From a virus: 29,624 nt of DNA. Under the pieces are notes generated by a model, which was not told the DNA's origin, ran no database searches, and worked only from the letters and a program-made list of their open reading frames with translations. The position numbers and the translations under genes are program-made. The DNA lies in the IMG/VR virus record IMGVR_UViG_3300009164_000251, positions 1 to 29,624 of that record; one strand, 5' to 3'. Shown in pieces: positions 1 to 29,624 of this stretch (within the stretch, counting starts at the first letter, position 1; each line of letters begins with the position of its first letter).

Positions 1-123
1 AACTACATAAATCTTACCTTGTTCTCCCGTTACGGGTAACGCTCCGAAAGTAGCAACCTCTATTATATCGTCTACAAAGCTAGGTAATTGACTAGAAGGT
101 ACTAAGCCTCCTACTAAATCAGC
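1..123. repeat. Terminal direct repeat, left copy (circular closure)
   Basis: These 123 bases are identical to 29502-29624. The tail-fibre reading frame is open through both copies and joins in frame when the repeat is collapsed, so the repeat is most simply the overlap of a circular assembly (29,501 bp). A short physical terminal repeat or a permuted, terminally redundant genome would look the same. Confidence 0.95.
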
Positions 124-369
124 TTTTACATTTAAAACGTTTTGTAAGTCGGTTTGATTAGATAATGTTCCTGTAATTTGCCCCCAATTAACCCCGAAGT
201 TTCCTACTAAAGAATTGATATTAATTTCTACAACGCTAGGAGTTACGTTAAGAACTATGTCCTCACGGTTATCTATAATATTGACATCTATTACATCATC
301 TGCACCTTGTGAAGTAATCTGTATTAAATTAGTTGTTTCGGTAACTATGATGTCTACAATATCTTCCAT
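1..369 (-). CDS. Tail fibre protein, N-terminal part (gene crosses the circle junction)
   Basis: This is the first 123 codons of the tail-fibre gene, starting at the ATG at 369-367 (protein start MEDIVDIIV), 3 nt after the stop of the BppU-like gene. The frame is open to base 1 and continues without a shift at 29501, giving a 1,052-residue protein that ends at 26712. The N-terminal part is rich in beta-prone residues and contains a WGQITGTLSNQTDLQN motif that recurs about 85 residues later as WGAITGTLSSQVDLQN. Such repeats are usual in trimeric fibre shafts. The N-terminal end should attach to the tail or baseplate, because the C-terminal end carries the chaperone domain. Annotating only the part starting at 29180 would lose about 230 residues. 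Confidence 0.9.
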   Translation of the reverse strand, partial: MEDIVDIIVTETTNLIQITSQGADDVIDVNIIDNREDIVLNVTPSVVEININSLVGNFGVNWGQITGTLSNQTDLQNVLNVKADLVGGLVPSSQLPSFVDDIIEVATFGALPVTGEQGKIYVV

Positions 370-372
370 TTC

Positions 373-711
373 TTAGCGTGTTACTTCTGGTGTTACATTA
401 AATCCCCCTTTTACGTATGTCTTTACTTCGCCACTAGCTAAAGTAAATTGAATATCGTAAACGTAATTGTAAACTTCAATGTCGATTATTTGAGCGTTAA
501 TTTTGAATAAACCCGAAGCTGCGGTCGTGATTGTGATACCAGCCGAGCCTACGGAAGTAAAAGAAAGAATAGCACTTGTATCGCTATAATTCTTTCTAAG
601 TTGCATTCTAATAGTCGCACCCGTTAGGTTTATTGCCGTTCCGTTCTTTTTGACTTCAAAGGCTACCTCGTTAAAAGTATCGCCTTTTGTATGCGTGAAA
701 TTAAGAGCCAT
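373..711 (-). CDS. BppU-like baseplate/fibre-associated protein (112 aa)
   Basis: A small all-beta protein. An N-terminal strand region with the phrase INLTGATIRMQLRK (about residues 27-40) is followed by a C-terminal block in which YDIQFTLASG leads to a V-x-T...GGFNVTPEVTR ending. That layout is typical of the N-terminal domain of BppU-family upper baseplate proteins and related domains placed next to fibres in many phages (from family knowledge). It lies directly upstream of the tail fibre, with 3 nt between stop and ATG, so it may be the adaptor that links fibre to tail. It is far shorter than lactococcal BppU and seems to be this domain alone. The function is inferred from fold resemblance and position. 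Confidence 0.6.
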   Translation of the reverse strand: MALNFTHTKGDTFNEVAFEVKKNGTAINLTGATIRMQLRKNYSDTSAILSFTSVGSAGITITTAASGLFKINAQIIDIEVYNYVYDIQFTLASGEVKTYVKGGFNVTPEVTR

Positions 712-764
712 TTTCTATTTTGTTAAGGTAAACCTTTAGTTTTTTAATATTTGCCTTTTTAGGC

Positions 765-1265
765 TTATAAGTACCAGCCATTGAAGTCAGCTTTTTTGTC
801 GGGGAACATATCTGCATTTGAGTTCGTGTTATATTCTGGATAAGAAGACTGGTTAAAAGACATATAATCTACAAATCTACGAGTGTAGTGTTCAGCTATT
901 GAGCGTTCCTTTTCTACCAAGTAATCTACTTCGGCTTTATCTACGTTAGAGCTATTCTCGCTATTGTGCTTAAATACTCCTTTGTTAGCTATCGTGTAAG
1001 CTGCAAACGGTAAGAACTCAACCATAGACCAATGGATAACCATAGGCTTAATATACACGTTTAAAAGCATCGTGTAAGGGTTAGTTAAGTTAGCTGCTAC
1101 AATACCATCGTTAATCTTGTTAAATAGCTTAGTTCCTAGATAGCCTTGAATATGCGTATCTTGAGCAACCTTTACCCATTGAATAAATTTATCGACATCA
1201 AGGTTACCGCTAATAGCAGTAAATTTAACGATATCATCACGACTTACAAATAATGCTTGTGCCAT
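765..1265 (-). CDS. Head-tail connector-like protein (DUF6712-type, 166 aa)
   Basis: The N-terminal half (FVSRDDIVKFTAISGNLDVDK..., then TKLFNKI) resembles the DUF6712 family found in Bacteroidetes phages, which by size, helical character and position resembles gp6/gp15-type head-tail connectors. Helices dominate residues 1-125, and the C-terminal 35 residues are polar and Asn/Ser-rich. It follows the portal gene once the inserted HNH gene is ignored, the usual place for an adaptor that docks under the portal. Its start codon lies within the last 22 bp of the HNH gene, so translation may be coupled to it. The family assignment is by memory of the sequence pattern. Confidence 0.65.
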   Translation of the reverse strand: MAQALFVSRDDIVKFTAISGNLDVDKFIQWVKVAQDTHIQGYLGTKLFNKINDGIVAANLTNPYTMLLNVYIKPMVIHWSMVEFLPFAAYTIANKGVFKHNSENSSNVDKAEVDYLVEKERSIAEHYTRRFVDYMSFNQSSYPEYNTNSNADMFPDKKADFNGWYL

Positions 1266-1762
1266 AAGTGCTTATATGCTAATTTGTTCTTTATTCTCCA
1301 TACTATTGTACTATTAATACTATATTGTATTCCTAATTTTCTATTTGACAATTTAGAGTTATAAATATCTAACGCTTCATTATCTTTTAACTTTGTTTTT
1401 ATTAACCTTAATTTAACTGCGTGTATGTTGTTTTCACTACTTGTACACCATTCTAAATTTTCGGCTCTATTATCGGTTTTAAGACCATTAATATGATTAA
1501 CTAATACGTTTGTACTATTATTAATAATAAACGCTTCAGCGACCAATCTATGTACCCTAAAATGGAATATATTTCCATCTTGTTTTAGAGTACATCTAAA
1601 ATAACCATCTTTGCCTAACCTAACTTTTTTAGGTTGCCCTTTGTACTTTCTTGTAAAACCTTCTACATAATGTTTTACAATTCTATCTACACTTCTTAAA
1701 TTACCTAGATTTGAAATTTCATATTGAGCTTCAAATCCTTTAATCTGTTTCCACATTTCCAT
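1244..1762 (-). CDS. HNH homing endonuclease with NUMOD4 domain (172 aa)
   Basis: The N-terminal NUMOD4 motif (W4...YEISNLGNLRS, residues 1-60) is followed by the HNH core: VHRLVAEAF at 70-78, then VNHINGLKTDN and AENLEWCT (88-107), with H90, N98 and N102 as the probable metal and catalytic residues. The C-terminal 138-168 (NRKLGIQYSINSTIVWRI...) looks like a helix-turn-helix DNA-binding repeat. These free-standing nucleases nick a target in related genomes that lack the gene and spread by repair. It sits between portal and connector, overlaps the connector start by 22 bp and has its own promoter-like sequence, so it looks like a selfish insertion rather than a structural gene. All key residues are present. 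Confidence 0.93.
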   Translation of the reverse strand: MEMWKQIKGFEAQYEISNLGNLRSVDRIVKHYVEGFTRKYKGQPKKVRLGKDGYFRCTLKQDGNIFHFRVHRLVAEAFIINNSTNVLVNHINGLKTDNRAENLEWCTSSENNIHAVKLRLIKTKLKDNEALDIYNSKLSNRKLGIQYSINSTIVWRIKNKLAYKHLWHKHYL

Positions 1763-1777
1763 ATTTGCTTTTTTTTA

Positions 1778-1808
1778 CAAATATAACTAATATGGTTACA
1801 CTATGCAA
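1778..1808 (-). promoter_or_regulatory. Bacteroidetes-type promoter for the HNH gene
   Basis: On the minus strand a TTG (1808-1806) and a perfect TATATTTG (1785-1778) are separated by 20 nt. This fits the Bacteroidetes -33 TTTG/TTG and -7 TAnnTTTG pattern. Transcription would start near 1772, about 10 nt before the HNH ATG. The promoter lies in the 58-bp gap after the portal stop. Confidence 0.6.
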
Positions 1809-1820
1809 CTACCTTTGTAA

Positions 1821-3560
1821 TTACATATCGTGAGGCGCAATGTACGCTCTCTTATCTACCGTTGGTAATATTTCGCCAGCCTTTCTAGCTTGTGCTGGAG
1901 TAATTTCTACCGCTCCTTTTTTGCGTGGGTCTGTAAAACGCTTATAGGTTTCTCTAGTCCAAAAGTGTTTACACGTTCCAAAGTTATAAGCATCGCTTAA
2001 TTTACCGCCACCTTTCCAAAGAAAAATATCATAAGGAGCATCAGGGTTAGGGCTCATACCAAAACCTGGATTTACGTTCTTATCGCTCATTTTATCTATA
2101 TCTTCTTTACGATATAGTTTATTCATTTGCATCATTTTTTTACAAAAATCACGTTGTGGATTTGAGTTACCGCTATAACGATAGCGACTAGCAAACAACT
2201 TACCATCCAAAGAAGATTTTAAATCTGGTCTAGCCACCCCAGTGGACACGCTTGCAAATTCCAAAATCTTAGATAATACCGATTTTTTAGGATTGTTTAA
2301 TAATTCTAATTCAGCATCTAACTTTTGTTCTTCTTCTAAACTTTCAACTACACGAGAATCAACTAACTCCCATTCGTTTGGGTCTAACTCTTCTCCAAAT
2401 GATTCTAGCTCATCTAAATGAGATGATAATTTTACACCTGTTTCTTCTTCAATTGCCGCCGCATCCATTACTGGGTTCTGGTCAATAAACTCTAAAGGTT
2501 GCAAAGTCTTAAAGTAAAGATTTAAGCTAATAGAATTGTAAGCTAAAATTTTATCTATAGCATCTAAAACCGTACCTTGCTTAGGTCGGATAGTCATATT
2601 ATCAAATAGAATAGAAGCGTTCTTTAACTCATCAGCATTAGAACTAAATCCGTTGCTAGAAGGAATACCAAAAAGTAAACCACTTGTTACGCTATGTCCT
2701 AATAAAATTTTACCTCTAGATTCTTCACTCAAATAAGTATAGTGAGCTGGAGCATCATTTAAAGGTACATTGTCAATAGTAGTTTTCTTAGTCTCATCGC
2801 TATTAAAAGATACTACAATCTTAGCACCGCTTGCACCTGTTAATTTACGCTTAACATCCGCAGCTTGTAAAGACATTTTCTCTTCGTCAGGTACTCCGTT
2901 ATTAAAGTTAATAACCGAAGTGGGAGAAAATCCGTTTTGTACATCGTTAATTAAGTAGTCCGCTATCTCTTCTTCTAATTGAGTATATGGTAAAGCACCG
3001 ATATAATCTACGTTAGAATAGTATTTTTGTCCTACGCTATAATCACGAACGCTAAGAATCTCTAGCGTTTTATCGCCATAACCAAAAGCTCCAATACGTT
3101 TAGGAGGGAAGTTTTTTACATCTGCCCAATTATCGGAATAATAATAACCAGTAATTTCTCCGTACTCATTACACTTTTCCGCTCTAATTAATTGAGCTGG
3201 TGCGTGTTCGATTCTTACAATAGCGTTTTTTGCCTTGTTGTAAATTACTTGGAAGTATCCTTGACCTAAAAGCTTATAGTCCGTAATTACGCACTTTAAG
3301 ACATCGGGTCTAAATAACATTTTCATTTGAGCGTACTCGTTCGGCTTCTTATTTGAATCCGTAGCATCTAATCCACGACCATAGATTAATTTAACAATAG
3401 AATTAATAATCGAGTTATTTGTAGTCGAGTTATTATATCGCTTAATTAAATACTGAAAATAGTCATTGTCATCGCCAAAAGTAACCCAAGCTTCCCTGTT
3501 AGATTCTACGGATTGCGGTGGCTTATGAGATTCAAAATTAAAAACGTGAACGTTACTCAT
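1821..3560 (-). CDS. Portal protein with C-terminal MuF-like extension (579 aa)
   Basis: Residues 1 to about 385 have the composition and landmarks of a Bacteroidetes-phage portal: a long conserved N-terminal half (IIYGRGL-type motif IVKLIYGRGLD near 55-65, TDYKLLGQGYFQV near 92-105) and a region with LLFGIPSSNGFSSNADELKNA before the clip and stem helices. The portal forms the dodecameric ring at the capsid vertex through which TerL pumps DNA. An acidic linker (about 385-430) leads to a separate domain from about 455 to 545 with MNKLYRKEDIDKMS, the PGFG...PYDIFLWKGGG segment and CKHFWTRETYKR. That domain recalls the C-terminal part of MuF/minor head proteins, so the two functions seem fused here. 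Its start overlaps the stop of the preceding 108-aa gene by 8 bp. Confidence 0.85.
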   Translation of the reverse strand: MSNVHVFNFESHKPPQSVESNREAWVTFGDDNDYFQYLIKRYNNSTTNNSIINSIVKLIYGRGLDATDSNKKPNEYAQMKMLFRPDVLKCVITDYKLLGQGYFQVIYNKAKNAIVRIEHAPAQLIRAEKCNEYGEITGYYYSDNWADVKNFPPKRIGAFGYGDKTLEILSVRDYSVGQKYYSNVDYIGALPYTQLEEEIADYLINDVQNGFSPTSVINFNNGVPDEEKMSLQAADVKRKLTGASGAKIVVSFNSDETKKTTIDNVPLNDAPAHYTYLSEESRGKILLGHSVTSGLLFGIPSSNGFSSNADELKNASILFDNMTIRPKQGTVLDAIDKILAYNSISLNLYFKTLQPLEFIDQNPVMDAAAIEEETGVKLSSHLDELESFGEELDPNEWELVDSRVVESLEEEQKLDAELELLNNPKKSVLSKILEFASVSTGVARPDLKSSLDGKLFASRYRYSGNSNPQRDFCKKMMQMNKLYRKEDIDKMSDKNVNPGFGMSPNPDAPYDIFLWKGGGKLSDAYNFGTCKHFWTRETYKRFTDPRKKGAVEITPAQARKAGEILPTVDKRAYIAPHDM

Positions 3561-3879
3561 AGAATATTATGTTTTGTTCGTTTTGAACATACTCGCCTGT
3601 ATTGACTGAGTAAGTCCCGATTGTTTGGTTAGTACAAAAAACCTTATCACGATAGATTAATTCGTTATTTTGTTGAATAACCATCGTATAAAAATGCCCT
3701 TCTTTTAAAGCTAAAATCTTTGAGAAAGTTAAGTAGTAAGAAACTTGAGTACAAGTAATTGAATACTCGGTAGTAACGTTAGTTGTTTCGTTAGTTAAAA
3801 ATAGCCTATTGCCCGCATTTCTACGAGTAGGTACAAATTGCACCGTTTGAGCCGTACCGATTTCTTTTAAAACTATCAT
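3553..3879 (-). CDS. Small structural protein of unknown role (108 aa)
   Basis: I do not recognise a named family. The protein is rich in beta-prone residues, with alternating hydrophobic stretches such as YSITCTQVSYYLTFSKIL (residues 40-57) and a YTMVIQQNNELIYRDKVF strand-turn-strand (64-81). It has no signal peptide or membrane segment. It lies between the tail-tube candidate and the portal and overlaps the portal start by 8 bp, so it is most likely a head-tail joining or neck component. An AACGTTTATA element lies 5 nt before its start codon. That it is a real gene is well supported by length, packing and overlap; the function is a guess from position. Confidence 0.75.
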   Translation of the reverse strand: MIVLKEIGTAQTVQFVPTRRNAGNRLFLTNETTNVTTEYSITCTQVSYYLTFSKILALKEGHFYTMVIQQNNELIYRDKVFCTNQTIGTYSVNTGEYVQNEQNIIFYE

Positions 3880-3884
3880 TATAG

Positions 3885-3894
3885 TATAAACGTT
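3885..3894 (-). promoter_or_regulatory. AACGTTTATA element, copy 1
   Basis: The minus strand reads AACGTTTATA, ending 5 nt before the ATG of the 108-aa structural gene. The same 10-mer precedes the starts at 7316 and 14209 at nearly the same spacing. Its role (phage promoter element, operator or mRNA start-site signal) is unknown. Confidence 0.4.
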
Positions 3895-3920
3895 TTTTAA
3901 TATGTTTTGTTTCTAAAACG

Positions 3921-3946
3921 AAAAAGGGTAGGACATCAGCCTACCC
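3921..3946 (-). terminator. Intrinsic terminator after the tail-tube candidate gene
   Basis: The minus strand forms GGGTAGG (3946-3940), a 7-nt loop and CCTACCC (3932-3926), a perfect 7-bp GC-rich stem, followed by TTTTT (3925-3921). It lies 28 bp after the stop at 3974 and before the start at 3879, so it should separate the capsid/tail-tube transcripts from the portal segment or reduce read-through. Confidence 0.85.
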
Positions 3947-3973
3947 AGTTTCAAACTCAAACAACAAAACTAA

Positions 3974-4501
3974 TTAAGAACCTGAAGTTACGGTAAAGCC
4001 CGCAGCCGTTAAGGTAGTCGTTAAGAAGTTAGCTGGAACTTGCTCTTGTCCGCTAAGAACTAAAGTGTATCCGCTTAAATCTCCCATTGCAGCACCAGTT
4101 ACGATAGTACCGCCAGATACTTCCATACCGTTCTTTAAACCGCAATAGAATAAATTTCCATTGTTATCTTCTACGATAACTTGAGGACGAGTATAAGCCA
4201 AAAGCTTAATTTGCTTATGATCTACAATCGATAACTTTTTTAACGTTAAGTTTAAAGTTTGCTCGAAAAACGTAGTTCCGTTTTCACGAGATGAGTTAAT
4301 AGTTTGCTCGAAAGAACTATTACCTTTTAAGTCGTACTTAAATGCTATTGGAGTACCAGCAACCGCAGAGATTGCATCGGTATTTGTAGCATCGTAAGTA
4401 ACTCCAGTTGCATCGCCCTCGTTTACAAAGTACACGGATTTTAATCCTCCCGTACTTGTTTTGCAAGGCTCAATTCTTCCTAAAGAAATATCACAAGGCA
4501 T
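3974..4501 (-). CDS. Putative major tail tube protein (175 aa)
   Basis: The protein begins MPCDISLGRIEPCKTSTGG and has the all-beta, Thr/Gly/Ser-rich make-up of a tail tube subunit. Landmarks are LKKLSIVDHKQIKLL (about residues 88-102), a long strand pair with NNGNLFYCGLKNGMEVSGG (about 114-132) and a Gly/Ala/Thr-rich C-terminus. Tail tube subunits stack as hexamer rings around the tape measure. I chose the ATG at 4501: an in-frame ATG at 4534 would add 11 residues, but its codon falls inside the terminator hairpin that follows the capsid gene. A terminator also follows this gene, so it and the capsid gene are each bounded by hairpins, as expected of the two most abundant virion proteins. The family call rests on fold-like features and position. 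Confidence 0.6.
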   Translation of the reverse strand: MPCDISLGRIEPCKTSTGGLKSVYFVNEGDATGVTYDATNTDAISAVAGTPIAFKYDLKGNSSFEQTINSSRENGTTFFEQTLNLTLKKLSIVDHKQIKLLAYTRPQVIVEDNNGNLFYCGLKNGMEVSGGTIVTGAAMGDLSGYTLVLSGQEQVPANFLTTTLTAAGFTVTSGS

Positions 4502-4522
4502 ATTGATTAATTTAAAATGTTG

Positions 4523-4552
4523 AAAAATAAGCACCCCGAATTAACGAGGTGC
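4523..4552 (-). terminator. Terminator or attenuator after the major capsid gene
   Basis: The minus strand forms GCACCTCG (4552-4545), a 6-nt loop and CGGGGTGC (4538-4531), an 8-bp stem with one G-T pair, then TTATTTTT (4530-4523). It starts 13 nt after the capsid stop. Some read-through is needed if the tail-tube candidate has no promoter of its own. Confidence 0.75.
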
Positions 4553-4564
4553 TCTTAATTGCTA

Positions 4565-5524
4565 TTAGTTAGCCGAGTTAGTGATACCGTAAGTAACGAT
4601 ATCTTCAACAGCACCGTATTGAACGCCAGCAGTCATTCTCATAACTACTCTGACATTCTCACTGCCATCTACATCTGCCATATCAATAACCTTAACGGAA
4701 GAAGAATCCATATCAGCTAGAACACCAGTACCGAAGTATAAGTTATCCTTGATAGTAGCGATTGCTTTGTTAGAAGCTAAACCGTTTGCTACGAAGATTT
4801 TAACACCATCGAAAGAAAGAGAACCATTGTTATACCATTGAGTTCCCATTGCGTTAGAACCGTTAGCTCCTAAACCTGATGCACCAAAACCACCTAAAGC
4901 ACGAACATAAGCACGAGCGATATTTTGAGATACATAAAGGTAAAGACCATCGTTTCCGTAAAGAGCTGCAGGGATCGCATCAACAATCTTGCCTAATTCC
5001 GCAACTACGTTAGCTGCAGTTACAGTAGTTCCAGCAACCTCATTGGCTGCAGGTAAAGAAGCATCCGTAGTTAATAAAGTAACGAAACCATCGAACTCGC
5101 CAGCGTTAGCAGTAACACCAGACCAAATGTTAGTCTCATTCTTGGCAGCAACTTTAGAAGCTACGTGAGCTACTAAGAAATCAGCGAAAGAAGTTGGAAG
5201 AACATCAAATGCTGAATAACCTTGTTGAGCTGATAACCAGTCCGAATGAAAGTCTTTTTTGCATAATTGTAAATTTACTTGAAATTCCTCTGGAGTTAAA
5301 ACACGCTCCGTTAAAGTAACCGTAGAAGTTGCATCAAAATCACAAGAAGCATTTTTTAAGATTGCATCCGTAGAGATTTTCTTGATAACTTCTTTGTACT
5401 TGATACCTGGTTTAACCATAATTCCACCAGCGTCGATAGTTGGGGAAGACAAAAGAGCTGCAGAGATAATTTGATTCTTAAACTCGCCTGCATAAGTAGT
5501 TGTAATACTGGTCGTAGTAGCCAT
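4565..5524 (-). CDS. Major capsid protein, HK97-fold type (319 aa)
   Basis: The length, N-terminal flexible segment (MATTTSITTTYAGEFKNQII), central region with helix and strand alternation, and C-terminal strands (NVRVVMRMTAGVQYG near 288-302) fit HK97-fold capsid proteins of Bacteroidetes siphoviruses. Gly/Ala/Asn-rich stretches such as GGFGASGLGANGSNAMG (about 213-229) look like an exposed loop. The gene follows a protease and a coiled-coil scaffold-like gene, the usual head-assembly order, and is directly followed by a terminator, which fits a highly expressed virion protein. No obvious N-terminal scaffold domain is fused to it, so scaffolding probably comes from the upstream 197-aa product. 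Confidence 0.85.
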   Translation of the reverse strand: MATTTSITTTYAGEFKNQIISAALLSSPTIDAGGIMVKPGIKYKEVIKKISTDAILKNASCDFDATSTVTLTERVLTPEEFQVNLQLCKKDFHSDWLSAQQGYSAFDVLPTSFADFLVAHVASKVAAKNETNIWSGVTANAGEFDGFVTLLTTDASLPAANEVAGTTVTAANVVAELGKIVDAIPAALYGNDGLYLYVSQNIARAYVRALGGFGASGLGANGSNAMGTQWYNNGSLSFDGVKIFVANGLASNKAIATIKDNLYFGTGVLADMDSSSVKVIDMADVDGSENVRVVMRMTAGVQYGAVEDIVTYGITNSAN

Positions 5525-5546
5525 TTTTTTTAAATTTGTTTGTTAA

Positions 5547-6140
5547 TTATTTTGAAAAAATTCTGTTAAATACTGAGTCTTCAATAGAAGACACTTTGTT
5601 TTTTGAAATTCTAAATTGCTTTGGAGCGATTCCCGCTTCTGGATTGTGTGCCAAAGGTTGAGCACCTTCTTCAATAGAAGACATTTCAACTTTTAACGAT
5701 TCGTTTTCCGCTTTTAAAGCTTCGTTTTCTTCTTTGATAGATGAGAACTCTTGACGTAATTTCTCGATCTCAGCAAAGAAAGTTTCTTTAGAAACCGATT
5801 CCACAATACGTTTAGCCTTTGGAGCTTCTTCCGACATCTCTGGAGCTACAACTTCCGCTGGTGCTTCCTCAATCATTGGAGCTTCTTCCTCAACCTCTTC
5901 TGGAGCAATCGAAGCGATAATACCTTCAACCGCTACAACTAAAATGTTTCCATCTTCAAGCTTGTACTCGCCTACGGGCATAGGTACAATTCCATCAGCC
6001 GTTACAATTCCTACCGAGAAATCAGGTGCAAACTCTTCCGCTTCGATAACGGTAATTCCGTCTTCTAACTTCATTTGCGCAAGCTTAATCTCCATAGAAA
6101 GAACTGCCTTAATCTTGTTTAATTTGTTCTTGTATTCCAT
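5547..6140 (-). CDS. Coiled-coil scaffold-like head protein (197 aa)
   Basis: Three parts are visible. Residues 1-75 have short beta-turn repeats (KLEDGITVIEAEEF, then EYKLEDGNILVVAVEG). A very acidic Glu/Ala/Pro segment follows at about 78-110. From about 118 to 158 there is a regular heptad coiled coil (IEKLRQEFSSIKEENEALKA and onward). A short basic tail ends the protein. A coiled coil just upstream of the capsid gene, in a genome with a prohead protease, is the classical scaffold arrangement, and the basic tail could bind the capsid shell. The turn repeats at the N-terminus are not typical of lambda-type scaffolds, so a decoration or capsid-stabilising role remains possible. Confidence 0.6.
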   Translation of the reverse strand: MEYKNKLNKIKAVLSMEIKLAQMKLEDGITVIEAEEFAPDFSVGIVTADGIVPMPVGEYKLEDGNILVVAVEGIIASIAPEEVEEEAPMIEEAPAEVVAPEMSEEAPKAKRIVESVSKETFFAEIEKLRQEFSSIKEENEALKAENESLKVEMSSIEEGAQPLAHNPEAGIAPKQFRISKNKVSSIEDSVFNRIFSK

Positions 6141-6159
6141 ATATTTATTTAATTAATTA

Positions 6160-6552
6160 CTAAATTTTTGTATAAAGCTTTCTAAACTTTACCGATAAAT
6201 CTTTTAAGCGTGTTACTAAATCAGCTGCAGGCTTAAATCCGTCAATACCTTGAGCAGATTTTTCATCTCCACCAATTGCGCTAATTGCATCCATTATAGC
6301 TACTAAATCTCCCTCAGAAGAATTAGCTCCCGCTAATACTTGGTCTAAAACACCTTGAAAGGTTGCGTACTCTTTTCTATAAGAACTATCTGCTGCACCC
6401 ATTTTTAAAGAAGCCTTTGCAAGCAAATCGTCTATTTTTTTAATCTCGCTTAATATTTGAGAAGGTTTTTTAGCAAACTCGTACTTTTGAGATGCTAATT
6501 CTGTTTTTGGGTTTGAGAATAATTTCTCAAATACTTTTTTGTCTGTATTCAT
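6160..6552 (-). CDS. Unknown head-module protein (130 aa)
   Basis: A mostly helical soluble protein with no signal peptide or membrane segment. Residues 30-60 (SQILSEIKKIDDLLAKASLK...) and 108-130 (ADLVTRLKDLSVKFRKLYTK) are amphipathic helices, the latter strongly basic. A Gly/Ser/Asp-rich stretch lies between. I do not recognise a family. It is encoded between the small Cys-rich protein and the scaffold-like protein, with gaps of 13 and 19 bp, so it belongs to the head-assembly group. It could be a scaffold partner or an internal head protein; nothing in the sequence decides this. Confidence 0.7.
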   Translation of the reverse strand: MNTDKKVFEKLFSNPKTELASQKYEFAKKPSQILSEIKKIDDLLAKASLKMGAADSSYRKEYATFQGVLDQVLAGANSSEGDLVAIMDAISAIGGDEKSAQGIDGFKPAADLVTRLKDLSVKFRKLYTKI

Positions 6553-6565
6553 TATATATTTATAT

Positions 6566-6748
6566 TTAGTTTACACTTACAATAACTCTCGGAGTATTTG
6601 TATTTACGACCGTTGAAGCAACTTGACCAACTAAAGCCCCGATCCCTTGATTAATTAACTCCCCCTTACAACAATCTTTTGAGTAAGTTCCGTCTTGACA
6701 AAGACAAGCTCTAGACGAATCCTGAGGACTATTATTCTTATTTGCCAT
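6566..6748 (-). CDS. Small Cys-rich head-module protein (60 aa)
   Basis: Residues 14-28 carry a compact cysteine cluster, ACLCQDGTYSKDCCKG (C-x-C...CC), followed by INQGIGALVGQVAST, a Gly/Ala-rich helix, and a beta-prone tail. Four cysteines in 13 residues could bind a metal or form disulphides. I have a memory of similar short proteins next to prohead proteases in Bacteroidetes phages but know no function. It overlaps the protease stop by 11 bp, which supports translation coupling and that it is a real gene despite its size. Confidence 0.7.
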   Translation of the reverse strand: MANKNNSPQDSSRACLCQDGTYSKDCCKGELINQGIGALVGQVASTVVNTNTPRVIVSVN

Positions 6749-7316
6749 CGCTTAAAATATTAATGATTTGGTTAACTAATTCTTGCTCCTCTAATTCTTG
6801 TAAAGACATCTCTAATTTATCAGCAAAAAAACCTTCGATAGAAAAACCTTTATATTTACCTTCCTTAACATCACCCCAAACTTTGTCATCTTCTATTTTC
6901 ATAGATATCATCCAAGTTCCCTTTGGTAAACTAAATCCGTATTGTTTAGATTTGTCCATATCGGGGTTATCTATAATCCAAGATTCGACCACCGTAGCAC
7001 CATCAAATTTAGATTTGTGTTCTAAGGTTGCGTTTGATTGGTTACCATTCTTTAAGAATAACTCGCTCGCTTGCTTAACCGTAGCCTCGCTAAAGAATAC
7101 ATAGAACTCGTCTTTGCCATTCTTACGATAGATTTGCTTATTAGGAATAAGAGCTGCACCCATAAGGATACGCTTCTCCGCATCTACCTCCGCTAAATCC
7201 ATTTTATACTCTTTATTCAATGCGATAAAATTCTCCTCGATCGCTGGTGCATCTACCAAGCTTACCGCATCAATTCCATCTAAATCTTTCTCGATTATTA
7301 ATTCGACAATTCTCAT
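6738..7316 (-). CDS. Prohead serine protease, XkdF-like (192 aa)
   Basis: The protein matches the XkdF-type phage protease pattern. H100 in ATLEHKSK is followed by ESWIIDNPDMDK, then GFSLPKGTWMISMKIEDDKVW, and S159 lies in KGFSIEGFF. H100 and S159 are the probable catalytic pair, as in HK97-family prohead proteases, which remove scaffold and mature the capsid. The N-terminal 40 residues (IDAVSLVDAPAIEENFIAL) are also typical of the family. The usual order protease, scaffold, capsid is kept downstream, with two small genes between. A perfect 14-bp palindrome lies 4 nt before the start codon. Confidence 0.9.
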   Translation of the reverse strand: MRIVELIIEKDLDGIDAVSLVDAPAIEENFIALNKEYKMDLAEVDAEKRILMGAALIPNKQIYRKNGKDEFYVFFSEATVKQASELFLKNGNQSNATLEHKSKFDGATVVESWIIDNPDMDKSKQYGFSLPKGTWMISMKIEDDKVWGDVKEGKYKGFSIEGFFADKLEMSLQELEEQELVNQIINILSDGK

Positions 7317-7320
7317 AGCC

Positions 7321-7334
7321 TATAAACGTTTATA
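7321..7334. promoter_or_regulatory. 14-bp palindrome TATAAACGTTTATA, AACGTTTATA copy 2
   Basis: A perfect palindrome in the 41-bp gap between the tape-measure stop and the protease start. It contains the AACGTTTATA 10-mer 4 nt before the ATG. Because it is symmetric it could be bound by a dimeric regulator as well as act in one direction. Confidence 0.5.
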
Positions 7335-7357
7335 TTAATTTTTGTTACATTTTCATT

Positions 7358-9289
7358 TTAACCAAGACTCGAAGTCTTTACAATATTTCTATCTAAAGCT
7401 TGTTGAGTTGTAATATCTTGAGATACTACGTAAGCTCTCATAGGCTCTTGAGGCTTGCCCAAAGTTTGCGCTAATTGATTTACTCCGCTTACTCCTACTA
7501 CATTAAAAGAAGGTGCGGAACTTGTAGCACTCGGTGCGGTATTTTCGCCACCGCCTCCGCTTCCTACGTTTGTAGAAAGAATATCTTGTACCGATTTAAA
7601 ACCAATCGCTGCGGTAGTAGCAATATTTGCAAGCTTAATACCAAACTCGAAAGGAGTAACGGTCTTAGTTGCAAGTTCCGCTGTAATACCTTGATAAGTA
7701 TTAATTAAAGCCGAAGCTACCGCAAAGGCTTTACCCTCCGTAGAACTTTGCTCAAATAAACCCGACATATTAGAAAGCGTTTGGCTAACCATTGCTATCT
7801 TTTGTTTATTTAATGCTTGTTCTTGTTTAAAAGTTTCCGTTGCAATCTTGCGTTTTTCTTCTTCGCTTATTTGCGTAGAAGCTTGAGCTAAAGCGTTGTA
7901 TTGCTTTAAAGCCTCTAGCTTCATAGACAAAGAGTTTTGCTCGTTTGAAATTTCTGCTTGTAAGCGTTCGCTTTGCTTTGAATAATTATAAGTAGCTATC
8001 TCATCTTCTTTAGTACGAATAGAAGCGTTTAATTCTTGCTTCTTAGTATTAAATTCATTTTCCGCATCTATTCTAGCTTGAGTACCTTCTTTGTAAAGTC
8101 TTACGTTATCGGATAATCTTTCTAATTGAATTGCTTTTTCTTCTTTTAAATTAGCTAATTGTGCTTTTAACTTTTCGTCTTCATTTTTTATTAGTTCCGT
8201 ACTTGCTTGCTTTTCCGCTATTGCTAACTCGTCTATACTTTGAATTTGAGTCTTTTGTAAATCAAGTCTTTCTTTTATTAAAGCATTACGATTGGCATCT
8301 TGTTCAGAACGTAATCCTTCTATTTGTGCTAAAACTCCATCTGCGTTAGCTAAAGCATTTATTAAAGCTACTTGATTTTCAATTGAATTATTTTTGTTTA
8401 AATCAGCTTGAGCAGAAGCTACTTGAGCTTGTGCTACCGCTTTCATTGCTCCTTCTTGCTTATTTAAAACTTGTAATAATTTATCATTTGCTTTAATACG
8501 ATCTTCAATAGAATTTAAATCGTTATCTCTTGCTTGTCTTAATTTTTCGGCTTGTCTATCGTATTGCTCAACTAATCTAGCTTGTTGAGCTGCAGCAAGC
8601 ATAGCATTATTTTTAAGTTGAACTAATTTAACGGCTGCATCTAAGACTTTTTTACCGTAAGCTGTTAATCCAGCTGCAGCATTTTTTATTGTATCCGTTG
8701 CTCTATCTACGCTATTATCTACGCCAGTTAATACATCTACCGATTCTTTACCAGCTTTTTTTAGGTTATCTAAGGCTGCAGAAAAATTACCACTAAACAA
8801 TTCCTTTAAAGCTCCACTTAAATATCCTAGCGTATCAAGGAATGAGTTAAATCTCTCTATTAAATTCTCCTTAATTGCATCTCCTAATTTCTTTAAATTC
8901 TCTACTGGATTCTCAAATACATCTTTGAAAAAATCAATTACTTTAGGGAAATTATCAAATATGATTTTTATTAAATCATTAAATACAATAGAGATTGCTT
9001 CTAAAGCGGTATTAAGAATATCTACTACTTTTTGATTCTTAGATAGCACCTCTTTAAACATATTGAAAGCTTCCATTACAAGCCCTATACCAAGTGCTTT
9101 AATGGCTAACCCCATACCTTTAAAACCACCAGCTAAAGCTTTGATTCCTCCTTCGGCATTCTTAGTAGATTTACCAATATCTTTTACGGCTTCTTGGGTT
9201 TCCTCAAAGCTGTCTTTTAAATCATCTACGTTTTTAGTGACTTTTTTAATGTCATTCTTTAACTCTAACTCTATTGTGATTTTTTCCAT
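7358..9289 (-). CDS. Tail tape measure protein (643 aa)
   Basis: A long, Ala/Lys/Gln/Glu-rich helical protein. An N-terminal coiled coil (1-45, heptads in IKKVTKNVDDLKDSFEETQE) is followed by a Gly-rich hydrophobic stretch (GGFKGMGLAIKALGIGLVM, 54-72) and a second hydrophobic region near 92-120. A long central coiled coil runs from about 215 to 500, with a further Ala-rich hydrophobic segment near 535-580. This is the standard tape-measure layout. By the usual rule of about 0.15 nm per residue it suggests a tail close to 100 nm. It is somewhat short for a siphovirus tape measure and shows no lysozyme or peptidase domain. It overlaps the upstream 49-aa gene. Confidence 0.85.
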   Translation of the reverse strand: MEKITIELELKNDIKKVTKNVDDLKDSFEETQEAVKDIGKSTKNAEGGIKALAGGFKGMGLAIKALGIGLVMEAFNMFKEVLSKNQKVVDILNTALEAISIVFNDLIKIIFDNFPKVIDFFKDVFENPVENLKKLGDAIKENLIERFNSFLDTLGYLSGALKELFSGNFSAALDNLKKAGKESVDVLTGVDNSVDRATDTIKNAAAGLTAYGKKVLDAAVKLVQLKNNAMLAAAQQARLVEQYDRQAEKLRQARDNDLNSIEDRIKANDKLLQVLNKQEGAMKAVAQAQVASAQADLNKNNSIENQVALINALANADGVLAQIEGLRSEQDANRNALIKERLDLQKTQIQSIDELAIAEKQASTELIKNEDEKLKAQLANLKEEKAIQLERLSDNVRLYKEGTQARIDAENEFNTKKQELNASIRTKEDEIATYNYSKQSERLQAEISNEQNSLSMKLEALKQYNALAQASTQISEEEKRKIATETFKQEQALNKQKIAMVSQTLSNMSGLFEQSSTEGKAFAVASALINTYQGITAELATKTVTPFEFGIKLANIATTAAIGFKSVQDILSTNVGSGGGGENTAPSATSSAPSFNVVGVSGVNQLAQTLGKPQEPMRAYVVSQDITTQQALDRNIVKTSSLG

Positions 9290-9420
9290 TGTCTTTTTAT
9301 TTGCTCAAATGCCATTTTAAACGTTTTGGGAATCTCGAATCTTCCCTTTGCTATTTCTATGTTTTCGCTTTGGTTATAGTGCGGTAACATATTAAGCATA
9401 TCTAATATTTGCTTTATCAT
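9271..9420 (-). CDS. Small tail-module protein between hub and tape measure (49 aa)
   Basis: ATG at 9420 overlaps the stop of the 662-aa tail gene in an ATGA junction (TGA at 9419-9417), and its TAG at 9273-9271 lies 19 bp inside the tape-measure gene. The product is helical and mixed-charge (begins MIKQILDMLNMLPHYNQ, ends MAFEQIKRQWKKSQ). Double overlap with two certain genes fills the only gap of more than 100 bp in the tail cluster and makes a real gene likely. The position next to the tape measure would suit a small assembly factor, but I recognise no family. Confidence 0.7.
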   Translation of the reverse strand: MIKQILDMLNMLPHYNQSENIEIAKGRFEIPKTFKMAFEQIKRQWKKSQ

Positions 9421-11405
9421 ATCGTTCTAAAATCGGTTAGTAATTCAAATTGAACTTCTCCGCTTGTTAGGTCGGTTGTGAATTGGTTAATAGTATAACG
9501 TTTATCTCTAATAATTACACGATCGTTTACCTTTAAATTAGTCAAAAGGCTAATAGGTAAAACCGCCTTTAGTTTAAATATCCTAGACTTAATACCAAAA
9601 ATATTATTAAGGTAGTTTGAATAGTAGTTATTAAATAACGATTGATTTTCAATAGCAAGAGTATAAGTAGATTGTTCCGCTCCAAAATTTAGCGTGTAAT
9701 CTACCGCACTTATTAAGGTATCTTGACCAAATATATTAGCCGAAGTTACGCTTGCCGTAGAAGTACCATCATTAAATTTATAAGCCGAAACCGTTTGCGT
9801 TGATCCGTAATCGTAAAGAATAACGGGCTTAGGAATATATGGAATATAACTAGGCTTTAAAGCATACGCTACTTGTAAGTTAGTGCTAGTAAATTTAGTT
9901 CCTAGTATTGTTTCAAACGGAAGTTCTACGGTGTATTCTTCTCCATCGTTATCTAGCTCATAATACAAATCCCCATAAGGAACTTTAGAACGAGACATAA
10001 ATTCCACGTTTAACCACGATTCCGCAGGTTGATATTTAAAGTTTACCTTCTTATAAGCCTTGCTCCGTTCAATATCGAAAACATCGTTTACTATGTATTG
10101 CGTTATATCTCTAGTAGTTCCGCTTGCATACCAGCCCTCTAATTGCTCAATTCTAAATACTCCACTTACATCCGAATAGCAAGTAAGATTAAACATTTTA
10201 AGAATTCCGCTAAAGAACTCCTCGATAGTCATCTCTGGCATATATTGATTTATAGCCATTGTAGTCGTAGTAGTTTGCGTAGTACTTTGCGTTACGGTTA
10301 AGTCGGTTACTTTTGTATACGTTCCCCCTATTAAAGTACCCGTTTCATAATAGTATACACTTGTAAACGAAATCGCTGCCGTGCTTGCAATATAAAACGT
10401 ATAAGCTCCCGATTCCTCTAAAGGTACTTCTAAGTACATTGGAGTAATTTGAGTTAAATAGCTTTGCGTATTAACTACAACTCCATCACGATAAACATAA
10501 AAGAAAAACTCTTGTGCATCTTGTCCGATACTAGGAACGCTAAACGTTATTGTTATGTTTGACTTAAATTGATATTCGGGTAACGTAGGCTTTACGTAGT
10601 TAAGCGTATCGCTAAATACGTTAAATATTCCTTGCGTTCCAGTAGTTGAAGTATTAGTTTGAAAGTTAAGCTTATTAGCAACCGTTTTAAGTTCAAATGT
10701 TTCGCTATTTTTTAACCATAAAAATGCTCTAGTAAATCTTGCATCACTTAAAAACGCTCCTTCAAATGTTACCCCAAGACTAGAAGCTATCGCATCAAAT
10801 ACACGCTTTACCCTAATCGCTGGGAATAAATCCGTATGATAAATAGGGGTAGCCGTTTGCGATATATCCCAAATGCTCCCCGCTCCGTAACCCCAAACAT
10901 TCTTAGAAGATATTAAAGGAAACATTACATCGTTACCAGCCCCACCCGTTACACGAGTTTTTACAACCGTTCCCGTATAGCTAAAATTATATGCACTTAA
11001 ATCTAAGTCTTTTAAAAACTTGCCTCCAAAGGCATCCTTTAAAGATACAAGAGAACCAAAGAACGTAATTTGATAGTTATCTATTTTACCATCTTTATAG
11101 CTTGCTTTCTCTAATTGAATTTTACCTTTACGAAATGGAGAATAATCTAGTTCTATATACGCATTCTTTCTCGTTCTAGCGTCGAATCCATTGTCTAACG
11201 AGTTCTCGTACCAATGCTTAAAAATTCGGTTGTTATACGGAGTCGCTGGAACGGTAAACGATTGGCTAAAATCCGTAAAGACTTTAGATATATCATTAAC
11301 GTTTTGGATATTACTTGTAACGCTTATTTTTTCGTCATCAAATAGCTCTATCCTTTTAGGTTCGTTAGTAGCATCGTCGTAAATATAAAGTAGAACGTTA
11401 ATCAT
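9417..11405 (-). CDS. Tail/baseplate protein of Bacteroidetes-phage type (662 aa)
   Basis: The N-terminal 110 residues (IELFDDEKISVTSNIQNV, then TDFSQSFTVPATPYNNRIF and NGFDARTRKNA) form a block I associate with large tail proteins of Bacteroidetes phages and prophages. The rest is beta-rich, with a Thr-rich low-complexity stretch (TVTQSTTQTTTTTM, about residue 371 onwards) and a C-terminal region (LKVNDRVIIRDKRYTINQF, about 627-645) like the end of hub or distal-tail proteins. It probably belongs to the distal tail or baseplate hub. Start and neighbour stop share one base at 11405. The module is placed upstream of the tape measure instead of downstream, which is unusual. Confidence 0.6.
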   Translation of the reverse strand: MINVLLYIYDDATNEPKRIELFDDEKISVTSNIQNVNDISKVFTDFSQSFTVPATPYNNRIFKHWYENSLDNGFDARTRKNAYIELDYSPFRKGKIQLEKASYKDGKIDNYQITFFGSLVSLKDAFGGKFLKDLDLSAYNFSYTGTVVKTRVTGGAGNDVMFPLISSKNVWGYGAGSIWDISQTATPIYHTDLFPAIRVKRVFDAIASSLGVTFEGAFLSDARFTRAFLWLKNSETFELKTVANKLNFQTNTSTTGTQGIFNVFSDTLNYVKPTLPEYQFKSNITITFSVPSIGQDAQEFFFYVYRDGVVVNTQSYLTQITPMYLEVPLEESGAYTFYIASTAAISFTSVYYYETGTLIGGTYTKVTDLTVTQSTTQTTTTTMAINQYMPEMTIEEFFSGILKMFNLTCYSDVSGVFRIEQLEGWYASGTTRDITQYIVNDVFDIERSKAYKKVNFKYQPAESWLNVEFMSRSKVPYGDLYYELDNDGEEYTVELPFETILGTKFTSTNLQVAYALKPSYIPYIPKPVILYDYGSTQTVSAYKFNDGTSTASVTSANIFGQDTLISAVDYTLNFGAEQSTYTLAIENQSLFNNYYSNYLNNIFGIKSRIFKLKAVLPISLLTNLKVNDRVIIRDKRYTINQFTTDLTSGEVQFELLTDFRTI

Positions 11406-12478
11406 TAAACTACATCGTTAATAAGTGAGAATGCGTAATCAAATTGAATCTCGTAATTTATATTCTTATCCTTTAGGCTAGTCTTTAAATCGGTAGCTGT
11501 AGTCTTAACTTCTACGGGTACTCCATCTAAAAGGATCGTCTCCGCTAAAAGCAAGTCTTGTATAAGCTCGTTATAATTTTCGGGAATCCAACCAGTGTTC
11601 AATCTTACGCTTTGGCTACCATTAATATTAAACGATTTTGTTTGCGCTCTAGCTACGTTATAATCTACCGCATCGGGTAACAATTTAAACGTAGTACCCA
11701 TCGTTTGAATAGCGTTCGTTTTGGCTTTAAAGAAAGTTAAGAATTGCCAACCGCCATAACGGTTAATAAATTGGCATTGAATTGGGTTATACTTAGGCTC
11801 ACAAATAGGAGTAACTAAAATTTGAGCAATAGTATCCGTATATTCTCCCGTTGGCTTCCATAAAATAGTGCAAGTATTACCTTTGTCGTATTTAATGCTA
11901 GTCGTTCTTAATGGTATCTTGTAAAGTTTTGCGCCATCTCTAGCTATCGTAACTATAACCTCGTTTCTACCTCTTAAATCCTTATAAGAAACTTGCAAAG
12001 AAGCTGGACTAATATTATTAGCCCAAACGTTAATATATGGATATTGCGCCTCCGCAATTCCTTCCTCGTAAAAATACTCAAGGCTTGTATTAGCAAGAGG
12101 CAAAATAATAGCAGTTGAACCGCTTTGATTGTAACCTCCGCTATAATTTGTATATCCACCAGTTGAATAGTTTGTAGTTGTATCTAATAACGTATAAGTT
12201 CCTAATGAAGCTTCTTTAAATCTCTTAACTTCATAGATTGCCATCATTGAGTTAGTATTATCGCTAGGCTTAATAGCCTCGATAAATTCCTTAATGTATG
12301 GTGCAATATTATAAACGTTCTTTCTATTAGTCGTGGAGGCTATGGACTTTGTAAAAATATAAGTTGCTACATCGGGTCTTGAGTTTGGGTTATTCCAAAT
12401 TCTTAACTCTATTCTTGAGCCTAGTTGAGCCGTTTCGTTTACTTCAATAAAGTAAGGACTTCTTGCGTAAAGTATCAT
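11405..12478 (-). CDS. Tail/baseplate protein (357 aa)
   Basis: A beta-rich soluble protein without membrane segments. It starts MILYARSPYFIEV, has a Tyr/Gly/Ser-rich loop (STGGYTNYSGGYNQSGS, about 105-121) and a core segment YGGWQFLTFFKAKTNA near 242-257. It overlaps the preceding gene by 4 bp (ATGA) and abuts the 662-aa gene, so the pair is made together. The same pair of a 350-aa and a 650-aa protein is familiar to me from Bacteroidetes prophages, where they are thought to be distal tail and hub proteins. The role is therefore inferred from context. Confidence 0.6.
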   Translation of the reverse strand: MILYARSPYFIEVNETAQLGSRIELRIWNNPNSRPDVATYIFTKSIASTTNRKNVYNIAPYIKEFIEAIKPSDNTNSMMAIYEVKRFKEASLGTYTLLDTTTNYSTGGYTNYSGGYNQSGSTAIILPLANTSLEYFYEEGIAEAQYPYINVWANNISPASLQVSYKDLRGRNEVIVTIARDGAKLYKIPLRTTSIKYDKGNTCTILWKPTGEYTDTIAQILVTPICEPKYNPIQCQFINRYGGWQFLTFFKAKTNAIQTMGTTFKLLPDAVDYNVARAQTKSFNINGSQSVRLNTGWIPENYNELIQDLLLAETILLDGVPVEVKTTATDLKTSLKDKNINYEIQFDYAFSLINDVV

Positions 12479-13011
12479 TTTTTATTTGCTAATTTATAAC
12501 TTATAATAGTATCTATGTCGGCTTTAAATGCTTTAATTAATTCTTTACCTAAGTATTTATCCTTTGCCCTTTCAAATGGCTTTGTAAAGAATAAAGAAGG
12601 ACGAATCCCCGTTTGATAAATGCTTCTAGTAATTATAAAAGCGGTAGATTGATAACTCAAAAACTTACCGCTCTTTTTATCTCTAAATTGTATGCCTTTA
12701 ACTTTTACCCACTTATCTATTCCTTCGGTTAATCCTCCTTCTCTACCTTTTCCACTTCCAAACTTATAAGGGCTATTAGGGGCTTTAGCACTTTTAGATT
12801 TTCCTTGAACACCTAAATCTTGATAAGCTCCGTAATCCTCCATCGAGAAATTAATTAAAGAATAATTATCCTCTTTCAATACTTCGCTTTTAAGGCTATT
12901 ATAAAGTTTACTAGAAACGTTCTTACCGCCTTTGGTTAGATTGCTTCGTGATTGTTGAATAACGTAGCCTCTAAACTTCTTAATTAAATCGTCTACGTTC
13001 TTTAGTACCAT
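12475..13011 (-). CDS. Tail completion protein, HK97 gp10-like (178 aa)
   Basis: A basic protein with an N-terminal helix (MVLKNVDDLIKKFRGYVIQQ). The middle carries MEDYGAYQDLGVQGKS (about 57-72), reminiscent of the region in HK97-gp10/Minor_tail_Z-type tail completion proteins where a conserved Tyr/Gly segment follows the first helices. The C-terminal part is helical and basic (PFERAKDKYLGKELIKAFK). Such proteins join the tail to the head in siphoviruses. It overlaps the next gene by 4 bp and starts 1 base after the previous stop, so it is part of one translational unit with both. Confidence 0.55.
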   Translation of the reverse strand: MVLKNVDDLIKKFRGYVIQQSRSNLTKGGKNVSSKLYNSLKSEVLKEDNYSLINFSMEDYGAYQDLGVQGKSKSAKAPNSPYKFGSGKGREGGLTEGIDKWVKVKGIQFRDKKSGKFLSYQSTAFIITRSIYQTGIRPSLFFTKPFERAKDKYLGKELIKAFKADIDTIISYKLANKK

Positions 13012-13467
13012 TTAGCAAATAGTCATATCGTTAGGAATAGTAACGTCGAACGTTAGCGTCCATCCCGCTACTTTATTTTCAAATCGATCCGTAAACGGTT
13101 CGGCATTTGGAGCGGTAGTTACTTGAATCAAATAAGAAAATAAACTTCCTCTCATAAGCTCGCTAGATAACCTAGACCCTAAAATAAGTTGTGTATTTAA
13201 TACATCTTGCTCATTATCGTTACCATCCCAAATATTAGTAACCTCTTCCTTGCTTTCATCTACCAAATCCATAAGTAAAATCGAAATATTTAAGGAAGTT
13301 GTACTTTCTCCTAATTGCGCATTATTCACAATAATATGCGATAACGGGTAAATAGTTTGCTTGCTCAAATCTACCTTGAAAATATCCCCAATAGTAACGG
13401 TATTAATTACACCCGTATTTTTTAGGTAGTCTTTTAAAGTATTTACTATGTAATAATATCCGTTCAT
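13012..13467 (-). CDS. Tail terminator-like protein (151 aa)
   Basis: A mixed alpha/beta protein. An N-terminal helix (YYIVNTLKDYLKNTG) is followed by strands (VNTVTIGDIFKVD; SHIIVNNAQLG; SLNISILLMDLVDES) and ends in AGWTLTFDVTIPNDMTIC. This order resembles tail terminator proteins, which cap the finished tail tube and dock it to the connector. Its ATG overlaps a TAA in the -1 frame of the chaperone-like gene as TAATG, the same type of junction used elsewhere in this genome, which supports translation of that -1 frame. The terminator call is by fold pattern and position. Confidence 0.5.
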   Translation of the reverse strand: MNGYYYIVNTLKDYLKNTGVINTVTIGDIFKVDLSKQTIYPLSHIIVNNAQLGESTTSLNISILLMDLVDESKEEVTNIWDGNDNEQDVLNTQLILGSRLSSELMRGSLFSYLIQVTTAPNAEPFTDRFENKVAGWTLTFDVTIPNDMTIC

Positions 13468-14209
13468 TATTTTTGATTTTTAATCATTTTAACCTCTAAG
13501 TTATTCTTTTGCTTTTCAAAAGTTAAGAACATCAAACACTGATGAACGCTAAGTTTTGAAATTTCATCAAATCTTCTAACATCTCCTTGAGCGAGAGCAT
13601 AGAGAGAGCTATACCATCCCCATCGTTTGCCAAATTGTGCTTGTTCACTATATCCGTTATCTTCGGATTCTCCTCCAAATAGGTCAGCGTACTTTTCAAT
13701 AATTCGTTGCCTAAATGATAAAAAAAAACCACCGCACCTAAAACAACATCAAGCGGAGCGTGTCTCATAACATCCGAGTAAGTTACCGATCCTTTGTATT
13801 CTTCTATCTCGTACCTATCTCCCGCCTTATTTGTAATCGGTCTATATAGTACCGCCATAGCTTTGTGCATCTCGTCCCAATCGGTAATATAGGTATCTAA
13901 ATCTACATACTCGCCTTGAGTCATATCGTCAAGGTTTGGTATAAATCCAAACTCCGCACCGCCAATTTTAAACCGTTGTATTAACTTATGATTGCTATTA
14001 AATAACAATCCTAAATTGCTTGTTATGCTTGCGACATCTTTTCTTTTAATGTTTGCGACATCTCTTAAATCAATACCGCAAAAAATCTGTACCATCTTTT
14101 GGTGCAAGAATTCGCTCTCTTCGTTTTCTTTGGCAATCTTTAGAAATTTTTGGTATTGAAGTAACTTAATTTCTTTTAGATGCGTTGGAATTGTTAGCTC
14201 TAGCTTCAT
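13467..14209 (-). CDS. Predicted -1 frameshift product of the chaperone-like gene (about 247 aa)
   Basis: Slipping back one base in the T9 run after codon 163 enters a second open frame of 84 codons that ends at TAA 13469-13467. Its product has clear protein-like sequence (RQRIIEKYADLFGGESEDN, then FGKRWGWYSSLYALAQGDVR and FDEISKLSVHQCLMF). The -1 frame has a TGA just upstream of the slip site and no ATG before the region near its C-terminal end, so frameshifting is the simplest way to translate it. The TAA shares its last base with the ATG of the next gene (TAATG), whereas the frame-0 stop leaves a 64-bp gap. An indel in the homopolymer could mimic this, but both frames look coding. Confidence 0.7.
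13532..14209 (-). CDS. Tail-assembly-chaperone-like protein, frame-0 product (225 aa)
   Basis: Begins MKLELTIPTHLKEIKLLQYQ and has the conserved-looking block FGFIPNLDDMTQGEYVDLDTY (written in parts: about residues 87-107). After VVFF (residues 160-163) the gene runs over nine T residues and frame 0 continues for another 62 residues (HLGNELLKS..., LANDGDGIALSMLSLKEML) to a stop at 13532. Length, position before the tail genes and a frameshift site fit the G/GT type of tail assembly chaperone, which keeps the tape measure soluble while the tube is built. In lambda the short form stops soon after the slip site, so the long frame-0 tail here is unusual. An AACGTTTATA element lies 4 nt before the ATG. 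Confidence 0.65.
   Translation of the reverse strand: MKLELTIPTHLKEIKLLQYQKFLKIAKENEESEFLHQKMVQIFCGIDLRDVANIKRKDVASITSNLGLLFNSNHKLIQRFKIGGAEFGFIPNLDDMTQGEYVDLDTYITDWDEMHKAMAVLYRPITNKAGDRYEIEEYKGSVTYSDVMRHAPLDVVLGAVVFFYHLGNELLKSTLTYLEENPKITDIVNKHNLANDGDGIALSMLSLKEMLEDLMKFQNLAFISV
13720..13728 (-). other. T9 slippery sequence for -1 frameshifting
   Basis: Nine T residues on the coding strand, read GTT TTT TTT TAT in frame 0. The run contains the U UUU UUU heptamer that allows both tRNAs to re-pair after a -1 slip. The stop codon in the -1 frame lies just upstream, so frameshifted ribosomes must enter at or very near this run. Confidence 0.7.
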
Positions 14210-14213
14210 AATC

Positions 14214-14223
14214 TATAAACGTT
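14214..14223 (-). promoter_or_regulatory. AACGTTTATA element, copy 3
   Basis: AACGTTTATA on the minus strand, 4 nt before the ATG of the chaperone-like gene and after the TerL stop. It has nearly the same spacing as the copies at 3885 and 7321. Confidence 0.4.
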
Positions 14224-14240
14224 ATTTGTTGTTTTTTGTA

Positions 14241-15452
14241 TTAGTAGACAAAATACTTCCCGTTATTGGGGTTTGATAATTGATAGAATACGTTGTAACG
14301 TATGGCATCGATAGCGTGGTTAAAGTTATCGACCACAAGCCCAGATTTTTTATCTGAGTATATGTAATTGTTGAGTTCTTTTCCAATGTTTTGCGAGTTA
14401 GATTCTATGATTAATTCGTAGTCTTGCATAAGAGCAAGTCCAGCGGTAATACTTCCCGCTCCTTTAGCGGTCGCAATTATGTTACATCCTTGAGATTGAA
14501 GCTCGGCTATAAGTCTAGGCTCGGCACTATCCGCTACGATTAAACTTTTAGCACAAACACGCTTGTTTATTTGCGCTATCTCGCTGGTGGTTAGCTTTGG
14601 TTTATATAAATGCTCCTTAATGTATATTTTACGCTTAGTCTTATCTATGGCTACTTCTACTAAGGTTGTAGGATCAATAGAGAAACCAAAATCTTGCCCA
14701 AATGAAGTTTGTAAGTTATCGGGATTAAATGCCCCATAAGACCAATTAGTAAATACAACTCCTTCCGCTTTGTCTAGCCATCCTCCTAAAATCGTATGCT
14801 CGTATTTACGCTTATTATTATTCTCTAAAGATTCAATTTGATTTAAGAACGATTCACTAAGGTATTCAATATTATCCTTGTACGTGGTATGTATGTAAGT
14901 TGTATCGCCTTTTGTTAGTGAGTTTCCATCTTGTATACCTTTCTCTTCAAAGAATCTACCATAAATAAAGTGTTCTTTTGTAGTCGGATTTAGAATAAGA
15001 ATAACTCGGTTTTGTCTTTGGCTATTACGAATCGAGAAGTCTATCTTATCAAATATATCTTCGTCCGTTAGCTCTTCGGCTTCGTCTAGTATCCAAGTGG
15101 TTACACCTTGCAAGGATTTTAAATTAGCGGTTTGAGTTCCGCTTGAAGTTTTAATCCCCCTAAAAAGAATCTTTGAATTAGTGCGAGTGTTAATAATCTC
15201 GTCTTTGGTAATATAGAAATCGGATTCTAGCCCCGCCATTTCTATCTTCTCTACAAACTCGGGTATAATTGAGATATGAGCCGAAGTAAGAGTATATCTA
15301 GTAAATAGTATTACGTGTCCGACTTCGTACGTTAGAAGCAAAAGGAAGGAGTTTAGAGCAAATGATTTACCCGAACCCCTTCCTCCCGTAATTACAAAGT
15401 AACGACTATCGCTTTCAAATAGTGGAACGTATTTACTATTTAATTCTATCAC
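14241..15452 (-). CDS. terL: Terminase large subunit (403 aa)
   Basis: The DNA-packaging motor. The N-terminal ATPase has Walker A GGRGSGKS (residues 23-30) and Walker B TWILDEAEE (119-127, D123 and catalytic E124). The C-terminal RNase H-like nuclease has acidic residues D254 (FGQDFGFSIDPT), D308 (LIVADSAEP) and D382 (HAIDAIRY). All motifs are intact and the length is close to the Terminase_3/PBSX-type norm. It cuts concatemers and drives DNA through the portal. The gene overlaps terS by 4 bp (ATGA). The motifs do not tell pac from cos packaging. Unusually, the next genes are tail genes, not the portal. Confidence 0.97.
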   Translation of the reverse strand: MIELNSKYVPLFESDSRYFVITGGRGSGKSFALNSFLLLLTYEVGHVILFTRYTLTSAHISIIPEFVEKIEMAGLESDFYITKDEIINTRTNSKILFRGIKTSSGTQTANLKSLQGVTTWILDEAEELTDEDIFDKIDFSIRNSQRQNRVILILNPTTKEHFIYGRFFEEKGIQDGNSLTKGDTTYIHTTYKDNIEYLSESFLNQIESLENNNKRKYEHTILGGWLDKAEGVVFTNWSYGAFNPDNLQTSFGQDFGFSIDPTTLVEVAIDKTKRKIYIKEHLYKPKLTTSEIAQINKRVCAKSLIVADSAEPRLIAELQSQGCNIIATAKGAGSITAGLALMQDYELIIESNSQNIGKELNNYIYSDKKSGLVVDNFNHAIDAIRYNVFYQLSNPNNGKYFVY

Positions 15453-15712
15453 TTGAATTTAACAATATCCTTTATATCAAAGTCGTTAATCGTATGCGTA
15501 TTATTTTGATCTACCACTTGTTTAGGCATTCCGTATTGATATTGAAAGAATAGCTTAACCGCCCAGTCTTTGTGGTCTTCTAATGCTTGCAATAAAACCG
15601 CAAAAGCTTTAGGCTCTAATGGAGTTAATTTCTCTACTAGAGATTGTTCTTCGGCTTTGGACTTACGACCCGCTCCTTCTCTTGCGCCTCCTCTTTTATC
15701 TATCTTATCCAT
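15449..15712 (-). CDS. terS: Terminase small subunit-like protein (87 aa)
   Basis: A short basic N-terminus with the RGGAREGAGRKSK motif common in phage small terminases and other phage DNA-binding proteins, then two helices (EPKAFAVLLQALEDHKDW...). The gene is directly upstream of terL with an ATGA overlap. It is shorter than typical TerS proteins of about 140-180 residues, so it may be a minimal form. It should recognise the packaging site. The call rests on the N-terminal motif and the terL overlap. Confidence 0.8.
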   Translation of the reverse strand: MDKIDKRGGAREGAGRKSKAEEQSLVEKLTPLEPKAFAVLLQALEDHKDWAVKLFFQYQYGMPKQVVDQNNTHTINDFDIKDIVKFK

Positions 15713-15713
15713 A

Positions 15714-16145
15714 TTAAAATTTAATTGCTTTAGCGTCCGTGTTTTCTCTAATCTTATCTACTTCGTTTTGGTTATTATCGTAGTGAGTTCCAATTTCTAA
15801 ACGTTTAACGGTCTCCCATTTTAAGCTTCCATTAGTAAAGTAAACTCTTGAGCGTGGAATCCCTAACTCGTCCGCTACCTTATAAACTTCTTTGCTATCG
15901 CTTTCTTGTCTTCTAGTAATAATGTAAACGGTCTTATTGTCGTTCATTAATCTCTTAGCAATATCTTGCCCTCTTTGAGTGCTAAGCGTGTCATCGAAAT
16001 CAAAAGACACTTTATTACCTTGCGCTTCAAGGCTACCGCTTGAGATAATTGCGACATATACTTCTGTCGCTTTTTCTTTGGTATCATATTGACATAAGCC
16101 AGAGCCAATTCTCCATTTACCATTTGAACATTTAATTACTGGCAT
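15714..16145 (-). CDS. HAD-like phosphatase with small N-terminal phage domain (143 aa)
   Basis: Residues 1-32 form a small module (KCSNGKWRIGSGLCQYDTKE...) that I have seen attached to several phage proteins. Residues 45-143 are a HAD fold: motif I FDFDDTLS with nucleophile D49 and acid/base D51, motif II TVYIITRRQ (T77), a lysine at about 109 for motif III and motif IV HYDNNQNEVD (121-130, D123). HAD enzymes of this size act on nucleotides or polynucleotide 3'-phosphates. The substrate is not visible. The gene ends 1 bp before the terS ATG and overlaps the upstream Cys-rich gene by 14 bp. Confidence 0.8.
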   Translation of the reverse strand: MPVIKCSNGKWRIGSGLCQYDTKEKATEVYVAIISSGSLEAQGNKVSFDFDDTLSTQRGQDIAKRLMNDNKTVYIITRRQESDSKEVYKVADELGIPRSRVYFTNGSLKWETVKRLEIGTHYDNNQNEVDKIRENTDAKAIKF

Positions 16146-16566
16146 TTTCTTCTAAGTGAACGTTATAAACTTGTCTAATTTGTCCGATATAATCTCGCCA
16201 ACAAGAAGAACAACTAGAGTTCTCTAAACGGATTCCAAAGATTCTAAAATAAATATCCGTTAAATCCCATTGCGTTTTAGGGGGTATTTCGTTTTGTGGT
16301 TTACTAAAGAAGTCTTGTAAGTATTCAAAGTCCTCTACTTGTAAACATTGCGGTTTACGATAAGACCAAAGTTGGTTTAACTTCTCTTTGCGTTCGTCAC
16401 ATCCACAATCCCAATCTAAGGCTTTAGATAATAAAGTAATTCCCGCCTTAATTCCCGTTGCGGTTGTGATTGCCTCAATGGTATCCCCTAGCCCTTGAGC
16501 GTTTGCAAATGTAGCAACCTCTTTAGGCTCTACACTAATTGCTTGTTTGTTTGGTTTTCTTGCCAT
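16132..16566 (-). CDS. Cys-rich, possibly zinc-binding protein of unknown role (144 aa)
   Basis: I use the internal ATG at 16566 (protein start MARKPNKQAISVEP) because the farther ATG at 16587 increases overlap with the sigma-like gene from 37 to 58 bp without adding conserved-looking sequence. A Gly/Ala-rich segment (GLGDTIEAITTATGIKAGIT) precedes the cysteine motif DWDCGCDERKEKLNQLW (C54, C56), then C74 and a C-x2-C near the end (SSCSSCW, C119 and C122). Five cysteines could hold zinc. I know the CGCDERKEKLN-type motif from Bacteroidetes phage and prophage proteins of unknown function. It lies between a sigma-like factor and a HAD phosphatase just before the terminases. Confidence 0.7.
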   Translation of the reverse strand: MARKPNKQAISVEPKEVATFANAQGLGDTIEAITTATGIKAGITLLSKALDWDCGCDERKEKLNQLWSYRKPQCLQVEDFEYLQDFFSKPQNEIPPKTQWDLTDIYFRIFGIRLENSSCSSCWRDYIGQIRQVYNVHLEENASN

Positions 16567-16991
16567 TCCTTTAATTTTAGTTTGCATTTTTTGATTGTAT
16601 TGTAAACGCTCATAAATCCTATGTTCGTTTCTCTTGAAAGTTTTCTAATTGAAATTCGATTATTAACCCAAAGCATAAATAGCTTCTTATCATACCAATC
16701 CCAAGTATCTATAAACTCAATATATGGTTGAGCTAGTTCTTCGGCTAGTTCGTTGCTTTCGTCTTCTCGTAAGCTATACTCGATATCTTGCGTTACCTCT
16801 ACCTTAACCACCTTCTTAGAATGTAAGTCCATCGTAAGGCTTCTAAGCGTATAGTAAAAATAAGCTTCATTAATATCTTTTCCATAAACTTTAATGTATG
16901 CTTCTTGGACTACATCTTCGGCATAATTTACCTCGCCAAACTTCTTAACCATTGCGACCCAATGTTTGTGCCGAGAGTAGATATGATCCAT
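16530..16991 (-). CDS. Sigma-70/ECF-like factor, candidate late transcription regulator (153 aa)
   Basis: The N-terminal half looks like sigma region 2 (YAEDVVQEAYIKVYGKD, about 23-39, then YFYYTLRSLTMDLHSKK). The C-terminal half has a region-4-like helix-turn-helix (SIRKLSRETNIGFMSVYNTI, about 114-133). The protein is small and lacks a long linker, like ECF-type factors. I chose the ATG at 16991 because it forms a TAATG junction with the upstream 58-aa gene; an ATG at 17027 would add 12 residues. Placed just before the packaging and structural genes, it is a good candidate to switch on late transcription, possibly through a promoter unlike the host TAnnTTTG type. Activity is not shown by sequence alone. 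Confidence 0.65.
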   Translation of the reverse strand: MDHIYSRHKHWVAMVKKFGEVNYAEDVVQEAYIKVYGKDINEAYFYYTLRSLTMDLHSKKVVKVEVTQDIEYSLREDESNELAEELAQPYIEFIDTWDWYDKKLFMLWVNNRISIRKLSRETNIGFMSVYNTIKKCKLKLKEWQENQTNKQLV

Positions 16992-17167
16992 TAAAGAAGG
17001 TAAATATTTTCGGCTACCAATTTCCAATAAATCTTATCGTCAATTCTTTGGCAATACTCGCCAAACATTCCGCACATAAATAAGCAAAGCTCTCGAGCAA
17101 GCATCTTATTACCCGTAAAGTAATAAGCGTTGTTCATTAAAGAAGAGGCTCTTTCGTCTGGTTTCAT
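16991..17167 (-). CDS. Unknown small protein (58 aa)
   Basis: An open frame from ATG 17167 to TAA 16993-16991. It is joined at both ends by TAATG: its ATG uses the last A of the DUF3310 stop, and its own stop shares a base with the chosen start of the sigma-like gene. The product begins MKPDERASSLMNNAYYFTG and has a Cys/Met-rich middle (ELCLFMCGMFGEYCQR). It shows no clear membrane segment and no family I know. The double coupling makes translation very likely and helps fix the start of the sigma gene. Confidence 0.75.
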   Translation of the reverse strand: MKPDERASSLMNNAYYFTGNKMLARELCLFMCGMFGEYCQRIDDKIYWKLVAENIYLL

Positions 17168-17391
17168 TATATCGATTTAGTTATTTCTCTATTAAGATAC
17201 CATCTAGCCTTTTCTAAGTCTTGCTTTCTATTGCCTTTCTTATCCGCTCTTAAAATATATTTGATTGCATTCCCTAAAGCAAAGTTTAACTTGAAAGAAT
17301 CTATGATATCGATAACTTCGATTCCGTTACCTTGATAGTGCTCGGGATGATTAACTAAACTAAGTCTTTCATGAGGTTCTACGTAGTTCAT
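17167..17391 (-). CDS. DUF3310 family protein (74 aa)
   Basis: Matches the DUF3310 pattern closely: NHPEHYQGNGIEVIDIID (14-31), NFALGNAIKYILRADKKG (36-53) and DLEKARWYLNREI (58-70). The family is common in phage genomes, often annotated as nucleotide-kinase-like on weak grounds, with no settled function. The sequence is full length. It follows a 125-bp non-coding gap with promoter-like and inverted-repeat sequence, so it probably starts a transcription unit that runs into the sigma-like factor. Confidence 0.85.
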   Translation of the reverse strand: MNYVEPHERLSLVNHPEHYQGNGIEVIDIIDSFKLNFALGNAIKYILRADKKGNRKQDLEKARWYLNREITKSI

Positions 17392-17516
17392 ATTATTTTA
17401 GTTTTGCAAAGTTTAATGAAAAAAAATGATTAAACAAAATTTCTAAGCATTTATTTTATATGCAAAAAGATGCTATTTTCCATCATTAAGGTAAATTATA
17501 TCTATTAACGTATAAA
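17392..17516 (-). promoter_or_regulatory. Non-coding gap with inverted repeat and weak promoter-like boxes
   Basis: A 125-bp AT-rich gap upstream of DUF3310. GTTTAAT (17411-17417) and ATTAAAC (17429-17435) form a 7-bp inverted repeat around 11 nt. On the minus strand a TTTG near 17438-17435 is followed about 20 nt later by AAACTTTG (17414-17407), an imperfect TAnnTTTG. The inverted repeat overlaps this possible promoter and could be an operator. No protein gene is visible here. Confidence 0.35.
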
Positions 17517-17867
17517 TTAACCAACATTAAGCCCATAAGATTTTAGCAAAATGTTTAATTGATTGTTTAAAGTCTCTCGCTTAGTGTCATCTAGTCTTGC
17601 CATTTGAATCCCAATCTTGTAAAAATATATCATTGCCTCAGCTGCATCTATAAACTGCTCGGTAGCTCTCATTCCTTCTTCACTATGTTCGCCTTTGGGT
17701 AATAGAATCTCAACTACCTTTTCAAGTTCTACAAGTTGTTGATTTGTAATAGACTTAACCCTTTGCTTGTTAGCTTGGTTACCCCTCCAATCGTCTTCGA
17801 TAATATGTATCATAGCTTGACACATTGTAAAATAGGTTAGTGCTTTGTCTTTGTCTTCTTGTGTCAT
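17517..17867 (-). CDS. Unknown helical protein (116 aa)
   Basis: An all-helical, charged soluble protein. The N-terminal helix (MTQEDKDKALTYFTMCQAM) is followed by a segment around RVKSITNQQLVELEKVVEIL and two further helices near EQFIDAAEAMIYFYKIG. No motif or family is recognised. Its ATG overlaps the stop of the 73-aa gene by 4 bp (ATGA), so it is the last gene of the RusA group before the non-coding gap. Nothing shows a function; early phage proteins of this kind often modify host processes, but that is only context. Confidence 0.75.
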   Translation of the reverse strand: MTQEDKDKALTYFTMCQAMIHIIEDDWRGNQANKQRVKSITNQQLVELEKVVEILLPKGEHSEEGMRATEQFIDAAEAMIYFYKIGIQMARLDDTKRETLNNQLNILLKSYGLNVG

Positions 17868-18085
17868 TTGTATTTTTGGTTTAGATAGTCTTTAATTTCT
17901 CGCACTCTTAAAAATGCTAACTTTCTCAAAGGATCAATACCAAATAATATCCGTTCCTTTTGCGATTTAAGACACGAATGCAAGTCGTTTATATAAATCC
18001 CTTCCTTTAGAATAAATCTATCGTTAGGTTTAAGTAATTGAGCCTCTATCCATTCGACGGCTTTGGTTTGATTTGTAGTTAGCAT
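17864..18085 (-). CDS. Unknown small protein (73 aa)
   Basis: A basic, mixed alpha/beta product (begins MLTTNQTKAVEWIEAQLLKP; contains FILKEGIYINDLHSCLKSQ; ends REIKDYLNQKYK). No known domain is recognised. The pattern of a start helix, a short strand pair and a C-terminal helix could suit a small DNA-binding protein, but this is weak. The gene begins 1 bp after the RusA stop and overlaps the next gene by 4 bp, so it belongs to the recombination group. Confidence 0.7.
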   Translation of the reverse strand: MLTTNQTKAVEWIEAQLLKPNDRFILKEGIYINDLHSCLKSQKERILFGIDPLRKLAFLRVREIKDYLNQKYK

Positions 18086-18086
18086 A

Positions 18087-18434
18087 TTATAATTTAGTTA
18101 TTTCGAAATCTATTCTAGGATTGTCTTTATCGATAAATTTATACATTAGTAATCTATGGCAAAGTCTATCGTTTTCTATTACTCCGCTAGTTTGTAGGCA
18201 ATCAAGTATAATCTTTGCAGAATTATCGAGATCGCTTCTATTCGATTGAAAGTAAACGTGTATCTCAATGCTAAACTTTTCTTTGAAAGGCTCATTCGGT
18301 TTTCCTTTTGCCAAAGCAAGTAACCAAGTAAATCGCTTTTCGTATTCCGTAAGCTCTTTAGATTTATAAAGCCTATTGTTTCCAATCTTGTACCCGTTTG
18401 ATTTGCTAGGCACTTGCCCAAGTATTGTTATCAT
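18087..18434 (-). CDS. rusA: RusA-like Holliday junction resolvase (115 aa)
   Basis: RusA-family signature RSDLDNSAKIILDCLQTSG (66-84) followed by VIENDRL (85-91). The acidic residues D68, D70 and D89 with K74 match the spacing of E. coli RusA D70, D72, D91 and K76, all shifted by two. RusA dimers cut four-way junctions, which in phages resolves branched DNA before packaging. Together with ERF and the SSB-like protein it makes a small recombination set. Length is close to the usual 120 residues. It overlaps the glycosyltransferase stop by 4 bp (ATGA). Confidence 0.92.
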   Translation of the reverse strand: MITILGQVPSKSNGYKIGNNRLYKSKELTEYEKRFTWLLALAKGKPNEPFKEKFSIEIHVYFQSNRSDLDNSAKIILDCLQTSGVIENDRLCHRLLMYKFIDKDNPRIDFEITKL

Positions 18435-19258
18435 TTTTTATGCTTGGGGTCTAAAATACAAGGAGCGGTATTATTCCATTTTATAGAATGGTGTAACCTT
18501 GTGTGGTTTGTATTCATCATTGAAACTTTAACTCCGCTAGGGTGCATTAAAACCGAATGAAAGGATTTTACATAAGTTCCGCTTAATGCGTATTCGTCGG
18601 TCATTCCTCCGTTGTTACTTTGTGTATCCTTTTGGTCTAATTGAATATTTGTAAAGGTAAAGAATATATCTCCCCTATTTCCCAAAGAAGTGTAGGTATT
18701 AACATCTTCGTTAATTGATCCTACAAATTGAAACTCTCGATCGGTAGAACATATAAACGAGTTCATACATTTACGCTTTAATTTAATCCCGCTAAATCCT
18801 CCGATATGGTCTCCTCCCTGTGAGAATGCAATCGATTTAATATTTACGCTCTTATAAAAATCAAGCATTTTTTCAAATACGACATCTAAGTTAGTAATTA
18901 TTTTAGCTCCCGTATCGTAACGATAACCAAAGTAATAGTAGTCATCGTCGAGTTGCATAAAGTATTTAACTCCAATTTCTTTAGCTATTTTAAAGCAAGC
19001 GTTACGAGCGTGAATAATAACTTTACGATTATCGAAGTTATTTCCCTCGTCTACGGAATCAGCCATAGCTTTTTTATCAAATACTTTTACGCTTTCTTCT
19101 CCAAAGTTTGCGATATATTGATTTATGGATTTGTCCTCATTATCGACAATAAAATAAATCTTACCCGTATAACCGCATTTTTTTAAAGTTGAATAAGTCT
19201 TAACGTTATCGGGTCTTCCGTGCGTTAGTATAAATACGGCAAAATTATTGTTCTCCAT
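18431..19258 (-). CDS. TAGT/GREB1-like glycosyltransferase, possible DNA-base modifier (275 aa)
   Basis: A GT-A type glycosyltransferase. The N-terminal nucleotide-sugar region (VFILTHGRPDNVKTY, 8-22, then KIYFIVDNEDKS) is followed by HARNACFKIAKE (83-94) and an acidic DxD-type motif FMQLDDDYYYF (100-110, D104-D106). The C-terminal part has SNNGGMTDEYAL and a NHTRLHH cluster. This order fits the TET-associated glycosyltransferase (TAGT/GREB1-like) family, known in phages from work on hypermodified bases. It overlaps the 133-aa gene by 14 bp and RusA by 4 bp. No TET/JBP dioxygenase or pyrimidine hydroxymethylase is visible, so the acceptor is unclear. A role on another acceptor is possible. 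Confidence 0.6.
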   Translation of the reverse strand: MENNNFAVFILTHGRPDNVKTYSTLKKCGYTGKIYFIVDNEDKSINQYIANFGEESVKVFDKKAMADSVDEGNNFDNRKVIIHARNACFKIAKEIGVKYFMQLDDDYYYFGYRYDTGAKIITNLDVVFEKMLDFYKSVNIKSIAFSQGGDHIGGFSGIKLKRKCMNSFICSTDREFQFVGSINEDVNTYTSLGNRGDIFFTFTNIQLDQKDTQSNNGGMTDEYALSGTYVKSFHSVLMHPSGVKVSMMNTNHTRLHHSIKWNNTAPCILDPKHKK

Positions 19259-19646
19259 ATTCTTCTAGGTATTGCTTTCTAATCTCGTCGCATAATTTTA
19301 CGTAACCGTATTGAATTGCTTTTTCAAAGTCGATTATAACTAGACCGCTTTTCTCCATTAAGTTTTGCATTTCGCTAGAAGAGTGTGCGTAGTAATCCGC
19401 AATTTTTTCGTAATTAAAAACGTTGTGTCTCCTTGAGGCATCCATTAAGAATAACTTTTCTTCGTAAGGAAGCGAGGAAGCTTCTATCTCTTTTAATAAT
19501 CTATGAGTCTTTTGTTTGTCGCATAGCTCCATAATATGGGGCTTAACATTTTTAGCTTCGTAGATCGGAGATTCTATTTTAGAAGAATACTTCTTATCGT
19601 TTTCGTTTGGAGCAAACTCTTGCCCAAATAAGTTAATTTGTTTCAT
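19245..19646 (-). CDS. Unknown protein linked to the glycosyltransferase (133 aa)
   Basis: Begins MKQINLFGQEF, then SKIESPIYEAKNVKPHIMEL (22-41), SLPYEEKLFLMDASRRHNVF (58-77), EKIADYYAHSSSEMQNLME (80-98) and LVIIDFEKAIQYGYVKL (102-118). I recall this conserved-looking pattern from Bacteroidetes and other phage genomes near DNA-modification or ParB-like genes but know no function. It is joined to the 253-aa gene by TAATG and overlaps the glycosyltransferase by 14 bp. Tight coupling to the glycosyltransferase suggests a shared task. A nuclease or metal site is not evident. Confidence 0.75.
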   Translation of the reverse strand: MKQINLFGQEFAPNENDKKYSSKIESPIYEAKNVKPHIMELCDKQKTHRLLKEIEASSLPYEEKLFLMDASRRHNVFNYEKIADYYAHSSSEMQNLMEKSGLVIIDFEKAIQYGYVKLCDEIRKQYLEEYGEQ

Positions 19647-20407
19647 TAGTCTATGGGTTTAATATTTCCATTTTCGTCGAGATATGCCTTAAAGTCTGCC
19701 AAATTTTCAACAAACTCCCGATAACATTGCGATTTACAAGCTATTATTAGTTGTTCTTTGTTATCAAATTTGTTTACAAATGAATTATAAATACGCTTTT
19801 TGTCTTCTACGCTAGTCTCGTAAATTTGAAATTTAACTATGTAATCGTAAAGAACGTGTAAACCTCCAGCTATCCAATTCATTTTAATATTGCGTTCGTG
19901 GCATCTAATCATTTCTTGCGAATACATATTAGCCGAGTTAATCGCTGCCATCTTTAAATCTGCGTCGCTAGGAATTTCTTGAGGTGCTTCTATCTCTTTT
20001 ACTACGGTTATTGTTTCTTGTCTAGCGTAATCTATATAAGCCTTCATAATTCTTCCGAAGTATTCACAAGAAAAGTTTTCGTAACATTTTGCATCTATTC
20101 CAAGTTTACCACTAACCGCCCATTCAAATGCTAATTTGATTTCTTCGGGTGTAACATTGCCAAAATTTGATCTAATAAAATTTAGTAACACAAATTTCTC
20201 TTCTTCGGTAGGCATATTGTTACCTCTAAGCCCTACTAAAACCATTGAATAACGTAAGACTTGCTTAATGTCTTCTTCTTGTCTTAAACGTAAGCTTTGG
20301 GTGCTTTGTGCTTGTAGTATGCTATTAGCTTCGGAGTTACCAATTTTTAAGGGCTTCCATTCTTGCTGCGCTAGTTCCGAGCGGTTGTTTGTCGTTTGAA
20401 GTTCCAT
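19646..20407 (-). CDS. Putative replication-associated protein (253 aa)
   Basis: A helical soluble protein. Its middle has EEEKFVLLNFIRSNFGNVTP (about 68-87), EIKLAFEWAVSGKLG (89-103) and FSCEYFGRIMKAYIDYARQE (112-131), a layout I associate with Bacteroidetes phage proteins that sit next to DnaD/DUF4373-like replication genes and may act as helicase loaders. No Walker motif is visible. Its start lies 71 bp inside the 238-aa gene, the longest overlap in the early region. No other early ATG would shorten it. Partner status with the replication gene is inferred from this overlap. Confidence 0.6.
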   Translation of the reverse strand: MELQTTNNRSELAQQEWKPLKIGNSEANSILQAQSTQSLRLRQEEDIKQVLRYSMVLVGLRGNNMPTEEEKFVLLNFIRSNFGNVTPEEIKLAFEWAVSGKLGIDAKCYENFSCEYFGRIMKAYIDYARQETITVVKEIEAPQEIPSDADLKMAAINSANMYSQEMIRCHERNIKMNWIAGGLHVLYDYIVKFQIYETSVEDKKRIYNSFVNKFDNKEQLIIACKSQCYREFVENLADFKAYLDENGNIKPID

Positions 20408-21053
20408 ATTGTTGTTTAGAATAAATTGTTATTTCGTCGTTAAAGCATTTACCATTTAAATAAGTCAAAGGATTTTTTCGGTATTGAGAATCGGGGTTTG
20501 CATCAACATATTTTTTAACGCTTAAAGTTATTTTATTTATTTCTTCTAAAGTTAATTTATCAAAAATCTTTTCGCATTTAACTCTATCTATTTTCTTATT
20601 ATAGGTTTCCCAGAAATACTCAAAATCTTCTATATTATTTACTTTACTTTCTTTTACTTTACTTTTATTTACTTTAGGAGCGTTACTAACGTGTTCGTTA
20701 CGTGTTACATTTTCGCTAACTTGTTGATTTTCACGCCATTCCGCAATTCGTTTTGCGTTTTTTTCTTTTGAAACTTGATACTTTTGACTAAAGTTTAGTA
20801 ATTGTTTGTTAAAAGTTTCACCATTATTTGTAGAAATCAAATCAATTTCTTCAATAAACTGCCAAACTTTCTCTAATTTCTTACCAACATTTAGCTGATG
20901 CTTTAAGACTTTTGTCTTTATAGGCTTTTCTTGCATTGCAAGCTTTTCCAATATGGTATAAAATAAACCCAAGCCTTCGTAACCATACTCTAGGTAAAGC
21001 TCCGTTATCTTCTCGTCATTAAAAGAACTCGAATCGTGTAGGTAGTATTTCAT
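20337..21053 (-). CDS. DUF4373/Lin1244-like replication initiator protein (238 aa)
   Basis: The N-terminal domain (MKYYLHDSSSFNDEKITEL, then YGYEGLGLFYTILEKLAMQ, residues 24-42) matches the DUF4373/Lin1244-Lin1753 winged-helix pattern found at the start of phage replication proteins. A Lys/Ser-rich linker (about 125-140, KVNKSKVKESKVNN) leads to a C-terminal helical domain with FEYFWETYNKK and YRKNPLTYLNGKCF (about 195-208), the W...YNKK...P-TYLNG pattern of DnaD-like replisome proteins. It is the best candidate to start DNA synthesis, because no polymerase or helicase is encoded. A structured RNA element ends 12 nt before its ATG, so its synthesis is probably controlled. Confidence 0.75.
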   Translation of the reverse strand: MKYYLHDSSSFNDEKITELYLEYGYEGLGLFYTILEKLAMQEKPIKTKVLKHQLNVGKKLEKVWQFIEEIDLISTNNGETFNKQLLNFSQKYQVSKEKNAKRIAEWRENQQVSENVTRNEHVSNAPKVNKSKVKESKVNNIEDFEYFWETYNKKIDRVKCEKIFDKLTLEEINKITLSVKKYVDANPDSQYRKNPLTYLNGKCFNDEITIYSKQQYGTSNDKQPLGTSAARMEALKNW

Positions 21054-21061
21054 TTTGAAAT

Positions 21062-21162
21062 AAAAAAAGCCAGTCTGCGTAGGAGTGCAAATCTGGCTTT
21101 GGTTTTTTAACCCTAAAATAACCGAAGAACTCCTACCCCCTTCGCTTATTGTTTCGCAATAT
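21062..21162 (-). ncRNA. Structured leader with two hairpins whose loops are complementary
   Basis: The last hairpin has a 13-bp stem with one bulge (AAAGCCAG at 21100-21093 pairs with CTGGCTTT at 21073-21066; TTTGC at 21091-21087 pairs with GCAGA at 21078-21074), followed by a T run. Its whole 8-nt loop ACTCCTAC (21086-21079) is the exact complement of GTAGGAGT (21136-21129), which lies in the loop and upper stem of an upstream hairpin (CGAAG 21144-21140 with CTTCG 21127-21123). Further small hairpins are TATTG-CGAAA-CAATA (21161-21147) and GGTT-AAAA-AACC (21112-21101). The element fills the gap between the 88-aa gene and the replication gene and ends 12 nt from its ATG. It may act as an attenuator, a translation switch or a simple terminator. 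Confidence 0.65.
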
Positions 21163-21169
21163 AAATAAA

Positions 21170-21436
21170 TTATCTATTCTTGCATAATCTTTTTTCAAAG
21201 ATTCCAAAAAAATGCGGAAAATCTTGCTCAAACTTTCTAGCATAATCAGCGGTAAAATTATTGTTTACCTTAAATTGATCGTTGCGTTTAATTTTAGATT
21301 CCCATCTTATTCTTTCAAAAACCGATTTAGCTCCTACTTTAGTTTGTCCAGCCTCTACCATTTCGTGAGTATAGTAAACAAACTCTTTATAAATTCTAGG
21401 ATTTCTTTCTTGATATTGTTCGAACGTTTCTTTCAT
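21170..21436 (-). CDS. Unknown early protein (88 aa)
   Basis: The pattern is YQERNPRIYKEFVYYTHEMV (8-27), KVGAKSVFERIRWESKI (33-49), FKVNNNFTADYARKFEQDFP (55-74) and FFGIFEKRL (76-84). I have seen this family often in phages of several phyla, always as a hypothetical protein. The conserved aromatic and basic positions suggest a small helical, perhaps winged-helix-like, nucleic-acid-binding protein. Its stop is followed at once by the structured leader. No function can be given from sequence. Confidence 0.8.
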   Translation of the reverse strand: MKETFEQYQERNPRIYKEFVYYTHEMVEAGQTKVGAKSVFERIRWESKIKRNDQFKVNNNFTADYARKFEQDFPHFFGIFEKRLCKNR

Positions 21437-21524
21437 CTTGTCGTATAAGTTTTAGTTTTATGTAATTCTTATTTAGCTCTTTTGCTAAATGTGCTTGCCA
21501 TTGATTAAAGGTTATCTTTTCCAT
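21396..21524 (-). CDS. Possible very small protein (42 aa)
   Basis: Open frame from ATG 21524, 1 base after the stop of the 62-aa gene, to TAG 21398-21396. The product is basic and helical (begins MEKITFNQWQAHLAKELNKN). It overlaps the 88-aa gene by 41 bp. It would close the only gap between these two genes and couple their translation, but the long overlap and lack of a known family leave it less sure than the other small genes. Confidence 0.45.
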   Translation of the reverse strand: MEKITFNQWQAHLAKELNKNYIKLKLIRQDERNVRTISRKKS

Positions 21525-21525
21525 T

Positions 21526-21714
21526 TTAATTAGTATTTATTAACGCATCTTGCACCGCTTCCCAATAGTCTAAATCTTCGCCTAGAGTAACTCCTACAAG
21601 TAAATCGATATGAAGTATTGCGGAGGCTATTGCTTCTTCTTTGCTTTTCTTTGATCTAACTTGAGCGTTAGTAAAATGTTTAATTAGCTCGGTAGCTTTT
21701 TGCTTTGGTGTCAT
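21526..21714 (-). CDS. Unknown helical protein (62 aa)
   Basis: Begins MTPKQKATELIKHFTNAQVR and continues with KEEAIASAILHIDLLVGV and an acidic end (GEDLDYWEAVQDALINTN). The first helix plus the short AIASA...LHID segment recurs, to my memory, in many small Bacteroidetes phage proteins without known role. It overlaps the 135-aa gene by 35 bp. No membrane segment or metal-binding motif is visible. Confidence 0.7.
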   Translation of the reverse strand: MTPKQKATELIKHFTNAQVRSKKSKEEAIASAILHIDLLVGVTLGEDLDYWEAVQDALINTN

Positions 21715-22087
21715 TTGCGTAAGGGTTAGTAATAGTTAAATATTTAAATGCTCTTATATTTTCTTCGTCATTATCGGGAGAAACTATGTAAGGATATTTA
21801 GAATTTTGAATATAATGAATAAAATGATTTATATCCCATTTATCATCATTGTCATCTCTTACCCAAACTATATCTCCTTGATTTGGAGATTTTTCGGGTT
21901 CTTCTTGGCTAAATCCTTCAAAGGTATATTCCGTAAAAGATAATAATCTAGTTTCAAATATTAGAATTGGCTTATCATCATTTATAAATTTAATAGCAAA
22001 ATGAGATATAGATTCGTCTATTATAACTCCCCATCCATAACAAATATGGTAAACTTTATCTTCGATTTTAAATATTTTCTCGTTCAT
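21680..22087 (-). CDS. SH3/CarD-like small protein (135 aa)
   Basis: The N-terminal half has a strand-rich unit KIEDKVYHICYGWGVIIDES (about 6-25), with the GWG-V turn of a CarD/KOW/SH3-like beta barrel, then FAIKFINDDKPILIFETRLL. A second unit starts near 70 with GDIVWVRDDNDDKWDINHFI and ends in FKYLTITNP. The two halves look like two small beta-barrel units, a pattern I know from Bacteroidetes phages. CarD-like domains bind RNA polymerase, but here this is only fold resemblance. It overlaps both neighbours (20 and 35 bp). Confidence 0.65.
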   Translation of the reverse strand: MNEKIFKIEDKVYHICYGWGVIIDESISHFAIKFINDDKPILIFETRLLSFTEYTFEGFSQEEPEKSPNQGDIVWVRDDNDDKWDINHFIHYIQNSKYPYIVSPDNDEENIRAFKYLTITNPYANDTKAKSYRAN

Positions 22088-22262
22088 ATTCTTCCATTAT
22101 AAGTTTGATTTCTTCCATTACTTCGGGGTAATTAACTTTACCGTAAACCGTTTGTTGGATTATCGGTAAGCTCCACTCCCTTGCGCTAAAGGGTTGAATC
22201 CCCTTAGCGTTTAATCGATCAGCACATAGCTGATATAAATTCATTTTTTTGATCCTTTGCAT
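22068..22262 (-). CDS. Small HTH-like protein (64 aa)
   Basis: Begins MQRIKKMNLYQLCADRLNAK; a start at the second Met (22244) is possible. The pattern of LCADRLNAKGIQPFSAREWS, then IIQQTVYGKVNYPEVMEEI, looks like two helices with a W/GK turn followed by a final helix, as in small phage regulators with a helix-turn-helix. It overlaps the CarD-like gene by 20 bp. A DNA-binding regulator is a reasonable guess, not more. Confidence 0.6.
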   Translation of the reverse strand: MQRIKKMNLYQLCADRLNAKGIQPFSAREWSLPIIQQTVYGKVNYPEVMEEIKLIMEEYERENI

Positions 22263-22267
22263 TTTTT

Positions 22268-22597
22268 CTAATTAAAATTTTTATAAGGTTGTGAGCCTAT
22301 TACTTTTAAACCTTCCATTAATCGTTCATCACAATACCTAGTATAATCTTCGCTATTTGCAAAGTGTTGAACCGTTGAATAGTACCCACCTCGTTCGCCT
22401 TTTAAATCAAGCTTTAATACTTGTGGATAAACTTCTATCAATTGTTTAACTGGCTCTTCGGATATTAATTCAAATCCACTTTTTACCCATTCTTTGATAA
22501 ACGAATCATAATCCGATTCGGTATCAAGGTTTTTAGTAACCTTCCAAGTATTAGCTGGAGCTTTAAAAAACGTAAATGTTAGGTCTTGCTTATACAT
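22268..22597 (-). CDS. Unknown protein (109 aa)
   Basis: A mixed alpha/beta protein with aromatic-rich ends (LTFTFFKAPANTWKVTKNL near the start; YYSTVQHFANSEDYTRYCDE near 73-92). A conserved-looking acidic patch lies at about 25-50. I recognise no family. The gene begins 1 bp after the SSB-like stop and belongs to the recombination group, so a role in DNA metabolism is possible but not visible. Confidence 0.7.
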   Translation of the reverse strand: MYKQDLTFTFFKAPANTWKVTKNLDTESDYDSFIKEWVKSGFELISEEPVKQLIEVYPQVLKLDLKGERGGYYSTVQHFANSEDYTRYCDERLMEGLKVIGSQPYKNFN

Positions 22598-22598
22598 A

Positions 22599-22901
22599 TT
22601 AAAAAGGTAAATCTTTAGAAATTTCTTGAGCTATTGGATTTGGAATTTCGGGGGCATTTTGGCGAGGTAAATCCGAATCATAGATAACCTTTCCATTACC
22701 AATATAAACTTTTGGAGTTTTTGCTTCCCGCTCTTCTTTTGTTTGTGATATCCAAATAGAAGCATTGTTTCCGTATTGGTCGGGAGTGTCGTTTAAAGAG
22801 ATGGTAATATTTACCGATTCTTCGTTAGTACGTTTGTTCGTGTAGTGAACCAAGCCATTTAATTTAGACTTGTTAATTTGTGAGTTAATTAGCTTTCCCA
22901 T
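22599..22901 (-). CDS. SSB-like protein with acidic C-terminal tip (100 aa)
   Basis: Strand-rich N-terminal two thirds with NGLVHYTNKRTNEESVNITI (15-34) and NASIWISQTKEEREAKTPKV (46-65), then a Pro/Asn-rich linker and the ending EISKDLPF. The D-L-P-F tip closely resembles the D-I-P-F tail by which bacterial SSBs recruit partner proteins. The position 1 bp after the ERF gene supports a ssDNA-binding role. The OB-fold part is shorter than in E. coli-type SSB, so this may be a divergent form. A simple family match is not certain. Confidence 0.6.
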   Translation of the reverse strand: MGKLINSQINKSKLNGLVHYTNKRTNEESVNITISLNDTPDQYGNNASIWISQTKEEREAKTPKVYIGNGKVIYDSDLPRQNAPEIPNPIAQEISKDLPF

Positions 22902-22902
22902 T

Positions 22903-23424
22903 TTATTTATTGATTTGTTGTTTACGAGTTTTGAATGCTTCTAAGTCGCTAGGAGTTAGTGAGCTTTTAAATGTATTGTAAAGTATTCCTAGTTCGTCTT
23001 CGGTATGTACGTTAGGTAACATATCTAAGCGAAACTTTGGCGATTGTGCTACCGTTACACTTGATCCCGAAGCATCCGTATCCTTGTCTGTCACTAACCC
23101 AAGCATCGAGCTTAAAGCGTATCTTCTGAAGTACGTTACACCCGATCCGTAGCTCTGATATTCGTTCATAGCTCCCAACTTTACAAGCGGTATAGTAGTA
23201 AAGCTTTCTAGTTGTTCTCCACTCTCTACGTGGAAAAGAATAGTCTTAATCCCGTTGTCTTGTAATAGTTGAGTAAAACAAAGCTTATGCTTTTTAAGTA
23301 GCGGATTAATAACGCTAAAGATTTGAGGTAAGTCCGCATAGGTGTAGTTATGCCCCTTAGTGTCCTTGTGAATAATCGGGCATTCGTTTTGAAAATCCGA
23401 TAGTGCTTTAATTAAGTTTTTCAT
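22903..23424 (-). CDS. erf: ERF-family single-strand annealing protein (173 aa)
   Basis: ERF pattern: an N-terminal helix (MKNLIKALSDFQNECP), YTYADLPQIFSVINPLLKKH (27-46), FTQLLQDNG, and the central YQSYGSGVTYFRRYALSSML (89-108) followed by GLVTDKDTDA. ERF proteins form rings that anneal homologous single strands, used for genome circularisation and recombination, and act with SSB and RusA. Length and motifs are intact. The gene heads the recombination group after two very small genes, and its start overlaps the 53-aa gene by 17 bp. Confidence 0.92.
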   Translation of the reverse strand: MKNLIKALSDFQNECPIIHKDTKGHNYTYADLPQIFSVINPLLKKHKLCFTQLLQDNGIKTILFHVESGEQLESFTTIPLVKLGAMNEYQSYGSGVTYFRRYALSSMLGLVTDKDTDASGSSVTVAQSPKFRLDMLPNVHTEDELGILYNTFKSSLTPSDLEAFKTRKQQINK

Positions 23425-23569
23425 TTGAAATTATGTTTACAAGTTTAGAATTTGATTTGTAGCATTCGCTTTGTATTAAGTCCTTGACTTCCCAAAGGTT
23501 TGCATCGTACGACCAAGTCATAGTATATAAACCCGCTTGGTCTTGGAATTGTGCTTTTAAAACTTTCAT
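23408..23569 (-). CDS. Unknown small protein upstream of erf (53 aa)
   Basis: Open frame from ATG 23569 (overlapping the stop of the 36-aa gene in an ATGA junction) to TAA 23410-23408. The product begins MKVLKAQFQDQAGLYTMTWS and is mixed-charge without a membrane segment. Its end overlaps the erf start by 17 bp. The double overlap argues for translation. No family is recognised. Confidence 0.7.
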   Translation of the reverse strand: MKVLKAQFQDQAGLYTMTWSYDANLWEVKDLIQSECYKSNSKLVNIISNEKLN

Positions 23570-23676
23570 AGCCCTTGAACGATATAAAGAACTTGGAAGA
23601 TAATACCTACGAATGTAGCGACTAAGACTAACTCCGTTAAATCTTGTTTGTCAAAATTTTTAATGTAATCTCTCAT
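23566..23676 (-). CDS. Small single-pass membrane protein, first early gene (36 aa)
   Basis: Open frame from ATG 23676 to TGA 23568-23566. It has a charged N-terminus (MRDYIKNFDKQDLTE), then a hydrophobic segment LVLVATFVGIIFQVLYIV (about 17-34) that would span the membrane, ending in QGL. It is the first gene after the early promoter, about 34 nt from the likely transcription start, and ATGA-coupled to the next gene. The leader before it is A-rich without a Shine-Dalgarno. Early membrane proteins often alter the host envelope or exclude other phages, but nothing specific is visible. Confidence 0.7.
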   Translation of the reverse strand: MRDYIKNFDKQDLTELVLVATFVGIIFQVLYIVQGL

Positions 23677-23715
23677 TTTTTTGTTGTTTAGAATTAATTA
23701 CCCTTTTTGTTGAAA

Positions 23716-23750
23716 CAAAGATATGAGGTTTAACCCAATAAAAAAAATTC
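23716..23750 (-). promoter_or_regulatory. Early promoter, Bacteroidetes type
   Basis: A perfect TAnnTTTG box, TATCTTTG, lies at 23723-23716 on the minus strand, with a T-rich stretch about 20 nt upstream in place of a clear TTTG -33 box. Transcription would start near 23710 and serve the 36-aa, 53-aa, erf and following genes. It is the only perfect -7 box in this non-coding region. Confidence 0.6.
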
Positions 23751-23793
23751 TTTTTTAAATTTATTTATCTAACGGTCAATTATTTTTATTTAT

Positions 23794-23821
23794 TGTCACA
23801 CATTTATATAAAATTGTGACA
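23794..23821. promoter_or_regulatory. Dyad TGTCACA-N14-TGTGACA upstream of the early promoter
   Basis: Seven-base half-sites with a 14-bp AT-only-or-nearly spacer, about 70 bp upstream of the early -7 box and directly after the late terminator. The symmetric form suits an operator or a replication or activator site. No iterated array is present. No protein that binds it can be named. Confidence 0.5.
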
Positions 23822-23822
23822 C

Positions 23823-23857
23823 AAAAAAGCCCTAAGACATTATCCTAGAGCTTTTTA
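23823..23857 (-). terminator. Strong terminator at the end of the late region
   Basis: The minus strand gives AAAAAGCTCTAGGA, loop TAATG, TCTTAGGGCTTTTTT: a stem of about 14 bp with two G-T pairs and a T6 end. It lies about 43 bp after the metallophosphoesterase stop and closes the late transcript before the early promoter. A T run on the other strand would also make it work in reverse. Confidence 0.85.
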
Positions 23858-23899
23858 CACACAATTCTAAACCTATAACACTATGAAAAACAATCTAAT

Positions 23900-24889
23900 T
23901 TACACTATTCTACCATCTTTTATCATAATATTGGAAACTTTTGTTTTACCATTATTGATTTCTACCAATCCGAATCCGTGATTATGTTGAGCAAAAGGAT
24001 AATACTTAGGGGATAGTTGAGTTAAACAACCCATTGAGTAAGTATGAAAGAACTCTTTAAAGCCATTCTTTTTAGTTGTGCTTGTCGTTCTATGAACGTG
24101 ACCTATGATCGTGTTACAAAACGTTTTGTTAAACGTAGATTGGCTAGGATTCATCCCGCCAGCCATAACCTCGTGTCCGTGTAGTAATAGCAAGTCGGCT
24201 ATTTCCATACCTTGCCAATCGGGAACGTAAGTAATATTAAGCTTATCTAATCTAAAGAATTGCTCGAATTGCATCTCGTGTAATTGCGCAAACTCTTCCG
24301 CTTGATCGTTAAGATATCTTTGCCATCTATTCTCGTGGTTTCCCATCTTATAATAGATAGGAATTAAAGGAAAAATATCTCTTATCTTTTGTAAAAAATT
24401 TCGCCCCATCTCGATTTCACGAGGGAAGTCCCTCATATCTTTTTCCTTTTCGTGTCTACTTATTGCGTAGCAGTCTAGGACATCTCCTAGCAGAATTAGA
24501 CAATCGATTTTTTCTTCTCTTAAATGTTTAATTGCACAAGTCAAAGCCTCTAAAGAATGATAAGGAACGTGAATATCTGAAAGGATTCCTACCTTCTTAA
24601 AGTCATCCGTAAGCTTTAGGCTAGTATATTCTTTACCTAAGCTTTGCTCTATTCCGAAATTATCTACTTCGCTAAGGTCGAACGATTCTATTACCGCACT
24701 TGGTCGATTTTTTTTAAAATGCTCCGAGCGGTTGCTTACCGTAATACCCATTCTAGTTAAATGCCTATGAAAGTTTTCTTGAGATTCAAAGCCATAGCTT
24801 GCAAAGTTCTCACGTTCAAAGTCTACCCGAGTTAAATTGACCGAAAAGAAATGGTCTTTAATAGCTTGCGCCTTTTTATTTAATTGCAT
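23900..24889 (-). CDS. Calcineurin-like metallophosphoesterase (329 aa)
   Basis: Residues 98-329 carry the complete two-metal phosphoesterase set: D105-x-H107 (ILSDIHVPYH), GDVLD (135-139), GNHE (183-186), H237 and H239 (LLLHGHEV) and GHVH (263-266). The first 90 residues are a separate helical and polar domain (KKAQAIKDHFFSVNLTRVDF...) with the look of a DNA-binding or partner domain. Such enzymes cut phosphodiesters in nucleotides or DNA ends. Placed as the last late gene after the lysis genes, overlapping the u-spanin by 14 bp, it is away from the recombination genes. The substrate is unknown. Confidence 0.88.
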   Translation of the reverse strand: MQLNKKAQAIKDHFFSVNLTRVDFERENFASYGFESQENFHRHLTRMGITVSNRSEHFKKNRPSAVIESFDLSEVDNFGIEQSLGKEYTSLKLTDDFKKVGILSDIHVPYHSLEALTCAIKHLREEKIDCLILLGDVLDCYAISRHEKEKDMRDFPREIEMGRNFLQKIRDIFPLIPIYYKMGNHENRWQRYLNDQAEEFAQLHEMQFEQFFRLDKLNITYVPDWQGMEIADLLLLHGHEVMAGGMNPSQSTFNKTFCNTIIGHVHRTTSTTKKNGFKEFFHTYSMGCLTQLSPKYYPFAQHNHGFGLVEINNGKTKVSNIMIKDGRIV

Positions 24890-25331
24890 TTAATCCGAAT
24901 TTAAGATACAAATAAGCTACCAAAGCTATTAACTCAATAAGTAATAACCAAACTACCCACATAGGAACTCGGTACTTAATAACTTCTTTGTCTCGGTATT
25001 CAATCCATTTTACCTTTGAGTTACGATAGTTATTCTCTATCTCGTTTCTCATTGAATCAATATCGATTTGAGCTTGAATATTGCCACCTACGGAACGAAT
25101 TATAACCTTCCCTTGTGGTAGGACTAATTTACTATAAAAGTTGCTTAAAAGCCCACTTGAGTCGCAAGGGTTTACGATAGTTAAAGTATCGTGAATAGCC
25201 CTAAACTTTTCGACTATTTTCACGCTTTGTATAGTATCGATTCTGAGGACTTCTTTATACTCAGTAATAGATTTACTAGGCTTGCAAGATAAGAATCCAA
25301 CACAAGCCAAAAGAATAAGGAATTTTTGCAT
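24876..25331 (-). CDS. u-spanin-like lipoprotein with C-terminal membrane anchor (151 aa)
   Basis: An N-terminal lipoprotein signal (MQKFLILLACVGFLSCKPSK, probable lipidated Cys16) and a C-terminal transmembrane segment (MWVVWLLLIELIALVAYLYL, 124-143) enclose a periplasmic region of about 105 residues. A protein anchored by lipid to the outer membrane and by a helix to the inner membrane is the definition of a unimolecular spanin, which fuses the two membranes at the end of lysis. It lies 2 bp after the lysozyme gene. The F at -3 of the lipobox is not ideal. The sequence shows no homology I can name to known spanins, so the call is architectural. Confidence 0.7.
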   Translation of the reverse strand: MQKFLILLACVGFLSCKPSKSITEYKEVLRIDTIQSVKIVEKFRAIHDTLTIVNPCDSSGLLSNFYSKLVLPQGKVIIRSVGGNIQAQIDIDSMRNEIENNYRNSKVKWIEYRDKEVIKYRVPMWVVWLLLIELIALVAYLYLKFGLNAIK

Positions 25332-25333
25332 AT

Positions 25334-25789
25334 CTATGAGAAATAAAGGTTAGCCTCAGCTTGTCTTCTTAAAGTTAATCCTTTTAAGACAGTTCCATTA
25401 GCTTTGTTCCATTTCATAAACTCATCTGCTATGGTTACATCTAATGGATTAGCGTTTACCTTTTTGATTAAGGTAGATTTTTGTAAGTTACCATTGCCTA
25501 GATTATAAGCAAAAGAAGTGAGTGCATCGAAGTTCCCTTGAGATATGTCATCACGGCAAAATGAATCAACCGCTTTCTCATACGTTACCAATAAAAATTT
25601 AAGTAGTTCTTCAGCTTTCTCTTTTGTAATAGGAGTATCTGTTAATTTAACTTTTGTTCCATCTGGGTAATATGTATTACCAAAACCGATTGTAGGAATC
25701 GAGGCTGGACAAAGGTACGGCTTGAGTTTCAATCCCTCAAACTGCTTTATTAGGTCGAGACCTTTTTGGCTTAACTTCGTTATTTTCAT
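25334..25789 (-). CDS. Endolysin, GH24 lysozyme (151 aa)
   Basis: A T4-type muramidase. The catalytic Glu is in QFEGLKLKPYL (E18 from the chosen start), with C27 at the position of the T4 Asp and T33 in PTIGFGNTYYP. The E-8-C-5-T spacing is the E-C-T variant of the phage lysozyme triad. It hydrolyses the peptidoglycan backbone. No signal or membrane segment is present, so a holin is needed. I chose the ATG at 25789 (MKITKLSQKG); an upstream in-frame ATG at 25819 adds 10 hydrophobic residues that are atypical for the family. It overlaps the holin-like gene by 53 bp. Confidence 0.92.
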   Translation of the reverse strand: MKITKLSQKGLDLIKQFEGLKLKPYLCPASIPTIGFGNTYYPDGTKVKLTDTPITKEKAEELLKFLLVTYEKAVDSFCRDDISQGNFDALTSFAYNLGNGNLQKSTLIKKVNANPLDVTIADEFMKWNKANGTVLKGLTLRRQAEANLYFS

Positions 25790-26063
25790 CTGTAATATTA
25801 AGTTTAGATTTAAGTACACTATTTTCGCTTTTTAGGCTATGTACTTCGGCAGTCAAGATATCTATTTTATCACTTAATTCTTTTACTTTATCGCTCATAT
25901 CTTGCGCCATCTCTCGCCAAATTTTAATTGCTGCTTCGGTATTCGACAACTCCCCACCTTGTAAATCTACTTTCTCTTTTTTGCGTGTGCTAAAATAAGT
26001 TGCAATTGATGCAATTAAAGCCGTAAGAATATTAGTAAACCAGTCGGGTAGGGAGTTAAGCAC
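25737..26063 (-). CDS. Putative holin with one membrane segment and coiled coil (108 aa)
   Basis: A hydrophobic segment (WFTNILTALIASIATYFSTR, 8-27) is followed by RKKEKVDLQGGELSNTE, then a coiled coil (about 55-90, MSDKVKELSDKIDILTAEVH) and a basic tail. Short N-terminal-anchored proteins with this layout, just before a lysozyme gene, are common in Bacteroidetes phages and are generally taken as holins. It overlaps the lysozyme start and is followed by the u-spanin, giving a compact lysis cassette. A single membrane span would put it with class III-like holins. The call is from context and layout. Confidence 0.65.
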   Translation of the reverse strand: MLNSLPDWFTNILTALIASIATYFSTRKKEKVDLQGGELSNTEAAIKIWREMAQDMSDKVKELSDKIDILTAEVHSLKSENSVLKSKLNITDENNEVKPKRSRPNKAV

Positions 26064-26065
26064 CG

Positions 26066-26335
26066 TTAATCTTTTTTAAGTTTGTGTAAAATTTGAGCCT
26101 TTGCGATAATAGCGAAGTTTTCGTTATCCTTTACAAAGTTTTTAAACGTTTCTTGGTCGCTAGAATCTAAGTCTAATTCTTCTCCTTTATTAAGAGCTAA
26201 AGCCCACTCCCAGAATTTAAGTGCATCGCCCTTAGATTGTTGAACAAGTGAGTTAGCGACAAGCTTACCAGCGTTAGCGTTTTCAATGGCTTTGCCATCT
26301 AAATCTACTAGGTTAAAGTTTAAATCTATTTTCAT
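26066..26335 (-). CDS. Unknown protein (89 aa)
   Basis: An acidic, helical product (begins MKIDLNFNLVDLDGKAIENA; contains GDALKFWEWALALNKGEEL; ends KAQILHKLKKD). The pattern of a short N-terminal strand pair and three helices is one I have seen in small proteins after Bacteroidetes tail-fibre genes, without a known role; a chaperone for fibre assembly is possible. The gene stops 2 bp before the holin-like start. A hairpin lies 9 nt upstream of its start. Confidence 0.7.
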   Translation of the reverse strand: MKIDLNFNLVDLDGKAIENANAGKLVANSLVQQSKGDALKFWEWALALNKGEELDLDSSDQETFKNFVKDNENFAIIAKAQILHKLKKD

Positions 26336-26344
26336 TCTTTTGTT

Positions 26345-26362
26345 GTTTATTTCACTATAAAC
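26345..26362 (-). promoter_or_regulatory. Small hairpin with partial AACGTTTATA-like sequence
   Basis: Minus-strand GTTTAT (26362-26357), loop AGTGAA, ATAAAC (26350-26345), a 6-bp inverted repeat in the 54-bp gap before the 89-aa gene. Its left arm reads GCGTTTATAG, a one-base variant of the AACGTTTATA element. The role is unknown. Confidence 0.3.
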
Positions 26363-26389
26363 GCAATTAGATATTTTTTGTTTCTAAAT

Positions 26390-26710
26390 TTAGAAAGGCA
26401 AAGGATAAGCTACAATCTCAGGATACAAAAAGTTTTGAATTTGAGCATCCAAGTTAGCTTCGATTGCCTCGCAGTCTAGTAAAGCCGTAAGCCAAGATTC
26501 GACCATTTCTTTAGTGACCTCATCGTAAGGAGTGAAGCTTGCTTCGTGTGGTGCATCTACTTTTAATAAATTATAATAGTCTGCCGTAAAATGAATGACA
26601 TCTTCTTCGTATTGCTTTTGCGCTCTGTAATGAATTGTGCTAATTACTTTGTCCATTCCGTCAATGGAAGGGATAGAGTCTAATTGAGATATTACCCAGT
26701 TGAATGCCAT
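26390..26710 (-). CDS. DUF7936-like phage protein (106 aa)
   Basis: Begins MAFNWVISQLDSIPSIDGMD, with VISTIHYRAQKQYEEDVIHF (22-41) and the C-terminal pattern FTPYDEVTKEMVESWLTALL, then IEANLDAQIQNFLYPEIV. This matches the DUF7936 family I know from T4-like and other phages: WVISQLE..., a beta segment with H-R, TPFD-x-TKEQV-x-W, and an ANL-x-QI end. The function is not known. It is 1 bp after the fibre stop and could act in fibre assembly. Confidence 0.75.
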   Translation of the reverse strand: MAFNWVISQLDSIPSIDGMDKVISTIHYRAQKQYEEDVIHFTADYYNLLKVDAPHEASFTPYDEVTKEMVESWLTALLDCEAIEANLDAQIQNFLYPEIVAYPLPF

Positions 26711-26711
26711 A

Positions 26712-29624
26712 TTATTTATTTTCTAAGATTTTAATTTTTGCTTCTAATTCTTGAACTGCTTTAATTAAAGGAACTACGATATTAGCATATCTTACGTTTT
26801 CAACTTGACCGCTTCCATCTTCATTTGCAAAATCTGCTAAGTATGAAGAAACTTCAGCCACTTCCTCAGCTATAAGTCCTAAGAATTTTTTATCTGAATA
26901 TCTATAATAGTCTTTTTTGTAAGTAAATTCTTTAGGCTTTAGTGCTAAAATTGTATTTAATCCGCTAGCATTCCAATCTGTAATGTTGTCTTTAAATCTA
27001 GCAGACGATACGGTAGAGCGTTGCATTGACCCATCGCTAAACACAACCACATTTGCGACTGAACTAGTTGTAAAATTGTAGACTCCGGGTGCATAAATTG
27101 CCCCATCATTTCTTACACCAAATCTTGTGTTACCTAAATTATCTGCAGCAACAAAAGCATAATTTGAACTTCCTCCATCTTGACCGCAAACAATTAATTT
27201 AATACTAGAGCTTCCTGTTGTATTTATGCCTACATTCCCCCCGCTAGTAATCCGCATACGTTCGGCTGAATTAACATCAAAACGAATAAAATTACTTGTT
27301 TCATTTACATAAATAATGTTATTTCTACTTCCGCTAGCAGACAATCCTAAACCTGTAGAACCACCTTGAATGTATAAATATCCATTCCCCGAATAACTAT
27401 AAATCGAGTTATTAGTAGTAGGAATAGATGCCGTAGTAGATAGTTGAATTATACCATCGCTAGTAATCCGCATACGTTCGGTAGCTGCAGTTTCAAAGAC
27501 TAAATTATTATCTGCACCAATAGAAGCAGCTGAACCTCCTCGAATACCTAAATAACCCGTGTTATTTGCATTATCAGTCCAGCTAATTCCATTCCCTCCA
27601 TTTGGACCTACTACTGATAATTTATAACCCGGCGCCGTCGTTCCTATGCCGACATTTCCACCTAAGCCATTTAAAATTAAAGAACGATATGCAACACCAT
27701 CTTGGAAAGATTGTAAGAATGCTAAGTTATTAGCACCATCTACCCCTATTGATAAAGTCTTTGATGTAGTTACTGAATCATTTACTCTTAATTGACCATT
27801 ATTTGTTGAAGCTGTTGTACTACCGAATACTTGTAATAATGCTACTGAACTTGTGCTAGATGTTCCGTTGATTAATACGTTTCCAGCGGAAGTAATAACT
27901 TGTCTAAAAGCCCCTACTGTTCTATCATAAATGCCAAAAAATCCGTCATCTACTGCATTGACATCAATAATTAAATCAAATCTTTTATTACTATTTCTAT
28001 TTGTTATTGCAATTGGTACAGCATTTGTAGAAGTTGCTTGTATTGTAATAGCTACCCCTGACAAAGCAGTGCTTTGACTTGCTATTTGACCACTAAACGT
28101 AGCACTTGTACCGCTTAAAGCTCCCGAAAGTGTGCCTCCCGATAAAGGTAGGTAAGCAGATAAATTTGAAGTAAGGGCAATAGTACCGCTTGAGTTTGGC
28201 ATCGTAAACTCATAAGCTGCATTACCGTGAATAAATTTAGTAGCCTTTGTATTTGTGCTATTAATAAATTCTACGTGGTTAGTATTTGCTTTAAAATGAG
28301 AATAACCAGCTTGACTTGCGTATCCTACGGTTTCACTTACAAAAAGTAAATCGTGTTTAGAGCCAGCAAAAAAGTATTTTAATCCAGTAATTGTTTCAAG
28401 TCCAGTAAGATGAACAACCGCCGAATCTAAAGCGTAAGTAGAAGTATCTACAGAACCATCTGCTTTTAAGAATTGCGCAGAAGTACCGCTAGTCTTAATA
28501 AATGAAGTTGCGGTTATGCTATTTTCAAAAGTTGCACTTTTATCTGAATTTAAAGTTAAAGCTCCAACACCTCCGTTTACTTCAAAGTGTAAAGTTCCGC
28601 TTGGGTTATAATTTGCAAAAGTTAAACGTGAACCAGTATGATAAATAGCACCGCTTCCCGCAGTCATTCCAGTAACAAATAAAGCAGAAGCAGTAATTGA
28701 ACTAGATAAACTTACTGAAGTTCCGTTCAAAGCTCCAGTTAAAGTTCCGCCCGCTAAAGGCAAATAAGTAGAAGATGCTGCGCTTGTAGTTAAATAAGTG
28801 CTATTATCGTAGCTAATTGTAGTTCCACTTGCCTTTACAAAACCAGTACCATTTAATTGAGCTTGAGCGCCTAAGTTAGTTAATGCAGCTCCAGAAGTTG
28901 TTGCTCCAGTTCCACCTCTATTAATAGCTACTGCTACTCCATTCCAAGTAGCTGAAGTTATTGAGCCAGCATAATCAAAAGTATTAGTAGACCAAGAAAC
29001 ATTTGATGGAGCTTGAAAATGTCTATCCCAAGAACCAGCTGCTATTGAATTATCTGTTAATTCGACTTGAGCATATCCTCCAGATGGAATTGAAACAATT
29101 AACGTGTTAGAATTATTATTAACAGTTATTGCTCCACTAGATTGATTATTATTAAATATATAAACTGCACCTTTAGGCAAAGTTGTCGCATCCGGTAGCT
29201 TAATTGTTTGACCTCCAGAGCCATTAACTAAATATGAAGGAACTGAAGCAACTGTTAAAACTATTTGAGTTCCAGAAGCAGTAACAGAACTAAATCCATC
29301 AAAAATATTATTAACAGTAAGATTATTACTACCTAAGTTTACGTTTGTTGTAGCACCCGTGTAAGGAACAAGTAAATTTAAAGCATTTTGTAAATCAACT
29401 TGAGAACTAAGAGTTCCAGTAATTGCTCCCCAAACTGCACTAGAATCTTTTATTTCAATGTAAGCCGAACCCGACCATCTATAAATAAGGTTAGTAGCTA
29501 AAACTACATAAATCTTACCTTGTTCTCCCGTTACGGGTAACGCTCCGAAAGTAGCAACCTCTATTATATCGTCTACAAAGCTAGGTAATTGACTAGAAGG
29601 TACTAAGCCTCCTACTAAATCAGC
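26712..29624 (-). CDS. Tail fibre protein, main part with C-terminal S74 chaperone domain
   Basis: This holds codons 83 to the stop of the 1,052-residue fibre, including the repeated junction; codons 1-123 are at 369-1. The shaft has recurring Gly/Thr/Ser units (LPLAGGTLTGAL and LPLSGGTLSGAL; AERMRITSDG and AERMRITSGG; GIGTTAPGYKLSV). The last 100 residues are the Peptidase S74/endosialidase chaperone: SARFKDNITDW, LKPKEFTYKK, KKFLGLIAEEVAE and a final coiled coil (VVPLIKAVQELEAKIKILEN). That domain directs trimer folding and usually cleaves itself off. The middle part should recognise the host surface. Starting the gene at the internal Met at 29180 is wrong, because the frame is open upstream. 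Confidence 0.92.
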   Translation of the reverse strand, partial: ADLVGGLVPSSQLPSFVDDIIEVATFGALPVTGEQGKIYVVLATNLIYRWSGSAYIEIKDSSAVWGAITGTLSSQVDLQNALNLLVPYTGATTNVNLGSNNLTVNNIFDGFSSVTASGTQIVLTVASVPSYLVNGSGGQTIKLPDATTLPKGAVYIFNNNQSSGAITVNNNSNTLIVSIPSGGYAQVELTDNSIAAGSWDRHFQAPSNVSWSTNTFDYAGSITSATWNGVAVAINRGGTGATTSGAALTNLGAQAQLNGTGFVKASGTTISYDNSTYLTTSAASSTYLPLAGGTLTGALNGTSVSLSSSITASALFVTGMTAGSGAIYHTGSRLTFANYNPSGTLHFEVNGGVGALTLNSDKSATFENSITATSFIKTSGTSAQFLKADGSVDTSTYALDSAVVHLTGLETITGLKYFFAGSKHDLLFVSETVGYASQAGYSHFKANTNHVEFINSTNTKATKFIHGNAAYEFTMPNSSGTIALTSNLSAYLPLSGGTLSGALSGTSATFSGQIASQSTALSGVAITIQATSTNAVPIAITNRNSNKRFDLIIDVNAVDDGFFGIYDRTVGAFRQVITSAGNVLINGTSSTSSVALLQVFGSTTASTNNGQLRVNDSVTTSKTLSIGVDGANNLAFLQSFQDGVAYRSLILNGLGGNVGIGTTAPGYKLSVVGPNGGNGISWTDNANNTGYLGIRGGSAASIGADNNLVFETAATERMRITSDGIIQLSTTASIPTTNNSIYSYSGNGYLYIQGGSTGLGLSASGSRNNIIYVNETSNFIRFDVNSAERMRITSGGNVGINTTGSSSIKLIVCGQDGGSSNYAFVAADNLGNTRFGVRNDGAIYAPGVYNFTTSSVANVVVFSDGSMQRSTVSSARFKDNITDWNASGLNTILALKPKEFTYKKDYYRYSDKKFLGLIAEEVAEVSSYLADFANEDGSGQVENVRYANIVVPLIKAVQELEAKIKILENK
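27242..27265 (-). repeat. 24-bp direct repeat in fibre gene, copy 1
   Basis: An exact 24-base match to 27458-27481, encoding the RMRITS-type unit that precedes a new shaft segment. The identity at DNA level suggests recent duplication or recombination within the fibre gene. Confidence 0.8.
27458..27481 (-). repeat. 24-bp direct repeat in fibre gene, copy 2
   Basis: The second exact copy, 216 bp from the first. Recombination between the copies would remove or add 72 codons in frame. Confidence 0.8.
29502..29624. repeat. Terminal direct repeat, right copy
   Basis: Exact second copy of bases 1-123. It lies inside the tail-fibre gene, which enters this copy from the other end of the window. There is no base difference between the copies. 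Confidence 0.95.

Follow-up and report, generated by a model that had tools for sequence, protein, structure and literature searches.

A putative kissing-loop RNA switch before the replication genes of viruses of Bacteroidota-type bacteria

The window analysed here is the whole 29,624-nt stretch of the phage record IMGVR_UViG_3300009164_000251, the genes of which sit on the minus strand. On this strand, an 88-aa gene (21436-21170; phrog_13625, function not assigned) is separated by a gap of 116 nt from a replication-initiation-type gene (21053-20337), whose product matches Lin1244_N (PF14297; Pfam E-value 2e-5) and a PHROG replication initiation protein (E-value 9e-11). Minus-strand positions 21163-21062 hold, in this order, a -7 promoter box lying just after the stop codon of the 88-aa gene, a hairpin (H1), a small hairpin (H2) and a terminator hairpin (H3), after which the replication gene is the first to follow.

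The terminator hairpin H3 (21100-21066) is composed of 13 bp with a bulged A at 21092 and has a folding energy of -16.1 kcal/mol (z = -5.3), with a terminator T run at 21068-21062; owing to the bulged base it was overlooked by a simple terminator scan. Its 8-nt loop, ACTCCTAC (21086-21079), is the exact complement of GTAGGAGT (21136-21129), which lies in the loop of H1. Both the terminator hairpin and its loop complementarity had been claimed in an earlier note on this DNA, and were borne out by reading and folding of the sequence. The upstream hairpin of that note also exists, although it is longer than the stem described there: H1 spans 21150-21117, with 12 positions per arm (21150-21139/21128-21117) arranged as five lower pairs, a conserved G.G mismatch and then CGAAG/CTTCG, and with a 10-nt loop, GGGTAGGAGT (folding energy -10.5 kcal/mol, z = -4.4). 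Two further small hairpins had been proposed, of which one is conserved (H2, GGTT AAAA AACC, 21112-21101, found in type A and L073-type relatives) and the second is not. The entire 116-nt gap folds with a z of -3.0, and H1 and H3 individually are much stabler than shuffles. The kissing-terminator arrangement was absent from all 3000 dinucleotide shuffles of the gap and occurs at a single site in the window when both strands are scanned; shuffling the complete minus strand 20 times (592 kb in total) produced 6 matches, or ~1 per 100 kb.

The promoter box, TATATTGC (21163-21156), falls in the TAnnTTGY/TAnnTTTG class and is the TAnnTTGY variant of the flavobacterial TAnnTTTG box, which is located at -12 to -5 (PMC9723704). 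With the box at these positions, the predicted RNA begins at the first base of H1 (21151-21150). A TAnnTT(T)G/A box is present in 123 of 128 distinct elements, compared with 22% at random positions, and among these 128 elements its start is mostly found 26-28 nt ahead of the kissing strand, a near-fixed spacing. At the other end, the T run stops at 21062, ~10 nt before the ATG of the replication gene at 21053, and the earlier note was right that no promoter fits into this interval, so that transcription of the operon has to cross the terminator. This predicted obligatory crossing is well supported at the sequence level and is the main argument for attenuation: a terminator hairpin and T run stand between the promoter box and the gene, and a second promoter is absent.

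Relatives of the PF14297 gene were taken from viral contigs, and a covariance model was constructed from 21 upstream regions with the kissing pairs left out of its structure. The model recovers the element in most close relatives, and in all 74 elements listed by this kiss-free model the H1-loop complement is found inside the terminator loop. The two loops vary jointly, with pairs that include GTAGGAG/CTCCTAC, GTCGGAG/CTCCGAC, GTGGTAG/CTACCAC, GTGAGAG/CTCTCAC, GTCGTAG/CTACGAC, GTCAGAG/CTCTGAC and GTCGAGA/TCTCGAC. Type A elements were aligned by segments, MAFFT having misaligned L070 and L073 when run on all types jointly. When 45 distinct type A sequences are compared, standard pairing holds at 100% of the seven core kissing positions, against a mean of 87.9% (maximum 91.1%) in shuffles and 33-60% when the partner was slid, and double changes occur at three of the kissing pairs (41 cells). 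The stems are conserved in the same 45 sequences, H1 being 98% paired with double changes at 10 pairs and the upper part of H3 100% paired; H3 also covaries in relatives, and the G.G mismatch of H1 is present in 40 of 51 distinct elements. Paired loop changes in the leaders of relatives had been proposed as a check, and no independent change was seen in any examined relative having the element. The two complementary hairpin loops are thus kept by paired changes, as expected for an intramolecular kissing loop. A faster evolution of the loops than of the stems was considered and rejected: per-position variability in type A is similar for the H1 stem and the kissing pairs, and any claim of diversification therefore rests on whole-cassette replacement (described below) and not on loop speed.

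A model-free scanner, requiring a hairpin, a complementary loop, a terminator hairpin and a T run, detected the arrangement under strict settings in 91 of 170 distinct upstream regions, compared with 0/170 shuffled regions and 0/154 control windows. Under lenient settings there were 148 raw matches among the 170, 8 of which were dropped as spurious upon reading, and the remaining 140 compare with 5/170 shuffled regions and 1/154 control windows. Because the lenient scanner demands exact 7-nt complementarity, its counts measure frequency and not covariation, and they are a lower bound, since L060, L431 and others were scored absent yet on visual inspection carry a shorter or weaker form. Several architectures retain the kiss. 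In a type with reversed loop polarity, the H1 loop is CTCACTAC and the terminator-borne hairpin carries GTAGTGAG, with the variants CTCTCGAC/GTCGAGAG, CTTCTCAC/GTGAGAAG and CTCCTTAC/GTAAGGAG; small-hairpin types have the loop pairs GTCGTAT/ATACGAC, GTCGCAT/ATGCGAC, ATGGTAC/GTACCAT and GTACCAG/CTGGTAC. The window element is, as far as sequence comparison can indicate, one case of a widespread predicted RNA before replication genes in viruses of Bacteroidota-type bacteria. Related-looking kissing terminators with altered loops (TGGAACA, GGGAAAC) are also present ~560 nt upstream of the replication gene in L074 and L160.

The element behaves as a cassette. The same alleles precede four replication-gene families (PF14297 type I, PF14297 type II, HTH_36/DnaD-like, and DnaA/DnaD-like organizer), and 68 of the 70 elements with sufficient downstream sequence match one of these families from the N-terminus. 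Searches with context-blind patterns returned to the same kind of replication gene, and the cassette was found essentially nowhere else. The replication gene begins no more than ~15 nt beyond the terminator unless an ORF has been inserted. Such insertions, which in some relatives are HNH genes and in others different small ORFs, follow the T run and were never seen within the element, and the distance from element to replication gene then reaches up to 529 nt. The HNH endonuclease genes of L027 (1930-2349) and L080 (4067-4615) lie exactly between cassette and replication gene.

There are ~26 loop alleles, which are nearly orthogonal: the mean loop duplex energy is -11.5 kcal/mol for self pairs and -2.1 kcal/mol for cross pairs, and only 14 of 650 cross pairs come within 3 kcal. 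Mapped on a tree of 133 replication proteins, loop alleles change ~50 times. In the pairs L329/L334, L068/L072, L250/L258 and L372/L374 the cassette alone is replaced, the gene and the upstream DNA being 90-97% identical and the element 55-71%, and alignments of such swapped-cassette pairs break near the -7 box and the T run. In same-allele pairs, the element is 95% identical, above both the gene (94%) and the upstream DNA (82%), indicating that it is conserved or replaced and not drifting. At least seven different loop alleles occur in a single sample, metagenome 3300020043 (L002, L072, L244, L306, L359, L370 and L393), as would be expected if alleles coexist. The record IMGVR_UViG_3300027969_000114 (59,277 bp; L001/L145 and L087/L309) contains two same-allele cassettes before two different replication genes; it has about twice the size of the window, and may represent two phage genomes of ~29.6 kb joined together.

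We hypothesize that the element probably attenuates transcription of the phage replication operon in cis, by means of a kissing loop. Most transcripts would end in the T run, giving a compact RNA of ~90 nt with a hairpin closing each end, and a regulated fraction would read through the terminator into the replication operon. Loops of 8-10 nt with 7-8 of them paired should allow both stems and the kiss to form together, so that the kiss (7-8 bp) would stabilise the terminated state, and blocking it would raise expression of the replication operon. Kinetics could also produce the opposite sign, with early loop pairing delaying closure of the terminator. Inspection of type A by eye revealed no alternative (antiterminator) pairing that is conserved. 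The pairing of AAGCC in the H1 arm with GGCTT in the H3 arm was rejected as an antiterminator, as only some type A sequences have AAGCC/GGCTT. The kissing-loop or pseudoknot attenuator put forward in the earlier note is upheld as to the loop pairing and the link to a replication gene, by covariation and by the scanner, and as to attenuation by position; its resemblance to a RepZ-type pseudoknot is not (see below).

Comparable kissing interactions control plasmid replication. In ColE1, RNA I and RNA II form a loop-loop helix of ~7 bp in which nearly the whole loop is paired, and which is tied to replication. As in ColE1-type kissing complexes, the loop sizes and helix length of the phage element allow stems and kiss at once, but the ColE1 RNAs are an intermolecular antisense pair that controls a primer and not a terminator. 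Kissing hairpins in pT181-type plasmids decide whether an intrinsic terminator forms before the replication gene, and the loop sequence sets specificity (PMC4878617). The partner in pT181 is a separate antisense RNA, with antiterminator pairing (PMC4878617), whereas here the terminator loop pairs with the 5' hairpin in cis. A cis role does not by itself explain why there are ~26 near-orthogonal alleles, or why the cassette is exchanged on its own while its flanks stay almost identical.

Such features suggest a second possibility, which we consider rather unlikely: the terminated ~90-nt RNA might be a self-specific trans RNA that pairs with the nascent same-allele leader of another genome and alters its termination. 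It might in that case serve, again with rather low likelihood, as a copy-number, incompatibility or superinfection control in the manner of P4 CI RNA or P1/P7 C4 RNA. The latter are phage leader RNAs located before a replication or antirepressor operon, which act in trans in temperate elements after RNA processing and in which the partner is not the loop of an intrinsic terminator. The element shares with them the leader position, short complementary hairpin-loop segments, premature termination (predicted here) and segments that change together between types; in contrast, both of its partners are within one RNA, and a match to the Rfam C4 family is absent. One cassette carries both halves of the specificity, and the near-orthogonality of the loops, the frequent allele changes on the gene tree, the cassette-only replacement and the high identity of same-allele elements are all in line with trans recognition; a self-specific trans effect would account for the swapping. 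However, the swaps may be ordinary phage mosaicism, and the two loops of one RNA would mostly be occupied by each other in cis. In addition, no lysogeny gene (integrase, repressor) was recognised among the window proteins searched, in a window that may be incomplete, and gene and terminator-motif searches of 84,980 species genomes, plasmids and named phages found no copy of the element.

The leader of P4 has the order seqA-seqB-seqC, and a comparable second loop target in the same leader is not enriched overall among the phage elements, nor are their own loop 7-mers enriched elsewhere in the same contigs, which argues against a general third target. The same order is met in L058, L060 and L012, where a third H1-loop copy lies over the start-codon region and the terminator loop could thus pair with either copy. 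For L058 and L060, with the copies AACACAC and CAGCAC, respectively, the stretch concerned covers ~110 nt ahead of the ATG at 5001 and 3 nt beyond it; for L012, with the matching segment GGTGTGAA, it lies ~125 nt before the ATG at 2053. We tentatively suggest, at a level of confidence well short of that given to cis attenuation, that in apparently virulent phages the cassette could serve for allele-specific recognition between RNAs, each terminated RNA acting in trans on same-allele leaders only, with swapping driven by selection to escape same-allele competitors; Bacteroidota phages would then possess an incompatibility or superinfection system based on RNA. If the swapping does reflect trans specificity, it would represent a new form of phage-phage interference.

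The predicted start and stop, which give a compact RNA with hairpins closing both ends, could also describe a structured small RNA that the phage makes in its own right and that precedes the replication gene incidentally, the gene being fed by leaky readthrough. We consider this unlikely, given that the cassette precedes four families of replication gene and is essentially confined to this position even in searches blind to context. The earlier note drew a parallel to the pseudoknot control of RepZ in IncI plasmids; control of translation in that manner, through a pseudoknot close to the start codon, appears very improbable. The IncI/IncB RepZ pseudoknot controls translation beside the start codon, and the phage element resembles it in that loops pair over a long range ahead of a replication gene and, in L058, L060 and L012 only, in having a third copy near the ATG. 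In the phage element, the pairing instead engages a terminator and tolerates ORFs, including HNH genes, inserted before the gene in some relatives; the pairing partner does not lie at or near the ribosome-binding site, and general complementarity to the loops is absent within the 60 nt after the element. Least credible is a feature of the DNA itself, such as a replication origin or protein-binding inverted repeats, which the adjacent replication genes and the inverted repeats might suggest, but which is at odds with a promoter box at near-fixed spacing and a T run on one same strand, with complementarity that is loop-to-loop and not palindromic, and with the free combination of the cassette with different replication proteins.

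The comparison with Rfam recommended in the earlier note was carried out for the window and 18 relatives: no family of Rfam 15 was matched at the gathering threshold. A permissive search gave nothing credible, its best sub-threshold scores being far below gathering. Flavo-1 and other Bacteroidetes motifs in Rfam are structured RNAs of the same phylum, and do not match the element. A literature search, incomplete in coverage, yielded no account of an RNA of this sort. Attenuators and kissing loops as such are established, whereas this RNA family and the kiss between a terminator loop and a 5' hairpin appear to be undescribed, and the element seems to be an RNA switch on virus replication that had not been reported before. 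It would add a large unlisted family of structured RNAs from uncultivated phages, placed at the first step of phage DNA replication, and offers a clean tertiary contact between the 5' hairpin of an RNA and its own terminator. The natural allele series provides ready single and compensated loop variants for testing how the tertiary pairing of a terminator loop determines termination, and the alleles could serve directly as mutually orthogonal attenuators in Bacteroidota.

Other minus-strand genes of the window were also noted. A 165-aa protein encoded at 16530-17027 resembles a small sigma factor by eye, with region 2- and region 4-like stretches, and has no Pfam match. The product of 18431-19258 matches the PHROG of beta-glucosyl-HMC-alpha-glucosyltransferases (E-value 1e-70), and a possible role of this glucosyltransferase-like protein is DNA base modification.
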